From NCBI RefSeq assembly GCF_011759375.1, contig NZ_JAARML010000001.1, forward strand, positions 434,001 to 498,000: a stretch of 64,000 nt of DNA. The letters run 5' to 3'. Source of the DNA: Paraflavitalea devenefica (GTDB lineage Bacteria; Bacteroidota; Bacteroidia; Chitinophagales; Chitinophagaceae). Shown in pieces: positions 1 to 64,000 of this stretch. Within the stretch, counting starts at the first letter, position 1, and the number at the start of each line of letters is the position of its first letter. The notes under the pieces are model-generated. The model was not told the origin of the DNA and did no database searches. It was given only the letters and a program-made list of their open reading frames with translations. Position numbers and translations under genes: made by a program.

Positions 1-197
1 TCTTCCACTGGCATGGGAATAGCATAGCCAGGTCCTGTTTTAATCACATATCCCTGCTGCACCTTCTCCTTTTCCTGTACCCCGGGAGGCAGGTACAAAC
101 CACTTTCTGTGCGTTCATTGGCTTTGGAAGGCCGTATTAATACCCGGTCGCCTATTACAATCAGCTTCTTAAAAGTATTATCGTTCGTCAGTCGCAT
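1..197 (-). CDS. GroES-like co-chaperonin family protein (5' part only)
   Basis: The gene begins with ATG at 197 and runs off the left edge, so only the first 65 residues are visible. They contain the Cpn10 pattern GDRVLIRPSK followed by ERTESGLYLPPG and a GYVIKTGPG segment, which match the start and mobile-loop region of the GroES-like proteins that Bacteroidota carry besides canonical groES. Canonical GroES partners GroEL in folding; for this variant the partner is not known to me. It is transcribed divergently from the response regulator that starts at 324. I am fairly sure of the fold, less so of any chaperonin role. Confidence 0.75.
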   Translation of the reverse strand, partial: MRLTNDNTFKKLIVIGDRVLIRPSKANERTESGLYLPPGVQEKEKVQQGYVIKTGPGYAIPMPVE

Positions 198-262
198 AAG
201 AATGATCTTAAAGGGCAAAATTACCCCCTCTCCCCCATTTATTAACAAAATATTACACGCCA

Positions 263-293
263 CTTGTCGGTTATAGCAAATGATTTAATTTTA
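263..293 (+). promoter_or_regulatory. Candidate promoter of the OmpR-type regulator
   Basis: CTTG at 263-266 (-33 element), a 19-nt spacer and TAATTTTA at 286-293 (-7 element) resemble the Bacteroidota promoter TTTG-N19-TAnnTTTG, with A in the last -7 position. The start would fall near 297-300, giving a leader of about 25 nt. Confidence 0.45.
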
Positions 294-323
294 TTTACAC
301 TATCGAACTAAATCTACCTAACA

Positions 324-1025
324 ATGGAAGGAAAGAAACCTAAAATCTTGTTGTGTGAAGACGATCAGAACCTGGGCAGTGTACTAAAGAATTACCTGGA
401 ATTAAATGATTTCGATGTGACCCTGGAACGTGATGGCCGCCTCGGACTGGCCGCTTTCCAGCGAGAGAAATTTGAGCTTTGCCTGCTCGACATTATGATG
501 CCTCACATGGACGGATTTACCCTTGCGGAGGAGATCCGTGATATTGATCCGGATATCCCCTTGTTCTTCCTCAGTGCCAAAACCATGAAGGAAGACATCA
601 TCCAGGGCTATAAGTTGGGTGCCGATGATTACATTACCAAGCCATTCGACAGCGAGGTACTGTTATTGAAGATAAAAGCCATCATGAAAAGAAATGAAGA
701 GGTAACCCGTGAACAGGAAAACAAAGAGTTCGACCTCGGCAGTTATCACTTCAATCCCAAGCTCCGTGAACTGAGCCATAACGGCAAAACACAGACTTTG
801 TCGCCCAAAGAAAATGAATTGCTGAAAATGCTGTCCGAGCACATGAATGACCTGTTGCCCCGTGAGCAGGCATTGAAGAAAATATGGGGCAGCGATACTT
901 ATTTCAACGGACGAAGCATGGACGTGTACATTGCCAAGCTGCGCAAATACCTGAAGGAAGATGATAAAATAGAGATCGTCAACATTCACGGTAATGGCTT
1001 CCGGCTGGTAGCACCTACCATATAA
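324..1025 (+). CDS. OmpR/PhoB-family response regulator
   Basis: A two-domain regulator of 233 residues, the usual length. The receiver domain (about residues 6-122) has the acidic pair D13-D14, phosphoacceptor D56 in LLDIMMP, S84 and K106 in TKPF. The C-terminal winged-helix DNA-binding domain (about 135-230) ends in the typical VNIHGNGFRLV hairpin. It resembles the RprY-type regulators of Bacteroidota. No histidine kinase lies beside it in this window, so its sensor is unknown; it could be an orphan. A candidate promoter lies at 263-293 and a terminator follows at 1055-1079. Family assignment is secure; target genes cannot be inferred. Confidence 0.93.
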   Translation: MEGKKPKILLCEDDQNLGSVLKNYLELNDFDVTLERDGRLGLAAFQREKFELCLLDIMMPHMDGFTLAEEIRDIDPDIPLFFLSAKTMKEDIIQGYKLGADDYITKPFDSEVLLLKIKAIMKRNEEVTREQENKEFDLGSYHFNPKLRELSHNGKTQTLSPKENELLKMLSEHMNDLLPREQALKKIWGSDTYFNGRSMDVYIAKLRKYLKEDDKIEIVNIHGNGFRLVAPTI

Positions 1026-1054
1026 TTCCGCAGTACATACCTCAACAAATACAT

Positions 1055-1079
1055 AAGTCCCGCCCACAAGGCGGGATTT
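1055..1079. terminator. Bidirectional intrinsic terminator
   Basis: TCCCGCC (1058-1064) pairs with GGCGGGA (1070-1076) across a five-base loop, and flanking A and T bases extend the stem to 1055-1079. It lies between the convergent ends of the regulator at 1025 and the outer-membrane protein at 1092, so it can serve both. Confidence 0.75.
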
Positions 1080-1091
1080 ATTGTTGATGCG

Positions 1092-2018
1092 TTAATACTT
1101 TCTTTTTACCCTTCCTATAGAGAGACTGAACTTGAACTGGATGGTGAAATAGGAGTCATTGTGTTTGGGATCGCCTCTTATGCCTCCTTCCTGGGTCACT
1201 ATGGAGGGATCAAGTTCCTGCCTTCTGTCGGCCAGTTGCGCCGCCAGCTCCGCAGCCCCATGCGACAGATTTTCCGAAAACAGGGCAGGGTCAATATATT
1301 GCCGGCTCACATCATCGAGGTAATCCGTTTGCAATATCCGGTGCATGATCTCTACCCGGGCATTCAGCAAGGCCGATATTTCATATTTAACACCGATACC
1401 CAAGGGGAAATTAACCTGCGTAAGCCGGTAAGGTCTTCTGTCGGGATACTCCCGAAAACCCTGCCCTTCTGTATGCAGCGGTTGCAAGGCTACCCAGCTA
1501 CCGTTGATATATGCTTCCGGATTGAAATTAAACACACCCACTCCACCCATTATATAAGGTGAAAAGCGCGGAGCTTCCTTAGCCAATGATTGAAACAGCG
1601 TAAGAGGATGGAACTCCGCCAGTAAGGCTACTTCTGATATACGGCTGCGGAAATGCAGGTTGCGCTGGTAGCGGGATTTAGCAGCAGACTGATCACCATT
1701 TAATATTTTATCCGAAGCGCTCACCCTGCCGAAGGTGGCTTCCAGCCGGCCACCGATGGTTTGTTTATACAAGGCGCCTGCATAAATACCACCGGCAAAG
1801 TTAAACTGCCGCCCGTTAAGGTCTTTAATGAATCCTTTACCCAATCCTTTTCTTCCACCAAGATCAGTAAAGCAGTTCATAACACCGGCTGAGACGCCTG
1901 CTTCCCACAATACAGCAGGCTCGATCCGCTCATCATCATAAAAATAATATTGGCCGGCTACGGTATGGACACAAAAGGACAGTACCCCAAGACACACGAT
2001 GGACTTCAATACACTCAT
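1092..2018 (-). CDS. Outer-membrane beta-barrel protein, DUF6089-like
   Basis: The product is about 308 residues, beginning at the ATG at 2018 (a TTG 12 nt upstream is a weaker choice). An N-terminal signal peptide ends near VAGQYY. The remainder alternates short glycine- and aromatic-rich strands (WEAGVSAGVMNCFTDLGG, GGIYAGALYKQTIGGRLEATFG, YIMGGVGVFNFNPEAY) typical of a small outer-membrane barrel, and the C-terminus carries a final strand (FTIQFKFSLSIGRVKRKY). The pattern is that of the Bacteroidota DUF6089 family, whose function is unknown. It stands alone between a terminator and ruvB. The barrel call is firm; the family name is from memory. Confidence 0.75.
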   Translation of the reverse strand: MSVLKSIVCLGVLSFCVHTVAGQYYFYDDERIEPAVLWEAGVSAGVMNCFTDLGGRKGLGKGFIKDLNGRQFNFAGGIYAGALYKQTIGGRLEATFGRVSASDKILNGDQSAAKSRYQRNLHFRSRISEVALLAEFHPLTLFQSLAKEAPRFSPYIMGGVGVFNFNPEAYINGSWVALQPLHTEGQGFREYPDRRPYRLTQVNFPLGIGVKYEISALLNARVEIMHRILQTDYLDDVSRQYIDPALFSENLSHGAAELAAQLADRRQELDPSIVTQEGGIRGDPKHNDSYFTIQFKFSLSIGRVKRKY

Positions 2019-2141
2019 AACACTAATCAATAAAGGTTAATGCAATCTGGCAGGGGTCATTGGGTAGGTAATTAACAGAACAGAAGATTAACAAAAAGGG
2101 TACCACTTATGGAATTAGAACCGGCCAATTTAATTTTTTGA

Positions 2142-3170
2142 TTAAAACAGTAAATGTTCGCCGCTGCCACCATGCTTACGTCCTAAATGTTCATAAGCTT
2201 TGGGCGTTACTTCGCGGCCGCGGGGCGTGCGCTTGATAAAACCTTCCTGTATTAGAAAAGGTTCATACACTTCTTCCAGCGTACCCGTTTCTTCACCCAC
2301 CGCTGTAGCGATGGTGGTGATGCCTACCGGGCCGCCTTTGAATTTATCAATGATGGTGAGTAGTATACGATTATCCATTTCATCCAAACCATATTCATCC
2401 ACATTCAATGCCCGCAGGGCGTGTTGTGTAATGGCCAGGTCAATAACACCATTGCTCAATACCTGTGCAAAATCCCTTACGCGGCGTAAGAGGCCATTGC
2501 CAATTCGGGGCGTGCCGCGGCTGCGGCGGGCAATTTCAAAAGCAGCATCGGAAGTGATCTTCACATGCAGAATGCCGGCTGCCCGTGTAATGATCCTTTG
2601 CAGCACCTCGGCCGTATAATATTCCAGTCGTGATTTGATCGCGAAGCGGGATAATAAGGGCGCCGTGAGCAGGCCGCTGCGCGTAGTAGCGCCTACCAGC
2701 GTAAAGGGATTGAGGTTAATCTGTATGCTTCGTGCATTGGGACCGCTGTCAATCATAATATCCAGCCGGTAATCTTCCATCGCAGCATACAGGTATTCTT
2801 CCACCACCGTACTCAGCCGGTGAATTTCATCAATGAACAATACATCATTGGGCTCCAGGTTGGTGAGCAGTCCGGCCAGATCACCCGGCTTTTCAATAAC
2901 AGGCCCGGAAGTTTCTTTGATATTCACGCCCAGCTCATTGGCCACAATACGGCTCAACGTGGTTTTGCCCAATCCCGGAGGGCCATGAAATAACACATGG
3001 TCCAATGCCTCACCACGCAGCTTGGCTGCTTTGATAAATATTTTAAGGTTCTCAATAATTTGTCCCTGCCCGGCGAAGTCTTCTATTTCTGTGGGACGGA
3101 TATTATTTTCGAACTCTTTATCAGCGGCAGATAAGGAATTTCTTTCTGTATTTAAGTTTGGATTGGACAT
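2142..3170 (-). CDS. ruvB: Holliday junction branch-migration ATPase RuvB
   Basis: RuvB is the hexameric AAA+ motor that, with RuvA, drives branch migration of Holliday junctions before RuvC cuts them. The 342-residue product has the family's normal length. It shows Walker [10 protein letters not shown] (about residues 64-72), Walker [12 protein letters not shown] (about 109-119), the sensor-1 segment [10 protein letters not shown] and the C-terminal winged-helix segment ending in [16 protein letters not shown]. Translation starts at ATG 3170. On the minus strand a TACTTTTG -7 box lies at 3206-3199, but no clear -33 element. ruvC lies 18 kb away at 21307; the genes are not linked as ruvABC. 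Divergent from the amidotransferase gene. Confidence 0.97.
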
Positions 3171-3219
3171 GCTTTTCGGTCAACTTTGTAAATCTACACA
3201 AAAGTAAGGCAGTAATACC

Positions 3220-3915
3220 ATGCACGTACATTTTATACAACACGTACACTTTGAAACGCCGGGCTATTTACTGGAATGGGCTACAGCACAGCAACACACG
3301 ATCAGCTACACCAAAATATTTGAAGGAGATCCCTTTCCTGCTGCTGACAATATAGACCTGCTGATCATCATGGGCGGCCCTATGGGTGTATATGAAGAAG
3401 ATAAATACGCATGGCTGGCAACAGAAAAAGCCTTTATAAAAGAAGTGATCGCTGCCGGTAAAAAAGTATTGGGCATCTGCCTCGGTGCACAGCTTATTGC
3501 CGAAGTATCGGGCGCCAAAGTATACCCCAATGCCCAAAAAGAAATTGGCTGGTGGCCCATCCGCAAGATCATCAATGAAAAAACTTTGCCGCTCACCGAA
3601 ACGCTGCCTGATGAGTTCATCACCTTCCATTGGCATGGTGACACTTTCGACCTGCCAGCCGGCGCAGTACATTTATTTGCTACCTCCATTTGTCCTAACC
3701 AGGGCTTCCTCCTAAATGAGCAGGTGGCAGGATTACAATTTCATATGGAAGCCACCCCCAGCCTGGTACAGCAAATGGCAAAATATGGGCAGGAGGAGCT
3801 GGTAACCGCCCCTTATATTCAAACGGCCGGGCAAATGCAGGAATTAAGCGCCCGCTATGCGGCTGCCCAGCAAAAACAGTTGTTGGATTTTATAAACAGG
3901 TTCCTGACTCTCTGA
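3220..3915 (+). CDS. Class I glutamine amidotransferase family protein
   Basis: A stand-alone GATase1 domain of 231 residues. The nucleophile elbow GICLGAQ places the catalytic cysteine at C87, and FHMEA gives H175 and E177, completing the Cys-His-Glu triad. The oxyanion-strand MGGPMGVYEED is also present. Such proteins resemble GMP synthase glutaminase domains and gamma-glutamyl hydrolases of the YfeJ/Guaa_2-like group; the acceptor of the ammonia or the actual substrate is not evident and no synthetase partner is adjacent. It starts with ATG and shares a 49-nt divergent intergenic region with ruvB. Confidence 0.85.
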   Translation: MHVHFIQHVHFETPGYLLEWATAQQHTISYTKIFEGDPFPAADNIDLLIIMGGPMGVYEEDKYAWLATEKAFIKEVIAAGKKVLGICLGAQLIAEVSGAKVYPNAQKEIGWWPIRKIINEKTLPLTETLPDEFITFHWHGDTFDLPAGAVHLFATSICPNQGFLLNEQVAGLQFHMEATPSLVQQMAKYGQEELVTAPYIQTAGQMQELSARYAAAQQKQLLDFINRFLTL

Positions 3916-4023
3916 TCCTCTCTTATTTTCAATTCCTTGTATCAGTCTTCGCATTGAATTACTCCACTTTGGGATTACCAGCAGGTTTGTTATGCCTCTC
4001 TTGTGTCCATATTTGGGAATAAG

Positions 4024-4097
4024 CCGTAGATATCCCGTATATATCTCGTAGATAAGCCGTAGATAAGCTGTCTTTATATAAAGGCGGGATATCTACG
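4024..4097. repeat. 11-bp-period quasi-tandem repeat with inverted ends
   Basis: Five consecutive 11-base units fill 4024-4078: CCGTAGATATC, CCGTATATATC, TCGTAGATAAG, CCGTAGATAAG, CTGTCTTTATA. In addition CGTAGATATCCCG (4025-4037) has a perfect inverted copy CGGGATATCTACG at 4085-4097. It lies in the 334-nt gap between the amidotransferase and marR; apart from this array and the marR promoter I see nothing else there. A second array with the same period and similar unit is at 39107-39183. Confidence 0.8.
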
Positions 4098-4208
4098 ACT
4101 AATAAGCATTTTATAAGTAGGCTAAATACAGCTTATCAACAAAGATGCCCTTAACCAGCCTTAAAGGAAACCGGCCTAAGAGTAACTCAATGGGGATATT
4201 AAAAATAT

Positions 4209-4241
4209 ATTTGCATATACAAATAAGAGCCCCTACCTTTG
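4209..4241 (+). promoter_or_regulatory. marR promoter with overlapping candidate operator
   Basis: TTTG at 4210-4213 and TACCTTTG at 4234-4241 form a Bacteroidota promoter with a 20-nt spacer. The -33 element is embedded in the inverted repeat ATTTG-CATATA-CAAAT (4209-4224). The same sequence recurs before the next gene at 4695-4710, suggesting a MarR operator and autoregulation. The start of transcription would be within a few bases of the ATG at 4250. Confidence 0.6.
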
Positions 4242-4249
4242 TCTTGTCA

Positions 4250-4678
4250 ATGAAACCTTCGGAAAGCAAATACCGCCATTGCATGTACTTCGTAGCCAAT
4301 GCCCTGGGGCGCAGGATAGAGAAGCTGGCTATGGAAAGCTGGAAGAAGGTAGACCTGTCGCCCAGTCACGCTTATCTGCTGATGCTGGCCATCGAAGAGC
4401 CAGGCATACAACCGACGGCCCTGAGTGAACAATTGATCCTGACCCCTTCTACCATTACCCGGCTCATTGAGAAGCTGGAGGATAAAGGATTGGTAACCCG
4501 TAGCACAGAAGGCAAGCTTACCAAGGTGTACCCTACCGCCCAAGCCAAAGAACTATATCCCAAACTACAGGAATGCCTGGACCATTTTATTGAAAACTAC
4601 ACCTATATCCTTGGCAAAGAAGAAAGTAAGCGCATGGTGAAGAATATGGCCTGCCTGGCCGATAAACTGGGTGAGTAA
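4250..4678 (+). CDS. MarR-family transcriptional regulator
   Basis: A 142-residue winged-helix repressor. The ATG at 4250 was chosen because it follows the promoter directly; an upstream in-frame extension would place the promoter inside the gene. The DNA-binding part contains the recognition helix region ALSEQLILTPSTITRLIEKL followed by the wing DKGLVTRSTEGKLTKVYPT, which match MarR proteins closely. MarR dimers usually repress their own gene and a neighbour and are released by small phenolic or electrophilic ligands. The downstream NmrA-like gene carries the same candidate operator, which fits this arrangement. The ligand is unknown. Confidence 0.9.
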   Translation: MKPSESKYRHCMYFVANALGRRIEKLAMESWKKVDLSPSHAYLLMLAIEEPGIQPTALSEQLILTPSTITRLIEKLEDKGLVTRSTEGKLTKVYPTAQAKELYPKLQECLDHFIENYTYILGKEESKRMVKNMACLADKLGE

Positions 4679-4694
4679 TTTTTTTTATACCAAT

Positions 4695-4710
4695 ACTTGT
4701 ACATACAAAT
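4695..4710. promoter_or_regulatory. Second copy of the candidate MarR operator
   Basis: ACTTG-TACATA-CAAAT at 4695-4710 followed by AAG copies the inverted repeat at 4209-4224 (15 of the last 18 bases through AAG agree closely). It lies 36 nt before the ATG of the NmrA-like gene. Confidence 0.5.
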
Positions 4711-4745
4711 AAGCCTAACACAACAATTATTTTAAATCAACTATT

Positions 4746-5636
4746 ATGAAGTACGTAATTACAGGTGGCGCAGGCCACATTTCAAAGCCCCTGGCAGAAG
4801 CATTACTGGCAGCAGGCCACCAGGTAACAGTCATCGGGCGCAATGCCGCCAACCTGCAGGAATTAGTCAATAAGGGGGCTAAAGCAGCGATTGGCTCTGT
4901 AAACGATGTTGCCTTCCTGACCACCGCCTTTGCGGGAGCAGATGCGGTATACGTTATGAACCCGCCCGATTATACCAATACTGCTGTAAAAGCAACACTG
5001 GAGCAAACGGGCAAAAACTTTACAGCAGCGCTTAAAGCCGCCAATATCAAGTACGTGGTACAACTCAGCAGTATCGGCGCCCACCTCCCCGAAGGCGTAG
5101 GTCCCGTAAGCGGCCTGTACCGGGTAGAACAGTCATTACGCACTTTACCCGGCACCAATGTCCTGCACCTTCGCCCGTCCTATTTCTATTATAACCTCTT
5201 TGCCAATATCGGGTTGATCAAACAGGCTGGCATTGCAGGTGGCAATTTTAGTGTGGCTGCCAACAAGTTCCCGATCGTTGATACGAGTGATATTGCTGCA
5301 GTGGCGGCGGAAGAACTCCTGAAGCTGGATTTTAAAGGTCACCAGGTACGGTATATCGTCAGTGATGAAGTAGGTACAGACGCCATTGCCTCCGCACTGG
5401 GCAAAGCCATTGGCAAGCCAGACCTTCCCTGGGTTAAGTTCCCCGACGACCAGGCCAAAGCAGGCATGTTACAAGCTGGCCTGACCGAGGACCTTGCCGA
5501 CAACTATATTGAAATGGGACATGCTATTGATAACGGTATTATGTTTGAAGATTATTGGAAGCACAAGCAACCATTGGGAAAGGTAAAGCTGGATGATTTT
5601 GCAAAGACGTTTGCAGCGGCCTATAATGCGAATTAA
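4746..5636 (+). CDS. NmrA-like NAD(P)-binding reductase
   Basis: A 296-residue atypical short-chain dehydrogenase. The N-terminal dinucleotide loop reads TGGAGHISKPLAEALL (residues 6-21), and the cofactor-discriminating turn follows VTVIGRN. There is VVQLSSIGAH after beta-5 and no canonical YxxxK catalytic pair, which is typical of the NmrA/HSCARG group that senses or reduces small molecules. MarR-linked members usually act in redox or quinone stress. It begins 67 nt after marR and carries a copy of the candidate operator, so it is probably the repressor's main target. A strong terminator at 5661-5714 ends the unit. Substrate unknown. Confidence 0.85.
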   Translation: MKYVITGGAGHISKPLAEALLAAGHQVTVIGRNAANLQELVNKGAKAAIGSVNDVAFLTTAFAGADAVYVMNPPDYTNTAVKATLEQTGKNFTAALKAANIKYVVQLSSIGAHLPEGVGPVSGLYRVEQSLRTLPGTNVLHLRPSYFYYNLFANIGLIKQAGIAGGNFSVAANKFPIVDTSDIAAVAAEELLKLDFKGHQVRYIVSDEVGTDAIASALGKAIGKPDLPWVKFPDDQAKAGMLQAGLTEDLADNYIEMGHAIDNGIMFEDYWKHKQPLGKVKLDDFAKTFAAAYNAN

Positions 5637-5660
5637 GCGAATTACATGAATTGGCAATAA

Positions 5661-5714
5661 GAGGTGACACCTTTCCCTTGCTTCTCCAAGGAAAGGTATC
5701 ACTTCTTTGTTTTT
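5661..5714 (+). terminator. Intrinsic terminator after the marR-NmrA unit
   Basis: GAGGTGACACCTTTCC (5661-5676) pairs with GGAAAGGTATCACTTC (5690-5705), one mismatch, followed by a T-rich run TTTGTTTTT (5706-5714). Confidence 0.85.
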
Positions 5715-5730
5715 GTATCTTTGAAACACT

Positions 5731-6015
5731 ATGAACTACGATCAGTTTTATGCCAGCATCACCCATGCCACACCACCACCGGGAATAAGCGTTTACTTAA
5801 AATCACTGTGGTATGATGCCAAAGGCGACTGGGACGCTTCCCATGAGATTATACAGGATGTACCTGATAAAACAGCTTCCTGGATCCATGCCTACCTGCA
5901 CCGCAAGGAAGGCGATGTTTTTAATGCCAATTACTGGTACAATAAAGCCAATAAGCGCATGCCCGGCCATTCATTGGAACAGGAATGGGAAGAGATCGTA
6001 AAAGCGTTGCTCTGA
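5731..6015 (+). CDS. Small conserved hypothetical protein
   Basis: A 94-residue soluble protein with no signal peptide. It has a distinctive block of conserved-looking residues (SLWYDAKGDWDASHEIIQD, WIHAYLHRKEGD, NYWYNKANKRMP), and I recall closely similar small proteins in other Bacteroidota, without a known role. The helical, tryptophan-rich pattern suggests a TPR-like pair of hairpins. A perfect -7 box TATCTTTG lies at 5716-5723, only seven bases before the ATG, so the mRNA would have almost no leader. The -33 region overlaps the upstream terminator stem and is poor. I cannot assign a function. Confidence 0.8.
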   Translation: MNYDQFYASITHATPPPGISVYLKSLWYDAKGDWDASHEIIQDVPDKTASWIHAYLHRKEGDVFNANYWYNKANKRMPGHSLEQEWEEIVKALL

Positions 6016-6029
6016 TGTAGTGAAGGACC

Positions 6030-6740
6030 TTATGGCTTTTTGGTATAACGCTTCAGTTGAAGTATCAGTTCCGGGTCGGGGCAGTTGCCCAGGTATTTTT
6101 GTCTTTCGGAATATTTACATACACCCGGATAATCCCCTTCTTTTAATTCCATGTCCAGTATGATCTGGAAATGCAGGTGAGGCGGCCAGTGGCCATTCTC
6201 TGCAGGCTCCCCAAAATGGGCGATCTTTTGCCCGATGGAAATATATTGTCCGCTGGAAAGTTTCTGAATATCCTTCAGGCTAACATGGCCGTATAAGGTA
6301 TAAAAAGGCAATCCATCCAACTGGTGCAGCAGGATCATGGTAGCGCCATAATCGCCAAAATGGTCATTAAAAGCAAAGCTATGCACCATGCCTCCCATAA
6401 AAGCATACACCGGTGTACCGGCTGCGCCCCAGATATCTGTACCGATGTGCAGGCGGCGGGGCTCTTCACCAGGTACTGCTGCATCAAATAAAGCGCTGCG
6501 GTTGTACACGGTCCTGTGCTCATTGTAACCACCAATACCCAGCCGGCAATCAGCAGCCTGCAGTTTACGGTTGATGTAGGCTGAAAAGCTGGCCGTATCG
6601 CTGATGATATTACTCGTAAGCTCTGTATTCTTTTCTGTAAAGTCGAGCAGCAATAGTTTATCCTTTGCAGGATCAACGGGCACTACCGGATGAAAAGTAG
6701 ACTGATATTTACGAATCGTATTTTCAAATACAGAGGGCAT
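6030..6740 (-). CDS. M23 (LytM-type) metallopeptidase family protein
   Basis: A 236-residue protein with the zinc-site motifs of M23 peptidases: HIGTDIW (HxxxD, about residues 97-103), LYGHVS, and HLHFQ (about 188-192). M23 enzymes cut glycine-containing or cross-link peptide bonds in peptidoglycan. Unusually for that role there is no signal peptide or transmembrane segment, so either it acts in the cytoplasm or is exported by another route. The domain reads as a complete peptidase fold preceded by about 90 residues of unassigned sequence. It is convergent with the gene ending at 6015 and divergent from the tricorn gene. Confidence 0.85.
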   Translation of the reverse strand: MPSVFENTIRKYQSTFHPVVPVDPAKDKLLLLDFTEKNTELTSNIISDTASFSAYINRKLQAADCRLGIGGYNEHRTVYNRSALFDAAVPGEEPRRLHIGTDIWGAAGTPVYAFMGGMVHSFAFNDHFGDYGATMILLHQLDGLPFYTLYGHVSLKDIQKLSSGQYISIGQKIAHFGEPAENGHWPPHLHFQIILDMELKEGDYPGVCKYSERQKYLGNCPDPELILQLKRYTKKP

Positions 6741-6776
6741 ATAGAGGATTTTGAAAAGATTGTTACTACTGTTTCA

Positions 6777-6823
6777 AGACCTGACAGGTTTTGTTTGCGT
6801 CGTAAGCGAAACCTGTCAGGTCT
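6777..6823. repeat. Perfect 15-bp inverted repeat
   Basis: AGACCTGACAGGTTT (6777-6791) and AAACCTGTCAGGTCT (6809-6823) are perfect inverted copies around a 17-nt loop, and each contains the smaller palindrome CCTGACAGG. It stands between the divergent M23 and tricorn genes. I recall CCTGACAGG-type palindromes as common dispersed elements in Bacteroidota genomes; a regulatory role is possible. Confidence 0.7.
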
Positions 6824-6935
6824 CCGGTACTGCCGTTTATAAGCAATTTGCCGCCTTTTATGCATTCCCGCCTCCTGCAAATATCCCGGTTTGCTACCTT
6901 TAAATCAACCTCGGATTACAAAAACACACATTTTT

Positions 6936-9900
6936 ATGAATAAATACCTGTTCGCACTGTTTCTGCTGACTATCGGGCAGATAACAGTGGCCCGCCAATC
7001 CTCACCACTTTGGTTGAGATACCCCGCCTTATCGCCGGATGGCAAAACGATCGTGTTCAGTTATAAAGGCGACCTGTATAAGGTGCCCGCCACCGGTGGC
7101 GATGCCGTTGCCTTAACTTTACATGAAGCGCATGATTTTATGCCGGTATGGAGCCGTGATGGCAAGTATATTGCCTTTGCCAGTGACCGTTATGGTAATT
7201 TTGATGTGTATGTGATGCCGGCTGCCGGCGGTGAAGCCACCCGCCTCACGTATCATTCGGCCAATGATTATCCGTATGACTTTACACCCGATGGCAAGAA
7301 GGTGATCTTTGGCACCAACAGGAATGATATTTATACCAGCGTACGTTTTCCCCAGCGTGGCTTATTCCAGAAATTGTATGAGGTACCGGTTACAGGCGGA
7401 CGATCTGTGATGTTCCTGTCGGCCGGTTCAGAATTTGCCCGTTTCAATAGTAAAGGAGATCAACTGGTATTCCAGGACAGGAAAGGTTATGAGGATGCCT
7501 GGCGCAAACACCATACTTCTGCCGTGACGCGGGATATCTGGATCTATGATGTGAAGAAGGATGACTACCAGCAGGTATCGGGCTTTGCCGGTGAAGACCG
7601 TGAGCCACTCTTTTCTGCCGATGACCAGTCTTTTTATTACCTGAGCGAAAAGAATGGCAATAGCCAGAATATTTATAAAGCGCCCGTTAAAACAAAGATC
7701 GCGGAGCAGCAGTTGACAACCTTTAAAGACCACCCTGTACGTCACCTCTCCCGCGCCAATGACAACACGCTTTGCTTTTCGTATGATGGCGAGATTTATA
7801 CCCTGAAAGAAGGCGATCAGCCAAAGAAGGTAGCTATCCGCATTAATACGGATGGACGCACCAATATAGAAAAGATCATTCCCATCAATACCGGCGTTAC
7901 CCAAACGGCTTTATCGCCCAATGGGAAAGAGATTGCCTTCATAGTACGCGGGGAGGTATTTGTGACTTCTGTGGAAGGTGGCATTACCAAGCGTATTACC
8001 AATACACCGCAACAGGAACGCACGGTGGAATTTACCCCCGATGGCCGTTCGCTCATTTATGCCGCCGAGCGGGGCAATAGCTGGGATATTTACCGCACCA
8101 CGATTGACAGAAAAGAAGAGCCTTATTTCTATGCCTCCACGGTATTGAAAGAAGAACCGCTGATCGCTACAGAAGCAGAAGAGTTTCAGCCGGTGATTTC
8201 CCCGGATGGTAAAGAAGTAGCTTACCTGGAAGAAAGGAATGTTGTGAAGGTGTACAATATCGCTTCCAAAAAGAGCCGTACGATTGTACCCAAGGGCGTT
8301 AACTTTTCTTATGCAGATGGTGACCAGGGTTACAAATGGTCACCGGATGGCAAGTGGATCGCCTTCAATTCGGCTGAAGGGCGCTGGACCACGGCAGAGA
8401 TAGCCCTGATGAAAGCAGATGGCAGCGGTGAAAGAAAGAATGTGACGGAAAGCGGCTTCTCCGACTTTGGCGGCAAATGGGGCTATAACGGAAAAGTGCT
8501 GCTGTGGCTAACCGACCGTGATGGTAAGAAACCACTGGCCTTCCAGGGCGCCCGGGAGGTGGATATATACGCTATGTTCTTTGACCAGGAACTGTATGAC
8601 CGCTTCAAACTGAGCAAAGATGATTATGCCTTGCTGAAGGAGAAAGAGGAAAATGAAAAGAAAGAAAAGAAGGATTCTGCTTTACAAGCTGCCATTGCCA
8701 AAAAGGAAAAAGACTGGCAGCCGCTGTTTGAGAACCTCGACAACCGTAAGGAAAGGCTTACGATCAATTCCGGCAATATCTCCGATTATATATTATCCTC
8801 CGATGGAGAGAAACTGTATTACCTGGCCCGGGTGGAAAAGGGGTATGACCTATGGCTTACCAATACCCGCACGCGCGAAACCAAGATCCTTACCAAGCTG
8901 GATGGCGGCCCCGCAGGTATGGATATTTCCAAGGATGGCAAGAGCCTGTTTGTAGTAAGTGATGGCCGCATTATGAAGGTGGATGCGGAGGCTGGCCGGG
9001 TTACCCCGGTTACTGTGAATGGTGAGATGATCCTGAATGCCGCAGCAGAAAGGACCTATATTTTTGAACATGCCTGGCGCCAGGTGATGAAGAAATTCTA
9101 TGATCCCAAGTTACAGGGCACAGACTGGAAGCTGTATAAAACCACTTACGAGAAATTCCTGCCCTACATCAATAATAATTATGATTACCAGGAATTGCTG
9201 AGTGAGCTACTAGGCGAACTGAATGCTTCCCATACTGGTGGACGCTATGCCCCTCCACAGGTGAATACCGATGCGACTGCCAGCCTGGGATTGCTGTATG
9301 ATGAAACCTATGATGGCGCGGGTGTGAAGGTGATGGAAGTAGTAGAAGGCGGCCCCTTACTGAATGCCAAGACAAAGATTGCAGTAGGCACCGTGATTGA
9401 AAAGATTGATGGGGAAACCATCACAGAGAATATGGATTGGAACAAGTTACTGAACCGCAAAGCTGGTAAGAATGTTTTGCTGAACCTGTACAATCCCGCT
9501 ACAAAAGAGCGCTGGGAAGAAACCCTGAAGCCTATTGCACAGCAGGAAGAGCAGGGGCTACTGTATGCACGCTGGGTAAAGATCATGCGTAAGAAGGTAG
9601 ATGAGCTCTCCGGCGGTAAGGTAGGTTATGTACATGTGCAGGGCATGAATGATGGCAGCTTCCGCACGGTGTATGAAGATGTGCTGGGCAAGAATGCCAT
9701 CAAAGAAGCGCTGATCGTAGACACCCGTTTTAATGGTGGCGGCTGGCTGCATGATGACCTGGTGACTTTCCTGGGCGGTAAGAAGTATATGGATTTCTCA
9801 CCACAGGGCGTAACACCCACTTCGGGCGAGCCACGCAATAAATGGAGCAATCCCTCCTGTGTGCTGATGAGTGAAAGCAATTATTCTGATGCCTTCCTGT

Positions 9901-10193
9901 TCCCATACGCTTATAAGAGTCTTGACCTGGGCAAACTGATCGGTATGCCCGTGCCGGGTACTGGTACAGCGGTATGGTGGGAAACACAGATCGACCCGAC
10001 CCTGGTGTTTGGCATTCCTATGGTAGCTACTATTGGTAAAGAGAAGCGCCCCACCGAGAACCTGCAACTGGAGCCGGATATTAAGCTGGCCAATAATTAT
10101 AAGGATGTGCTGAAAGGTAAAGACCAGCAACTGGAAAGGGCCGTGAAAGAGATGCTGGAAGAGATTAAGAAAGGACCGAAGAAAGGGTTTTAA
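6936..10193 (+). CDS. Tricorn-protease homologue (S41 family), exported
   Basis: The 1085-residue product starts at ATG 6936 with a signal peptide (MNKYLFALFLLTIGQITVARQ); a TTG 45 nt upstream is not needed. The first 650 residues are repeats of the WD40/TolB-like beta-propeller type (LSPDGK, FTPDGK, WSPDGK motifs), then a helical segment, a PDZ domain (about 790-880) and the S41 core. The catalytic set S765-H766 (LNASHTGG), S984-D985 (SNYSDA) and E1041 (PTENLQ) has nearly the same spacing as S745-H746, S965-D966 and E1023 of Thermoplasma tricorn. It probably trims oligopeptides in the periplasm or at the cell surface. It is a single gene followed by a terminator at 10277-10313. Confidence 0.93.
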   Translation: MNKYLFALFLLTIGQITVARQSSPLWLRYPALSPDGKTIVFSYKGDLYKVPATGGDAVALTLHEAHDFMPVWSRDGKYIAFASDRYGNFDVYVMPAAGGEATRLTYHSANDYPYDFTPDGKKVIFGTNRNDIYTSVRFPQRGLFQKLYEVPVTGGRSVMFLSAGSEFARFNSKGDQLVFQDRKGYEDAWRKHHTSAVTRDIWIYDVKKDDYQQVSGFAGEDREPLFSADDQSFYYLSEKNGNSQNIYKAPVKTKIAEQQLTTFKDHPVRHLSRANDNTLCFSYDGEIYTLKEGDQPKKVAIRINTDGRTNIEKIIPINTGVTQTALSPNGKEIAFIVRGEVFVTSVEGGITKRITNTPQQERTVEFTPDGRSLIYAAERGNSWDIYRTTIDRKEEPYFYASTVLKEEPLIATEAEEFQPVISPDGKEVAYLEERNVVKVYNIASKKSRTIVPKGVNFSYADGDQGYKWSPDGKWIAFNSAEGRWTTAEIALMKADGSGERKNVTESGFSDFGGKWGYNGKVLLWLTDRDGKKPLAFQGAREVDIYAMFFDQELYDRFKLSKDDYALLKEKEENEKKEKKDSALQAAIAKKEKDWQPLFENLDNRKERLTINSGNISDYILSSDGEKLYYLARVEKGYDLWLTNTRTRETKILTKLDGGPAGMDISKDGKSLFVVSDGRIMKVDAEAGRVTPVTVNGEMILNAAAERTYIFEHAWRQVMKKFYDPKLQGTDWKLYKTTYEKFLPYINNNYDYQELLSELLGELNASHTGGRYAPPQVNTDATASLGLLYDETYDGAGVKVMEVVEGGPLLNAKTKIAVGTVIEKIDGETITENMDWNKLLNRKAGKNVLLNLYNPATKERWEETLKPIAQQEEQGLLYARWVKIMRKKVDELSGGKVGYVHVQGMNDGSFRTVYEDVLGKNAIKEALIVDTRFNGGGWLHDDLVTFLGGKKYMDFSPQGVTPTSGEPRNKWSNPSCVLMSESNYSDAFLFPYAYKSLDLGKLIGMPVPGTGTAVWWETQIDPTLVFGIPMVATIGKEKRPTENLQLEPDIKLANNYKDVLKGKDQQLERAVKEMLEEIKKGPKKGF

Positions 10194-10196
10194 GAA

Positions 10197-10236
10197 AGGC
10201 AACCAGGCAGTGAGGCATTCAGGCAACGAGGAAGAC
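10197..10236. repeat. 8-bp-period degenerate repeat behind a stop codon
   Basis: Five units of eight bases, AGGCAACC, AGGCAGTG, AGGCATTC, AGGCAACG, AGGAAGAC, begin three bases after the tricorn stop codon. A related array is at 51634-51686. Confidence 0.75.
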
Positions 10237-10276
10237 AGAAGTGCATGAATTGAAAACGAACATGGTGTAATAAAGC

Positions 10277-10313
10277 AAACGGTGAGCCTTTCTTCAAAAG
10301 GTGCTCACCGTTT
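10277..10313. terminator. Bidirectional intrinsic terminator
   Basis: AAACGGTGAGC (10277-10287) pairs perfectly with GCTCACCGTTT (10303-10313), and CTTT/AAAG extends the stem inward; T-rich on both outer sides. It sits between the convergent tricorn and CxCGH-protein genes. Confidence 0.85.
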
Positions 10314-10333
10314 TATTTTGCATTACATGAGCG

Positions 10334-10813
10334 CTACATGAATGTTACAGCCACAGGCTGTTCAAATAACTGACCATACGGGATGGATACACGGGCCGCC
10401 AGCTTATCTTCCAGCATATTGGCCATGGTTTCAAAATACAGAATCACCTCTTCCCGGTTATTTCTTTTCAGCCAGCGAAAGCCGCCAGGCAATTGCTTCA
10501 ACACTTCCCTGTCTTCGAGGTATTCCACATGATGGATATCGGTAGGTGTTAGTCCTAACTGTTCCAGTTTAGTCAGCAACAAGGTGATGGGAGCGCCGGT
10601 CACAGAGCAGGCTTCCTGGGCAATCTCTGTCCACTCACCCGGGCCAGTATGGGCATAGGCGCGTATCTCTTCTTTGCTCAACTGTGTAGTGGCCTGCAGC
10701 AGATGCCCGCAGTTACAGGCGCCATGATGTCCCCAGGCATAATAAGCACCGTCACGCAACGTGGCAGCGGCTTTGCGCAGCCCCTCTATCAGCTCTATCG
10801 TTGGGTAAGCCAT
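10334..10813 (-). CDS. Conserved hypothetical protein with CxCGH motif
   Basis: A 159-residue soluble protein starting with ATG. Its N-terminal part carries YAWGHHGACNCGHLLQ, a cluster of two histidines, two cysteines and a further histidine that looks like a metal or cofactor site. The C-terminal part (HHVEYLEDREVLKQLPGG, NNREEVILYFETMANMLED) is helical. I recall proteins of this type in Bacteroidota but no function. It is divergent from the gene at 10988; the space between holds one copy of an imperfect-palindrome family. Confidence 0.75.
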   Translation of the reverse strand: MAYPTIELIEGLRKAAATLRDGAYYAWGHHGACNCGHLLQATTQLSKEEIRAYAHTGPGEWTEIAQEACSVTGAPITLLLTKLEQLGLTPTDIHHVEYLEDREVLKQLPGGFRWLKRNNREEVILYFETMANMLEDKLAARVSIPYGQLFEQPVAVTFM

Positions 10814-10864
10814 AGGTACTAATTTCCTAAAAAAAACAATGCAGCGGATGCATTGTTCAGATTA

Positions 10865-10902
10865 AAGGTGAGTCGCCCCCGTTGTACGGGGCGGCCCACC
10901 TT
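10865..10902. repeat. Imperfect palindrome, family A copy 1
   Basis: AAGGTGAGTCGCCCC (10865-10879) and GGGGCGGCCCACCTT (10888-10902) form a hairpin with two non-Watson-Crick positions. Related copies are at 49888-49920, 55872-55903 and 56141-56173, sharing GGTGAGCCGCC on the left arm and GGCGACCCACC on the right. Confidence 0.75.
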
Positions 10903-10987
10903 GGTTATGCCATTCGTTAAAAGAAACTTAAGGTAAAATATTCATGTGTGGAGTGCGTTTTTACAGGTATCATCCAACAATAACCAT

Positions 10988-12025
10988 TTGAAAACTATCA
11001 CTATTCCGCTGTGTTGTTTGGCAGCAACATTTTTGTTGGTCAGGCAACCTGCTCTGTCACAAACCATTACAGGCGCCTGGAAGGGAAAGACCGGTAATGT
11101 GCGTACAGAACTGAAGCTGGTGAAGAAAGGCGACAGCCTGCTGGGCACCGCTTACTATTATACCTCTAAGAACCATTACCGGCGCTATGCCGTGCGTGGG
11201 TATTTTGATGGACAAACCAATGACGTGGTTTGGTGGGATGAAGCCTTGCTGGAAGACAAAGCATCCGGTGGGCTGTTTGGCTCCTCCAAAGAGCCGGTAC
11301 TGAGCGTGGCAGATTTTAACTGTCCGGGGGAAGATAAGATGCTGCTGGATGGCAGCAGTACCGAGCGCGACCACAAAGACGTACCCAAAGGACCAGTAGC
11401 GCTGGAGAAGATTACCAGCCCCACCTTCACCGATGAATGGGATTTTGTGATTGATAATTACCTGGTAGGCGCCAATCACCCGGATATTATTGACAGCATA
11501 GCACGGCTATCTTTTGCCCCGCCACCTATGGAACAAGAGGTACCGGAAAGAGAGATACCGGCTACGACCGTCCCTGCCACAGCACCGGTAACGGTAGCTG
11601 CCCCCAAGGTGAAAGCGCCTGCGCCGGTTGTACCTGCAGAGAAGAAGGTGAGCAATCCTATTACACCGGAAGATAAGTTCACGGCCCGTACCAATAAGCT
11701 GCAAACAGTGATCCCTGTTACCAGCAAGAAGATTGAGCTGCGCTTTTATGACAATGCACAGGTGGATGGCGACTCTATTGCTCTATTCCTGAACAAGAAG
11801 CTCATCTTTAAGAATATCCGCCTTACCGATCAGCCTTATACTATTTTCCTGGATGCGGATGAACTGGCCAATGACAATGAACTGGTGATGGTAGCTGAGA
11901 ACCTGGGCTCCATTCCGCCCAATACTTCTTTCATGGTAGCCATTGTAGGCAAGAAACGCTATGAAGCAAGACTGTATGCTGATGAAAACAGCAGTGCCTT
12001 GATAAGATTGATTAAACAACCTTAA
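10988..12025 (+). CDS. Exported hypothetical protein, Pro/Ala-rich linker
   Basis: The best start is TTG at 10988, which gives a clean signal peptide (KTITIPLCCLAATFLLV, cleavage after ALSQ); a GTG at 10946 would put 14 extra polar residues before it, and no ATG is available. The mature protein has an N-terminal beta-rich domain (TGAWKGKTGNVRTELKLVKK), a proline/alanine/valine linker (about residues 175-225) and a C-terminal domain with ELRFYDNAQVDGDSIALFLN and MVAENLGSIPPNTSFMV. That last domain is one I recall in many Chitinophagaceae surface proteins, without a known function. Its stop codon overlaps the leuS stop by four bases on the opposite strand. Confidence 0.7.
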   Translation: MKTITIPLCCLAATFLLVRQPALSQTITGAWKGKTGNVRTELKLVKKGDSLLGTAYYYTSKNHYRRYAVRGYFDGQTNDVVWWDEALLEDKASGGLFGSSKEPVLSVADFNCPGEDKMLLDGSSTERDHKDVPKGPVALEKITSPTFTDEWDFVIDNYLVGANHPDIIDSIARLSFAPPPMEQEVPEREIPATTVPATAPVTVAAPKVKAPAPVVPAEKKVSNPITPEDKFTARTNKLQTVIPVTSKKIELRFYDNAQVDGDSIALFLNKKLIFKNIRLTDQPYTIFLDADELANDNELVMVAENLGSIPPNTSFMVAIVGKKRYEARLYADENSSALIRLIKQP

Positions 12026-14808
12026 ACTACCACATTCACCATCTTCCCCTTCACATAGATGATCTTTTTGTGTGGCTTGCCTTCCATCCATTTCTGGATG
12101 ACATCATTGGAAAGTACGATTTTCTCCACGTCTTCCTGCGGCGCATCCAATGCGATGTTGATGGTAGTACGCAGTTTACCATTCACAGAAATGGGGTATT
12201 CCTTGTTGCTTTCTACCAGGTATTTGGGTTCAAATTTCGGATAGGCAGCATCCAGGATGGCGGAGTCATTTCCGAGTAAATGCCACAACTCTTCGCACAC
12301 GTGTGGTGCATAAGGCGTAAGCAATATGAGTAAAGGCTGCAGGATATCCTTTTTGTGGCACTTCATTTCAGAAAGATCATTCACACAGATCATGAAGGAG
12401 CTCACGGCCGTATTGAAAGAGAACCTTTCGGTATCTTCCTCTGCCCGCTTGATAGCCTTGTGCAATACTTTTAACTCTGCATCCGTAGGCGCTGCTGTAT
12501 TCCATACCTGCCCTTTCATTTCATCATAGAACAAACGCCATAGCTTTTTCAGGAAGCGGTGTACACCCTCAATACCTTTGGTATCCCAGGGTTTGTCCTG
12601 CTCTACCGGTCCGAGGAACATTTCATACATGCGGAAGGTATCAGCGCCGTATTTATCTACAATATCATCCGGGTTCACCACATTGAAGTAACGTTTGCTC
12701 ATTTTCTCCAGGCGTGAGCCACAGATGTATTTGCCATCCTCCAGGATGAAGGAAGCCGTTTCATATTCTGCCCTTGATTGTTTGAATGCTTCCTGGTCCA
12801 GCACATAGCCATCCACAATGGAAACATCCACATGCAGTTCATCTGTTTCATACTGGTCTTTCAAACCGGCTGATATAAACTGATTGGTGCCACGCAGGCG
12901 GTATATCAGCCTGGAATCACCACCAATCTTTCCCTGGTTCACCAGTTTTTTATAAGGCTCATCATGACCAATGTAACCAAGGTCATAGAGGGCCTTGGTC
13001 CACATGCGGCTATAGAGCAGGTGACCTACAGCATGTTCGGTACCACCGATGTACAGGTCTACCTGGCCCCAGTAATCACTGGCTTTACGGTCGCAGAAGG
13101 TGTTGTCATTATGCGGGTCCATATACCGCAGGAAGTACCAGCTACTGCCGGCATAACCGGGCATGGTAGAGCTTTCCCTTTGTCCGCCAATGGGGGAGGA
13201 GTTGATCCACTCAGGCAGGTTACTCAATGGCCCCTCACCTTCCTGACCAGGCTTTATTTCATCCAGGTGCGGCAATAATACCGGCAATTCACTTTCGGAT
13301 AAAGGATAAGCCACGCCTTCTTTCCAGGCAATGGGGAATGGTTCACCCCAGTAACGCTGGCGACTGAAAGCGGCATCCCGCATTTTATAGTTGACTTTCC
13401 GGATGCCGATGCCCAGCTCCTCCAGTTTATTGCTGGCTACTTCCATGGCCTGGCGCATCACCAGTCCGTTGAGGAAACCAGAGTTCTCCAGGATGGCATC
13501 CTTGGTAGGGTTGGCCTCTTCGCCATTGTAATGGCTGCCGATGATGTTGGTGATGGATATACCGAAGTGGTTGGCAAATTTATGGTCACGCTCATCGCCA
13601 CAAGGCACGGCCATGATGGCACCGGTACCATATCCCGCCAATACATATTCAGAGATCCATACCGGGATCTCGCGCTGATCGAAAGGATTGAGCACATAGG
13701 CGCCGGTGAATACACCGGAGATCTTTTTCTCGGCCATGCGCTCCCGCTCACTGCGGCTCTTTACATAGGCGATATAATCCTCCACCGCCTGTTTCTGAAC
13801 GGGCGTAGTGATCTGGTCAATCAATTCATGTTCGGGCGCAATGACCATAAAGTCTACGCCGAAGATGGTATCGGGGCGGGTGGTATAGACGGTGAGTGGC
13901 GAGTGGCGAGTGGCGAGTGGGGCGTTTGCGGGTTTAAACGCAAAGGTGATCTCAGCGCCGTAGCTTTTGCCGATCCAGTTGCTTTGCATTTCCTTCATGG
14001 CATCGCTGAAGTCAACCTGCTCCAGTCCTTCCAGGAGGCGATCGGCATATTCCGTAATGCGCAGGTACCACTGGCGCAGCTTTTTTCTCACCACGGGAAA
14101 GCCGCCGCGTTCACTTACGCCATTCACTACTTCATCATTGGCCAGTACCGTGCCCAATGCTTCGCACCAGTTCACTTCCCCAAAGCCACAATAGGCCAGG
14201 CGGTATTCCATTAATATGTCCATTTGCTGGCGCTCATCAAAGCTTACCCATAATTGCTCGGTAAACCGGATAGAGGAATCGCCGGGACAGGGATGGCTGA
14301 CATTGCCTTCCTTTTCAAACTGCTTTATTAATTGGGCAATGGGTTCTGCCTTCTTCGTTTTCCGGTTGAACCAGCTATGGAAGAGCTGCAGGAAGATCCA
14401 TTGGGTCCATTTATAATAGGAAGGATCGGAAGTCTTTATTTCCCGGTCCCAATCGAAACAAAAGCCGATGTTGTCCAACTGCCGGCGGAAGTTGTTGATA
14501 TTGGCATCCGTGGCTACGGCGGGGTGAATACCATGGTCTATGGCATATTGTTCGGCCGGAAGACCAAAGGCGTCATAGCCCATGGGGTGTAGTACGTTGA
14601 AGCCTTTGAGCCTCTTATAACGGGCAAAGATGTCGCTGGCAATGTAGCCGAGCGGATGGCCTACGTGGAGGCCTGCCCCACTGGGGTAAGGGAACATATC
14701 CAGCACATAGTATTTGGGCCGGTCACTTGTATTGCTCACCTTGTATGCGTTGGTCTCTTTCCAGATCTGTTGCCATTTCTTCTCTATCTGGCTGAATTTA
14801 TATTCCAT
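12022..14808 (-). CDS. leuS: Leucyl-tRNA synthetase
   Basis: Leucyl-tRNA synthetase charges tRNA-Leu with leucine and edits mischarged products. The 928-residue protein starts at ATG 14808. The class I signature appears as HVGHPLGY (HIGH motif, about residues 47-54) and KMSKRY (KMSKS loop). The editing-domain entry is seen at YTTRPDTIFGVDF. Just before that, an unusual linker (KPANAPLATRHSPLT) is encoded by four 7-base repeats at 13894-13921, described separately. The 3' end overlaps by four bases the stop of the convergent gene ending at 12025, with no terminator between. Confidence 0.97.
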   Translation of the reverse strand: MEYKFSQIEKKWQQIWKETNAYKVSNTSDRPKYYVLDMFPYPSGAGLHVGHPLGYIASDIFARYKRLKGFNVLHPMGYDAFGLPAEQYAIDHGIHPAVATDANINNFRRQLDNIGFCFDWDREIKTSDPSYYKWTQWIFLQLFHSWFNRKTKKAEPIAQLIKQFEKEGNVSHPCPGDSSIRFTEQLWVSFDERQQMDILMEYRLAYCGFGEVNWCEALGTVLANDEVVNGVSERGGFPVVRKKLRQWYLRITEYADRLLEGLEQVDFSDAMKEMQSNWIGKSYGAEITFAFKPANAPLATRHSPLTVYTTRPDTIFGVDFMVIAPEHELIDQITTPVQKQAVEDYIAYVKSRSERERMAEKKISGVFTGAYVLNPFDQREIPVWISEYVLAGYGTGAIMAVPCGDERDHKFANHFGISITNIIGSHYNGEEANPTKDAILENSGFLNGLVMRQAMEVASNKLEELGIGIRKVNYKMRDAAFSRQRYWGEPFPIAWKEGVAYPLSESELPVLLPHLDEIKPGQEGEGPLSNLPEWINSSPIGGQRESSTMPGYAGSSWYFLRYMDPHNDNTFCDRKASDYWGQVDLYIGGTEHAVGHLLYSRMWTKALYDLGYIGHDEPYKKLVNQGKIGGDSRLIYRLRGTNQFISAGLKDQYETDELHVDVSIVDGYVLDQEAFKQSRAEYETASFILEDGKYICGSRLEKMSKRYFNVVNPDDIVDKYGADTFRMYEMFLGPVEQDKPWDTKGIEGVHRFLKKLWRLFYDEMKGQVWNTAAPTDAELKVLHKAIKRAEEDTERFSFNTAVSSFMICVNDLSEMKCHKKDILQPLLILLTPYAPHVCEELWHLLGNDSAILDAAYPKFEPKYLVESNKEYPISVNGKLRTTINIALDAPQEDVEKIVLSNDVIQKWMEGKPHKKIIYVKGKMVNVVV
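13894..13921. repeat. Heptamer repeat inside leuS
   Basis: Four units GAGTGGC, GAGTGGC, GAGTGGC, GAGTGGG occupy 28 bases of the leuS coding region (minus-strand unit GCCACTC). Seven is not a multiple of three, so gain or loss of one unit would shift the frame. Confidence 0.9.
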
Positions 14809-15011
14809 ATATCTCTCCGTTACGATTCAGATTTTTTTAATGGTATTATTCTTGTACCCCTTGCACCAGGGCTGGCACTCCGGGGCGTCGCTACTTTTAT
14901 ATTCGTTGAGGAAACGTTAAAAGGCGTTACCCCGAAAAATTTTTCCGGCTCCGCATCCGTTAGTAGGGCGTCAAAAATACGGATTATCCGGCTTAAGCGG
15001 GATAAAACTGC

Positions 15012-15019
15012 TATTTTTG
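15012..15019 (+). promoter_or_regulatory. Candidate -7 box for ftsX
   Basis: TATTTTTG matches TAnnTTTG and lies 42 bases before the ftsX ATG. No clear -33 element is visible 19-20 bases upstream. Confidence 0.35.
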
Positions 15020-15061
15020 CCGTTATCGGTTTATTAACTAACCCATCAAAATGATTGTTTC

Positions 15062-15937
15062 ATGGCGCAATTAGGAAAAGGATCAGCCAGGCGTTCAAAA
15101 CCCTCTTATTTTATGGCTATCCTCGGGGTAACCATTGTATTGTTCTTTGTGGGCATTTTCGGCTGGTTACTGCTTAATGCCCGGCAATATACGGAGGAGA
15201 TGAAGGAAGATGTGAAGGTGCAGATATTCCTGCGCAAGAATATCACCCCGCAGGACGTGGAGACTTTAAAGACCTATATCGCCGCGCAGCCATATACAAA
15301 ATCTTACGAATATATTGATAAGGAAACCGCCAAACAGCGCTGGCTGAAGAGCGGTGAGAACGATTTTAAAGAGCTGCTGGACGAGAACCCCCTGCCGGCC
15401 TCTTTTGACCTGAACCTGAAGACTAATTACGTACATAAAGACAGTGTGACCACTATTAAGACCGACCTGGAAAAGCAGTCGATGGTCGTGGAAAGCGTAC
15501 AATACCCCGCTTTTGTGATCGAAAAGATGAGCTCTTCGGTACGGGTAGGGCTGATCGTTTTCGCTATCCTGGCAGGTATTTTCTGCATCTTCTCCATTGT
15601 ACTGATCGATAATACGATCCGCCTGGCCATGTATAGTAACCGGTTTATTATCAAGACCATGCAAATGGTAGGAGCCACCCGCGGCTTTATCGCCCGCCCC
15701 ATGACGGTACGGGCCATTGTTAACGGCACCATTTCCGCCATTATGGCCATTGCGATCATTTACGTGGTGATGATGCTGAGCGAGTATTTCCTGCCCTACC
15801 TGCGCGACCTGCGCGATAATGGCAAGATGGCCTTGCTGTTCGCCTTCCTGGTGATCCTGGGCATCAGTATTTCCCTGTTCAGTACTTACCGGAGTGTGGT
15901 GAAGTACCTGAAAATGAAGCTGGACGACCTGTATTAA
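15062..15937 (+). CDS. ftsX: Cell-division ABC-transporter-like permease FtsX
   Basis: FtsX with the ATPase FtsE couples the divisome to activation of peptidoglycan hydrolases. The 291-residue product has the FtsX layout: a cytoplasmic N-terminus, first membrane helix (about residues 17-38), a periplasmic domain with the typical VQIFLRKNITPQDV start (about 39-165), then three helices with the MVGATRGFIARP loop between helices two and three. Start is ATG 15062. It is followed by a DUF3098 gene and uppP, an order I recall as common in Bacteroidota. ftsE is not in the window. Confidence 0.93.
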   Translation: MAQLGKGSARRSKPSYFMAILGVTIVLFFVGIFGWLLLNARQYTEEMKEDVKVQIFLRKNITPQDVETLKTYIAAQPYTKSYEYIDKETAKQRWLKSGENDFKELLDENPLPASFDLNLKTNYVHKDSVTTIKTDLEKQSMVVESVQYPAFVIEKMSSSVRVGLIVFAILAGIFCIFSIVLIDNTIRLAMYSNRFIIKTMQMVGATRGFIARPMTVRAIVNGTISAIMAIAIIYVVMMLSEYFLPYLRDLRDNGKMALLFAFLVILGISISLFSTYRSVVKYLKMKLDDLY

Positions 15938-15948
15938 TCGTGAATCGG

Positions 15949-15966
15949 TCCCGCAAGCTTGCGGGA
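15949..15966. other. Perfect 18-bp palindrome after ftsX
   Basis: TCCCGCAAGCTTGCGGGA lies 11 bases past the ftsX stop. It can form a tight hairpin but has no T-run, so it may be an RNA-stabilising or weak termination element between ftsX and the DUF3098 gene. Confidence 0.6.
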
Positions 15967-16072
15967 TCAATCGGCCATTCAGCTTACAGACAAGCAAGGG
16001 TACGAGCCTGTTTGCCAGAAACTTGTGCCTTTGAGCTTATTTACTATATTGCAGCCCTAATTGTATTGGATA

Positions 16073-16330
16073 ATGGCTGAAAAGTTAACGACTGATAAAA
16101 AGCAAACTTCCTCTACCCTCTTTGGTAAAGAGAATTATATCTGGATTGTTGCCGGACTGGCAGTGATGTTACTGGGCCTGCTCCTGATGGCCGGCGGCAA
16201 TAGCAAGGACCCCAATGTATTTACCAATGATGAGGTATATAGCGTAAGACGTATTACCGTAGCTCCCATCCTTATTCTGCTCGGACTGGGCATTGAAGTA
16301 TTTGCTATTTTCCGGAAACCGAAAAGTTAA
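16073..16330 (+). CDS. DUF3098 family membrane protein
   Basis: An 85-residue protein that starts at ATG 16073 (a TTG 12 bases upstream is unnecessary). It has two membrane helices, about residues 26-45 (IWIVAGLAVMLLGLLLMAGG) and 62-80, joined by a short polar loop with SKDPNVFTNDEVYS. These features match DUF3098, a Bacteroidota family usually found between ftsX and uppP. The function is unknown; position suggests a link with envelope growth. Confidence 0.88.
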   Translation: MAEKLTTDKKQTSSTLFGKENYIWIVAGLAVMLLGLLLMAGGNSKDPNVFTNDEVYSVRRITVAPILILLGLGIEVFAIFRKPKS

Positions 16331-16353
16331 TTGGGAAATAATCAAGTTCTTCC

Positions 16354-17187
16354 ATGAGCATATTTGAGGCTATTATCATCGCTATAGTAGAAGGCATTAC
16401 TGAATATCTCCCCATCTCTTCCACCGGGCATATGATCATCGCCAGCAGCCTGATGGATATTCACAAACAGGAGTTTACCAAGTTATTTGAAGTAGCGGTC
16501 CAGTTGGGCGCTATTCTCGCCGTGGTAGTCCTGTATTGGAAGAAGTTTTTCGACTTTAAACGCTGGCAGTTTTATGTGAAACTGATCATTGCGGTGATAC
16601 CCGCTATTGCGTTAGGCGCCTTATTCTCTGATAAGATTGATGCTTTACTGGAAAGTCCGACCACGGTAGCCATCTCGCTGCTGGTGGGGGGCGTTTTCCT
16701 GTTGTTTGTTGATAAGATCTTTAACCAGCAGGCCGGCCAGCGGATTGAGACCGAGCCGGACATCAGCAATGGGAAAGCTTTTGCTGTTGGCCTGTGGCAG
16801 TGCGTGGCGATGATACCGGGCGTAAGCCGCAGTGCCGCTACAATTATTGGTGGCATGCAACAAAAGCTGAGCAGGAAGTTGGCGGCAGAATTCTCCTTTT
16901 TCCTGGCGGTGCCTACGATGTGTGCGGCCAGCGGCTATTCCCTGTTTGTAAAAGACTGGGATGGTTCCGGCACGGCACAAAAAGGATATGAGCTTCTCCT
17001 GAGCTCATCCGATAATTTGTATGCTTTTATTGTAGGTAATATTGTTGCTTTCGTGGTGGCCATGCTGGCCATCCGTTTTTTTATTGGCTTTTTACAGAAA
17101 CGTGGTTTCCGTTTATTCGGCTGGTACCGCATTATTGCCGGTATTGTATTGCTGATCCTGATCTTTACCCAGGTGATTACAGAGTAG
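16354..17187 (+). CDS. uppP: Undecaprenyl-diphosphatase UppP (BacA)
   Basis: UppP dephosphorylates undecaprenyl pyrophosphate to recycle the lipid carrier for peptidoglycan and O-antigen synthesis, and overproduction gives bacitracin resistance in other bacteria. The 277-residue polytopic protein has both signature segments: EGITEYLPISSTGHMI (residues 13-28) and IPGVSRSAATII (about 156-167). It has about eight membrane helices. It starts at ATG 16354, 23 bases after the DUF3098 gene, so the two are likely co-transcribed. Confidence 0.96.
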   Translation: MSIFEAIIIAIVEGITEYLPISSTGHMIIASSLMDIHKQEFTKLFEVAVQLGAILAVVVLYWKKFFDFKRWQFYVKLIIAVIPAIALGALFSDKIDALLESPTTVAISLLVGGVFLLFVDKIFNQQAGQRIETEPDISNGKAFAVGLWQCVAMIPGVSRSAATIIGGMQQKLSRKLAAEFSFFLAVPTMCAASGYSLFVKDWDGSGTAQKGYELLLSSSDNLYAFIVGNIVAFVVAMLAIRFFIGFLQKRGFRLFGWYRIIAGIVLLILIFTQVITE

Positions 17188-17233
17188 CAGGCCCCTGAGG
17201 TGTGGTGACAAACATGTTATAAACCCTTCTGCC

Positions 17234-18529
17234 ATGCAAACAGCTTCCAAAAAGGTGATCAACGGATGGGCCATGTATGACTGGGCCAATTCGGTGTACA
17301 ACCTGGTTATTACGACGACTTTCTTCCCTGCCTATTATGCCTTTGTTACTTCGACTAAAAACTTTCCGGATGGTGTGCCATTCCTGGGAAGGCATTTTGT
17401 CAATACAGCACTGAAAGATTATGTCCTTGCTTTCGGCTTTTTATTGATTGCATTGCTTTCTCCCATTCTTTCATCAATGGCGGATTACCGGGGCAGTAAA
17501 AAGAATTTCATGCGCTTTTTCTGTTATATGGGTGCATTGAGCTGCTCAATTATGTTCTTTTTCGATAAGGACAATGTAACGCTGGGGTTACTATGCTTTA
17601 TGTTTGCCGGCATTGGTTTTTATGGCAGCCAGGTATTTTATAACTCCTATTTACCGGAAATAGCTGCCGAGCAAGACAGGGACCGGGTGAGCGCCAAGGG
17701 ATATTCTTTTGGATATGTTGGCAGTGTATTGATGCAGCTTGTCGGCTTTGGGCTTGTATTGGCCATACCAGATAGTCCATTACCGCTTAAACTTACTTTC
17801 TTACTTGTAGGCGTCTGGTGGATCGCGTTTGCCCAGATCACTTTTAAAGCACTGCCGGAGAGTAATAAATCTGAGCGAAAGGCAAGAAAGAATGTATTGG
17901 CAAATGGTTTTCATGAATTGCAGATCGTCTGGAAACAGATCAAAGCAATGCCGGTACTTCGCAATTTCCTGGCTGCCTTTTTCCTGTATAGTATGGGTGT
18001 ACAAACAGTGATGCTGATAGCTATAGATTTTGGCATTAAAATATTACACCTGGAAGACACAAAACTGATCATTACAGCAGTGATCATACAGTTGGTGGCA
18101 ATCATAGGCGCTATAGGCATGTCGCGTCTGTCTGTCCGGTATGGTAATATAAGGGTGCTGATCGCAACAGTGGTATTATGGATAGGAGTATGCCTGACGG
18201 CTTATTTCATTACTACCGAGATTCATTTTTATATACTGGCTGCACTAGTAGGCCTGGTAATGGGTGGTATACAATCCATGAGCCGCTCTACCTACGCCAA
18301 ACTGATGCCTGAAACCAAGGATACGGCATCCTTCTTTAGCTTTTATGATGTGACGGAAAAGCTGGCTATTGTGATCGGGCTGTTCAGCTTTGGTATTATT
18401 GAAGACTTTACAGAACATCATGGTGGCATGCGGAACTCCGTATTGATCCTGGTTGTATTTTTTGTGTTGGGACTGTTAATGCTTTTCTATACTGCCCACA
18501 AGCAAAGAAAGGCGCAGATCCGGTTATAA
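17234..18529 (+). CDS. MFS transporter, UMF1/Atg22-like
   Basis: A 431-residue twelve-helix permease. The start INGWAMYDWANSVYNLVITT is the signature of the UMF1 branch of the major facilitator superfamily (related to fungal vacuolar effluxer Atg22), and the conserved SMADYRGSKKNFMRFF loop follows helix two. Substrates of bacterial members are not established; amino-acid export is a guess from Atg22. It begins 46 bases after uppP and ends 16 bases before the metallo-hydrolase gene, so the run from ftsX onward may be one transcript. Confidence 0.88.
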   Translation: MQTASKKVINGWAMYDWANSVYNLVITTTFFPAYYAFVTSTKNFPDGVPFLGRHFVNTALKDYVLAFGFLLIALLSPILSSMADYRGSKKNFMRFFCYMGALSCSIMFFFDKDNVTLGLLCFMFAGIGFYGSQVFYNSYLPEIAAEQDRDRVSAKGYSFGYVGSVLMQLVGFGLVLAIPDSPLPLKLTFLLVGVWWIAFAQITFKALPESNKSERKARKNVLANGFHELQIVWKQIKAMPVLRNFLAAFFLYSMGVQTVMLIAIDFGIKILHLEDTKLIITAVIIQLVAIIGAIGMSRLSVRYGNIRVLIATVVLWIGVCLTAYFITTEIHFYILAALVGLVMGGIQSMSRSTYAKLMPETKDTASFFSFYDVTEKLAIVIGLFSFGIIEDFTEHHGGMRNSVLILVVFFVLGLLMLFYTAHKQRKAQIRL

Positions 18530-18545
18530 TGAATACCTTGTAGTC

Positions 18546-19385
18546 ATGAAGTTATACACGATCCATACCGGCAATTTTAAGCTGGACGGCGGCGCGATGT
18601 TTGGCGTGGTGCCCAAGAGCATCTGGAACAAACTGAACCCGGCAGATGAAAACAATCTATGCAGTTGGGCCATGCGCTGTCTGCTGATCGAGGAAGGCAA
18701 CCGGCTGATACTGGTAGACAATGGCATCGGTAATAAACAGGATGCCAAATTCATGGGACATTATTACCTGCATGGCGATGATTCGCTGGATGCATCCCTC
18801 CATAAGCTGGGCATTGACCGGAACGATATAACAGATGTATTCCTTACCCACCTGCATTTTGATCATTGCGGCGGCAGTATTGTACGGGAAGGAGATCAAC
18901 TGGTACCTGCTTTTAAGAATGCTGTATACTGGAGTAACCTGAAACACTGGGAATGGGCTACCCAACCCAATGAACGGGAGAAAGCTTCATTCCTGAAAGA
19001 AAATATATTACCGATAGAACAGAGCGGGCAGTTAAAGTTTGTAGAGCCTACCAACGGCATTTCTTTTACTGAGCATATTTCCATCCGTTTTGTGAACGGG
19101 CATACCGATGCGATGATGCTGCCGCAGATCCTTTATAAGGACCGTACGCTCGTTTTTATGGCCGACCTGCTGCCTTCTACCGGACATATCCCCCTGCCCT
19201 ATGTAATGGCCTATGATATGTTTCCCCTGACCACGCTACTGGAAAAGAAACAATTCCTGCAGGAAGCGCTGGAGAATGATTATATCCTCTTTTTTGAACA
19301 TGATCCGGTCAACGAATGCTGTACCCTTCAAGGGACAGAAAGGGGTATACGGCAGAAAGAAGTGTTCAGGCTGGCGGAGATCTGA
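18546..19385 (+). CDS. MBL-fold metallo-hydrolase
   Basis: A 279-residue soluble metallo-beta-lactamase-fold enzyme. The metal-binding HxHxDH motif is THLHFDHCGG (about residues 98-107); the second histidine is in NGHTDAM and the bridging aspartate in FMADLLPS. It resembles the quinone-hydrolase/lactonase-like branch (AttM/AiiB-like), but substrate cannot be read from sequence. Start is ATG 18546, 16 bases after the transporter. The stop codon runs directly into a heptamer repeat at 19384-19407. Confidence 0.85.
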   Translation: MKLYTIHTGNFKLDGGAMFGVVPKSIWNKLNPADENNLCSWAMRCLLIEEGNRLILVDNGIGNKQDAKFMGHYYLHGDDSLDASLHKLGIDRNDITDVFLTHLHFDHCGGSIVREGDQLVPAFKNAVYWSNLKHWEWATQPNEREKASFLKENILPIEQSGQLKFVEPTNGISFTEHISIRFVNGHTDAMMLPQILYKDRTLVFMADLLPSTGHIPLPYVMAYDMFPLTTLLEKKQFLQEALENDYILFFEHDPVNECCTLQGTERGIRQKEVFRLAEI

Positions 19386-19407
19386 AGTCAGAAGTCTGAA
19401 GTCTGAA
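19384..19407. repeat. Heptamer repeat at a stop codon
   Basis: GAAGTCA, GAAGTCT, GAAGTCT and a partial unit, starting on the last bases of the metallo-hydrolase stop codon. It fills the 28-nt gap between two convergent genes. Confidence 0.8.
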
Positions 19408-19413
19408 AATCTT

Positions 19414-20223
19414 TTACCGTAACTCGATCAGTGATGTAAAGTCGTGGCGAAGATTGCGCTGGCTGATGAGGTCTACTTTCACACTACCTACAGAGATGGG
19501 GCTTTCCACCCGCAGTGGTACGTGGTTTTTGTCATCACTTACCCATACGGTCATTTTCTCACCTCCTTCAAAGATGGTGCCCTTGATGAGCAGGGGCTTG
19601 AATTTGATGGCCCTGAATTTTCCGTATTTGGTCTTGACTGTTTCCTTGCCCAGGTAACGGATGTACATTTCAAAGACTTCTTTATCGAGGAATAAAGAGA
19701 AGGTGATCTTATCGTTGGGCTTGTATTTGCTGAAGTCAATGTTGCGTGCATAATAGATGGCGCTTAATACATCCTGCACACATTCCGGCGTTTTGAACAC
19801 ACCATCATTGGTAATGGCCGTATTGGTGGTTTTATTGAAGGTAACGGTCTCGTATTTCTTATAGCTGCCTTCGTTTACGTTGCGTATAAAACGGTAAGGC
19901 TGGAAGGTAGCCGTATCGATATAGGTTTCATATTTATCCCGCACTTTGAAGACCCCATCATAAAAACTATAGGTTTTACCCTCTCCTGTTATGTGGTATA
20001 CCGGCTTATTGTTGAGGTTTTCAATGTTAGACCTGAAGGTGGCTTCACCCGCCCCGAAATAAGCGCCTATAACGGTATAAAAGACTTTATAGGTCAATAT
20101 TTCGCTGGCCTGGTAAGCAGTGTTACGGATGTCGCAAAAGCCATCGCCTGAACCGTTACCTGCCCGGAGCGGGAAACTGATCACCACGAGCAGAAAGAAA
20201 GCCAAAGGTCGGTAGAGTTTCAT
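19414..20223 (-). CDS. Exported DUF3108 domain protein
   Basis: A 269-residue protein with an N-terminal signal peptide (FFLLVVISFPLRAG). The body matches DUF3108: ILTYKVFYTVIGAYFGAGEA near the start, PYRFIRNVNEGSYKKYE in the middle, and KMTVWVSDDKNHVPLRVES close to the end. DUF3108 proteins are periplasmic or outer-membrane-associated beta-sheet proteins without a settled role. Start is ATG 20223. It precedes no obvious partner; the membrane-protein gene upstream (20282) is on the same strand and separated by 58 bases, so the two may be co-transcribed. Confidence 0.87.
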   Translation of the reverse strand: MKLYRPLAFFLLVVISFPLRAGNGSGDGFCDIRNTAYQASEILTYKVFYTVIGAYFGAGEATFRSNIENLNNKPVYHITGEGKTYSFYDGVFKVRDKYETYIDTATFQPYRFIRNVNEGSYKKYETVTFNKTTNTAITNDGVFKTPECVQDVLSAIYYARNIDFSKYKPNDKITFSLFLDKEVFEMYIRYLGKETVKTKYGKFRAIKFKPLLIKGTIFEGGEKMTVWVSDDKNHVPLRVESPISVGSVKVDLISQRNLRHDFTSLIELR

Positions 20224-20281
20224 GTAACAATCTTATTCTTAATAATGTATCAAAATCAATACTGCCTGAATTCCTGCGCTT

Positions 20282-21238
20282 TTATTTGTTCCTGAAGATA
20301 CGGATTCCTAAAATTAGCAAACTCCCTATCAATGCAGGTATTACCAAATTGATAATCCATACAGACAACGAAGTGGCTAATACCCCCCATGTATTGGTAC
20401 TAAAAAACTGTACCACTTCAATGCTGGCCTTCCAACGTACACCCAGTTCGGTAATGACCGCGATGGTGGGTACCACGGCCAGCACCAGGAAGACCACCCC
20501 TATGGAGGCCAATACCTGTCCGGGGGTTAAGGATACATCAAAAACCGCAAAGAGCAAATAGTATTGCCCGATGAATACGAAATACCGGGCTACAGATAAA
20601 GACAAGATGCGCAGCAGGATAGTTGCGTTAAAGGAATCTAAAACACGGATATGCCGTACAAACCGCTCGATCTTTGGTATTTTTTCGATCCACCTCACCA
20701 GCCACGCTAATCGAAAATAAAATAATGTTAAAACGAGCGCACCCGCTGCGGTAATGTACAGGAGGGTATTGATCCAGAATACCAGGGACCCATCGCCCGG
20801 CTGTTTTTGGGCAATTACCCCTTTCATGTATAGCAATCCTCCCAATCCGGCAAAAAGGGTCACCAGCAACTGCGCAATACTGCACACAATGGTGAGTGAA
20901 ATAGCCTGGATACGCTTATTTTCTTCGATGTACAGTATGCGGCCTACATATTCCCCGATGCGGTTGGGTGTAAAGAAAGCCATGGTAGTACCGGTAAAGA
21001 TGGCTTTTAGCGACTGTACCAGGGAAATAGGCTGTATCCGCCGGATGACCACCTGCCATTTGCGGGCTTCAATGCCCCAGTTTACCAGCATTAAGATCAC
21101 TGCAAGCCATAATTTCCATATTCCTGGTCCGGTAAAAGCCTGCTGAATGTGCAAAAATGATCCCTTCCAATTGGGCTGGCGTTGCAATTGATGGTAAATG
21201 GACCCCGCCAGGAGGCAGAACACCAACGGGCCGATCAC
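20282..21238 (-). CDS. Lysylphosphatidylglycerol-synthase-type membrane protein
   Basis: A polytopic protein of about 318 residues with seven or eight membrane helices and the pattern IRRIQPISLVQSLKAIFTG / FTPNRIGEYVGRILYIEE, typical of the LPG_synthase_TM (UPF0104, MprF flippase-like) family. It has no MprF catalytic domain, so a lipid-transport role is more likely than aminoacylation. The start is unusual: the ORF has no ATG; GTG at 21238 begins inside what should be the first helix, whereas CTG at 21271 would add LNKNIKIILNY, an N-terminus that looks more natural. A TAG stop lies six bases upstream of that CTG. Confidence 0.82.
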   Translation of the reverse strand: MIGPLVFCLLAGSIYHQLQRQPNWKGSFLHIQQAFTGPGIWKLWLAVILMLVNWGIEARKWQVVIRRIQPISLVQSLKAIFTGTTMAFFTPNRIGEYVGRILYIEENKRIQAISLTIVCSIAQLLVTLFAGLGGLLYMKGVIAQKQPGDGSLVFWINTLLYITAAGALVLTLFYFRLAWLVRWIEKIPKIERFVRHIRVLDSFNATILLRILSLSVARYFVFIGQYYLLFAVFDVSLTPGQVLASIGVVFLVLAVVPTIAVITELGVRWKASIEVVQFFSTNTWGVLATSLSVWIINLVIPALIGSLLILGIRIFRNK

Positions 21239-21306
21239 ATAGTTGAGGATTATTTTGATATTTTTGTTCAGTGGCTATAACTAAATGAGGTACAAAATAA
21301 ACTGAA

Positions 21307-21888
21307 TTGACCCACTCCTTGCAACACTCGCCAAAAATAATTCTTGGTATTGACCCCGGCACCCTGATGATGGGGTACAGTATTATTGCCGCCTCTACCC
21401 GCCAGATCACGGTATTAGAGATGGATGTACTGCGATTGAGCAGTAAGAAAGACCATTATGAACGGTTGCAGTTGATCCACCAGAAGATCACGGAGCTGAT
21501 CGTGACCTTTAAACCGCAATATTTTGCCATTGAGGCGCCCTTTTTCGGAAAGAACGTACAAAGTATGCTGAAGCTGGGGCGGGCCCAGGGCGTGGCGATT
21601 GCTGCGGCTATGGGAGCAGGTTTAACCGTATATGAGTACTCGCCGAAGAAGGTAAAGCAATCCATTACCGGTAACGGTAATGCCGATAAGGACCAGGTAT
21701 GGAAGATGCTGCAAAGGATCCTCCCCTTACAGGATACGGTGATTGCCCACCATGATATTTCCGACGCACTGGCCGTAGCCGTATGCCACCATTACCAGGA
21801 GCGGATGATAAAGACAGATGCAGGCAATAAGGTGAAGGGATGGGAGGCTTTCGTTAAGGCCAATCCGGGAAGAGTGAAGACGAAGTAG
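21307..21888 (+). CDS. ruvC: Holliday junction resolvase RuvC
   Basis: RuvC is the dimeric endonuclease that cuts Holliday junctions after RuvAB branch migration. The 193-residue product has the catalytic acids in GIDPGT (D16), AIEAPFFGKN and HHDISDALAVA. The start is TTG 21307; no in-frame ATG exists before the first catalytic aspartate, so a non-ATG start is required (a second TTG is 12 bases further on). The C-terminal 20 residues past the core are a basic tail. It is divergent from the LPG-type gene and convergent with the HIT gene, four bases apart. Confidence 0.94.
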   Translation: MTHSLQHSPKIILGIDPGTLMMGYSIIAASTRQITVLEMDVLRLSSKKDHYERLQLIHQKITELIVTFKPQYFAIEAPFFGKNVQSMLKLGRAQGVAIAAAMGAGLTVYEYSPKKVKQSITGNGNADKDQVWKMLQRILPLQDTVIAHHDISDALAVAVCHHYQERMIKTDAGNKVKGWEAFVKANPGRVKTK

Positions 21889-21892
21889 GATG

Positions 21893-22282
21893 TCAGAGTT
21901 TTGATACGATCTTTTGCTGTATGGCTTTTAGCTGGTCGGGGGACAGTTTTAGTTTGCCCCGGGTAAAGTTGAGGTCATCGGCGCTGTTAATGGGTATGAG
22001 GTGCAGGTGCGCATGAGGAACTTCCAGCCCTACTACAGAGATACCACAACGGTTGCAGGGGAAAACGCTTTCAATGGCATGCGCAATGGGCCGGGCAAAG
22101 GTGAGTATCTCAGCCAGGTATTGATCGGGCATGTCAAAAAACTTATCTACCTCCACTTTCGGTACTACCAGCACATGGCCTTCCACCAGCGGAAAGATGT
22201 CGAGAAAAGCAAAGAATTTATCGTTTTCTGCAATTTTATAAGAAGGTATTTCTCCGGCAATGATCTTTGAAAAAATGGTCAT
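21893..22282 (-). CDS. HIT-family nucleotide-binding hydrolase
   Basis: A 129-residue histidine-triad protein. The triad is HAHLHLIPI near residue 95, and the N-terminus TIFSKIIAGEIPSYKI is the usual Hint-type start, so ATG 22282 is chosen over an upstream extension of 23 residues. HIT proteins hydrolyse AMP-linked or dinucleoside compounds such as AMP-lysine or AppppA. It lies four bases from the convergent ruvC stop. On the same strand as greA, but a terminator (22365-22390) stands between them, so it is probably transcribed separately. Confidence 0.92.
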   Translation of the reverse strand: MTIFSKIIAGEIPSYKIAENDKFFAFLDIFPLVEGHVLVVPKVEVDKFFDMPDQYLAEILTFARPIAHAIESVFPCNRCGISVVGLEVPHAHLHLIPINSADDLNFTRGKLKLSPDQLKAIQQKIVSKL

Positions 22283-22364
22283 ACCACCCCTGATTTTGGA
22301 AATGAGATTAAGCAATGTGGATTTAAGTCGTATGAAAGACAGCCCTTTCATCCCTCAAAGCTAA

Positions 22365-22390
22365 CAAAAAACCCCGCCGGTTGGCGGGGT
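22365..22390 (-). terminator. Intrinsic terminator of greA
   Basis: ACCCCGCC (22371-22378) pairs with GGCGGGGT (22383-22390) around a four-base loop, and the minus strand continues with a run of six T. It begins eight bases past the greA stop. Confidence 0.9.
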
Positions 22391-22397
22391 TGTCAAT

Positions 22398-22871
22398 CTA
22401 TACGGTGATGTTTTCTATCTTGAATTTGACCACTCCCGCGGGGACCTGCACTTCGGCTACTTCCCCCACTGTTTTACCCAGCAATCCTTTGCCAATGGGC
22501 GAGGTGATGGATATTTTACCCAGCTTAAGATCGGCTTCTTTTTCTGAAACGATCTGGTAGGTGAGCTCCTTTTTGGTAGTCAGGTTCTTGAGCGTGACCT
22601 TGGTGAGGATAGATACTTTACTGGTATCTACGTTATCAGCTTCCAGTATACGGGCGCTGGCCAGGTCACCTTCCAGCTTTTTGATCTTTGCTTCGAGAAT
22701 GCCCTGTGCTTCCTTGGCAGCATCATACTCTGCATTTTCCTTTAAGTCGCCTTTTTCGCGTGCTTCAGCAATGGCCCGGGCAGCAGCGGGTCTGTCTACC
22801 GTGCGCATACGTAATAATTCTTCTCTCATTTGCTCAAGTGTTTCTTTACTTACATACAAAACACTGCTCAT
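22398..22871 (-). CDS. greA: Transcript-cleavage factor GreA
   Basis: GreA enters the RNA polymerase secondary channel and stimulates cleavage of backtracked RNA. The 157-residue protein has the standard layout: an N-terminal antiparallel coiled coil (about residues 5-78) whose tip GDLKENAEYD carries the catalytic acidic residues, and a C-terminal FKBP-like domain ending in PIGKGLLGKTVGEVAEV. ATG 22871 is preceded by AAGGAGG (22883-22877) with a five-base spacing. That is an unusually good Shine-Dalgarno site for this phylum. The leader contains two hairpins (see 22894-22913 and 22922-22961), suggesting control by attenuation. Confidence 0.96.
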   Translation of the reverse strand: MSSVLYVSKETLEQMREELLRMRTVDRPAAARAIAEAREKGDLKENAEYDAAKEAQGILEAKIKKLEGDLASARILEADNVDTSKVSILTKVTLKNLTTKKELTYQIVSEKEADLKLGKISITSPIGKGLLGKTVGEVAEVQVPAGVVKFKIENITV

Positions 22872-22893
22872 AAAAACCTCCTTTTTTTAACCT

Positions 22894-22913
22894 GGAAGCG
22901 CCTGGGGGCTTCC
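22894..22913 (-). other. Hairpin directly upstream of the greA Shine-Dalgarno
   Basis: GGAAGC (22894-22899) pairs with GCTTCC (22908-22913) around an eight-base loop. On the transcript it ends 10 bases before AAGGAGG and could compete with, or stabilise, the leader structure. Confidence 0.55.
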
Positions 22914-22921
22914 GTAAACAG

Positions 22922-22961
22922 AAAAAAAGAACAACGCCTCAGGTATCCCGCTGAAGCGTTG
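22922..22961 (-). terminator. Terminator-like hairpin in the greA leader
   Basis: On the minus strand CAACGCTTCAG is followed, after an eight-base loop, by CTGAGGCGTTG and then TTCTTTTTTT. The stem has one mismatch. It lies about 50 bases before greA and 157 bases after the dehydrogenase stop, so it either ends that gene's transcript or attenuates a greA transcript started at about 22975. Confidence 0.75.
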
Positions 22962-22979
22962 CATGATTGTGTACTAAAG

Positions 22980-22987
22980 CAAAAGTA
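22980..22987 (-). promoter_or_regulatory. Candidate -7 box upstream of the greA leader hairpin
   Basis: TACTTTTG on the minus strand matches TAnnTTTG. A TTG lies 22 bases further upstream, slightly far for a -33 element. A start here would place the terminator-like hairpin inside the leader. Confidence 0.45.
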
Positions 22988-23117
22988 TGACTTATTTCGA
23001 AATAGTATTCAATACTGCCCGGAATATTGTTCCTAACGGCAACTGGCTTCACCTGGCAGCCCCTCCTGCATAAGGCGTTATTATTCAGCCTTATTTAGTG
23101 TAGCGTATACACATTTA

Positions 23118-24041
23118 TCAAACCCCCAGCTTGTCCAATACCACTTTAGCCATTTTATAAAAGGCTTCATGGCTATAGCCGGCAATATGGGGAGTTATTA
23201 ACACATTGGGCTGGGCCAGCAGCCAGTCGAGCTGTTGTTTTTCCTCCTCTGTATAGGCAGGTAGCTTTTCATTCTCCAGTACATCCAGGGCCGCTCCCGC
23301 GATCTTACCATTTTTCAATGCCCTGATGAGTGCAGCAGTATGGTGCACTTTACCCCGGGAGGTATTGATAAAGTAAGGAGTCCGTTCCAGGGCTTCGAAG
23401 AAATCATCATTGGCATAATGATAGGTTTCATCGGTTAAAGGCAGGTGCATACTGATCACATCAGCATACCGCGCCACCTGGCTGGCATTGGCCTCTTTGA
23501 TCAACCCTTTGGCAAAGCCGAATTTGTATTTGTCATGAGCCAGGATGGTAACATCAAAGGAAGCGAGCACTTTGGCAAAAGCGCTGCCGGTATTGCCAAA
23601 GCCAATGATGCCCACTGTTTTACCGGTGAGCTCGGTGCCACGGTTAGCGTCACGGACCCATTTACCTTCCCGTATTTCCTGCATGCTGCTGTTCATTTTG
23701 TTCATGAGGCTCAGCAACATGCCCAGCGCCTGCTCGGCTACTGCATTGCGGTTACCTTCCGGGCTGCTTACGCAGGTGATGCCTTTGCTTTCGGCATAGG
23801 GCACATCAATCAGCTCCATGCCACTGCCCAACCGGCCGATCCACTGTAGCTTCTCCGCCCTGTCGAGCATAGGCTTATCTATTTTCAACCGGGTGGTAAC
23901 GATGAGGCCGGCAGCTTCTCCTACCTGTTGTAATAATTCCTCATAGGTGATCTGCGGGAGGTACTCTACCGCAAATCCTTTCAACTGCAATTGTTCCACG
24001 AGGTAACTGTGCACTTTGGCCGTAACTATAACTTTCTTCAT
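23118..24041 (-). CDS. D-2-hydroxyacid dehydrogenase family protein
   Basis: A 307-residue NAD-dependent dehydrogenase. The cofactor domain has [15 protein letters not shown] (about residues 143-157), and the catalytic arginine, glutamate and histidine are seen in [21 protein letters not shown] and TPHIAGYS. The N-terminal substrate domain is the SerA/phosphoglycerate-dehydrogenase-like form without a regulatory ACT domain. It may act on 3-phosphoglycerate or another 2-hydroxyacid; no serine-pathway gene is adjacent. Start is ATG 24041, 19 bases after the S9 peptidase stop on the same strand, so the two may be co-transcribed. Confidence 0.88.
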
Positions 24042-24060
24042 TACTGCTACACTATCTTAT

Positions 24061-26847
24061 TTAAGGTGTTTTGGTCTCTTTTTCCAGGGCTTTCATTTTA
24101 TCCTGATAGCTGGTGCCTTCTTTGATCCAGGAAGGGGCTGGTTTACCCAGCAGGAAGTGATCGAACCATTCCCGCTGGCGCTTCTGGTAATCGATCTGGT
24201 TCTCTTTTTTGGCCAGGCCATGGTTTTCATCGGCATATACCAGCATCACGTGTTCTTTTTCCATGCGGCGCATGGTGCCATACATTTCAATACCCTGGTG
24301 CCAGTCTACCGCACCATCCTTATCGCCAAAAGCCACCAGTAAGGGTGTTTTGATCTTATCGGCGTTGAACATGGGCGAGTTACGTATGTGCGCATCCATA
24401 CGGTCATACCAGGGGCCATCAAAACGCCCCTGGCTGATCTCAAATATCTTCTGGTCGGGGATACCGGAGTTCCAGTAGATAGACATGGACATGCTGATGA
24501 GATCGGTCAGCGGCGCCCCGGCGCAGGCTGCTTTAAAGAGGTTGGTTTGTGTAATGATGAAAGACGTTTGGTAAGCGCCCCAGCTATGTCCCATCAAACC
24601 GATCTTGTTCTTATCGATCATACCGGTTTTCAATACCTGCTCTACTGCAGGCACCACACAATCCACGGCGCTGGTGCCGGGCTCATTGATGTCATACACG
24701 ATATCGGGGCGGAACACAAAGTAGCCATTGGTGGTATAGTTGCTCGTATTGTAGGCACTGCGTACAGATGGCGAAGCGTACATGTGCACCGTATTGGATA
24801 AAATTTCATAGATGTACACGATCATGGGATATTGTTTACCCGGCTCGTAGTTGGCCGGATAGAACAGGGCTCCCTGCATTGGCTTGCCTTTCTTGTTGGT
24901 GAAGCTCACCAGCTCGCTTTTGCCCCAGTAATAGTTTTGTTGCTGCAGGTTGGTAGCCACTACCTGTTTACTATCACCGAAGTTCTCTGTCGTATACAGC
25001 TCAGGAGAAATATGGTAATCCTGTTTTGAGTAAGTGAACACGTTGGCATCTTTTGCCTTGACGAGCCTGCTCAGGTAAGCATCTTCAAACAGCAGTTTAG
25101 TGAGCTTGTTCTTTTCCAGCCTGGAGAAGCCAAACTTCTTGGTCTTATCTCCATAAGCCGACAAGTAAATGGGTTTGGTATCGTCAATAAAGGGATCTTC
25201 AAAGTCGAGCCTGTACACGCGGTACTGGATCTCTTCTTTTTCACCGTCCGTCAGTTTGCGGGCAGCTTTACCATCGGGATTCAGCGCCCATACATTGTAT
25301 TCATCATATACCAGCAGTTCTTTATCGCCTTTGAGCCATCCGCCAAAACCAAAGGGTGGTTTGGTAGCCGGATGATCATCGCGGGTATTCCAGAAGGTAG
25401 CGCCTGTTTTTTCCGTCAGGTTCACGGACTGACCAGTAGCTGTGTTATAGCTCCACCAGTTTTTGTCTTTGAAGTATACCAGGTATTTCCCTTCGGGAGA
25501 AGGTTGCGGGCCTGTATAAAAGCCTGACAGCATTTTTTCAAACAAGAGCTTCTTCTCACCGGTCCTGGCATTCACGAGGTAGAAATCAGCAGAGTCCTCT
25601 TTAAAGGCCGGTCTGTATTTTGTATTGGTGTAGGTAACGGCCCATTTCCTGTTATCGCTGAAAGCGGCGTAAGGAGTTTCCTCCTGCGCCAATTGGAAGA
25701 AGGTATTGTTATCAAGGTTCCATACTGACTGATAGCTTAATTCCTTGTCCTGCATGTAAGTGATCTTCTGGCGGGGCTGTATCTCTGTATCTTTCCAATG
25801 CCAGATATCTACTGCCGCCATTTTATCCTCTTTCTTCGGCGGTGCGGCAGCTACGTTCTTTGTGGAATCGGCTTTTTTAGCGGTATCCGTTTTTGTTTTG
25901 CTGCTATCGGCTTTTTTATCTTCTTTCTTTGGCTTGGCAGTCCAGCTTTTGATACCAAAGAAAGCGGCATTCATGTCATCGCTGAGTACAAGATTGGAAG
26001 CATTGTTGATGCGCATGCTATCCGGGAAGCCTTTGTATTTTGTACCATCAAAGGTTTTCAGTGCCGGCGCTTTATAGATGTTGACATAAGCATATACCAT
26101 GGCATTTTCTTCTTCATAACCTTCTTTTTTGAAGCTCTTGTAGAATGCCAGTCCCTCTCCTTCTTTCTGCCAGGTGAGCTTGGAGAATTTGCAGGTATCG
26201 CTGGCAATGACCTTGAGGGAGTAGTTATCCAGGTTGAATAGCTCTACAGAATTACCGGCAATATTTGCCGACTCCACAATGTAAGCGAGGTAGTCGCCTT
26301 TTTTATTGAAGGCATAAGTGGTTGCGTTGCCAATGATCCGGGTGCTGCTATCGGCCAGCTTTTTCAATAAGAGTACAGCACCTTTGTCTTTGTTTTCCTT
26401 GGGCGGCTCCAGGCTAACGGCGAGGAGCTTGCCATTGCGGGAAAAACGAAATGAGCTGATATCCTGTATGATCTCTTTTTTGCCGGTAGCCAGGTTGAGC
26501 AAACCCATTTTATAACGGATGGGCAGTTTCTGGTCGCGCAGTTTTTCGGCTTCTTTATAGGATACCCCGATCTGCCAGGCAATCCATTGGTTGTCTTTGG
26601 ACAGCTCGAAGTTGGTAGCAAATTCCAGCTTGTATTGCTTATTGGTAAGCCGGTTTTTTACATACAGGGTGTCGTTTTCCTCCTGGGAGGCTACAATGTA
26701 AGCGATCCACTCGCCATTGGGCGATATGTCGGCATAGCTCAGGCTTTGCCATTTGCCATAATCGTCGGGGGTCAGGTACTTTTTCTGGGCTGTAAGGGTG
26801 GTGGTCAGCAGCAGGAAAAGGGTTAACAGGGAACCAACAAGTTTCAT
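24061..26847 (-). CDS. Exported S9 prolyl-oligopeptidase family peptidase
   Basis: A 928-residue peptidase with signal peptide (LLTLFLLLTTTLTAQ). The first 620 residues form a propeller-like domain with ADISPNGEWIAYIV and RFSRNGKLLAVSL motifs, interrupted by a lysine/serine/aspartate-rich low-complexity insert (about 305-345). The C-terminal alpha/beta-hydrolase domain carries the triad S755 in GHSWGAY, D844 in GDKDGAVDW and H876 in ENHGL. It probably cleaves peptides in the periplasm or outside the cell, comparable with the tricorn homologue at 6936. Start is ATG 26847. Confidence 0.92.
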   Translation of the reverse strand: MKLVGSLLTLFLLLTTTLTAQKKYLTPDDYGKWQSLSYADISPNGEWIAYIVASQEENDTLYVKNRLTNKQYKLEFATNFELSKDNQWIAWQIGVSYKEAEKLRDQKLPIRYKMGLLNLATGKKEIIQDISSFRFSRNGKLLAVSLEPPKENKDKGAVLLLKKLADSSTRIIGNATTYAFNKKGDYLAYIVESANIAGNSVELFNLDNYSLKVIASDTCKFSKLTWQKEGEGLAFYKSFKKEGYEEENAMVYAYVNIYKAPALKTFDGTKYKGFPDSMRINNASNLVLSDDMNAAFFGIKSWTAKPKKEDKKADSSKTKTDTAKKADSTKNVAAAPPKKEDKMAAVDIWHWKDTEIQPRQKITYMQDKELSYQSVWNLDNNTFFQLAQEETPYAAFSDNRKWAVTYTNTKYRPAFKEDSADFYLVNARTGEKKLLFEKMLSGFYTGPQPSPEGKYLVYFKDKNWWSYNTATGQSVNLTEKTGATFWNTRDDHPATKPPFGFGGWLKGDKELLVYDEYNVWALNPDGKAARKLTDGEKEEIQYRVYRLDFEDPFIDDTKPIYLSAYGDKTKKFGFSRLEKNKLTKLLFEDAYLSRLVKAKDANVFTYSKQDYHISPELYTTENFGDSKQVVATNLQQQNYYWGKSELVSFTNKKGKPMQGALFYPANYEPGKQYPMIVYIYEILSNTVHMYASPSVRSAYNTSNYTTNGYFVFRPDIVYDINEPGTSAVDCVVPAVEQVLKTGMIDKNKIGLMGHSWGAYQTSFIITQTNLFKAACAGAPLTDLISMSMSIYWNSGIPDQKIFEISQGRFDGPWYDRMDAHIRNSPMFNADKIKTPLLVAFGDKDGAVDWHQGIEMYGTMRRMEKEHVMLVYADENHGLAKKENQIDYQKRQREWFDHFLLGKPAPSWIKEGTSYQDKMKALEKETKTP

Positions 26848-26902
26848 AAAAAGACTGGGTTTAATAAGGGGCTAAAGTACGGAAGAAATGTGAGTTGTGA
26901 GT

Positions 26903-26946
26903 GGCACAAGTACGCCAGACACAGGGCCGGGCTGCATACTTGCACC
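26903..26946. repeat. Imperfect palindrome, family B copy 1
   Basis: GGCACAAGTACGC (26903-26915) and GCATACTTGCACC (26934-26946) are imperfect inverted copies (10 of 13). A second copy is at 38933-38977. The remaining gap from 26848 to 27129 also has two tight hairpins, AGGGCC/GGCCCT near 26968-26981 and TGCGAGGCT/AGCCTCGCA at 26994-27014, and no gene. Confidence 0.7.
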
Positions 26947-27129
26947 AGCGTAGGGCGTTTGCTTCGATAGGGCCAGAGGCCCTGTAATAGGGGTGCGAGG
27001 CTGCAAGCCTCGCAGAGCGGTGCATATCGTCAAGGTTATTGACTGGTTCGTCAAAGTAATTATTTCAGGGGCGGGATATGCTATTGTTTTGTGGTGTAAT
27101 GTAATTATTCACTATAAAAAATAGCTTTT

Positions 27130-27603
27130 ATGAAATTCATTAACAGTAACCGCCTTTGGGCTAAAACGCTGGCCCTGCTGGCCGTATGCGCCACGTTATT
27201 TTCTTTTTCTTCTTATCGTGGTGGCGATAGCTTTAGCATTTACCTGAACAACAAACTGGTGTTTGAACAACATGTACATATGAAAGGAGGGGTTAAAAGT
27301 TTTGAACTGGGCAAGGCCAATTATAATGACCAGCTCAGCATTTATTACAGCCATTGCGGCCAACCAGGAAAAGGGAGAAGTATAGCCATTAAAGATGAAA
27401 ATAATAAGACCCTGAAAGAATGGCATTTCGGCGATGCCAGCAATAAGAAATCCAGCATGAATTGTAAAGTAGGGGATATCCTGGACCTGCAAAAGAATAA
27501 GGGAGGTAAGCTGCAACTGTATTATTCTTCCAAAGAACTTCCCAAGGGTCAGGTACTGGCTGCCATTGTGGTGGATGGAAGTGGGAAGACAGCGTCGAGG
27601 TAG
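27130..27603 (+). CDS. Exported hypothetical protein
   Basis: A 157-residue protein starting at ATG 27130 with a signal peptide (TLALLAVCATLFSFSS). The mature part has SFSIYLNNKLVFEQHV and LQLYYSSKELPKGQVLAAIV, a beta-rich arrangement reminiscent of the C-terminal domain of the protein at 10988 (both contain an N-K-L-V/I-F strand), though too weak to call homologous by eye. Two conserved-looking cysteines may form a disulfide. No function can be given. A heptamer repeat begins five bases after its stop. Confidence 0.75.
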   Translation: MKFINSNRLWAKTLALLAVCATLFSFSSYRGGDSFSIYLNNKLVFEQHVHMKGGVKSFELGKANYNDQLSIYYSHCGQPGKGRSIAIKDENNKTLKEWHFGDASNKKSSMNCKVGDILDLQKNKGGKLQLYYSSKELPKGQVLAAIVVDGSGKTASR

Positions 27604-27607
27604 CAGC

Positions 27608-27635
27608 GAGCTTTGAGCTGCGAGCTATGAGCCGT
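27608..27635. repeat. Heptamer repeat behind a stop codon
   Basis: Units GAGCTTT, GAGCTGC, GAGCTAT, GAGCCGT follow the stop codon at 27603. The same unit family is at 63656-63690. Confidence 0.8.
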
Positions 27636-27705
27636 TTGCTTCGATTTCCTTCTGCTTCGATCGTTAGAATATAGCATGAAAGGCGGGCCACTTATGGCCT
27701 GCTTT

Positions 27706-29844
27706 TTAGTTTATGAAGACTTCATCTATGAACAGCCAGCTTTTGGCGTTCTTGTCTTTGAGCCAGGGGAAAACGTTGGGAATAGGTTTGAGCACAAGTT
27801 TGATACAGCCTATTTCCTGCACTGCAAAGCGGCTGTCGAACGTAACATTTTCCCTGGCACGGTCATCATTAGCCGGTGGAGGCGGATGGATGGTTTGCAG
27901 CAATGACAGATGATCCTTGTCCCGGCCACCCCACACCTGGATGGAGGCCGGCGGAAAGATGTGCTCATTCACCGATTTGATCATGCTGATGGTGATGCTG
28001 CTTACATGGGCAGGATTGTTAAACAGCATGGTGGCCGTTACCTGCTGGCCGTGAAAGCCGATCCATTTTCCATTGCCATAATCAGGATTGCTCTTTACCA
28101 GGTCAATGAGGGTATTGCCGCCGCTGGCCTTGTATTTAGGATCGGGGTCGGGCAAGAGGATGGCACTGTCGGCCTTCCAGGTAGACCGGTAAAAATGCTG
28201 TTGCACCACCTCGCTCCCTATCCAGCCGGGCTTGAATGCTTTGGCTTTTACCACACCTGTTTCCTGCAGCAGTAGTTCCTGGTTGTATACCGGAGAGCTA
28301 AGACTGTCGGGATCTTTTCCATCCAGTGTATACCGTATTTCAGCTCCCCTGATGTAATGTTTCAGTTTTAAGGGAACAGGTTTGGTGATTACCTGTTCTT
28401 CGTTTTCAATGACCGGGGGTGAGATCTTTAAGGTGACGGTATCTTTAAAGCCGGTATGATAGTAGATAGCCGCATGCGCCTGCCGCAACTGACTTGCCTG
28501 CTGATCGGTAATAGCCGTATTCCATACGTATACCGTTTTCAGGTTTGGAAGGGACTGTAAGGACTTTAATTGTTCTGCTTTTACGGGTGTACCCGACAGA
28601 GACAGGCTTTTTAGTTGCTGCAGTTTTTTTAACCCGGCCAATGTATTGCCGGTGATGGCCGTAAAGTTGAGGTTGAGCTTCCTGAGGTTCTTAAACCGGG
28701 CTATGATGGCCAGGTCTTCATCTTTCACCGGCATGTTGTCGAGGTTCAGGGATACGATCTGTGTTTCCAGCGGACGCAATGCTTCGAGCTCTTTTGCATG
28801 GTAGAAAGCACGGTTGTAAAAGCTCACCGCCAATGCAGGCGAACCTATCGCCAGTGGCGTAATGACACGGTTGTTGTTGCTTAATTGTTGCACCTGACGA
28901 TCCTCCGGCGCCTCAAAATCATAGGTCTCTTCTTCGGCCGTTTTGAGCATGGTGGCGGCCAGCGTTTTCAGGGTATCGCCATCGGGCAGTTCTATGACCC
29001 TTTTGTCGAATACAGCGCCTCCCCTGATCCATATTTCCAGGAGTTTCATTTCAAAAGGAGTAAGCTGGGGTTTTCCTATCGGGGGCATGTGCTTTTTGGC
29101 TTCTTCGGGTAAATGGATGCGTTGTAACAACAGCCCCTCCGCCTGTGTGGTATCCCAGAGCTTCCCGTTTTTTCCTCCTTTCAGCAGGCTTTCTTTGGTG
29201 GTCATGATGAGCTCACCTTTGGATTTGCTGCTGTTGTGACAGTTCATGCATTTGGCTTCCAGAATGGGCTCGATGAGGTGTGCATATACGACTGCTTCTT
29301 CCAGTGGCGGCAGCTCTTTTTGTTTATCGGGAGTAACGGGCGCCAGCACAAAGTTTTCGCCATGGGTAATGGTGGCCCCCAGGTGAGCAGCCAGCAGCAG
29401 CACACCTATTATTACCAGTATGGAAGTGTTGAAGAGGAAAGGGGAACGTATTTTTTCCCGGACCGTGTATAGTGCAAACAGTCCGAAAGAAAGCGCAGCG
29501 CCCAGCCACTTATGCCAATCTACCGTTCCTTCTTCATAACCCTGTTCTTTGGATAACAGGAATCCTGTTAAAGCAGTAATAGCGGCTGTAAAAGAAGCTG
29601 CAATGAGTAACCCTTCTGCAATATTTGTGTACCAGGGAGCACTTTTTATTTCGCGGGCCGCAAGCAAGACCCACCCGGCATATAACAGGATCAATACGAT
29701 GGGAAAATGCAGCAGCAGGGGATGCATTCGCCCGGATACCTGCAACCAGGCCGGCACCACTATTTTACTACTGAAGCATAGAAAGAATAACAGCAGTACG
29801 TTTAGTGGTAAGAGGGATACGGCGATTGCTTTTTTTAGTTTCAT
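27706..29844 (-). CDS. Membrane cytochrome c-like protein with LRR and chitobiase-type C-terminus
   Basis: The 712-residue protein starts at ATG 29844 (an upstream TTG would add 38 unlikely residues and overlap the DUF1501 gene). An N-terminal membrane part (about five helices, residues 5-170, HPLLLHFPIVLILLYAGW) resembles DUF2231. A cytochrome-like segment has a c-type heme motif CMNCH near residue 200 and HMPPIGKPQLTPFEMKLLEIW. Leucine-rich-repeat-like stretches follow (LRKLNLNFTAITGNTLAGL, about 385-480), then a chitobiase/FN3-like C-terminal module (RYTLDGKDPDS). It is the last gene of the three-gene DUF1549-DUF1501 operon and looks like its membrane electron-transfer or anchoring part. 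Confidence 0.85.
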   Translation of the reverse strand: MKLKKAIAVSLLPLNVLLLFFLCFSSKIVVPAWLQVSGRMHPLLLHFPIVLILLYAGWVLLAAREIKSAPWYTNIAEGLLIAASFTAAITALTGFLLSKEQGYEEGTVDWHKWLGAALSFGLFALYTVREKIRSPFLFNTSILVIIGVLLLAAHLGATITHGENFVLAPVTPDKQKELPPLEEAVVYAHLIEPILEAKCMNCHNSSKSKGELIMTTKESLLKGGKNGKLWDTTQAEGLLLQRIHLPEEAKKHMPPIGKPQLTPFEMKLLEIWIRGGAVFDKRVIELPDGDTLKTLAATMLKTAEEETYDFEAPEDRQVQQLSNNNRVITPLAIGSPALAVSFYNRAFYHAKELEALRPLETQIVSLNLDNMPVKDEDLAIIARFKNLRKLNLNFTAITGNTLAGLKKLQQLKSLSLSGTPVKAEQLKSLQSLPNLKTVYVWNTAITDQQASQLRQAHAAIYYHTGFKDTVTLKISPPVIENEEQVITKPVPLKLKHYIRGAEIRYTLDGKDPDSLSSPVYNQELLLQETGVVKAKAFKPGWIGSEVVQQHFYRSTWKADSAILLPDPDPKYKASGGNTLIDLVKSNPDYGNGKWIGFHGQQVTATMLFNNPAHVSSITISMIKSVNEHIFPPASIQVWGGRDKDHLSLLQTIHPPPPANDDRARENVTFDSRFAVQEIGCIKLVLKPIPNVFPWLKDKNAKSWLFIDEVFIN

Positions 29845-29872
29845 GCTACTGCGGAGAATTAAGGGTGTCTTC

Positions 29873-31318
29873 TTATGCGATAAGATCTTTGACCACGTTG
29901 CCGGCGACATCGGTGAGGCGGTAACGGCGGCCCAGGTGTTTGAAAATAAGCTGCTCATGGTCTAAGCCCATGAGGTGCAGCAGGGTGGCATGGAAATCAT
30001 GCACGTGCACTGGATTTTTGGCAATGTTGTAGCCAAACTCATCTGTTTCGCCATATACACCGGGCTTGACACCACCACCTGCCATCCATACGGTGAAGCA
30101 ACGGGGATGGTGATCCCTTCCATAGTTGTCTCTGGTGAGCGCGCCCTGGCAATAGTTGGTGCGGCCAAATTCACCACCCCAGATGATGAGGGTCTCCTCC
30201 AATAGTCCACGTTGTTTGAGATCGGTAATCAGCGCAGCACTGGCCTGGTCTACATCCTGGCATTGGCCTTTTATCTGCCCGGGCAGGTTATCGTGTGCAT
30301 CCCATCCCTGGTGGTATAGTTGTACAAACCGGACACCACTTTCACTGAGCTTGCGGGCCAGCAGGCAGTTGGCTGCATAGGTGCCGGGCACCAGGCAATC
30401 GGGACCATATAGTTTGATGATGGACTCGGGCTCCTTGCTCATGTCGGTGATCTCCGGCACGGCCGTCTGCATGCGGTAGGCCATTTCATACTGCTGTATC
30501 TTGGTCTTTATTTCAGGATCGCCAAATTCTTCATAGGATGATTCATTCAGCTCCGCTACTTTATCCAGCATCCGGCGCCGGTCGGTTTTATCAATCGCAT
30601 CGGGATTGTTGAGGTATAGTACCGGGTTTTCCCCGCTGCTGAATTGTACACCCTGGTGCACAGAATCGAGGAAACCATTGGTCCATAGTTTTCCATAGAC
30701 GCCCTGCCCATTCCCTTTTCCTTTGGATAAGAGCACACAGAAGGCCGGCAGGTTTTTGTTCTCACTGCCCAGTCCATAGCTTAACCAGGCGCCCATGCTG
30801 GGCCTGTTACCTACCTGCGCGCCTGTTTGGAAAAAGGTGAGTGCGGGGTCGTGATTGATGGCTTCTGTATATAATGTTTTGATGATACAGAGATCATCCA
30901 CCACGCCTGCGGTATACGGTAATAGTTCACTGATCTGCGCTCTTGCCCGACCATACTCGCCAAACTTAAATAAGGTACCCGCCAGCGGAAAGTGTGCCTG
31001 CTCGCTTGTCATGCCCGTGAGGCGTTGTCCCATGCGTATGCTTGCCGGGAGGTCCTGCCCATGCATTTTCTGCAGCAGGGGCTTGTAATCAAAGAGGTCT
31101 AATTGCGACGGCGCGCCATTCTGAAAAAGGTAGATAATACGTTTTGCTTTGGGAGCAAAACGCGGAAGACCGGCTATGATGGCTTCTTCCGGATCTTTAC
31201 TGAAAAGGTCGGGTATTAGTAAGGAACCCAATGCCACACTACCTACACCCAGGCTCAACCTGGACAGGAACCTGCGACGGTTGTAGGTGAGTCCATGTTC
31301 CAGCATTTCTTTTTTCAT
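29873..31318 (-). CDS. DUF1501 family protein with Tat signal
   Basis: A 481-residue protein with a twin-arginine leader RRRFLSRLSLGVGSVALGSL near the N-terminus, so it is exported folded. The rest matches DUF1501, an alkaline-phosphatase/sulfatase-like fold: FLFQNGAPSQLDLFDYKP-like text is seen as YLFQNGAPSQLDLFDYK, plus WGGEFGRTNYCQG and NYGRDHHPRCFTVWMAGGG. DUF1501 genes are regularly coupled with DUF1549/DUF1553 cytochrome genes in Planctomycetota and Bacteroidota; the reaction is not established. Start is ATG 31318, 41 bases after the upstream gene; 28 bases separate it from the next. Confidence 0.92.
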   Translation of the reverse strand: MKKEMLEHGLTYNRRRFLSRLSLGVGSVALGSLLIPDLFSKDPEEAIIAGLPRFAPKAKRIIYLFQNGAPSQLDLFDYKPLLQKMHGQDLPASIRMGQRLTGMTSEQAHFPLAGTLFKFGEYGRARAQISELLPYTAGVVDDLCIIKTLYTEAINHDPALTFFQTGAQVGNRPSMGAWLSYGLGSENKNLPAFCVLLSKGKGNGQGVYGKLWTNGFLDSVHQGVQFSSGENPVLYLNNPDAIDKTDRRRMLDKVAELNESSYEEFGDPEIKTKIQQYEMAYRMQTAVPEITDMSKEPESIIKLYGPDCLVPGTYAANCLLARKLSESGVRFVQLYHQGWDAHDNLPGQIKGQCQDVDQASAALITDLKQRGLLEETLIIWGGEFGRTNYCQGALTRDNYGRDHHPRCFTVWMAGGGVKPGVYGETDEFGYNIAKNPVHVHDFHATLLHLMGLDHEQLIFKHLGRRYRLTDVAGNVVKDLIA

Positions 31319-31359
31319 ACAGCATTATTTATACAGGAGGCGACTTACCAGTCTTTCTC

Positions 31360-33699
31360 CTATGATTTGGAGATCGCTTCCTCCAGGTTATAAATGGTAT
31401 TCACCGTTTTCATGAGTGCAGCCCATGTATTAACATCCAATTTATCATTGCCGGGATATTCACCTGCCTTTAATGTTTTGGCAGCATCCAGTTGTTTTTG
31501 GGTGAACAGTTTCACCTGTTCCTCATAATAGGATTGCAATACCTGCAGTTCTTTATCGGATGCTTTCCTGCAAATGATCCGGCGGAAGGCTATTGCTATT
31601 TTATCTTTTACGGTGCTTGATTGTGCTTCCAGTTCCTGCGCCAATACCCGGGAAGCTTCGAGGGTAGTGGGATCGTTCATCATGATGAGTGCCTGCAAGG
31701 GGGTATTGGTCTTTAATCTTTTTACTTCGCACTGATCCCGGTTACTGGCATCAAACATTAACATGGAGGGAGGCGGCACCGTTAGTTTGATAAAGGTGTA
31801 CATACCGCGGCGGTATAGTAGTTGTCCGTGGTCCTGCTGGTAAGTAGCCAGTACTCCCCGGCCGGAAGTAGCTGCTTCCCACAACCCTTTGGGCTGGTAA
31901 GGTTTTACGCTGGGCCCTCCGATGGTTTTCACCAGCAGGCCGCTGCTGGCCAGTACCATGTCTCTTATAAATTCTGCGGGCAGCCTGTTACGGGGTCCAC
32001 GGGCATAGTAGATATTCTCCGGATCTATGCTGAGTTTGTCCTTCGTTACTTTGGTGGATTGTCTGTAGGTGGCACTCATGACCATTTGCTTTACCAATCG
32101 TTTGATATCCCAGTTGTGCTCCATGAAATCAACAGACAGCCAATCGAGCAGGGCCGGATGGGAAGGCAGTTCACCCTGCATGCCGAAATCGCCGGTAGTT
32201 TTTACAATGCCCTTTCCAAAGAACTCCTGCCATAACTGGTTTACAAATACACGGGCGGTGAGCGGGTTGTTCCTGTTCACCGTCCAGGCGGCCAGTCCCA
32301 GCCTGTTGCGCTGGTATTGCAGCGTATCATAGGGCATGATGGCAGTAACAGCAGCGGCACGTACTTCTGTGGAAGGTGCATCGTACACACCTCTTTTCAA
32401 GATGTATGTCTTGCGCAGGGTATCCCTCTCTCCCATCACCGATACGTAGAGGCTGCCGGTATCTTTGTGATTGATGAAGTTGAGCAGTTGCGCTCTTTCT
32501 TCGGGTGATATTTGCAGGACAGGTTTCTTAGCAAGTTTCGACTCCCTGATGTCACCCTCAAATCCCAGTTCCCGGCTGTTGTTGAAGAAGGCAAAGAGCT
32601 GGTAATAATCTTTCTGGCTAAAGGGATCGTATTTATGATCATGGCATTGCGCACATTCTATGGTAATGCCCATGATGCCTTTGCCGTAGGTTTTTGTTTT
32701 ATCGAGGTTGTATTCAATGCGGTATTCTTCGGGAATGACGCCTCCTTCTTCTGTGTATTTGTGGTTGCGGAAGAAGCCGGTGGCCAGTATCTGCTCTTTG
32801 GTGGCATTGGGCAACATATCGCCGGCAATTTGCCAGGTGAGGAACTGATCGTACGGCAGGTTCTTATTGAAAGCATGTATGACCCAATCGCGCCAGGCCC
32901 ATTGTGTGCGGATGTTATCATCCTGGTAACCGTAGGAATCTGCATAGCGGGCCACATCGAGCCAATGCAGGGCCATTTTTTCTCCATAGGCGGCATTTGC
33001 CAGTAAACGGTCTACCATTTTTTCATACGCGTTTGCGCTCTGATCCTGTAAGAAGTCATCCATCATTTGCAGGGTGGGTGGCAGGCCGGTAAGGTCAAAG
33101 GCTACGCGTTTCAACAGGCGTTCTTTATCGGCTTCTCCGTTGGGGCGGAGGCCTTTTGCCTGCATGGCCGAGAGGATGAAGTAATCCAGTTCATTTTTTA
33201 CCCATTCCTTATCGTCCATAACAGGTAAGGATGATTTTTCAGGAGGGATGAAGGCCCAATGTTTTTCATATTTAGCGCCTTGCTGTATCCATTTCCTGAT
33301 GAGTTTGATCTCCTGCTCATTTAACAACCCGAGGTGTGATTCGGACGACGGCATCTGGTAAGCGGGATCGGTAGAAGTAATCCTTTTGTACATTTCACTT
33401 TCATCGGGTTTGCCGGGTATGATGGCAAAGGCGCCTTTTGTTTCTTTCAATGGCGCAAAGGCCGATTCGGGATTGTCCAGGCGCAGGTGGGCGGCCCGTT
33501 TATTGGCATCGGGGCCATGGCATACAAAACATTTATCGGAAAGAATGGGGCGAATGTGAAAGTTGTAGCTGATGGCCCCGGTTGCACCACCAGCAGCGGG
33601 CGTACGGTTACAGGCTATAGCAGCTATGATGATAGCAGTACAGAGGCTACCGGCTACCCACAGCCATTTAAACCGGCGGAAGCAATCGTTTATGATCAT
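31360..33699 (-). CDS. PSCyt1/DUF1549/DUF1553 surface cytochrome protein
   Basis: A 779-residue lipoprotein-like product (hydrophobic leader then AAIACNRT). Domains in order: a planctomycete-type cytochrome C domain with heme motif CFVCH (about residues 57-61), DUF1549 with DLTGLPPTLQMMDDFL and HWLDVARYADSYGYQ, a second c-type motif CAQCHDH (about 350), and DUF1553 with WLSVDFMEHNWDIKRLVKQM. This is the standard PSCyt1-PSCyt2-PSD1 arrangement, which is thought to be an exported redox enzyme of unknown substrate. It is the first gene of the operon; a LacI-type palindrome lies 115 bases upstream of its ATG. Confidence 0.92.
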   Translation of the reverse strand: MIINDCFRRFKWLWVAGSLCTAIIIAAIACNRTPAAGGATGAISYNFHIRPILSDKCFVCHGPDANKRAAHLRLDNPESAFAPLKETKGAFAIIPGKPDESEMYKRITSTDPAYQMPSSESHLGLLNEQEIKLIRKWIQQGAKYEKHWAFIPPEKSSLPVMDDKEWVKNELDYFILSAMQAKGLRPNGEADKERLLKRVAFDLTGLPPTLQMMDDFLQDQSANAYEKMVDRLLANAAYGEKMALHWLDVARYADSYGYQDDNIRTQWAWRDWVIHAFNKNLPYDQFLTWQIAGDMLPNATKEQILATGFFRNHKYTEEGGVIPEEYRIEYNLDKTKTYGKGIMGITIECAQCHDHKYDPFSQKDYYQLFAFFNNSRELGFEGDIRESKLAKKPVLQISPEERAQLLNFINHKDTGSLYVSVMGERDTLRKTYILKRGVYDAPSTEVRAAAVTAIMPYDTLQYQRNRLGLAAWTVNRNNPLTARVFVNQLWQEFFGKGIVKTTGDFGMQGELPSHPALLDWLSVDFMEHNWDIKRLVKQMVMSATYRQSTKVTKDKLSIDPENIYYARGPRNRLPAEFIRDMVLASSGLLVKTIGGPSVKPYQPKGLWEAATSGRGVLATYQQDHGQLLYRRGMYTFIKLTVPPPSMLMFDASNRDQCEVKRLKTNTPLQALIMMNDPTTLEASRVLAQELEAQSSTVKDKIAIAFRRIICRKASDKELQVLQSYYEEQVKLFTQKQLDAAKTLKAGEYPGNDKLDVNTWAALMKTVNTIYNLEEAISKS

Positions 33700-33814
33700 A
33701 CATCAGGATTGAGGTCAGGAATCCCTATTTCCTCTTAAGTGTATGATCGTAAGTTAACTAAAAAAACGGGCAATTGGTGTGCTAAACCCTATTAGCAACC
33801 ATTAAAATCGCCTT

Positions 33815-33826
33815 GCAAACGTTTGC
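33815..33826. promoter_or_regulatory. Candidate LacI-type operator
   Basis: GCAAACGTTTGC is a perfect 12-bp palindrome with the AANCGNTT centre typical of LacI/GalR-family operators. It lies between the helicase stop (33839) and the DUF1549 operon (33699), with TTTG inside it that could serve as a minus-strand -33 element. Confidence 0.45.
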
Positions 33827-33838
33827 TTTAATCCAACT

Positions 33839-36800
33839 TTAATTAGCTGCTTTTAAAAGGTCGCCATCCTGGTAGATGTTTTGCTGTTGCAGGCATCTGC
33901 CGATCATGCCCAGCATATCGGCCTTCATTTCTTCGGTAACCCGGGCAAAACCAAAGATGCGGGCTACAAAAGGCACAACGGCTTCGGGCTGAATGGCAAT
34001 AGATTCCCGCACTACTTTTTCAATGGCCATGATCTGCTCTTCGGGAGCAATATATTTCAGCTTTTTAACAGCAGCAGGCAGGCTACTCCGGTCGCGCAGT
34101 GTGGGCGCCTGCATTTCCCGGTGCCAGAGAAAGTCTTCACTGACCCTGATCCATTTGTTGGCTTCCGCATATTTTATGGCCTGGAGGAGGGAATCGCGGA
34201 TACGCGTTCCTACCCTGGCTACACCGGCTGCCTCGATCATCCTGCGGGCCACTTCATCGAAGTGTACCGGGCTTTCCACTTTCACGATCTCTTCGATCCA
34301 AACGGCCAGTTTGCCTACTGAGTGCTGGTGTATTTCCTGGGAAGTTATGTCGGCGGGAACTTTTGCCAATTCATAGCCGGGAATGCCGGGATTCTCTTCT
34401 GTCATGGTCTCCCGTTCAATAGCTGTAGGTTCTATGGGTTCTTCTTCCTGGTAAGTATCATCCTCTATGTGCTGTCCTTCTTTTGCTTTTTCAATGGCGG
34501 CTACCAGCCTGTTGAGTTCACGTTCGGGATTTCTGAACCAATCGGTACTCCACACGCGGTAGATGCGCCATCCGATGGCTTCCAGTACCTGTTGACGCAA
34601 CCGGTCCCTGTCGCGTGCTGAACGGGCGGAATGATAAGCGGCGCCATCACACTCAATGCCCAGCAGGTACCTGCCGGGATTGGTTTCGTCTACAATGGCC
34701 ATATCGAGGTAATAGCCCCGTGAGCCTACCTGCCTTCTGACCGTATATCCAAGCGCTGCTAATTTATGCGCCACCATTTCTTCAAAAGGGCTATCGGCCG
34801 GCAGGCCGTCGATATTTTCCGGCAAGTGTAGTTTTCCATGCTGCGCAAAGTGGAGGAAACTTTTGAGCGCCCGGATGCTGTATCCCTGGGTGCGGTTGAG
34901 ATCAATATCATCGGCCGTGATGTTGGTGAATACTTCACAGCGCAATTTGGCGCGGGTGATGAGTACGTTCAACCGGCGCTCGCCCCCTTCATTGTTGAGG
35001 GGGCCGAATGACATGTTAACCGTGCCATCTGCAGAACGGCCATATCCTATACTGATAAAGATCACATCGCGTTCATCACCCTGTACGTTTTCAAGGTTCT
35101 TTACAAAGAAGGGCTCATCGGCGTGTGCATTGAAGAAAGGTTCCAGTTCGGGATGTTTTCTTCTCCTGGCTTCCAGCGCATCCTGAATAGCCTGTCGCTG
35201 GGCCGTGCTGAAAGCGGCTACGCCTAAACTCAATTTGGGTGATTTACGGGCATGTTCCAATACTGCCTCTGCTACTATTTCCGCCTCTTTGGGGTTGGTC
35301 CTTGTTTTGCCCCTGTCATAGACCGTGTCTTTCAGGTGATGGAATACCAGGCCCATCCGGTGTTTTGAACCCGGGCTGGGGAAGATGACGAGTTTGTTCT
35401 CATAAAACTCATGGTTGGAGAGCATGATGAGTGATTCATGGCGACTGCGGTAGTGCCACCTCAACATTCGCTGGGGAGCGCCCTGTGCATCGCACATGCC
35501 GAGTATGCTTGGCAAATCGGCTGTTATGTTGTCTTCATCATCTATGTCGCTGGTCAATGAATCGAAGAAGCTGGTGGGCGGTAATTGTTTGGTATCACCC
35601 ACTACTATTAGTTGCTTACCACGCAGAATAGCGCCCAACGCTTCCACCGGCCGTACCTGGCTGGCCTCATCAAATATGACCATATCAAATTCAACTGAAC
35701 CGGGTGCGAGGAAGTTGGCAATGGACAGCGGGCTCATCATGAATACTGGCTTGATGGCCTGTATGGCCAGCCCGGCTTCCTCTACCAATTTACGGATAGG
35801 TTTATGACGGGCTTTTTTATTGAATTCTGTACGCAAGGTATTTACCTGTCCGCCGGCCTCGAGGCGCGGCATGTTTTCCCAATGTTCGGCGGCTGCACGG
35901 GCACGATTGTATTGGAGGTTGAGCCGGTCTGTTTGCCTGAATTGCCGCACTACTTCTTCATGACTGGCGCGCTCAAATTTTCTAAGGGATGGATTGGCGA
36001 TGATGACCTGCTCCAACAGGTATTCATACCACGCTTTCTGCATGGCTGTCATGAGCAGGTCTTTTGCCTGCGGCCACTGTGTGGCGGTATTGATGAGTGG
36101 TTGCAGGTTTTCTGCGGCGCCTGTTTCTGCGAGGCTATTCCACAGGATGGCCTGGTGTATCTGCACAATGCCTTTTTGCCAATCCTGCAGCAAGGTTATT
36201 TGTTGTGCAAATAATTGTTCCAGCAATGTTTTGTTGCCAAACCGGCGGGCTTCATCGAGATCCAGTTTTTTGACTACCTGTTGAATGGCGTTCTTATGCT
36301 GGTCCAGTTTTGCGATAAGCTGGTCATGGTACTTTTTAGCGACGGCGGGTTCTTCGTGTTTTTCCAGGTAATCAAGTACTACTTTGGGGCAGATACCCGT
36401 TGCTATTTGTTTGTGGACGATGAGCAGGTAACGGTTGACGGCTTCGAGCGCGGGCCAGTCGGACCTTAGTTTTTGCCAACGCCTGCCAAACAGTTCGGCG
36501 GCCAATGCATCGTGTTCCTGTAAGGTTGTTTCCAGTCGCCTGCTTTCGAGTATGGCATCAATGTATTCCAGTTTGCTGTTGTTGTCTTTTGGCAAGGCGG
36601 TTTTGCACAATGCCGCCAATTGCTGGTTGCTTTTATTGTAAGCGCCTATGAGGAATTTGTGCCATTTATGTCCATGCGCCAGCAGGTTTTGTCTTATCTC
36701 CATCACTTCCTGCTGCCAGGCTTCGGGGATAAAGATGTCTTTGTACTGCTCACGAAGACTGGTAAGCCGTTTGCCTGTTTCCAGCAGTTCTTCTATATCA

Positions 36801-38725
36801 ACCTGGTTCAGGAACCAGCCTGCATGTTTTATAGTCAATCCCTCCAACGCAGGTTTAAGCGACAGTAATTTGAAGACGGATGCCAGGTTGGTTGTTTCTT
36901 CCTGATTGACCGGGATGGTGGTATTGATGTGGCCGGCAGCCTGTGCGCCTGCTTCTTCTATTTCTTTGGCGGCGGTTTCCCCCTGCTGAAATGATTGCAG
37001 GAGCGGCTCCTGTTCATGCGGCAATAATACCATTAAACGACTGCCCCAGAAGAGCAGGTTAACCGGCATCCCAATTTCTTTTAACCGTGCCTGCACCCGG
37101 TTTGTAAAGGCCTCTGCCCTTGTCATACGGGCGGCATCCCAATTTTCTATCTCCGGCAGCGGTATTTTTTCTACTGCTTCCTCTTTTGTATCGTCGTATA
37201 TCTTCAACAGGTAGCCGATGACCTGGTGAGCTGTAAGCCCGCTGTTGCCAACCGGTGTATTCATGGCATAGCAGTATGCATTGAGCTCTTCTTTATGGTT
37301 TTCCAGCAGGGACACGTGTTGCTGTAATTGCTGCAGGGTAGGCCGGCCCAGTTCCAGCACCCGGCGTAATTCCTGGTGCAGTTCTTTTTTATTGGCTTTG
37401 TGGCTATGCAATTCCAGGCAGGCTTCGCCCAGGTTGATGTTATCCAGTCGCCGCTTTACTACTTCCAGGGCCGCCAGTTTTTCAGCTACAAACAGTACTT
37501 TCTTTCCCTGGCCGATGGCATTGGCGATGATGTTGGTAATGGTTTGTGATTTGCCCGTACCGGGAGGCCCCTGTATGACCAGGTTTTTTCCTTCATTAAC
37601 GGCCAGCATGGCCAATAGCTGCGAGCTGTCGGCATCTACTACCTGGAATAACTGGTGGGCATTGGTGTCTTCATCAATGTGTGCATGCTCCGGTATACCT
37701 ATTCCTTCATGGCCAAAGCCCTTATCAAAAAGGCTAATAACGATGGGATGCAGAACAGGCTTTTTATCAGCAGGCCATTTGTTGTTGTCGAGGTCATTGT
37801 AGATCATGAATTTTCCAAAGGAGAAGAAACCAAGTTCTACCTCATTGGGCTCTACCTTCCATCGCGGCACTTTATCAATGGCCGTTTCTATTGCATCGAA
37901 ATAGGTATTGATGTCAAAGTCATCCGGCTCGGGCATATCGGGAATGATGATGCCAAAATCTGCTTTCATTTTTGCCTGGAGGGAGATGTTAGCGCCCATT
38001 TCCTCCAGGGTATAACGCAAGCGGAAACGCTCGCGGGCGCTGGAGCGGTCAAGGCTCACGGGTATTAGTACGAGCGGCGCTTTGTGTAGTTCCCGGCTAT
38101 TGCCAGCCTCGTACCAATGTAACATGCCGAGTGAAAGATAGAGGATGTTTACACCTTGTTCTTCTATGCTTGTTCTGGCATCGTAATAGGTATTTAATAA
38201 CCTGTGTTGGAGGGTGAGCTCCATTTCATTGGTCTGTAGTTTTGTATCTGTAAAGGTCCCTTCCTGAGCGGGCAGTGGCAAAGTTTCCTCTGCTTCAGGA
38301 GCTGGCGCCTTGTTTTCTTCGGGGACAAACAACGTGTTTTCTTCCGGAACAGGCGTAACACCTTCGTCGGGAAAGATGCTCTCATCAAGAGCAAGTGAAA
38401 TATCTTCTTCCTGTTGGAGCAAGGTGTTTGCTGCTACAGGCGTTCCATTTTTGCGGTCTTCCTGCTCAGTCAGCGCCATTGCTTTGAGTGTCCCGTTCTT
38501 AACATTTTCTTTGACGGGCTTATTATCTTCTTCGGATGCTTTGGCGAGGAAGGTCATCGACTTTCCCTGCCGCACCAGGATATCATAGACGGCGAGTGAT
38601 CTTTCGTTTACGATCTGCAGTCCACGGCCGGCGGACATTTTATAATTCAATAATGGATTGCGTAGCCCGAGGTCCAGCAATTCTTTACGGGAAGCTTCGA
38701 GTTTATTCAGTATGGTTTCACTCAT
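33839..38725 (-). CDS. SF1 helicase-nuclease with DUF4011 and DUF3320
   Basis: A 1628-residue protein of the COG1112 type. It starts with a DUF4011 segment (LEASRKELLDLGLRNPLLNY) that contains a long acidic low-complexity insert. The SF1 helicase has Walker A GPPGTGKSQT (G386-K392) and Walker B DEASQ (D1019), with IVVGDTKQLPP and the C-terminal VLITRAK. A restriction-endonuclease-like (DUF559/Vsr-like, MTES_1575) domain has GIECDGAAYHSA (E1358, D1360) and YRVWSTDWF, and a DUF3320 domain is at about 1455-1520. Proteins of this kind are candidate phage-defence or nucleic-acid-repair enzymes; I recall a COG1112 helicase in the Mokosh defence system. It is a single gene with no methylase next to it. 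Confidence 0.88.
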   Translation of the reverse strand: MSETILNKLEASRKELLDLGLRNPLLNYKMSAGRGLQIVNERSLAVYDILVRQGKSMTFLAKASEEDNKPVKENVKNGTLKAMALTEQEDRKNGTPVAANTLLQQEEDISLALDESIFPDEGVTPVPEENTLFVPEENKAPAPEAEETLPLPAQEGTFTDTKLQTNEMELTLQHRLLNTYYDARTSIEEQGVNILYLSLGMLHWYEAGNSRELHKAPLVLIPVSLDRSSARERFRLRYTLEEMGANISLQAKMKADFGIIIPDMPEPDDFDINTYFDAIETAIDKVPRWKVEPNEVELGFFSFGKFMIYNDLDNNKWPADKKPVLHPIVISLFDKGFGHEGIGIPEHAHIDEDTNAHQLFQVVDADSSQLLAMLAVNEGKNLVIQGPPGTGKSQTITNIIANAIGQGKKVLFVAEKLAALEVVKRRLDNINLGEACLELHSHKANKKELHQELRRVLELGRPTLQQLQQHVSLLENHKEELNAYCYAMNTPVGNSGLTAHQVIGYLLKIYDDTKEEAVEKIPLPEIENWDAARMTRAEAFTNRVQARLKEIGMPVNLLFWGSRLMVLLPHEQEPLLQSFQQGETAAKEIEEAGAQAAGHINTTIPVNQEETTNLASVFKLLSLKPALEGLTIKHAGWFLNQVDIEELLETGKRLTSLREQYKDIFIPEAWQQEVMEIRQNLLAHGHKWHKFLIGAYNKSNQQLAALCKTALPKDNNSKLEYIDAILESRRLETTLQEHDALAAELFGRRWQKLRSDWPALEAVNRYLLIVHKQIATGICPKVVLDYLEKHEEPAVAKKYHDQLIAKLDQHKNAIQQVVKKLDLDEARRFGNKTLLEQLFAQQITLLQDWQKGIVQIHQAILWNSLAETGAAENLQPLINTATQWPQAKDLLMTAMQKAWYEYLLEQVIIANPSLRKFERASHEEVVRQFRQTDRLNLQYNRARAAAEHWENMPRLEAGGQVNTLRTEFNKKARHKPIRKLVEEAGLAIQAIKPVFMMSPLSIANFLAPGSVEFDMVIFDEASQVRPVEALGAILRGKQLIVVGDTKQLPPTSFFDSLTSDIDDEDNITADLPSILGMCDAQGAPQRMLRWHYRSRHESLIMLSNHEFYENKLVIFPSPGSKHRMGLVFHHLKDTVYDRGKTRTNPKEAEIVAEAVLEHARKSPKLSLGVAAFSTAQRQAIQDALEARRRKHPELEPFFNAHADEPFFVKNLENVQGDERDVIFISIGYGRSADGTVNMSFGPLNNEGGERRLNVLITRAKLRCEVFTNITADDIDLNRTQGYSIRALKSFLHFAQHGKLHLPENIDGLPADSPFEEMVAHKLAALGYTVRRQVGSRGYYLDMAIVDETNPGRYLLGIECDGAAYHSARSARDRDRLRQQVLEAIGWRIYRVWSTDWFRNPERELNRLVAAIEKAKEGQHIEDDTYQEEEPIEPTAIERETMTEENPGIPGYELAKVPADITSQEIHQHSVGKLAVWIEEIVKVESPVHFDEVARRMIEAAGVARVGTRIRDSLLQAIKYAEANKWIRVSEDFLWHREMQAPTLRDRSSLPAAVKKLKYIAPEEQIMAIEKVVRESIAIQPEAVVPFVARIFGFARVTEEMKADMLGMIGRCLQQQNIYQDGDLLKAAN

Positions 38726-38932
38726 ATATCGGGATGAAAGTAAGATAAAACAAATTTCAGGCCGGTGTGGGGGACCGCGCAGGAAACAAGTTATAAATTA
38801 AATAATGTAGAAGTTGATCGGGATGAGTGAATTAGGAATAATGTAATTGAATGCAGTGATGATTTGCACTGTGAAGATAATATTGTTTGAGAGGAAAAGC
38901 AAGGGAAGGGTGAGCAGGAGTTGTTAAATGTG

Positions 38933-38977
38933 GGCACAAGTACCCTTGCGCGCGTGGCCAGGCCGCATACTTGCGCC
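38933..38977. repeat. Imperfect palindrome, family B copy 2
   Basis: GGCACAAGTACCC (38933-38945) and GCATACTTGCGCC (38965-38977) are inverted copies as at 26903-26946. The 540-nt gap 38726-39265 holds this element, the 11-bp array at 39107-39183 and otherwise no gene that I can see. Confidence 0.7.
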
Positions 38978-39106
38978 AGCAGTGGAAGGCGGAAAAGCGG
39001 TAAGTATTGATCGTTTGCTTTGATGGGATGGTGCGTTGTGCCTGGTGGGGTGTTGTGAGGGTTACGTGTGGTATTTATGCCCCCTTTTTGAGGGATATAG
39101 AAGGGT

Positions 39107-39183
39107 CCGTATAATATCTGTATAGTATCCGTATAAAGTCTGTATAAGGCCTGTGTAAGGACTTTATATTATCCGTATAAATC
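39107..39183. repeat. 11-bp-period quasi-tandem repeat, seven units
   Basis: Seven units of exactly 11 bases: CCGTATAATAT, CTGTATAGTAT, CCGTATAAAGT, CTGTATAAGGC, CTGTGTAAGGA, CTTTATATTAT, CCGTATAAATC. Inside it TATAAAGTC (39132-39140) and GACTTTATA (39160-39168) are inverted. It ends 82 bases before the ATG of the hypothetical gene at 39266. Confidence 0.88.
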
Positions 39184-39265
39184 TGTCCGGGTATTGGACA
39201 CGTATATATAAGAGGAAGTATTTCCATTTGTAAAACATAATTGATAACCAATTCATTGAAAAATT

Positions 39266-39958
39266 ATGGCCAGGTCAACATCTATTCTCTTCAAGTTCAA
39301 GGGAACTATTGGTGAACTAACTTTTGTCAAGAGCCGTACTTATAAACCCCATGTTCGCTTAAAGAGGGGTACTATCAAACCTGCGGTACTGAATGAGAAA
39401 ATGGAAGCGAGCAGGCAGTTGTTATTATCGTGCAATAAGCAAGCCAAACTGTTGTTTGATGCGTTGCGTGATGAACCCCATGATGGCAGTTTATGGTCGA
39501 GGCTGGTAAAGACTTTTTTCCATGCGGCGGCATCCGGAAAGGTTCCTGATGTACGTTTATTCCGGAACCTGGAATGCGACGTGAAGCACCCGCTGGAACC
39601 AATAGCCGGCAGCTTTCAACATCATAATAAGTTACAATTAAAACAGGAGAAAAAAAAGTTAACAATCGCTATCCAACTGAAGTCGCACCCGGTTGTTCCG
39701 CAGGACCCTTTTCCGGGAGATTATCGCTTGCGGGTAGTGGTAGTATTCCCGGATTTTGACAATCATAGTTACCAGAAAGAGGTAGCAACCGGTCCGGTGA
39801 CCAGTCTGAAGCATCCATTGAAACCGGTGAATGTACAGGTACCGGTGCCTTCGGCAAAAGCAGCCTATCTTGTTTTGGTAAGCGTGGAGGCGATTATGAA
39901 AGGAAAGCCGATTGATTTGCAAAGCATGGCAGCCATGAAAGTGGTGGCGACCTCGTAA
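39266..39958 (+). CDS. Hypothetical protein, Chitinophagaceae-type family
   Basis: A 230-residue protein with no signal peptide or membrane helix. The N-terminus has FKGTIGELTFVKSRTYKPHVR and a basic RLKRGTIKPAVLNEKM segment, the middle LWSRLVKTFFHAAAS and the C-terminal half a beta-rich domain (DYRLRVVVVFPDF, AYLVLVSVEAIMKGKP). I recall similar proteins beginning G-T-I-G-x-L-T-F as multi-copy families in this group of bacteria, faintly like the DUF6266 N-terminus. The function is unknown. The 11-bp repeat array lies directly upstream, and I see no other regulatory site. Confidence 0.7.
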   Translation: MARSTSILFKFKGTIGELTFVKSRTYKPHVRLKRGTIKPAVLNEKMEASRQLLLSCNKQAKLLFDALRDEPHDGSLWSRLVKTFFHAAASGKVPDVRLFRNLECDVKHPLEPIAGSFQHHNKLQLKQEKKKLTIAIQLKSHPVVPQDPFPGDYRLRVVVVFPDFDNHSYQKEVATGPVTSLKHPLKPVNVQVPVPSAKAAYLVLVSVEAIMKGKPIDLQSMAAMKVVATS

Positions 39959-40060
39959 ATAGGTCTTATTTTGCTGCGGCAATAAAATTGTTTAGCCAAA
40001 AAAGCAACAGCAGGTGGGCAATTGGAGTCATGGTATAAGCAAGAAGCCCCAAGCATACAT

Positions 40061-40663
40061 ATGAAAAAAGTCATATTTCTCCTATTATTCCCTTTGATTG
40101 CTGAAGTGGTTATTTCCTGTTGTAACTGCATGGAGCCGGTGATCCGGCGTTATACCAATAAGACGATTTCTGTTGAGCACCTTGACAACAGTGGGTCTGA
40201 GGCAGTGGTATCCACGTCGGGATCCGTTACTAAAAAAGCCTATGGTATCCGGCTCCGGTTGATCCGCGAGCAACTGGCCTGCATCCAGCAAAGGAAGTCC
40301 TTGTTTATTCAATCAGCCTATGCCTATAGCTGCGGCTGTGAGCCCGCCCTTCAATTTTTAGCCAAAGACAGTATTACCTCCATTAAGGTGTATACCCTGA
40401 ACGATTTTGATGGCACACATCCGGCAGGCTCCGATCTCTCCGGCTATTTTAAGGTGTACAGTGTTTACAACTTTATGACTATAGAAGATTATTTAAAGTA
40501 TATGGATGTGACCTTGTATGCTGAAAGTCAATTGGACACCAGGATTGATCTGTTGCTCATGACAGCCCCCGTCCTTACTGGCCAACATCAATTTAAGGTT
40601 CAACTGACCCTATCGGATGGCCGGACCCTGGAAACCGAAACCTCCACCATAGAATTACATTAA
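40061..40663 (+). CDS. Exported lipoprotein-like hypothetical protein (DUF5034-like?)
   Basis: A 200-residue protein starting at ATG 40061 (an upstream TTG is less likely). A hydrophobic leader ends at VVISCCNC, a plausible lipobox-type cysteine cluster. The body has YTNKTISVEHLDNSG, AYAYSCGCEPALQFLAKDSI and LKYMDVTLYAESQLDTRIDLLL. The C-C-x-C leader followed by a DNSG motif reminds me of Bacteroidota DUF5034 lipoproteins, but I am not certain. Its stop overlaps the ATG of the next gene (TAATG), which implies coupled translation. Confidence 0.65.
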   Translation: MKKVIFLLLFPLIAEVVISCCNCMEPVIRRYTNKTISVEHLDNSGSEAVVSTSGSVTKKAYGIRLRLIREQLACIQQRKSLFIQSAYAYSCGCEPALQFLAKDSITSIKVYTLNDFDGTHPAGSDLSGYFKVYSVYNFMTIEDYLKYMDVTLYAESQLDTRIDLLLMTAPVLTGQHQFKVQLTLSDGRTLETETSTIELH

Positions 40664-41469
40664 TGCGCAACCAATTTATCCTCATTTTCCTGGTGTGTGT
40701 ACCCGCCTCGTACCTGTGTGGCCAGCAAAAACCTTCAACAAAACCCTCCACACGCGTATTAGAATGGCAGTTAAAGCCAGCGGCTGGTTATAATATTCCC
40801 CTGACCAGGCTTTTCAAGGGGGATGCGACTGATCAGTTGATTAAGTATGATGATCAATCCTTTTACTGGCAGGTTTTATCGCTGACCTTATTTTTTCACA
40901 AGCATTGGGGTGTGGCGTTTCATTTCCAGGCAAATGCTTCCGGCAAGATATCTTCCAGGGATGAAAGGTTCCAGCAACAGATGCAAACTGAATACGGAAG
41001 TGACTATTATATTACGCATTCTTCAATTGACGATCTCAACAAGTTTAATATTGTAACTGGCCATTTTGACCGTGGCTACCTGGGCGTGATTTACCGGATT
41101 GAGTCCAACCGTTTTTTTATTTATCCGCAATTATCATTGGGCGTTCTTTCATTTTACACGGATCTTGAAACTATTCGTCTGAAAGAAAAAGCGACCAATA
41201 ACAGGATGGATCTTTATTATTCAGCCGGGGATAGACCAGCTAAGGACCATTTTACGATCGCCGCCTCTACGGCAGTAGGCTATAAATTGAATAAGTGGCT
41301 TTATCTGAATCTCGATGTGATGGCCTCCTGGTATAAAGCGAATTTCACCTATACCAAGACTACCCTGGACGTGATCTCCCGGCAAAGTGTACAGGAAACA
41401 ACCAGGTATAAGCAAGACCTGCTGGGCCTGAGTGTGGGAGCGGGGTTGATCATATCGTTGAAAAAATAG
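40663..41469 (+). CDS. Exported outer-membrane beta-barrel protein
   Basis: A 268-residue protein with a signal peptide (FILIFLVCVPASYLCGQ). The mature part alternates aromatic beta strands (YWQVLSLTLFFHKHWGVAF, YPQLSLGVLSFYTDLE, WLYLNLDVMASWYKANFTY) and ends in LGLSVGAGLIISLKK, typical of an 8- to 10-strand porin-like barrel of the Bacteroidota type. Translation starts inside the stop of the preceding lipoprotein gene, so both proteins are probably made in fixed ratio and may form a surface pair. Function unknown. Confidence 0.75.
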   Translation: MRNQFILIFLVCVPASYLCGQQKPSTKPSTRVLEWQLKPAAGYNIPLTRLFKGDATDQLIKYDDQSFYWQVLSLTLFFHKHWGVAFHFQANASGKISSRDERFQQQMQTEYGSDYYITHSSIDDLNKFNIVTGHFDRGYLGVIYRIESNRFFIYPQLSLGVLSFYTDLETIRLKEKATNNRMDLYYSAGDRPAKDHFTIAASTAVGYKLNKWLYLNLDVMASWYKANFTYTKTTLDVISRQSVQETTRYKQDLLGLSVGAGLIISLKK

Positions 41470-41564
41470 GGGAGAAGTTATTATTATAACATAGAACAGG
41501 ATTAAGGAGTTACAGATAGCATATTAAATATCAACCAATTACAACCCCATAGTATGGGTATAGG

Positions 41565-41595
41565 TTGGCAATAAGGCATAAAACAATTAACTTTA
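41565..41595 (+). promoter_or_regulatory. Candidate promoter of the MNT/HEPN operon
   Basis: TTG at 41565-41567, a 20-nt spacer and TAACTTTA at 41588-41595. The ATG at 41600 follows within five bases, so the transcript would be nearly leaderless. Confidence 0.4.
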
Positions 41596-41599
41596 TCGC

Positions 41600-41902
41600 A
41601 TGAACCTGTCACCTACAGAACAGTTACTACTTCAGCAATTCTTTGCCGGTATTCCGGTAAAGAAAGCCTTTCTGTTTGGTTCAAGAGCACGTAATGAAGC
41701 CGATTCCCAAAGTGATATAGACTTATTGGTAGAACTGGATCACTCAACACCGATAGGCATGAAGTTTTTCACTTACCAGTCGGATCTTGAAGAATTACTG
41801 TATAAAAAGGTCGATCTTATTAGCACAGAAGGCATCTCCCGCCATATACAACCTTTCATAGACAAGGATAAGATATTAATTTATGAGAGGACCGATCACT
41901 GA
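41600..41902 (+). CDS. mntA: MNT-type nucleotidyltransferase antitoxin
   Basis: A 100-residue minimal nucleotidyltransferase. The active site reads FGSRARNEADSQSDIDLLVE, the G-S-x-R-x(n)-D-x-D arrangement, with a third acid near KVDLIS. In type VII toxin-antitoxin pairs MntA adds AMP to a tyrosine of the HEPN toxin HepT and thereby silences it. The next gene overlaps it by 20 bases and encodes a HEPN domain, as expected. The enzyme itself appears complete. Confidence 0.9.
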   Translation: MNLSPTEQLLLQQFFAGIPVKKAFLFGSRARNEADSQSDIDLLVELDHSTPIGMKFFTYQSDLEELLYKKVDLISTEGISRHIQPFIDKDKILIYERTDH

Positions 41903-42122
41903 CAAAACGAGAATCATTCATATCCTTGAAGCTATTGAAGAAATAGAAAAATACCTTGCCGGCGATACAGAAATAGCCTGGAAGCCAATCAGAGGTTTCA
42001 GGAATATTTCTATCCATGAATATTTTGCAGTCAACTTTCACCTGGTTTGGGAGATAGCTCAAAATGATCTTCCTGTTTTAAAAGGGGAGTTCAGTAAAGC
42101 CCTGGCGAGCTTTCGGGAATAA
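41883..42122 (+). CDS. hepT: HEPN-domain protein (HepT-like), internally shortened
   Basis: A 79-residue HEPN protein; the usual length is about 110. The N-terminal helix (RIIHILEAIEEIEKYLAGD) and the C-terminal part (IAWKPIRGFRNISIHEYFAV, LVWEIAQNDLPVLKGEF) both match DUF86/HepT. The roughly 35-40 residues that normally lie between them, including the helix with RNLEIIGEA, are missing without a frameshift. The RNase motif R-x4-H and the HxY tyrosine that MntA modifies remain (RNISIHEY). It overlaps mntA by 20 bases. Whether the shortened fold is stable or toxic is unclear; it may be a remnant. Confidence 0.85.
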   Translation: MRGPITDKTRIIHILEAIEEIEKYLAGDTEIAWKPIRGFRNISIHEYFAVNFHLVWEIAQNDLPVLKGEFSKALASFRE

Positions 42123-42345
42123 CAATGCAGCAGACCCCGGTTACTAAATAGTTGGTTCCAAAAATCCGGAAATAAGTATATTCGGCTAGTGAATACAGGA
42201 AGCCTTATTGATTAGCAGACCCTCTCCAAATAAGATAGCAATCCTACTCCTTTTTTTATCCGTATTGTGCAGATCAGTTGATTTTCCCGGGAACTAAAAA
42301 CCGGGCAATGTGCTTTTTTACCGCTAACCAATAAACCAACCTAAT

Positions 42346-43776
42346 ATGAAAAGTTTTCTTATCACCCTATTACTGCTGGCAGCAGTCGTATTTGCCTGTA
42401 ACCAAATCGAGACACCTGGTGATGGCAACGATGGGCCGGACAATCCTATTGTGATACATTTTTGTCCGGATACCACGAAGACCAATCCTTGCCCACAACT
42501 TCCCTATGATGTAGTCCATGCTTTTAATCCTGGCTATACAGCCATTCTTGATCCGGATATCCAGCCTGCCTTTGATATTTTCAGTTGGCAAAGTTTCGTA
42601 GCCCTGAACTGGCCGGCCGACTCCGCCGGTAACCCTATCGGCAACAGTATTGCGGACCACCCCGACGCACCCCGCGTGTGGGAATATTACCCGGATATTG
42701 CGGAGGTATTTGACAGACAGTCGCCCCTGCTGTTGCAAGTCAAAAATGCAGCGCAGCATAAGCAAAAGTTCTTTTATATGCTGAGCAAGATGCCCAAACG
42801 GGGCGATGCTTTTGATGATATTTTTGATCCGGATGATAAGCCTTTGATTGACCGCAACCTGAATTTTGCTGTATTTGAGGTAAGGACAAACCCGGTAGAA
42901 GCTGATTTTATTATCAGTCATCATCTGAATACAAGGAAAGGTATTGATTCACTGTACCGGAAACATGGCGACACTGCTTTTAAATTGCCTGCCAGCGTAT
43001 TACCCGGCGGTGACCGGCCTGCATCGCCAGGTTCGATGGAGCTCAAAACTTCCTGGCGCATCCTGGATACCGCAAAAGGCGATATCCCTTCCCGGTATTA
43101 TACCCGCGAAGCCCTGATTTATGTTGATTCCCTACATAGTGTAAGTGGGAAACCATTTACGATCAAGGCAATTGTAGGTCTTACCGGCATGCACATAGTA
43201 AGGAAGACCAGCAAGTTCCAAACATGGATCTGGAGCACATTTGAACATGTTGATAATACACCAGATAATATACAGGAGGCTCAGATGCATCCCAAACCTG
43301 CTATCCCCTGGTCTTATTATAGTGCCGCCACGATTGGGTTAACGCCCAACAAGGCGCCAGCTTTTCAAAAGGGTGATGACAGCACTTATTACCGGTTTGA
43401 CTCTGTGAAACCTTACGCGAAACGGTATGCCGATTCCGTTGCCGGAGAGCATGGCAGCAGGAAGGTGTATGGTACACAAGCACAACGCCTGTATCCCATT
43501 TATTACAGGACCCAGCAGGTAAATAAAGCCTGGCAGAATAAGTTGCAGGGTACTGTATGGGCTAATTATAAGTTGATCGGCAGTCAATGGACAATCGGAG
43601 ATGCCGGCATTAACAATACCCCCAATGTGCCGGCCGTCCTTGGCAACAGCACGATGGAAACGTACCGGTTGATCAGTTCCAGTTGCCTTAGTTGTCATTC
43701 AGGTGCTTCTATTATTTATAACAAGGACACTATACGTACTGATTTTAGTTTTATGATCGCTTTTCATGCGAAGTAA
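42346..43776 (+). CDS. Lipoprotein with C-terminal c-type heme motif
   Basis: A 476-residue protein with a lipobox leader (LLLLAAVVFACNQ). It contains FSWQSFVALNWP (about residues 80-91), TWIWSTFEHVDN (about 305-316), a beta-rich middle domain, and a single heme-binding motif CLSCH in SSSCLSCHSGAS near the C-terminus. I recall homologues annotated only as cytochrome family proteins, without a known role. The gene stands alone; a heptamer repeat follows its stop. The outer leaflet or periplasmic face of a membrane is the likely site, judging from the lipobox. Confidence 0.8.
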   Translation: MKSFLITLLLLAAVVFACNQIETPGDGNDGPDNPIVIHFCPDTTKTNPCPQLPYDVVHAFNPGYTAILDPDIQPAFDIFSWQSFVALNWPADSAGNPIGNSIADHPDAPRVWEYYPDIAEVFDRQSPLLLQVKNAAQHKQKFFYMLSKMPKRGDAFDDIFDPDDKPLIDRNLNFAVFEVRTNPVEADFIISHHLNTRKGIDSLYRKHGDTAFKLPASVLPGGDRPASPGSMELKTSWRILDTAKGDIPSRYYTREALIYVDSLHSVSGKPFTIKAIVGLTGMHIVRKTSKFQTWIWSTFEHVDNTPDNIQEAQMHPKPAIPWSYYSAATIGLTPNKAPAFQKGDDSTYYRFDSVKPYAKRYADSVAGEHGSRKVYGTQAQRLYPIYYRTQQVNKAWQNKLQGTVWANYKLIGSQWTIGDAGINNTPNVPAVLGNSTMETYRLISSSCLSCHSGASIIYNKDTIRTDFSFMIAFHAK

Positions 43777-43783
43777 GAAAAGG

Positions 43784-43812
43784 TGTTAGCTGTTAGGTAT
43801 TAGCTTTTAGCT
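43784..43812. repeat. Heptamer repeat behind a stop codon
   Basis: Units GTTAGCT, GTTAGGT, ATTAGCT, TTTAGCT (43784/5-43812) begin eight bases after the stop at 43776 and fill most of the gap to the convergent GH30 gene. Confidence 0.8.
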
Positions 43813-43840
43813 TTGAACCAAAAGCAGACGGTGGCTCACC

Positions 43841-45241
43841 CTACCACACGTAGGTGGCCATGGCGCCGGCATTGAGGGTGGCGGAGAATGTCTTGTTTTT
43901 GAGTTGTACATTGAAGGCCGCTGTCTCTTTACCATCATTGAGCACAATAAGCACTGTTTTTCCCTGTGGTGTTCTGAAAGCCACATTGGGCAGGCTATCG
44001 GTGCTATTGGAAGCAATACGCACTGAACCGGGGCGTACCTGTTTGGCAGCATGGGCAATGCTATAGTAAGCGGGGTTGCGCTGTACACTGTCCTTGTCAA
44101 TGGTCACTGCACCGAGACAACGATTACAGCCTCCCCTGTCGGTATGCGGCTTTAGTTGTGGATTGGAAGAAAGGTTCCATTCAATGACAGTTTTACTCCA
44201 GTTGCGCGAAGCGCCTATGATGAGGTTACGCACGTGTTCTGCAATGTCCTTTTTAAGATTGCCCGGTGCGCCTACCCATTGCTCTGTGAAGTAGAGGTTT
44301 TTATCGGGATGCGCTTCATGCACTTTGGACAAGGCTTCTATTTTTCCGCCATAGAGGTGAAAGGCGGAGCCATCAATGTACTGTTTGGCTTGTGGGTCAT
44401 CGAGGATGGAGATAGGGTATTCGGGTTTATCGGCATTGTGGTCATAGATGATGATCTTTGTATCAATACCTGCTTTCCTGAAAGCGGGGCCCAGGTGGTT
44501 CTTAACGAAGATAGCCTGATCGGGCGCCAGCATTAAGAGGCTGGGGGTATTGCCGGGATGCAGGGGCTCATTCTGCACGGTGATAGCATCTATCCTGATG
44601 CCTTCTGCCTTCATGGCCTGGATGTATTTTACAAAGTATTTGGCATAGGCACTGTAGTATTCGGGTTTGAGGCTGCCCCCTCTTGCATCATAGTGGGTTT
44701 TCATCCATAACGGCGGCGACCAGGGAGAGCCCATTATTTTGATGTTGGGATTAATGGCCAGTATTTCTTTTACCGTCGGTATTACTGCTATGCGATCATG
44801 GCCAAGGTCGAAATGCTCCATGGCAGTATCGGTTTGTCCTTCCGGCAGGTCATTGTAAGAAAATACTTTTTCATCGAGGTCGGAAGCACCGATACTGAGG
44901 CGTATGTAGCTACCGCCAATGCCATTACCAACAGGCGTAAAGAGTTCCTTCAATAAGGCTGTGCGGGCTGCAGGGCTCATTTGCTGCAGGTGGCCTGCAC
45001 TGCCACCTGTTAAGGCCCATCCGAAACCATCTATGGCCTGGAATTTTTGGGTATCATCTACGGTTATGGTAGTTTGCCCTGCTGCTTTTTTAGCAAAGGC
45101 CGGTTGTTGTGTTTGTTGCTGAAATAATATGTTGCTGGCCGGATCGGTCAGCCACACTTTTACGGCGCCTTTCTGCGCATAGTTGTTTAATCCTGCGGCC
45201 AGCAATAAGCTTAATCCAACGGCTTTGTACACGGTAGTCAT
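43841..45241 (-). CDS. GH30 family glycoside hydrolase
   Basis: A 466-residue secreted enzyme with a signal peptide (SLLLAAGLNNYAQ). It has the (beta/alpha)8 fold of GH30 with acid/base glutamate in VQNEPLHPG and nucleophile glutamate in LYFTEQWVG, preceded by GFGWALTGGSA and SPWSPPLWMKTHYDARGG. A C-terminal beta domain follows (NPAYYSIAHAAKQVRPGS). GH30 acts on beta-linked glucans, xylans or glucosylceramide; the exact substrate is not clear. It lies 24 bases downstream of a second GH30 gene, so both are co-transcribed. Confidence 0.92.
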   Translation of the reverse strand: MTTVYKAVGLSLLLAAGLNNYAQKGAVKVWLTDPASNILFQQQTQQPAFAKKAAGQTTITVDDTQKFQAIDGFGWALTGGSAGHLQQMSPAARTALLKELFTPVGNGIGGSYIRLSIGASDLDEKVFSYNDLPEGQTDTAMEHFDLGHDRIAVIPTVKEILAINPNIKIMGSPWSPPLWMKTHYDARGGSLKPEYYSAYAKYFVKYIQAMKAEGIRIDAITVQNEPLHPGNTPSLLMLAPDQAIFVKNHLGPAFRKAGIDTKIIIYDHNADKPEYPISILDDPQAKQYIDGSAFHLYGGKIEALSKVHEAHPDKNLYFTEQWVGAPGNLKKDIAEHVRNLIIGASRNWSKTVIEWNLSSNPQLKPHTDRGGCNRCLGAVTIDKDSVQRNPAYYSIAHAAKQVRPGSVRIASNSTDSLPNVAFRTPQGKTVLIVLNDGKETAAFNVQLKNKTFSATLNAGAMATYVW

Positions 45242-45265
45242 TACTGAATGGTTGGCGGTGATGAA

Positions 45266-46684
45266 TTATTGAATTACAAACGTACTGATAGAATGTGGTA
45301 AACTTTCAGCAGCGGCGCCCTGGCCCTCTATCCACAGGTGCCAGGAAAGTTTTTGATCGGTAGTGTTCATGACCACGACTACGACACTCCCATCTGTATT
45401 GAGGAAGGCAGTTGTTTGGAGCTGTGCCCTGCTGGCTGAAGCAGCAATACGTTTGGCACCCGGGCGGATGAATTTAGAGAAGTGCCCTATGTAGTAGTAA
45501 GCATTGGTATAGATGAGCTTGCCTGTTTTGGTATCGGCATGGACCGGCGCAAAGCAAAAGTTCCCTACATGGTTCGGGCCTCCTTTTTCATCGAGCAGGA
45601 TGTTCCAATCGGTCCAGGCCACGGTACCATTGTTGAAGTCGTTGATCATTGAGTAGCCATATTTCTCTCCCAATGCCCAGTTGTTCACGCTGTCTATGTC
45701 GAATTTTTCTTTACAACCTTCTGTGAAGATGAGGTTCTTACCAGGGAAGGCCTGGTTGACGAGCCGGAGGTTATCAAATTGCATAGGACCGCCTGTCCAG
45801 GTCTCGTACCAATGGAAGCCCACGCCCCATACGTATTTAGCCGCTTCCTTATCGCCCAGGATAACACTGGCCCGCTGAAATAGGAGGTCGCGGTTGTGGT
45901 CCCAGGCGATGAGCTTTTTACTTCCCAGCCCTTCCCTGTGCAGCGTTGGACCGAGGTATTGTTTTATGAAATCACGTTCCTCCTCAGCCGTAAAGATGCA
46001 GGATTCCCATCTTTGTTTGGCCATGGGTTCATTTTGCACTGATAACCCCCAAATGGGTATGCCTTTGGCCTCATAGGTCTTTATGAATTTCACGTAGTAG
46101 TTGGCCCATTGCTGCCTTGATCCGGGTTTTAGTTTACCGCCCTGCAGCATGCTGTTGTTGTCTTTCATCCAGGCAGGCGGACTCCAGGGACTTACATAGA
46201 GGGTGAGCTTTCCACCGGCAGCGGCTATGGCTTGCTTGATGAACGGGATACGGTATTGCTCATCATGGGCCACACTGAAGGTTTTGAGGGCTGTATCGTT
46301 ATCATTAACGTAGGTATAGCTGCCGCTGGAGAAATCGCAGCTATGGATGGTGGTACGGGCCAGTGTGTACCCGATGCCTTTGTCTTTATCAAAATAGGCC
46401 CTGAGCAATTCCTGTTGTTCCCTTTTGGGGATTTTGGCAAATGTTTCTGCCGCGGCATCAGTAAAGGCGGCCCCGATGCCTATGAAGGATTGAAAGGTAC
46501 TGGCCGGGTCAATGAATACGCAGGGTTGTGTTTCGAGCGGTTGTTTAAACTCTTTGAAAGTGAGCTGTTCATTTTGTGATAACCGGAGGCCGGACTGAGC
46601 GGCCGTGGTATAAACGGTGACTTTCTTCTGGGCCTGAACGTACAGACAGGCGGGCAGGATCAATATGGCAATGAGTCGTTTCAT
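45266..46684 (-). CDS. GH30 family glycoside hydrolase (GH30_3-like)
   Basis: A 472-residue secreted enzyme, signal peptide LIAILILPACLYVQAQ. Motifs: SFIGIGAAFTDAAAETF, TLYVSPWSPPAWMKDN, acid/base in SVQNEPMAKQRWESC and nucleophile in LIFTEGCKEKFD. It resembles GH30 subfamily 3 (endo-beta-1,6-glucanase), a guess from motif style. It is the first gene of a two-gene GH30 operon. Its start region lies in a 46-bp tandem repeat that repeats the initiator ATG, so two short upstream reading frames precede it. Confidence 0.93.
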   Translation of the reverse strand: MKRLIAILILPACLYVQAQKKVTVYTTAAQSGLRLSQNEQLTFKEFKQPLETQPCVFIDPASTFQSFIGIGAAFTDAAAETFAKIPKREQQELLRAYFDKDKGIGYTLARTTIHSCDFSSGSYTYVNDNDTALKTFSVAHDEQYRIPFIKQAIAAAGGKLTLYVSPWSPPAWMKDNNSMLQGGKLKPGSRQQWANYYVKFIKTYEAKGIPIWGLSVQNEPMAKQRWESCIFTAEEERDFIKQYLGPTLHREGLGSKKLIAWDHNRDLLFQRASVILGDKEAAKYVWGVGFHWYETWTGGPMQFDNLRLVNQAFPGKNLIFTEGCKEKFDIDSVNNWALGEKYGYSMINDFNNGTVAWTDWNILLDEKGGPNHVGNFCFAPVHADTKTGKLIYTNAYYYIGHFSKFIRPGAKRIAASASRAQLQTTAFLNTDGSVVVVVMNTTDQKLSWHLWIEGQGAAAESLPHSISTFVIQ

Positions 46685-46788
46685 CTGTGATTTATTATTT
46701 TATTTTGGCCAGATGGAATTTACATTTCATCTGTGATTTATTATTTCTTTTTAGCCAGATGGGACTTACGTCTCATCTGTATTTTATT
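46679..46788. repeat. 46-bp tandem repeat across the GH30 start
   Basis: Unit 1 is 46679-46724, unit 2 46725-46770 and a partial third 46771-46788; about 39 of 46 bases agree between units 1 and 2. Each unit has an ATG on the minus strand: the real start (46684), and at 46730 and 46776 two 11-codon frames (MKCKFHLAKIK and MRRKSHLAKKK) ending in TAA. The gap 46685-46998 has no other gene; two ACTACGT words at 46834 and 46895 may be regulator sites. Confidence 0.9.
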
Positions 46789-46998
46789 GAAGATCAAAAG
46801 TGCTGATTTCCAACTGTTGATTCCAAATTTAAGACTACGTCAAAACTACTACAGATTAAAAATTAAGTATTGACTATCAACGATTTTAATACTACGTTAA
46901 TAACCTCCTCTCCATATATTTATTGAATACCGTGGTTACAACCCGTATTTTCATGGTACTTATCTGAGCCAGTACCAGTCTGCTAAAACTTTACTGTT

Positions 46999-48138
46999 AT
47001 GATGAAAACCTTTATTATCCTTTTTGCTGTGTTGCTCTTTACTCCATTTGTATATAGTCAAAATAGCCCTGCTGCCCCACCGGTTGTGATCGGTTACGTG
47101 GGCGGTTTCAGGGGGCTGGTGAATATTTCTTCTATTGACGCCAGGCGGCTTACGCATATTAATTATGCTTTTGTGGATGTGAAAGATAACCGGGCATGGC
47201 TCCATAATGAGGTGACCGATACCACTAATTTCAGGTTACTGAATAGCCTGAAGCAGCAAAACCCTTCCCTGAAGATCCTGATCTCCATCGGGGGCTGGAC
47301 CTGGAGCAAAAATTTCTCCGATGCCGTACTGACTGATACCAGCCGTCGCGCTTTTGCCATTACTTCTGTAGCTATTGTGCGCCAGTATAACCTGGACGGC
47401 GTTGATATTGACTGGGAGTATCCCGGCATGGTTGGTGATGGTAATGTATTCCGACCGGAGGATAAACAAAATTATACACTAATGTTCCAGGCAATCCGGG
47501 AGGAACTGACAAAGCTGCAACAGGAGACCGGACGTTATTATTTGCTAACGACCGCCACCGGCGGCTTTCCCGCCTACCTGGACCATACAGAGATGGGTAA
47601 GGCACAGGAATACCTGGATTATGTGAACCTGATGACGTATGATTACAGTTTTGGCCAAACGGGCCATCATACGAACCTGTTTGCTTCCAAAAATTATGAG
47701 AAGGAAAACTCTGCCCACAAAGCGGTGACCACTTATATGGCGGCTGGTGTGCCGGCGCATAAGCTGGTAGTAGGCCTGGCTTTTTATAGTCGCGGTGGTG
47801 TGGTGGAAAGTACTGCCGACCATGGCCGGAACCAAAAGATTGTTTCCCCTTTCCGGGCAGGGGGTTATACGTATATTAAGGACAGCCTGCTGCAAAAGGA
47901 AGGGTTCCGTTTGTACTGGGACAGGAAGGCCAAAGCACCTTACCTGTTTAATGCGGAGAAGAAACAGTTTGCCTCTTTTGATAATGAACGCTCCGTTAAG
48001 TATAAGTGCCGTTATGTAAAGAAACATAAGCTGGGCGGCGTTATGTTCTGGGAGTATTCATCGGACCCGAAGCTTTATTTGCTGAAGGCGGTTAACCGGT
48101 ACTTGTCTGAACCAACAAAGCCAGAGGCTTTGAAATAG
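46999..48138 (+). CDS. GH18 family chitinase-type glycosidase
   Basis: A 379-residue secreted protein with signal peptide (FIILFAVLLFTPFVYSQ). The GH18 barrel has the catalytic motif DGVDIDWEYP (about residues 132-141) with the SIGGWTWSKNF strand before it, VNLMTYDYSFGQTGHHTNLF after it, and the small alpha/beta insertion. GH18 enzymes act on chitin or related N-acetylglucosamine polymers by substrate-assisted catalysis. The start is one of two adjacent ATGs at 46999 and 47002. It is transcribed divergently from the GH30 pair, so the region may be devoted to fungal-wall or other glycan breakdown. Confidence 0.94.
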   Translation: MMKTFIILFAVLLFTPFVYSQNSPAAPPVVIGYVGGFRGLVNISSIDARRLTHINYAFVDVKDNRAWLHNEVTDTTNFRLLNSLKQQNPSLKILISIGGWTWSKNFSDAVLTDTSRRAFAITSVAIVRQYNLDGVDIDWEYPGMVGDGNVFRPEDKQNYTLMFQAIREELTKLQQETGRYYLLTTATGGFPAYLDHTEMGKAQEYLDYVNLMTYDYSFGQTGHHTNLFASKNYEKENSAHKAVTTYMAAGVPAHKLVVGLAFYSRGGVVESTADHGRNQKIVSPFRAGGYTYIKDSLLQKEGFRLYWDRKAKAPYLFNAEKKQFASFDNERSVKYKCRYVKKHKLGGVMFWEYSSDPKLYLLKAVNRYLSEPTKPEALK

Positions 48139-48140
48139 CC

Positions 48141-48163
48141 GTCACCAGCCAGAGGCTGGCGAC
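48141..48163. other. Hairpin after the GH18 gene
   Basis: GTCACCAGCC (48141-48150) pairs with GGCTGGCGAC (48154-48163) apart from one mismatch; the loop is three bases. There is no T-run, so it may be a processing or weak termination signal. Confidence 0.45.
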
Positions 48164-48205
48164 TGAAGAAATGACAAATGGGTGTTACATTTCACCCTAT
48201 GGGGG

Positions 48206-48826
48206 CTATTTATTAAAGATTAAAGTATTGGCTTTGGTAATCTCGTCATGCGAGATGGTGTGGCCCATGTTGGGATATATTTTTTCAGTGACATCGGCCT
48301 GCATGTCCTTTAAGATGTTGGTGGTAGCATATACCCTTTGTACGGGCACGTGCATGTCGGGATCACTGGTGCCGATGAAAATGGGCGTGCCGGCAAAATC
48401 TCCTTTGTAATGGTCGTTATAGATCTTATCGCCGATCAATCCTCCTGTAAAGGCTACCACGCCGCCATAGCGGGCCGCATTGCGCGCCACAAATTCGAGG
48501 GTAAGACAAGCGCCCTGGGAGAAACCGAGGAAGTAGATGTTTTCTTTAAGAATGCCCTGGGTCACTATATCATTGACGACATCACCCAATATAGATAAGG
48601 CCGATGAAAGCCAGGGTTCATTTTGCTGTATCGGCGTCATGAAGGAATATGGATACCAGGTGTTGCCCGTAGCCTGCGGAGCTACGAGTGCATAGTCTTT
48701 TACATCGAGGTGTTCTGCCAGTGAGAGAATGTCTTCTGCTGACCCGCCCCGGCCATGGACCATGATCAATACTTTTTTGGCTTCAGTCAGTTTCTTTCCG
48801 GCTGTTATGATGTCTTTCTTGTGCAT
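48206..48826 (-). CDS. Alpha/beta-hydrolase, phospholipase/carboxylesterase (MhqD/YpfH-like)
   Basis: A 206-residue serine hydrolase. Residues: oxyanion loop VHGRGGSAEDI, nucleophile elbow GFSQGACL, acid in SDPDMHVP and histidine in NMGHTISH. It resembles small hydrolases encoded near MhqO-type dioxygenases (MhqD) in quinone-stress loci, a comparison supported by its two neighbours. It has no signal peptide and probably acts in the cytoplasm. It is the last gene of a run from yceI (51439) through two dioxygenases, separated by 70 bases from the dioxygenase upstream. Confidence 0.87.
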   Translation of the reverse strand: MHKKDIITAGKKLTEAKKVLIMVHGRGGSAEDILSLAEHLDVKDYALVAPQATGNTWYPYSFMTPIQQNEPWLSSALSILGDVVNDIVTQGILKENIYFLGFSQGACLTLEFVARNAARYGGVVAFTGGLIGDKIYNDHYKGDFAGTPIFIGTSDPDMHVPVQRVYATTNILKDMQADVTEKIYPNMGHTISHDEITKANTLIFNK

Positions 48827-48850
48827 GATTTAGTAAGTTCTTCTTTAACG

Positions 48851-48876
48851 CCCTTCGACAAGCTCAGGGTGACATT
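48851..48876. repeat. 26-bp dispersed direct repeat, copy 1
   Basis: This 26-nt stretch, starting CCCTTCGACAAGCTCA and ending GTGACATT, recurs at 49917-49942 with a single base difference. Both lie in the gaps flanking the first dioxygenase gene. Confidence 0.85.
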
Positions 48877-48896
48877 GCTCAGGGCGACAAAGAGGA

Positions 48897-49850
48897 TTAT
48901 TTGTAGTTGTCCAGGTTGATGGATACCGGTGGCAGGGTTTGTTCGAGGCGGGCCCGGTTTTTCTCGAACTGCGGCGGCAGCTTTAATGCTTCGCCAAGGT
49001 GGTCCACTGTTTCATCAACAGCAAAGCCCGGCCCGGCAGTAGCCACTTCAAAGAGTACGCCGCCTGGCTCCCGAAAGTAGATGGAAGTAAAGTAGTTCCT
49101 GTCTAATACAGGCGTTGGATTCAACATACGCTTCACGATCTTTTCCCTCAGTTGGTCCTGCTCCACTTTACCGGGTGTACTGAACGCGATGTGGTGTACA
49201 GTACCACTGCCACCCAATCCGCGTAAGCTATCCGGAGAGCAAATGATGTCTACATAGTTGCCCGGCGAATCATTGGCTGCAAAGCGGAAGCGGTTTCCTT
49301 TCTCCGCGATTAATACATGGTCCAATTGCTCTGTCAATAAGCCTGCCGTACGTTCATATCCTTCTTCCCATATTTCCACGTTGTAGAATCCTTTGATGGC
49401 GTGTTCGGGCGGCACGGGCCCCTGGCCATGTTGCGGTCTTGTGTCTTTGTTGTTGAACACGAGTTCTAATCCCAGTCCGTCGGTGTCTTCAAAGTAAACG
49501 ACTGTTTCCTTGTCAAAACGCTCTTCCGGCTCTTTGTACGGGATGCGGTATTGTTGGAGGCGGTTTAACCAATAATCCAGTGAAGCAGCGGGAACAGAGA
49601 AAGTAGTGGTATTCAACATGCCCTTGCCATGCCGGCCTCTTACCAATCCCTGGTAGGGGAAGAAGGTAAGGATGCTGCCTGGCTGACCTGTTTGATCGCC
49701 GTAATAGAAGTGGTAGACTTCCGGCGCATCAAAGTTGACTGTTTTCTTGACCATTCTGATACCGAGGACGCCGCTGTAAAATTCAAGGTTCTTCTGTGCA
49801 TCGCCGGCTATGGCAGTTACATGATGAATACCAGTGATTAACTTTCCCAT
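48897..49850 (-). CDS. Ring-cleaving dioxygenase (VOC/MhqO-like)
   Basis: A 317-residue protein starting at ATG 49850; an upstream TTG adds eight unlikely residues. Two vicinal-oxygen-chelate domains are recognisable: the first begins GIHHVTAIAGDAQKNLEFY and has VKKTVNFDAPEVYHFYYGD, the second runs through FYNVEIWEEG and HHIAFSTPG with YFREPGGVLFEV near the end. H17/E-type metal ligands are kept. MhqO-type enzymes are linked to hydroquinone and quinone detoxification. It is in an operon with a 30 percent-level paralogue (estimate by eye) directly upstream at 49942. Confidence 0.9.
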   Translation of the reverse strand: MGKLITGIHHVTAIAGDAQKNLEFYSGVLGIRMVKKTVNFDAPEVYHFYYGDQTGQPGSILTFFPYQGLVRGRHGKGMLNTTTFSVPAASLDYWLNRLQQYRIPYKEPEERFDKETVVYFEDTDGLGLELVFNNKDTRPQHGQGPVPPEHAIKGFYNVEIWEEGYERTAGLLTEQLDHVLIAEKGNRFRFAANDSPGNYVDIICSPDSLRGLGGSGTVHHIAFSTPGKVEQDQLREKIVKRMLNPTPVLDRNYFTSIYFREPGGVLFEVATAGPGFAVDETVDHLGEALKLPPQFEKNRARLEQTLPPVSINLDNYK

Positions 49851-49887
49851 AGTTTCTATTGTTAATGTTGTCAAGCTCCCTTAGACC

Positions 49888-49920
49888 AGGGTGAGCCGCC
49901 CTTGGAGGGCGACCCACCCT
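49888..49920. repeat. Imperfect palindrome, family A copy 2
   Basis: AGGGTGAGCCGCCC (49888-49901) and GGGCGACCCACCCT (49907-49920) with loop TTGGA. The same sequence family is at 10865, 55872 and 56141. Confidence 0.8.
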
Positions 49921-49942
49921 TCGACAAGCTCACGGTGACATT
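49917..49942. repeat. 26-bp dispersed direct repeat, copy 2
   Basis: Same stretch as 48851-48876 with one difference (C for G within CTCA-GGG). It overlaps the right end of the family A palindrome and the last base touches the stop codon of the dioxygenase gene starting at 50877. Confidence 0.8.
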
Positions 49943-50877
49943 TACTGTAATACCGGTAATTGTTTCTCGATGTCTTCCCGCATAGACTCATATTGCGGAG
50001 GCAATTTGAGGTGGGTACCTAATTCCGCCACCGGTTCATCGGCAGCAAAACCAGGATTATCGGACGCTATTTCGAAGAGCACGCCACCGGGTTCGCGGAA
50101 GTACAAAGAGAAGAAGTAGTTACGGTCTATTTTAGGCGTAATGTTGAATCCACGCTTTGCTATTTTTTCCCGGAACTCCATGAGGATGTTGTCATCTGCG
50201 ACGCGGAAGGCCACGTGGTGATTGGTACCACCGGCCACCTGCCCTATTTTTCCAGCGGGATCCTCAATGATGTCTACGATGGCGGCGTTGCTGACCGCAT
50301 CGGTGACAAAGCGGTAACGGTTGCCCTCCTGCTCCAATAGTTTGTAGCCAAATATTTCGGTCAATACCGCTACTGTGCCCTTGATGCTTTTCAGGGTAAG
50401 GGTGATGCTGTGGAATCCTTTGGTAGCAGCCTGTTCTGTAACGGCTGTTGTAGTCCATGCTTTCCTGTTGTCCCCTGCTTTGGGTACAGTAAGGCTGAGT
50501 TGTAAACCATCAGGATCCTGGAAAGGCAGGTATAATTCACCAAATCTTTCCCCTGTTTCGCCCAGTTGTACTTTGTATTGACTGAATCTTTCTTTCCAGA
50601 ATTCCAGGCTTCCTTCCGGTACTGCATAGCCAATTTCTGTGGCCATGCCTGTTCCTGCATAACCCGGAGTTACTCCTTCCCAGGGGAAAAAGGTGAGGAT
50701 GGTACCGGGTGTACCTACCTCGTTACCATAGTAGAAGTGATAGGTACCCGGATCATCAAAGTTGACTGTCTTCTTTACCATTCTTAAACCCAGCACCCGG
50801 GTATAGAAATCGAAGTTACGTTGGGCATTGCCTGCTATGGCAGTAATGTGGTGCAAACCCAATATCCTATTGGTCAT
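49942..50877 (-). CDS. Ring-cleaving dioxygenase (VOC/MhqO-like), paralogue
   Basis: A 311-residue protein of the same two-domain VOC architecture as 48897-49850: LGLHHITAIAGNAQRNFDFY at the N-terminus, TVNFDDPGTYHFYYGN, and in the second half KGFHSITLTL, HHVAFRVADDN and YFREPGGVLFEI. Metal-binding histidine and glutamate positions agree with the paralogue. ATG 50877 is preceded by AAAAGGAG, a fair Shine-Dalgarno site. It follows yceI by 28 bases and is probably in the same operon, so a duplication of dioxygenases within a stress operon is likely. Confidence 0.9.
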   Translation of the reverse strand: MTNRILGLHHITAIAGNAQRNFDFYTRVLGLRMVKKTVNFDDPGTYHFYYGNEVGTPGTILTFFPWEGVTPGYAGTGMATEIGYAVPEGSLEFWKERFSQYKVQLGETGERFGELYLPFQDPDGLQLSLTVPKAGDNRKAWTTTAVTEQAATKGFHSITLTLKSIKGTVAVLTEIFGYKLLEQEGNRYRFVTDAVSNAAIVDIIEDPAGKIGQVAGGTNHHVAFRVADDNILMEFREKIAKRGFNITPKIDRNYFFSLYFREPGGVLFEIASDNPGFAADEPVAELGTHLKLPPQYESMREDIEKQLPVLQ

Positions 50878-50905
50878 AAAAACTCCTTTTGAGCTTTCGG
50901 CTCTT

Positions 50906-51439
50906 TTAAGCTTGTTTGATTAACTGGAACTCACCGGCAAATTTAACTTCATCACTCACTACTATGTTACCGGCTTCTGTTACGGCACCCCAGTTGAGGC
51001 CAAATTCCTTACGATTTAATTTACCAGTGACGGTGAAACCTGCTTTTGTTTGTCCATAGGGGTCAACTGTGATGCCACCAAATTCTACATTGGCAGTTAC
51101 ATTACCGGCAACGCCCCTTAATGTTAAGGCACCCAGCAGCTTACCTTCTTCTTTATTACCTGTATATTTTGTACCTACAAATTTAATCTCATTATGCTCG
51201 GAAGCATTAAAGAAATCGGCTGAGCGGAGGTGGTTATCCCTTTGCTCATTGTTGGTATCTACGGAGTTTACATCGGCTGTAAATTCAATGTGTGATGCAT
51301 TGGTAAAGTCGTCACCTTCTGTTTCCGCTACCAGGTTGAACTTTTTGAAGTAACCGGTTACAGTAGTGATCATAAGGTGTTTTACTTTAAACTGAATTTC
51401 ACTGTGTGCGGGATCCAATACCCATTTTGTCTTTGCCAT
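50906..51439 (-). CDS. YceI-family protein
   Basis: A 177-residue lipocalin-like YceI protein. It has WVLDPAHSEIQFKVKHLMITTVTG at the start, DVNSVDTNNEQRDNHLRSADFF in the middle and KAGFTVTGKLNRKEFGLNWG near the end, all typical. Some YceI proteins bind isoprenoid quinones. This one lacks a signal peptide (MAKTKWV), so it is cytoplasmic. Its promoter region shares the 20-bp activator motif with those of dps and pirin. It heads the likely yceI-dioxygenase-dioxygenase-hydrolase operon. Confidence 0.92.
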   Translation of the reverse strand: MAKTKWVLDPAHSEIQFKVKHLMITTVTGYFKKFNLVAETEGDDFTNASHIEFTADVNSVDTNNEQRDNHLRSADFFNASEHNEIKFVGTKYTGNKEEGKLLGALTLRGVAGNVTANVEFGGITVDPYGQTKAGFTVTGKLNRKEFGLNWGAVTEAGNIVVSDEVKFAGEFQLIKQA

Positions 51440-51490
51440 GTTGCGTTAATTTATTGATTATCAAATTTGTTTATTGTCATATTGACTATA

Positions 51491-51553
51491 CAAAGTTGCA
51501 ACATTAATTAGTCAGGGAGAATAGCTATACAACGGAAAGAGTTGTACATTTTA
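51491..51553 (-). promoter_or_regulatory. yceI promoter with 20-bp activator motif
   Basis: Read on the minus strand, CAACTTTG at 51498-51491 matches TAnnTTTG except for the first base. The motif GGAAAGAGTTGTACATTTTA (plus strand, 51534-51553) is separated from it by exactly 35 nt. The same motif and spacing occur at the dps and pirin promoters. Confidence 0.65.
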
Positions 51554-51633
51554 AGGTTGGAGGTGGAGTTTAATGAGGGATTGGGCTAAAAATGCTGATT
51601 ATCAAGTACTTAGTAGGGTAGACATTAAAATAG

Positions 51634-51686
51634 AAGGCAACAAGGCATAGAAGCAACGAGAAGGTAAAGGCAGCAAGGCACTAAGG
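51634..51686. repeat. 8-bp-period degenerate repeat near a stop codon
   Basis: Units AAGGCAAC, AAGGCATA, GAAGCAAC, GAGAAGGT and similar, period eight with one slip, ending seven bases from the stop of the second yceI gene (51693, minus strand). Related to 10197-10236. Confidence 0.7.
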
Positions 51687-51692
51687 AATGCC

Positions 51693-52235
51693 TCAGGGTA
51701 GTCTGAGCAGTTGGACGTCGCAATGGAGCGTTACTTCATCGGACAGCAATAGCCCGTGCTTATCTATGAACTGGTTCCAGGTGATGTTGAAGTCCTTACG
51801 GTTGAAGGTGGCATCGAGCATGAAACCTGCCTTTGTATTTCCCATGGCGTCGAGCGAGGTGCCTACCTGTGTAGCGTGCCAGGTTATTTCCTGCACCGTG
51901 TCTTTGATAGACAAGATCCCGGTGGCCTGTATCTGGTTGCCCTGCACGGTAACCGAACCTGACTTGTAGGTGATGACTGGGTATTTGCGAACGTCAAAGA
52001 AATCGGGTGACCGAAGGTGTGCGTCCCGCTCTTCATTACCGGTATATACGGAGTTGGTATAGATGGTGAGCTGTACCTGGCTGCCGTTGAAGTTTTCCTC
52101 CGGCGTTATGACTGATCCTTCAAACTGGGTGAACCAGCCGGACACGGGCGTGAGTAACAGGTATTTTGTATCGAACCGTATCCGCGTGTGAACGGGATCG
52201 ATGACCCAAACTGCCTCCTTTTTAGTTTCTTCCAT
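51693..52235 (-). CDS. YceI-family protein, paralogue
   Basis: A 180-residue second YceI protein: VWVIDPVHTRIRFDTKYLLL at the start, YTNSVYTGNEERDAHLRSPDFF in the middle, and KAGFMLDATFNRKDFNITWN near the end align well with the first. It also lacks a signal peptide. It sits between dps (gap 101 bases) and the first yceI (253 bases) on the same strand. I see no clear copy of the activator motif before it, so it may be read from the dps promoter. Confidence 0.9.
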   Translation of the reverse strand: MEETKKEAVWVIDPVHTRIRFDTKYLLLTPVSGWFTQFEGSVITPEENFNGSQVQLTIYTNSVYTGNEERDAHLRSPDFFDVRKYPVITYKSGSVTVQGNQIQATGILSIKDTVQEITWHATQVGTSLDAMGNTKAGFMLDATFNRKDFNITWNQFIDKHGLLLSDEVTLHCDVQLLRLP

Positions 52236-52336
52236 AAACCGGAACCTTTAGTGCTTAGGATAAATTACCCCTATGTTACTGCCCTGCCTGATCTGTGAAT
52301 ATAGTATGGCGAATCACTGCGGCCAAATAAATATGT

Positions 52337-52810
52337 TTATTTTAAGTGTGCCCGCAGCATCCAGGCCATTTTTTCATGGGTTTCCATCAGGCCGGTGATG
52401 AAGTCGCTGCTACCGAGGTCCTGCAGGTCATTGGCAAAACGGTTGATGTTTTCCCGCAGGAAGACGATGATGCTTTCATGATCGGCCAGCAATTCTTTTA
52501 TGAAGCCGGTACTGTCATTCGCTTCCCTTGATAATTCGGTCAGGTGAGTAAGCTGCAGGAATTGCTTCAGCGTTGCGGGCGCATAATGGCCTAATGTCCG
52601 GATGCGTTCCGCCACGTTGTCCATGGTTTCATCCAGCATTTCGTACTGGCTTTCGAAGAAGGTGTGCTTGGCGTAGAAGTCCGGGCCTTCCACATTCCAG
52701 TGCGCATTGCGTGTTTTGGTATAGAGTACAAATTCATCTGCCAGGACTTTGGTGAGCGTGTGCGCTACTTCCGTCAGGTTGTTTTGACTGATGCCGATCG
52801 CGGGTGTCAT
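52337..52810 (-). CDS. dps: Dps-family DNA-protection ferritin
   Basis: A 157-residue Dps protein. The intersubunit ferroxidase site is visible in TRNAHWNVEGPDFYAKHTFFE (H in NAHWN, D and E further on), with helix LDETMDNVAERIRTLGHYAP. Dps dodecamers oxidise ferrous iron with hydrogen peroxide and coat DNA. Start ATG 52810. The promoter is one of the best in the window: -7 TAGCTTTG at 52849-52842, TTG at 52872-52870, and the 20-bp motif upstream. It opens a stress-gene block together with pirin. Confidence 0.95.
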   Translation of the reverse strand: MTPAIGISQNNLTEVAHTLTKVLADEFVLYTKTRNAHWNVEGPDFYAKHTFFESQYEMLDETMDNVAERIRTLGHYAPATLKQFLQLTHLTELSREANDSTGFIKELLADHESIIVFLRENINRFANDLQDLGSSDFITGLMETHEKMAWMLRAHLK

Positions 52811-52841
52811 ATATAAGTATTGTTGTTGTTGATTAATGACA

Positions 52842-52904
52842 CAAAGCTATGCGCGGGCGGCCTGGCAATCAATTGACAAATGAAGGGAAGAGATGTATAT
52901 TTTA
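52842..52904 (-). promoter_or_regulatory. dps promoter with 20-bp activator motif
   Basis: -7 box TAGCTTTG (52849-52842), -33 TTG (52872-52870) with a 20-nt spacer, and the motif GGGAAGAGATGTATATTTTA on the plus strand at 52885-52904. The motif is 17 of 20 identical to that of yceI and lies 35 nt from the -7 box, as at yceI and pirin. TTGACAAA precedes it at 52873-52880, as before pirin. Confidence 0.7.
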
Positions 52905-52955
52905 TCGAGGCTCCTGATTAGCCGGAAAGGCGGGAAGGCGGAAAACACCAATAAC

Positions 52956-53813
52956 TTAGTAATCCAGTTCGCCGAAGCGGCCGTTTTTATAGTCTTCGAT
53001 GGCCTGTTCTATTTCTTCCGGGGTATTCATGACATAGTTGTCTTTGGCGGCTACCGGTTCATCGAGGGGTTCGGCAGAGAGGAATAAGACCTGTGCATCT
53101 TCGGTAGCCTTGACCGTGAATTCATTTCCCTCTTTATTGAACACAACGAGGTTATGCAGCTCAATGGTGTCCTGCTCATTGATCACCACGCTTCCTTTTA
53201 TTATGTAGAGCAGGGTCCAGTAGCCGGGTGTAGCGGGAAATAATACCTGCCGTCCGGCATTTATTTCACCTACCACTGATATGATGGGGGTAAAGTTCTG
53301 TATGGGACCGGTCTGACCATCATAATCACCACTGGCCAACCGGAGGTGTACACCTTCCTGTTGTAGCACCTGCGGCAGTTGTTCGCGGGTGGCTGCCTGG
53401 TAAAAGGGCTTGTCCCATTTGTTGGCCTTCGGTGCATTGATCCAAAGCTGGATGAGCTCCTGCACGCCTCCCTGCTGCTGCATTTCCTTTGTAGGCCCTT
53501 CACTGTGCAGGATACCCTTACCTGCAAACATCCACTGCACACCGCCTGCTTTTATTGTTTCATCATTCCCGGCATTGTCGCGGTGAAAACCTTCTCCCTG
53601 CAATAGGAAGGTATAGGGGGAGAAACCCCGGTGCGGATGTGGATGGATGCGCACCTGCTGCCCTGCCTCCACTACAGTAGGGCCTGCATGGTGCAATACA
53701 ATGAAGGGATTGGCAAAACGGAAATCTTTATGCGGCAGCGCCTGGCGTACGGTTTCTTCTTCTGTGATCTTCTTTTCACGTCCATAGAGGATGTGCTCAA
53801 TCTTCTTTTTCAT
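52956..53813 (-). CDS. Pirin-family protein
   Basis: A 285-residue bicupin. The N-terminal metal site is HPHPHRGFS (about residues 57-65), with E and H further along in GKGILHSEGP. Pirins bind iron and some have quercetinase or redox-sensor activity; the function in this group is unproven. Start is ATG 53813. The promoter contains the same activator motif as dps and yceI, and an alpha/beta-hydrolase gene starts 212 bases away on the other strand. The protein has no signal peptide. Confidence 0.92.
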   Translation of the reverse strand: MKKKIEHILYGREKKITEEETVRQALPHKDFRFANPFIVLHHAGPTVVEAGQQVRIHPHPHRGFSPYTFLLQGEGFHRDNAGNDETIKAGGVQWMFAGKGILHSEGPTKEMQQQGGVQELIQLWINAPKANKWDKPFYQAATREQLPQVLQQEGVHLRLASGDYDGQTGPIQNFTPIISVVGEINAGRQVLFPATPGYWTLLYIIKGSVVINEQDTIELHNLVVFNKEGNEFTVKATEDAQVLFLSAEPLDEPVAAKDNYVMNTPEEIEQAIEDYKNGRFGELDY

Positions 53814-53847
53814 ATATTTTAAGGTAAGCTTGCTTTGAATGAATGAC

Positions 53848-53910
53848 CAAATTTACAATAAGCCTCCTTAAACCAGCTTGACAAAACAGGGGAAAGCGTT
53901 GTACATATTA
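53848..53910 (-). promoter_or_regulatory. pirin promoter with 20-bp activator motif
   Basis: -7 box TAAATTTG (53855-53848), no convincing -33 element, and motif GGAAAGCGTTGTACATATTA (plus strand, 53891-53910), 18 of 20 identical to yceI. The gap to the -7 box is exactly 35 nt. TTGACAAA precedes it at 53878-53885. Confidence 0.7.
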
Positions 53911-54025
53911 CTGTAATTGCGGTTTACAACAGGATACCAGCATTTGTACAACAAAAGACTGAAAGGATACATTGCCTGTACGCTGCCGGCAGGCGAAATT
54001 TGTGGTGCATTAAATAATACCAATC

Positions 54026-54805
54026 ATGAAACAGCAATTGTTATTGAAGAAAACCGCCGGTTTGCTTTTAGCTACGATGTTCCTGTTAGTAAGCATTACC
54101 GGTTCAGCACAAAATCCGGCACCTGTGAAGAATATTGTATTGGTGCATGGCGCTTTTGCTGATGGATCGGGATGGGAAGGCGTGTATAAGCTATTAAGCG
54201 CCCGTGGTTATAATGTGGTGATTGTTCAAAACCCACTCTTATCACTGGAAGAGGATGTGGAATCTGTTAACCGGGTATTGGACAAGCTGGAAGGTCAGGC
54301 CATACTGGTGGGTCATTCCTGGGGCGGTGCTGTTATTACACAGGCAGGCGTATCGCCTAAGGTAGCCGGACTGGTATATGTGGCCGCTTTTCAACCGGAT
54401 GCCGGAGAAACAGTGCTGCAATGGGCAACTTCCCTGCCACCGGCTCCTGAAAGTGGTATCCTTCCTCCTGATGCCAAAGGGTTTATTTATTTTGATCCTG
54501 CCAAGTATCATGCAGGTTTTGCAGCAGACCTGAGTAAAGAGAAGGCCGCTTTTATGTCGGCTTCACAAGGCGCCTGGTCGGCCAAAGGTCCCACTACTCC
54601 CCTTACACAAGTTGCCTGGAAAACGAAACCATCCTGGGCAGTGGTAGCCACCGAAGACAAGGCGATCGTACCCGATATTCAACGCACTATGTATAAACGT
54701 TCCGGGTCTATTGTTACGGAGATAAAAGGGAGTCATGTGGTGTTTATATCCAAACCTCAGGCCGTGGCTGATGTAATTGAGGCAGCGGCGAAGGGGAAGA
54801 AATAA
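54026..54805 (+). CDS. Exported alpha/beta-hydrolase
   Basis: A 259-residue hydrolase with a signal peptide (GLLLATMFLLVSITGSAQ). After the leader it has IVLVHGAFADGSGWEGVY, nucleophile elbow VGHSWGGAV, an acid near VATEDKAIVP and a histidine in IKGSHVVFI. This is the style of the AB-hydrolase family near EstC/hydroxynitrile-lyase-like proteins, substrate unknown. It starts at ATG 54026 and shares an intergenic region with pirin that carries the activator motif (115 bases upstream of this ATG). Degenerate repeats follow its stop codon. Confidence 0.87.
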   Translation: MKQQLLLKKTAGLLLATMFLLVSITGSAQNPAPVKNIVLVHGAFADGSGWEGVYKLLSARGYNVVIVQNPLLSLEEDVESVNRVLDKLEGQAILVGHSWGGAVITQAGVSPKVAGLVYVAAFQPDAGETVLQWATSLPPAPESGILPPDAKGFIYFDPAKYHAGFAADLSKEKAAFMSASQGAWSAKGPTTPLTQVAWKTKPSWAVVATEDKAIVPDIQRTMYKRSGSIVTEIKGSHVVFISKPQAVADVIEAAAKGKK

Positions 54806-54808
54806 GGT

Positions 54809-54870
54809 ATTAGCGGTTAGCAATTGGTTGTTGTATTAGCATTGGCAGTTAATAATTAGCGTTGGCAGTT
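54809..54870. repeat. Degenerate heptamer and direct 16-bp repeat
   Basis: ATTAGCG, GTTAGCA (54809-54822) are two heptamer units just after the stop at 54805. Then ATTAGCATTGGCAGTT (54835-54850) and ATTAGCGTTGGCAGTT (54855-54870) are direct copies differing at one base. Confidence 0.65.
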
Positions 54871-54932
54871 CGGGAGTAAGAAAGGCTACAGATGATTTAC
54901 CTGTGGCCTTTTCTTTTTGCTGCCGACAGCCA

Positions 54933-55814
54933 TTATGCATTACCGAATTGCCAGGAAGTCTGTTTTTTAAAGTCGGTAAAGCTTTGCCCGGAAACGTTCT
55001 TAAAGAATTTACTGAAGTGCGCTATGTCATCAAAGCCCAGGTGGTAAGCAATTTCTTTCATGCTTGAATCTGAATAGGTGGCATGGCGTTTTGCTTCCAA
55101 CACGATACGCTGCTGAATGTGGTAGCTGGCCGGAAAGCCGGATACTTTTTTTACGATCTCATTGAGGTAGTTGGGCGTCACTGCCAGGTGCTCCGCATAT
55201 TCGGTCACTTTTTTATGGGTACTGTATTTTTTGTCAACAATGGAGAAGAATTTTTTTACCAGGTCGGTATTCCTGGTTTGCGCCATCGGTTTTCCGATGT
55301 TATTTGACTGACGGGCCAGGTAGATGAGGAATATTTTGAAGAGGCCCATTAAGAGCTCGGACCGTAAGAGGAAGAAGTTCTCAAATTCTTTTATCATTTT
55401 CTGTACGATTTCCCCTACTTCGTTTTTTGTTTCCTCACTGAGCCTGGTCACATTCAGTTGTGTAAAGGCATCTGACTGATGGCCAGCCATGAAGAGGAAG
55501 TCGGCATTAAAAGCAATGATATACCCGCCGGCCTGTTTATCCGCGTTTAACTGATGTACCTGACCGGGTGCTGCATAACAGATGGTATTGCCTGTTACTT
55601 CGTGCTTTTCCAGGTCTACCAACCAGGTACCGATGCCCTGCGTTAGCCAGGTTATTTCATGGTAACTGTGCCGGTGTGGTTGGTGGTTGTGCCGGCGGTT
55701 GTGCTCCATCCATTCAATGGTATGGATCTCAAACGGCATGCTGTTGGGCTGAAAAGGCATACGCTCTGTAAGGTTTGTAACCGGCTCTGCCGGACGTTGT
55801 TTGGCTTGTGGCAT
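54933..55814 (-). CDS. AraC-family transcriptional regulator
   Basis: A 293-residue regulator starting at ATG 55814 (an upstream TTG adds ten residues). The N-terminal cupin domain has HNHQPHRHSYHEITWLTQGIG and ICYAAPGQVHQL; the C-terminal double helix-turn-helix domain has YAEHLAVTPNYLNEIVKKV and MKEIAYHLGFDDIAHFSKFF. AraC proteins of this type bind two adjacent major grooves, about 17-20 bp, and often activate neighbouring genes. It is the nearest regulator to the promoters with the shared 20-bp motif, so it is the best candidate for their activator, but that is inference. Confidence 0.92.
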   Translation of the reverse strand: MPQAKQRPAEPVTNLTERMPFQPNSMPFEIHTIEWMEHNRRHNHQPHRHSYHEITWLTQGIGTWLVDLEKHEVTGNTICYAAPGQVHQLNADKQAGGYIIAFNADFLFMAGHQSDAFTQLNVTRLSEETKNEVGEIVQKMIKEFENFFLLRSELLMGLFKIFLIYLARQSNNIGKPMAQTRNTDLVKKFFSIVDKKYSTHKKVTEYAEHLAVTPNYLNEIVKKVSGFPASYHIQQRIVLEAKRHATYSDSSMKEIAYHLGFDDIAHFSKFFKNVSGQSFTDFKKQTSWQFGNA

Positions 55815-55871
55815 AATGGTTAATTTTGGTATGATCTCCGGCAAGCGATCGTATTATTTGATCAATGTTAA

Positions 55872-55903
55872 AAGGTGAGCCGGCTTTGGCAGGCGACCCG
55901 CCC
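55872..55903. repeat. Imperfect palindrome, family A copy 3
   Basis: AAGGTGAGCCGGC and AGGCGACCCGCCC face each other across a short loop; two positions differ from the other copies. The 367-nt gap 55815-56181 holds this copy, a long hairpin at 56035-56082 and copy 4, and no convincing gene. Confidence 0.65.
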
Positions 55904-56034
55904 TATAACAAGTCTATTTATGTGCCACAAACCGGTGATGTTGTCATGAATGGGCAGGTTGATTACAGCCTTATGAATAGCAGGCTATTGTGCTGCATTA
56001 TTTTATTGTATGCGATAGAAGCAGAGATGAGTAA

Positions 56035-56082
56035 CTCCATTTTTTTCGGAGTTTTTTGGGAGAGGCTCCGAAATAAATGGAG
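56035..56082. other. Long near-perfect hairpin, possible structured RNA element
   Basis: CTCCATTTTTTTCGGAG (56035-56051) and CTCCGAAATAAATGGAG (56066-56082) are inverted copies in 16 of 17 positions with a 14-nt loop. It is in a gene-free stretch between the AraC gene and the NtrC-type regulator. Confidence 0.6.
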
Positions 56083-56140
56083 GTGCCTGAACCTGGATTC
56101 GGGGGATTTGAGAGATTGATTGGATTATTGTATAGCGACG

Positions 56141-56173
56141 ATGGTGAGCCGCCTTTGGAAGGCGACCCACCAT
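56141..56173. repeat. Imperfect palindrome, family A copy 4
   Basis: ATGGTGAGCCGCC (56141-56153) and GGCGACCCACCAT (56161-56173) around TTTGGAA. It begins eight bases past the regulator stop at 56182 (minus strand) and could serve as its terminator. Confidence 0.8.
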
Positions 56174-56181
56174 CTAACAGA

Positions 56182-57630
56182 TCAGAGGTCTTCTTTTTTG
56201 ATGCCGAGTTTATGCATTTTAGATTCGAGGGTGGTGGGCTTGAGGTTGAGGAGTTGGGCGGCGCCGCCTTCGCCCCTGATGCGGCCATTGGTTTTGCGGA
56301 GTATGGCCATGATGTATTCCCGTTCGGTGTCTTCCTGTATTTTCCGGATATCGGTGAGTGATTTGGCTGTCGTGTGGTGTTGCGGCGTGGTTACAGTGGC
56401 CGTATTAATAAGTGCGCCGTTACTGAGCGGGCGTTTTAATTCCAGAGGTGATCCATTGTCACAGAGTATGACAGATTGCTCTATTACATTTTCCAGTTCC
56501 CGGATGTTACCCGGCCAGTGCCAGGCTTCCAGTTCGGCCATCATTTTGGGGGCAATGCCCTGAAAAGACCTGTTGTTGCGGTTACTGCAGGCTACTGCAA
56601 AATGATTCGCCAGCAGGCTGATGTCTTCCTTACGTTCACGCAGGGGAGGCAACACTACCGGAAATATGTTGAGGCGGTAGTAGAGATCCAGGCGGAAACG
56701 GCCTTCCGCTACTTCTTTTTCAAGGTTACGGTTGGTAGCAGCCACGATACGCACATTGACCTTAAAAGGCGCTTTCCCCCCTATACGTTCTATTTCTTTT
56801 TCCTGGAGCACCCGCAATAGTTTGACCTGCAGTTCCAGGGGCATTTCGCCAATTTCATCCAGGAAGATGGTGCCATCAGCAGCCTGCTCAAATTTTCCGA
56901 TCCTCCTGTCGGTAGCACCGGTAAAAGCCCCTTTCTCGTGTCCGAATAGTTCAGATTCTATGAGTGAAGCAGGCAATGCAGCACAGTTGACTTTGATGAA
57001 AGGTTTTGTCCTGCGGTGAGAAAGGTGATGGATGCAATGGGCAATACGCTCTTTACCGGTGCCGCTTTCACCCATGATGAGCACAGAGGTGTCGAACGTT
57101 GCTACCTGTGCGATGTGATCCAATACGGATAATAATTGTTGGCTGTTGCCAATGATGCCTTCAAACCCGGCATTGGCTCTTCCCTGTTCTGCGGTACTAT
57201 TTTTTTGCTGAGCGGTTAGTTGTTCCTGCAGCACTTCCCGGCGTTGTCTCCATTCAAGGTTGTGCTGATGACGATAGCGTGCTATATCGAGTGTGATGAG
57301 CACATCTTTTGCCCGGAAAGGTTTCACCAGGAAGCCATAAGGCTCTGTGAGCTTTGCCGCTTCCAGTACACGTTGGTTGGAATTGGCAGAGAGGTAAACG
57401 AAAGCAATGTTTTGTTCCTTTAATTGCCAGGCCAGGTCAATACCTGTCCCGTTGCCCCTGAGATAGATGTCGAGCAATACAAGTTGTGGTTTGTGCTGAC
57501 TGATGAGTTTCCGCGCTTCTTCCACCGAAGCAGCAATGCCACATACCCGGTATCCGGCTTTTTCCAGCGTGAGCCGGAGATCATTGGCCACGATGAATTC
57601 ATCTTCTACTATGAGGATCTGTTCGGTCAT
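56182..57630 (-). CDS. NtrC-family sigma-54-dependent response regulator
   Basis: A 482-residue regulator starting at ATG 57630. Receiver domain (residues 3-115): E9-D10, phosphoacceptor D54 in LLDIYL, K in VKPFRA. The AAA+ domain has Walker A GESGTGKE, the sigma-54 contact loop GHEKGAFTGATD, Walker B GTIFLDEIGEM and the arginine region RLNIFPVVLPPLRER. A Fis-type HTH ends the protein (GGAAQLLNLKPTTLESKM). It depends on sigma-54 to activate promoters that are not identified here. It is the downstream partner of the TPR kinase, separated by 62 bases that contain a strong hairpin. Confidence 0.95.
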   Translation of the reverse strand: MTEQILIVEDEFIVANDLRLTLEKAGYRVCGIAASVEEARKLISQHKPQLVLLDIYLRGNGTGIDLAWQLKEQNIAFVYLSANSNQRVLEAAKLTEPYGFLVKPFRAKDVLITLDIARYRHQHNLEWRQRREVLQEQLTAQQKNSTAEQGRANAGFEGIIGNSQQLLSVLDHIAQVATFDTSVLIMGESGTGKERIAHCIHHLSHRRTKPFIKVNCAALPASLIESELFGHEKGAFTGATDRRIGKFEQAADGTIFLDEIGEMPLELQVKLLRVLQEKEIERIGGKAPFKVNVRIVAATNRNLEKEVAEGRFRLDLYYRLNIFPVVLPPLRERKEDISLLANHFAVACSNRNNRSFQGIAPKMMAELEAWHWPGNIRELENVIEQSVILCDNGSPLELKRPLSNGALINTATVTTPQHHTTAKSLTDIRKIQEDTEREYIMAILRKTNGRIRGEGGAAQLLNLKPTTLESKMHKLGIKKEDL

Positions 57631-57642
57631 GTGTTTCTGATT

Positions 57643-57672
57643 CCGCAGAGTCCCCTTCGGGAGACTCTGCGG
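57643..57672. other. Strong hairpin between kinase and regulator genes
   Basis: CCGCAGAGTC (57643-57652) pairs perfectly with GACTCTGCGG (57663-57672), with more pairs in the loop. It lies 12 bases before the regulator ATG and has no T-run, so it could influence translation or RNA stability rather than terminate. Confidence 0.65.
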
Positions 57673-57692
57673 GGAAATTAAATTTGCTTTGT

Positions 57693-59981
57693 TCAATTTT
57701 CATAGACGGCCATTCGCCCGTGCGGGAATCTGATCATGATAGAAACTCCTTTATCACTTTGTATGATGAAGACGCCATTCAACTGTTTGGTAAGCCCCTG
57801 CATCAGGTTCATGCCCAGTGAACGGACAGCGGCTGTATCAAAGCCCGCCGGCAATCCCCGGCCATTGTCTGCAATGACAAGCAGTACATGGCTATCCTGG
57901 TCCTGTTTCATTAATATGTTTATGGTACCCTCGCTGTTATCCGGAAAAGCATATTTGAAGGCATTGGTGATGGATTCATTGAGTATGAGGCCCACGGGCA
58001 CAGCCTGTGCAACATCCATGGCTATTTTTTCTACCTGCAAACTGAACCCGATCTTATGGCTGAGGTTGAAGTTATCGCTCAGGTATTCCACCAATTCGCG
58101 GATGTAAGCCTGCATGTCAATAGCCGATTCCGTTTCAGACTGGTATAAACGCTGGTGAATGAGTGACATGGCGCGCATGCGGTGCTGGCTATCGCGGATG
58201 GCCATGAGAGCGGCATCATTGTCGAGATAGGCAGATTGAGTATTGAGCAGGCTGATGACGATCTGCAGGTTATTTTTTACCCGGTGATGAATTTCCTTAA
58301 GCAGCCATTCTTTTTCTTCGAGCAACCTGTCTTTTTCCGTTACGAGTTGTTGCAGGGATTGATTTTGCCTGTTGATCTCTTCCTGCTTGGCTTCCAGCCG
58401 CCGGTTGCTGCGCTGCCTGATGAGATAACGGTTGTACAATAACCCTACTATTATCAGCAGCAGCACGACAGCGCCAATGGTAAGGTTGCCGGTAAGTTTT
58501 GCCTGCTTTAACCGGCTTTGCTGTAGCTGATTCTCCCGTTCGAGGGCACTGATGTTCTGTTCTTTTTTGCCGGTTTCATAGGCTACCTGCAGTTCCTCTA
58601 TCTGGCGGCTTTTGCTTTCATTGAAAAGTGAATCATTTAGTGTTTTATAGCTGTTGAAATGGTCTATTGCAGCAAGGTAACTGCCCGTGGCAGAATCCAC
58701 TTTAAAAAGAAAAAAATGAAGGTCCCTGATCCTGGATGTTAATGCTATACCCGGCGGCATGGCCATTGCTTTTTCGAGGTACCGGCGGGCATGGTCATAG
58801 CGATGCCTGTTGAGGTAGAACTCGCCCATGGTAAAGTATACTTCAAAGGTGAAGACGTTACCCTGGTCCATTTTTTCTTCCCAGGCTATCATTTCCAGGT
58901 AATGTTGTTCTGCCAGGGCATATTGTTTTAAGGCAGTGTAACAGTCGCCCAATGAGGTGGCCACTGCCTGTTTATCTGCCAGGCGGACCGGAGGGAATTT
59001 ATCCCGGGTGCTTAACACTAACTTCAACGCCTCCTTTTCTTTCTTTTGCCGTATTAATGCACGCACCTGGTGTCCGTTGAATCTGTGCATGGGACCGTGT
59101 AAAGCCAGTTCAAGGTTTTGCTGAAAGAATATGACTGCCCTTCCGTACCATTCGGCACATTTATCAAAATGCCCTAATTCCCTGTACACACTTCCCAGTC
59201 TGCCATAGAAATAGCCACCCGACACACTATCGGCAGTAGCCTGCATGCTCCTGACCGTTTCCAGCGCATAAAATAGTGCTTTCTCGTAGTTGCCTTTCGC
59301 CGTGGCAACAGCCGAGAGCAGGTCATAAGTATAATGCAAATTGGCATACCCGATATCCTGGTACATTTTCAAAACACGGAGAAACCCTTGCTCTGCACTG
59401 TCCAGCTTTCCCTGGTGCATGTAAACATCTGCCACATCTTTCAAGGCTGCAATTTCTTTTTCTCTGTTGCCCGTTTGCCGGTAAAGCTCACGCGCCAGTT
59501 TAAAGTAACGCAGGTGTTCTGCAAAAGCACTGTCCATATTGGACGCTAGTTTTTGATCAGGAATGGTATTGGCCAGCCTGGTCCAGACAGCAGCTTCCTG
59601 TTCTTTATCGCCGGTTTTTTGAAAATGGTCGATCACCTGCAAGAAGCACGACCGGCCCTGGTCATAATCCCGCTGTTCAAAGTACATTTCACCCAACATG
59701 AATAAAGACTTGTGTTGCCAGGCAACAGCCCGGAGCTGATCGCTGAGTTGTTTTGCTTTTGTTGCATAAGCGATGCCGCTGTCGGACACGTTGGTATGTA
59801 CGCCTGGTTTAACATCATAGTACCAGGCTATTTCCAGCAGTATTTTAATGCGATTGGTATCGGGCAGGCTGCGCTGTAACCGGTTCATCAGCGTAGCATA
59901 CGAATTGCCGGACGCTTCCTGGCCCTTAGCAGCCCGGGCTACTATTACCAATACAGATGCGATGAGCCATACCCTGAGCAT
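57693..59981 (-). CDS. TPR sensor histidine kinase (HisKA_2 type)
   Basis: A 762-residue kinase with a signal peptide (LIASVLVIVARAAKGQ). Tetratricopeptide repeats fill about residues 30-430 (LGEMYFEQRDYDQGRSCFLQV, LGSVYRELGHFDKCAEWYGRA, MGEFYLNRHRYDHARRYLEKA), all in the periplasm. A single membrane helix is at about 496-515 (IGAVVLLLIIVGLLYNRYLI), followed by a coiled coil, the HisKA_2 dimerisation domain with EIHHRVKNNLQ (H565/H566) and an ATPase domain (ILNESITNAFKYAF, IADNGRGLP). Its stop is 62 bases before the NtrC-type regulator, its likely target. The stimulus is unknown. Confidence 0.93.
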   Translation of the reverse strand: MLRVWLIASVLVIVARAAKGQEASGNSYATLMNRLQRSLPDTNRIKILLEIAWYYDVKPGVHTNVSDSGIAYATKAKQLSDQLRAVAWQHKSLFMLGEMYFEQRDYDQGRSCFLQVIDHFQKTGDKEQEAAVWTRLANTIPDQKLASNMDSAFAEHLRYFKLARELYRQTGNREKEIAALKDVADVYMHQGKLDSAEQGFLRVLKMYQDIGYANLHYTYDLLSAVATAKGNYEKALFYALETVRSMQATADSVSGGYFYGRLGSVYRELGHFDKCAEWYGRAVIFFQQNLELALHGPMHRFNGHQVRALIRQKKEKEALKLVLSTRDKFPPVRLADKQAVATSLGDCYTALKQYALAEQHYLEMIAWEEKMDQGNVFTFEVYFTMGEFYLNRHRYDHARRYLEKAMAMPPGIALTSRIRDLHFFLFKVDSATGSYLAAIDHFNSYKTLNDSLFNESKSRQIEELQVAYETGKKEQNISALERENQLQQSRLKQAKLTGNLTIGAVVLLLIIVGLLYNRYLIRQRSNRRLEAKQEEINRQNQSLQQLVTEKDRLLEEKEWLLKEIHHRVKNNLQIVISLLNTQSAYLDNDAALMAIRDSQHRMRAMSLIHQRLYQSETESAIDMQAYIRELVEYLSDNFNLSHKIGFSLQVEKIAMDVAQAVPVGLILNESITNAFKYAFPDNSEGTINILMKQDQDSHVLLVIADNGRGLPAGFDTAAVRSLGMNLMQGLTKQLNGVFIIQSDKGVSIMIRFPHGRMAVYEN

Positions 59982-60012
59982 GTTTTGGTTGTTATTGTTT
60001 TATAGATGCACA

Positions 60013-63000
60013 TCAGAACCTCATCCCCACTACTACAAACGGCAGCCAGCCTTCGCTGGAATAACCTGCCAATGCCCTGATGACGATCATTTGCGCCGGC
60101 GCAAAGAAGAAGCCTCCACCTACGCCGTTGTGCCATTTGTCTGAATGTTCGCCTTTCTCCCATACCCTTCCCACGTCGTAAAAGCCAATCATACCGAATA
60201 AGCCGGGCAATACGTAACCGCCGATCTGCGTGAGCTTGATGCGCATTTCGAGGTTGTTGTAGAGGCTATGCTGACCGGCAAAACGGTATTGGCGGTAACC
60301 CAGCAGGTTCTCATGGCCACCCAGGAAGAGCGACTGGTAAAAGGCTGTTTTACCTACGGTGATGCCACCACCCAGGCGGTTGGCCAATACGATAGAGCTT
60401 TTCGCATTGAGCGGTGTATAGAAGGCTATTTCGGGTATGAGCTGTGCAAATGATTTTGAATAGTCATTTAACCCGCCGAATCCCTGCAGGCGCACATTGA
60501 TGTAAGAACCCCAGGAGGTAAGTATCGGGTTATTCCTTTTATCCCTGATGTAGTTTACGATCAACCCCGCATGCGCCTTATCGTCGGCAATGGTGGCACT
60601 GTCATAGGAACCAATGAGGGAGGTGTTTTCAATGAACCGGCCTTTGTTGCCATCATCATCGAAACGGTAGATCTGTGCAGCCGGCCCTACACTGATGCTG
60701 CTGCCTTTGGCATTGCCCCAACGCAGCGCTGCCCATGCCTGGTAGGTATTGAACCGGGTGCGGTAGAATTTTTTGAAGTTGTCTATTTTATGAAATTCGG
60801 TTTCGTTGCCCCGGCCGAAGAAGTTAATGGTATTGTTGGGCGCTTTGATGAGCGCCTGGGTAATGATATCGGCTTTGCCGATGGCATGGATCCATTCGCC
60901 TTTGTAGTCTATTTTGTATGCATTGGTGGAGAAGGAATGGGATACGAGCAGTTGCTGCAAGCCTGAATACTGGGCTATTTTGGTATAAGGCTTTTTACGG
61001 AAGCCCTGTTTGCGCACATGCTTAAAACCCGCACCAAGCAGGAATCCATCATCCACGTTGAGCCCGATGGAGGCAAGTGGTTGGGTGATGTTGTAAAGAT
61101 CTACAGGGTTAAAAGCTGTATGCGCACTGTCGTTCGACAGCCGTTTACGAAGCCGGCCCGCGTCTCCGTTTATAGTCGCATTGTTCTCCCCTTCATATAG
61201 TTTTATACCACCCTTTCCTTCGGCTACATCGTAGGTCTTGTTACCTTCTCCACCGATGATGCGCAGTTTAACACCGTTGTTGGTGTTGTTGATGCGCACG
61301 CTGTCATCTCCTTTGGACAGGTAGAGCCTTACTTCTTTGGTCATACCAGGGGAGAAGGTCTTTTTGAAGAGCAGGTCTTCCAACTTCCTGCTTTTGGACA
61401 GTTTATGAATTGCCACTGTAATGCCATTGTCGGGTGCGTCTGTGATCTCTACCAATTCATGCTTATCCGTTACTTTGATGTCTACAATTTTGTTGATGAA
61501 ACGGTAGTAATGGTCCATGGCTGCCGGCAGGTTATCCCTTCTGTCTTTCAGTATTTTCAGGAATTTATCATGGCGAAGCTGGTAAGCAGCGGCCGGCAAT
61601 TGCCGGAGCCCTTCTTCCAATACCGGGTCGGTCACTGTGGCCACAAACTCCCTGGTGATCCGCATCCAGTCGTCATAGCTGAACTGGGTGAGGAAGCGGC
61701 CGTTGAGCTGCCTGCTTTCCCATAGTTCACCTTCAATGTTACGGTAGTTGCTGTTAAAGCCTTGCAGGAAGGGTAATATCCAGCGCCACCTGGCTGCATG
61801 GGGGATGACCCCTTGATTGGTATAGAATACCTGGTCACGGTCGCGGGGGATGGCTTTGTATTTTTTCCCTTTGCCGTCCTTTTCCGGCAACCAGCGCCAC
61901 TGGTCTTCATGCCTGTCCCAATCACCAATGAGGAGATCGAGCAGGCGGGCGCGCAGGTATGCCGTGCTGTCGAAACTGTTGTCGTTGTCTTCATCCATTT
62001 TGCGGCGCATCTTGAGCGTGTTGTCTGATTCACCCAGGGGTTCGCGTTCTTCCAGCAGGCATAAGGTGTTGGCAAATGTATTGCCATAGATGCCCAGCGC
62101 TGTATCGGGTGCAACCCAACCAATGATGGGTGTGGCATGGGGGATACCCAGCCGGCTGGCGATGGGCGGTACTATTAATGCACCATAGGGATAGTTGGAA
62201 GACATGTTGTCTGACAGGAGGTCTTTCACAAAGGTTTCGCGCAGGGCTTCGGGCAGTAGTACATCGGGGTATTTTTCCACGCTTCGCAGGGCCCATTCTT
62301 TTCCATTTTTATCGAGCAGCCTGAGTGATTTGGACTGGTGGCCGCCACCGAGACGGCTGGGCGTTAACCCGCCTTTTACCTGAGAGATCCTGATGACAGG
62401 GAATGTGGTAGGGGTCGCGTAGTCCTTCCGGTAGTTTTCGCCAAAGAGCCAACGGTGAAAGCGGTTCACACTATCGAAGCGCGCCAGGGGCACGATGGTG
62501 ATGCTGTCCTGCGGCGTGGCCTTGATGGCCAGTTGTTCCTGCTCCTGCACTTTCACGTATTCCTGTGTATAGGTAAAGGAGGCTTTAACGCCGTCGGTAA
62601 TTTGTGTATAGTAAGTAAAGCGGAGGTGGTTATTGGTGAGGAGGTCGGCCGTGATAAAACCAGCCCTTGTGGAAGCAAATAATGAATGTTTTCCTTTTCT
62701 GGCATAGGCCTTTTTGGCACCGGCCCCACTGACTACCTGCACCTGGCTGCTTTTGATGAACTGCAGTCCATGTTCATGACCTGCCACATGTATGAGGTTG
62801 GGAAAATGTTGCGCCACTTCATCCATGTTTTTGATCATAGTTTTGTAAAGGGGGTGGCCCATGTCTTCGGGGTTTACGATCGCCTTTCTTAGTACAGGAT
62901 AGAGGGAGCCTATAACGGGTAATGGTATGTAGAGATCTTTGTTGATGGCCGTGAGGGGGAAGATATGGTCCTTAAGGGAATAGTAACCGCCATGATGGCC

Positions 63001-63636
63001 ATAGGACTGAAACGGGTGGTGGGAAGCCAGCATGACCATTTTGTACCGGTTCTTGTAGAGCAGTTCCTGTAAACGCGCTGTTATGTCTTCTTTGGTACGG
63101 CAATTACAATCTGCTTCTTTGTTGTCTTTGTCATAGGGGAATAACCACCATTCACTATCGAACGCTATGATGGTGAGGTTATCGGCCACGTTGATCTCCA
63201 CGGGATCGGGACAGCCGTCGGCCGGCACCATTTTTAATAAGGGATCATTTTGCTGGTTGAGGTAACTCCACTGGTTTTTGATCTTAGCCAGTCCATCGGG
63301 TCCCATGCGGTCCCAGTCGTGGTTACCGGGCACGAAGTAGACGGCGGCGCCATTGCTGCGCATGGGCGAGTATTGTGAGCGCAGGATGTCCTGCGTGGCC
63401 TGTTCCTTTTTATTACCGGGCAACGCCATACCGGAGGGATAGATGTTATCGCCCAGGTAGAGCACGGAGGTCTTGTTTTTGATGACCATTTCAGCCGCCA
63501 GGGGAATGATCCGCTGTTGTTCTTTGCTGATCTCTCCGGCATCGCCAATGAGGATGACCCGGTGTACAATGCTGTCCTGCGCCTGCGTCACAAAGGCAGC
63601 GCACGATACAATAAGGGCGTATAGGTATTTTTTCAT
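60013..63636 (-). CDS. Metallophosphoesterase-kinase-like-Omp85 fusion protein
   Basis: A 1207-residue exported protein (signal peptide ALIVSCAAFVTQAQ; ATG 63636, an upstream TTG is unneeded). Residues 25-340 are a calcineurin-like phosphoesterase: GDAGE (D32), LGDNIYP (D63), GNHDW (N105-H106), ASHHP, GHEHG (H287, H289). Residues 410-780 look like a kinase-type fold: WALRSVEKYP, LLIGDWDRHEDQWRW (D573) and IPRDRDQVF (D599). Residues 855-1207 form an Omp85-like barrel with GGHENLLGYRQYRFAG and a C-terminal FVVVGMRF. So an outer-membrane barrel carries two phosphate-handling domains. It lies beside ppk1. The middle-domain call is inference. Confidence 0.82.
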   Translation of the reverse strand: MKKYLYALIVSCAAFVTQAQDSIVHRVILIGDAGEISKEQQRIIPLAAEMVIKNKTSVLYLGDNIYPSGMALPGNKKEQATQDILRSQYSPMRSNGAAVYFVPGNHDWDRMGPDGLAKIKNQWSYLNQQNDPLLKMVPADGCPDPVEINVADNLTIIAFDSEWWLFPYDKDNKEADCNCRTKEDITARLQELLYKNRYKMVMLASHHPFQSYGHHGGYYSLKDHIFPLTAINKDLYIPLPVIGSLYPVLRKAIVNPEDMGHPLYKTMIKNMDEVAQHFPNLIHVAGHEHGLQFIKSSQVQVVSGAGAKKAYARKGKHSLFASTRAGFITADLLTNNHLRFTYYTQITDGVKASFTYTQEYVKVQEQEQLAIKATPQDSITIVPLARFDSVNRFHRWLFGENYRKDYATPTTFPVIRISQVKGGLTPSRLGGGHQSKSLRLLDKNGKEWALRSVEKYPDVLLPEALRETFVKDLLSDNMSSNYPYGALIVPPIASRLGIPHATPIIGWVAPDTALGIYGNTFANTLCLLEEREPLGESDNTLKMRRKMDEDNDNSFDSTAYLRARLLDLLIGDWDRHEDQWRWLPEKDGKGKKYKAIPRDRDQVFYTNQGVIPHAARWRWILPFLQGFNSNYRNIEGELWESRQLNGRFLTQFSYDDWMRITREFVATVTDPVLEEGLRQLPAAAYQLRHDKFLKILKDRRDNLPAAMDHYYRFINKIVDIKVTDKHELVEITDAPDNGITVAIHKLSKSRKLEDLLFKKTFSPGMTKEVRLYLSKGDDSVRINNTNNGVKLRIIGGEGNKTYDVAEGKGGIKLYEGENNATINGDAGRLRKRLSNDSAHTAFNPVDLYNITQPLASIGLNVDDGFLLGAGFKHVRKQGFRKKPYTKIAQYSGLQQLLVSHSFSTNAYKIDYKGEWIHAIGKADIITQALIKAPNNTINFFGRGNETEFHKIDNFKKFYRTRFNTYQAWAALRWGNAKGSSISVGPAAQIYRFDDDGNKGRFIENTSLIGSYDSATIADDKAHAGLIVNYIRDKRNNPILTSWGSYINVRLQGFGGLNDYSKSFAQLIPEIAFYTPLNAKSSIVLANRLGGGITVGKTAFYQSLFLGGHENLLGYRQYRFAGQHSLYNNLEMRIKLTQIGGYVLPGLFGMIGFYDVGRVWEKGEHSDKWHNGVGGGFFFAPAQMIVIRALAGYSSEGWLPFVVVGMRF

Positions 63637-63655
63637 GTCAGTTAGTTTAAAATGC

Positions 63656-63724
63656 AAGCTACGAGCTACGAGCTGCGAGCTGTGAGCGGAAAGACAAGCT
63701 GTTAGCGGTTAGCTATTAGCTGTG
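63656..63724. repeat. Two adjoining heptamer repeats
   Basis: GAGCTAC, GAGCTGC, GAGCTGT, GAGCGGA (63663-63690, with a partial unit before), then AGCTGTT, AGCGGTT, AGCTATT, AGCTGTG (63697-63724). They lie between the ppk1 end and the fusion gene start, 41 bases past the ppk1 stop on the minus strand. Confidence 0.8.
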
Positions 63725-63764
63725 TAAAGTTAGGATACAGATGCTTACAGTTATAAAAGACTGC

Positions 63765-64000
63765 TTATGCCTGTTTTTCTGCTTTATTCCTTATGTAATT
63801 GTATATGTTTTCCTGGGAACGGGTAGGTTCTTCACTGCCCGCTATGGGCTGGTTCTGCAGGCGACTGTCTAACTGCACGGCCTGTTCACTGTCCTGCCAC
63901 TGGAAGCTGATGATGTCCTTTATTTCGTTTTGTATGTCTTTATCATAGACCGGGAAGCATACTTCTATGCGCCGGTAGATGTTCCTATCCATCCAGTCGG
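63765..64000 (-). CDS. ppk1: Polyphosphate kinase 1 (3' part only)
   Basis: Only the last 78 residues are inside the window; the gene continues past the right edge. The visible part has DWMDRNIYRRIEVCFPVYD, the segment typical of the C-terminal domain of Ppk1, then DIQNEIKDIISFQWQDSEQAV and an unconserved tail (GSEEPTRSQENIYNYIRNK). Ppk1 makes polyphosphate from ATP. Its stop is 128 bases before the phosphoesterase fusion gene on the same strand, which invites, but does not prove, a shared role in phosphate metabolism. Confidence 0.85.
   Translation of the reverse strand, partial: DWMDRNIYRRIEVCFPVYDKDIQNEIKDIISFQWQDSEQAVQLDSRLQNQPIAGSEEPTRSQENIYNYIRNKAEKQA

Follow-up and report, generated by a model that had tools for sequence, protein, structure and literature searches.

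Examination of a 64,000-nt stretch of the Paraflavitalea devenefica genome (hereafter the window) reveals a conserved promoter element of ~36 bp, which we regard with considerable confidence as the predicted operator of an AraC-family activator, whose targets would form a detoxification regulon most likely directed against quinones or aromatic electrophiles. The conserved site very probably marks a genuine regulon and, as far as literature searches show, an apparently undescribed one: among the open-licence papers listed by these searches, as judged by titles and abstract openings, none appears to describe the site or the regulon.

The original prediction had described three copies of a 20-bp motif in common orientation, upstream of yceI, dps and pirin, each exactly 35 nt from a -7 box. 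A re-check of the window confirms the copies, their orientation and their coordinates; on the minus strand they read TAAAATGTACAACTCTTTCC (yceI, 51534-51553), TAAAATATACATCTCTTCCC (dps, 52885-52904) and TAATATGTACAACGCTTTCC (pirin, 53891-53910), and the 17-18 identities in 20 positions to the yceI copy are likewise reproduced (dps 17/20, pirin 18/20; dps against pirin 15/20). The 20-bp motif is real, but it is part of a longer element of ~36 bp that overlaps the -33 region. An alignment of 16 composite sites extends the conservation through position 35, with the consensus TRWWWTRTACAWCnCTWYCCnnnnWTTRTCWATTG, which ends in a second core, WTTRTCWATTG. The downstream part of the element, TTTGTCAATTG, overlies the -33 region and includes TTGACAAA. 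The latter had been listed beside the motif at dps and pirin; it is present at both (52873-52880 and 53878-53885), but as the complement of part of the second core, and its pirin copy is displaced by 1 bp. The sites and boxes are:

51491-51498, minus strand: -7 box CAACTTTG of the yceI-A promoter, identical in 5/5 genus members compared, P. devenefica included
51518-51553, minus strand: 36-bp conserved site of yceI-A, containing the 20-bp motif at 51534-51553; kept in the same 5/5 genus members
52842-52849, minus strand: -7 box TAGCTTTG of the dps promoter, assigned from the sequence
52869-52904, minus strand: 36-bp conserved site of dps, containing the 20-bp motif at 52885-52904 and TTTGTCAATTG; four genus members compared
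53848-53855, minus strand: -7 box TAAATTTG of the pirin promoter, assigned from the sequence
53875-53910, minus strand: conserved site of pirin, containing the 20-bp motif at 53891-53910, with TTTGTCAA displaced by 1 bp relative to dps; found in two congeners too (loci L055 and L125)

The consensus with up to three mismatches has three matches in the window, where 100 shuffles average 0.08; the comparison is circular because the consensus was derived from the three sites themselves. A matrix scan of the window gives six matches scoring at least 8, namely the three sites (47.0, 46.3 and 30.1) and three elsewhere (at most 11.4); the maximum in three shuffled windows was 12.0. An Rfam scan of 48000-56500 returned nothing at the gathering threshold. 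In the whole genome (8.73 Mb, up to three mismatches) there are 29 matches, four of them without mismatch. At each of the four perfect matches, one of which lies beyond the window, a -7-like box stands exactly 35 nt away. The 25 imperfect matches were rejected as extra regulon members, since such a box occurs at 35 in none of them, although AAGGTTTG is present at 34 in one. The fourth perfect copy (window-equivalent 65861-65880, 1.9 kb past the window end) is situated upstream of ppk, between this gene and that for a second AraC protein (AraC2), with TAGCTTTG exactly 35 nt away. Thus, the view that the shared spacing goes beyond chance is strengthened by the only other perfect copy in the genome. 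The four perfect copies all fall inside 14.3 kb, the ppk site being 12 kb from that of pirin. A composite of motif, 35 nt and box (up to three mismatches) matches five places in the genome, including the four perfect ones, against two for a reversed control. The fifth (contig 10:76348-76410) precedes an alpha/beta hydrolase gene and has three mismatches to this first composite and none to a broadened one, which was written after the site had been seen; it is accepted because relatives carry sites before orthologous genes. A possible sixth site (contig 3:777055, matrix score 20.5) precedes a gene for a protein judged by eye to be a HAD-type hydrolase. The original notion of a local regulon hence gives way to a wider one: by these site predictions, the regulon also takes in distant genes, namely ppk outside the window and the alpha/beta hydrolase on another contig, with more in congeners.

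Two AraC-family proteins are encoded near the sites:

54933-55814, minus strand: AraC1, AraC-family regulator, a genus-limited paralogue of AraC2
window-equivalent 65919-66806, outside the window: AraC2, AraC-family regulator adjoining the fourth perfect site

The former had been put forward as the regulator. It does belong to the AraC family, but protein comparisons indicate that the type found with sites across several genera is AraC2, AraC1 being restricted to the genus. AraC2 shares 52% identity with AraC1, of which it is the sole close paralogue; the next AraC protein of the genome reaches 29%. Both combine a C-terminal HTH_18 domain (60.5 and 65.1 bits, above the cut-off of 33.6) with an N-terminal cupin domain (PF02311; 37.4 and 32.2 bits, above the cut-off of 21.1); an N-terminal AraC-type cupin ligand domain is frequent, though not universal, in AraC/XylS regulators. 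Their best NCBIfam match over most of the length is HpaA (TIGR02297; E 3.9e-33 and 1.2e-29); identity with this equivalog was rejected, the scores of 114.9 and 103.5 bits lying far under the cut-off of 274.65. A PDB search with the pair gave just weak HTH-level matches. In a tree of 38 AraC proteins, AraC1 falls in a genus-only clade of five (support 100/99) and AraC2 groups with its genus orthologues (98/99). A larger AraC2 group, including Niastella, Longitalea, Terrimonas and others, has weak support (91/77) and contains some members without a site. In the named Niastella and Longitalea loci, the AraC protein is 67-70% identical to AraC2 and 52-55% to AraC1, and its gene adjoins the sites of yceI-A and yceI-B. 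The scan of the g94 genomes, to which the named Niastella and Longitalea belong, found no AraC1-like second match among the best eight candidates per genome. One genome (G002, 93% complete) has six sites, and the AraC1 type alone was found among its best eight candidates. The stretches TPNYLNE and GFDD(I/V)AHFSKFFKN match between AraC1 and AraC2, and the recognition helices are nearly the same, which is no proof of an operator match because several site-less homologues have similar ones. Together these observations make it likeliest that the regulator was duplicated and that both copies share an operator. As to autoregulation of AraC1, the window matrix scan shows no site scoring at least 8 upstream of its gene.

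The genes behind the three window sites are:

48206-48826, minus strand: mhqD-like phospholipase/carboxylesterase (PF02230), last gene of the putative operon, with relatives in 14/17 loci compared
48897-49850, minus strand: second mhqO-like dioxygenase (glyoxalase superfamily), clustering with the first; ATG start checked, domain scan without the first residue
49942-50877, minus strand: mhqO-like ring-cleaving dioxygenase 1, matching PDB 3oaj, named mhqO (E 1.7e-83)
50906-51439, minus strand: yceI-A (PF04264), first gene of the putative operon, matching polyisoprenoid-binding proteins (3.4e-28)
51693-52235, minus strand: yceI-B, probably co-transcribed behind dps here, with a site of its own in relatives
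52337-52810, minus strand: dps, matching Pfam Ferritin and, under their cut-offs, the NCBIfam Dps models
52956-53813, minus strand: pirin, assigned by domain scan

Behind yceI-A on the same strand there thus follow two MhqO-like dioxygenases, the first of which also matches the 2,6-dichloro-p-hydroquinone 1,2-dioxygenase 4huz (5.2e-56), and then the MhqD-like carboxylesterase. Among the targets of quinone-responsive regulators in Firmicutes are genes of the MhqO and MhqD types (PMC6798810). These targets, together with the HpaA-like character of the AraC proteins, favour quinones or aromatic electrophiles as the most likely signal. The electrophile half of the originally proposed electrophile and iron/oxidative stress response is thereby retained, but the iron half draws mainly on dps, whereas the targets taken together speak for quinones or aromatic electrophiles. 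Across the fetched loci, 58 distinct sites score at least 20 (the window sites excluded), and for 46 of them the downstream gene is in the reference set: yceI-A (13), yceI-B (11), isochorismatase (5), two alpha/beta hydrolases (4 and 3), ppk (3), dps (3), mhqO (2) and pirin (2), three of the 46 being self-matches because their references came from sites. At the other 12 sites the downstream gene falls outside the reference set, in some cases since the locus is cut. The isochorismatase targeted in relatives has homologues of only 42% and 35% in P. devenefica.

The distribution of the site among relatives follows that of the AraC proteins. A composite from the four own sites only matches 6/59 genomes, P. 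devenefica included (15 matches, against one for a reversed-pattern control); outside the genus it is seen in one genome (G010), within about 60 bp downstream of an AraC homologue. The broadened composite gives 45 matches in 17/294 family genomes and none with the reversed control, bearing out the expected conservation in relatives; the same-genus genome G001 carries the same sites. An AraC model (E<=1e-50) detects the protein in at least 37/294 family genomes; the best eight candidates per genome were scored, which makes absence less certain than presence. All 17 motif genomes are among these 37, and in 15 the AraC gene has a site no more than 5 kb away, the exceptions being G082 (a weak match) and G087 (two good matches). 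At the genus level, 7/7 motif genera fall among the 20 AraC genera of 101 (hypergeometric 4.5e-6). As a control, of 67/294 genomes with mhqO (E<=1e-90), the motif is present in 15/26 with AraC and 0/41 without (Fisher 2e-8). Both probabilities are merely indicative, because AraC-bearing loci served to broaden the pattern and the genomes, being kin, are not independent. AraC at E<=1e-100 is present in 21 genomes, and in 16 of them pattern or matrix places a spaced site near the gene. Three more with a close AraC and no matrix match (G121, G195 and G132) have a diverged site with TTTG again at 35, found post hoc by inspecting TRTACA matches, and in G146 and G198 no spaced site was found near AraC. 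Among the 16 genomes with AraC between 1e-50 and 1e-100, the motif occurs in only two, the above G082 and G087, which suggests that the operator accompanies the close orthologues.

This pattern also makes it improbable that another regulator, for instance a DtxR-type or oxidative-stress one, binds the element and that the AraC genes are mere neighbours. Such a reading gains from Dps being a classic iron/oxidative target, from a DtxR-type iron-dependent regulator gene directly upstream of AraC2 in 6/17 loci, all of them Niastella (one by Pfam), and from G087, where the good sites lie away from all AraC matches. Yet in the gene families common to at least 4/17 loci (most names by eye) just three kinds of regulator were recognised, none of the MarR type. 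AraC is the sole one present in 17, most loci having been chosen via AraC; the DtxR type is found in 6, and a response regulator, in 5 loci of which two are the same region, is common to the genus alone. The motif-first selection, with its 17/17 genomes bearing AraC and 15/17 within 5 kb, reaches AraC too.

The geometry of the promoters bears on how an AraC protein would act. A box-blind scan, with the 36-bp matrix disregarding the -7 box and distinct sites scoring at least 20, was applied to loci selected solely through their AraC protein (11 named loci and 30 loci, partly overlapping regions); TTTG lies at 35 in 30/35 sites, at 34 in one, at 36 in two and is lacking in two, in a set that includes many close relatives (eight named loci are Niastella or Longitalea) and four matrix training sites, without which 35 is seen in 26/31. 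The identical spacing is thus exact at the three window sites, but relatives tolerate 34-36: pirin orthologues in two congeners have 34, and dps in one has 36. The -7 boxes of dps, pirin and ppk match TAnnTTTG exactly, and CAACTTTG of yceI deviates at one position. The block stops 20 nt short of the -7 box; if this box is placed at about -12 to -5, the block extends over roughly -67 to -33 and so includes the -33 element. The triplet 20 nt from the box, at which the second core ends and where a -33 element is expected, is TTG at dps and ppk and TTC at yceI, with none at pirin; yceI and pirin had been noted as lacking good -33 elements, and at dps and ppk a -33-like TTG is part of the conserved element. 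Relative to the -7 box, with a predicted start, this arrangement has the overlap with -35/-33 and the fixed distance of a class II operator, and the rigid site-box geometry read from the sequence supports the original idea of an activator-type site.

Action of the AraC protein as a repressor or dual regulator at the same operator is unlikely in our view: the block overlies the -33 region, where a bound protein might obstruct polymerase, but activation typically goes with rigid spacing ahead of a weak -33 element, as here, and most AraC-family proteins are activators. Less probable still is that block and box form the promoter of an alternative (ECF) sigma factor with no activator site. The fixed spacing, the common orientation and the -33 position within the block would suit such a promoter, but the conservation begins 20 nt upstream of the -7 box and continues as far as 55 nt from it, beyond the reach of a sigma factor. 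Moreover, TAnnTTTG is the -7 box of the primary-sigma type in Bacteroidota (PMC7366714).

Comparison of orthologous promoters in four sets (5, 4, 8 and 8 promoters) shows block identities of 0.81-0.94 against 0.27-0.36, near chance, in the 60 bp upstream, with 46-69% identity in the 19 nt between block and -7 box. A direct-repeat test gave identities of 0.35 at a shift of 21, 0.34 at 20 and 0.33 at 25, and no direct- or inverted-repeat shift is prominent. That the motif arose by duplication or mobility and has no regulatory role can be practically dismissed in spite of the four copies within 14.3 kb, given that the 35-nt spacers agree pairwise at just 8 to 15 of 35 positions and that block and box are kept across orthologues and genera while the upstream flank is not.

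In light of the above, we propose that a cupin-HTH AraC protein, ancestrally of the AraC2 type, binds the 36-bp block on sensing an inducer, and that AraC1 possibly also does so within this genus. The bound protein would help the primary sigma factor initiate at promoters with a weak -33 element, in the manner of class II AraC activators, which contact sigma from about the -67 to -33 position; the rigid site-box distance would then be the geometry required to contact sigma or polymerase. The predicted regulon would comprise yceI-mhqO-mhqO-mhqD, dps-yceI, pirin, ppk and alpha/beta hydrolases, along with isochorismatase in relatives. The earlier interpretation is thus partly supported, being right in kind and incomplete in extent and in its choice of regulator. 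More tentatively, and with somewhat less than an even chance of being right in full, Chitinophagaceae may run an mhq-type electrophile/quinone defence via a dedicated cupin-AraC activator in place of a MarR repressor. The signal would be an aromatic or quinone compound bound by the cupin domain, one rigid promoter module would couple aromatic ring cleavage, isoprenoid-binding YceI, Dps, pirin and polyphosphate synthesis, and the regulator would have been duplicated in one genus with its operator kept. For Chitinophagaceae, in which few regulons have been mapped, the proposal names a regulator family and an operator for a stress response and lists genes on which it can be tested. It also connects YceI and pirin, two poorly understood proteins, with mhq-type detoxification, and its natural promoters form a set in which activator action with the unusual Bacteroidota primary sigma factor can be studied.

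Several known systems provide precedents for parts of this picture. RhaS and MarA are AraC/XylS-family activators with class II sites. The present system resembles these activators and the predicted Bacteroides rhamnose AraC regulators in its cupin-plus-HTH protein and its asymmetric site at or over the -35/-33 region at a fixed distance; it differs in its targets, and the ~21-bp direct repeat of those systems is not apparent in the block. HpaA (TIGR02297), the closest NCBIfam to AraC1 and AraC2, is an AraC-type regulator of 4-hydroxyphenylacetate catabolism; unlike in that system, hpa genes did not turn up among the targets predicted here. In target content the likeness is to the MhqR/QsrR/YodB quinone regulons of Bacillus and Staphylococcus, which include an mhqO-like dioxygenase and an mhqD-like phospholipase/carboxylesterase (PMC6798810). 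Whereas those regulons are controlled by MarR-type repressors, control here is predicted to be by an AraC activator, with yceI, dps, pirin and ppk added to the regulon.

The intergenic region common to the pirin gene and a divergently transcribed gene contains the pirin site, a copy of the conserved block predicted to be an AraC-family operator, and this site could act on both genes. The divergent gene is:

54026-54805, + strand, alpha/beta hydrolase with a signal-peptide-like start, as judged by eye

Further copies of the block occur in related genomes. Two congeners contain a weaker second site (L043:1602 and L088:2424) about 250 bp upstream of the ppk site; in these the TTTG is found at 36 nt, which suggests that the sites are arranged in tandem or that an additional small gene is present. 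Away from the AraC loci, two sites in relatives (L118 and L084) stand before genes whose products, labelled by eye, resemble a porin of the outer membrane and an NADH dehydrogenase; both genes are possible additional targets.

Neighbors of the regulator genes were also noted. Close to AraC1, the AraC-family regulator of the window, are two genes, both named by eye, and relatives of the first are found close to AraC1 in other members of the genus:

56182-57696, - strand, response regulator with a sigma54-activator-like region
57693-59981, - strand, histidine-kinase-like protein adjoining the response regulator

Immediately 5' of the gene of the AraC2 type (AraC2 being the paralogue of AraC1), L042 and five other Niastella loci encode a DtxR-type regulator, which may connect the system with iron in these Niastella species:

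L042:9244-9831, DtxR-type iron-dependent regulator with a FeoA domain
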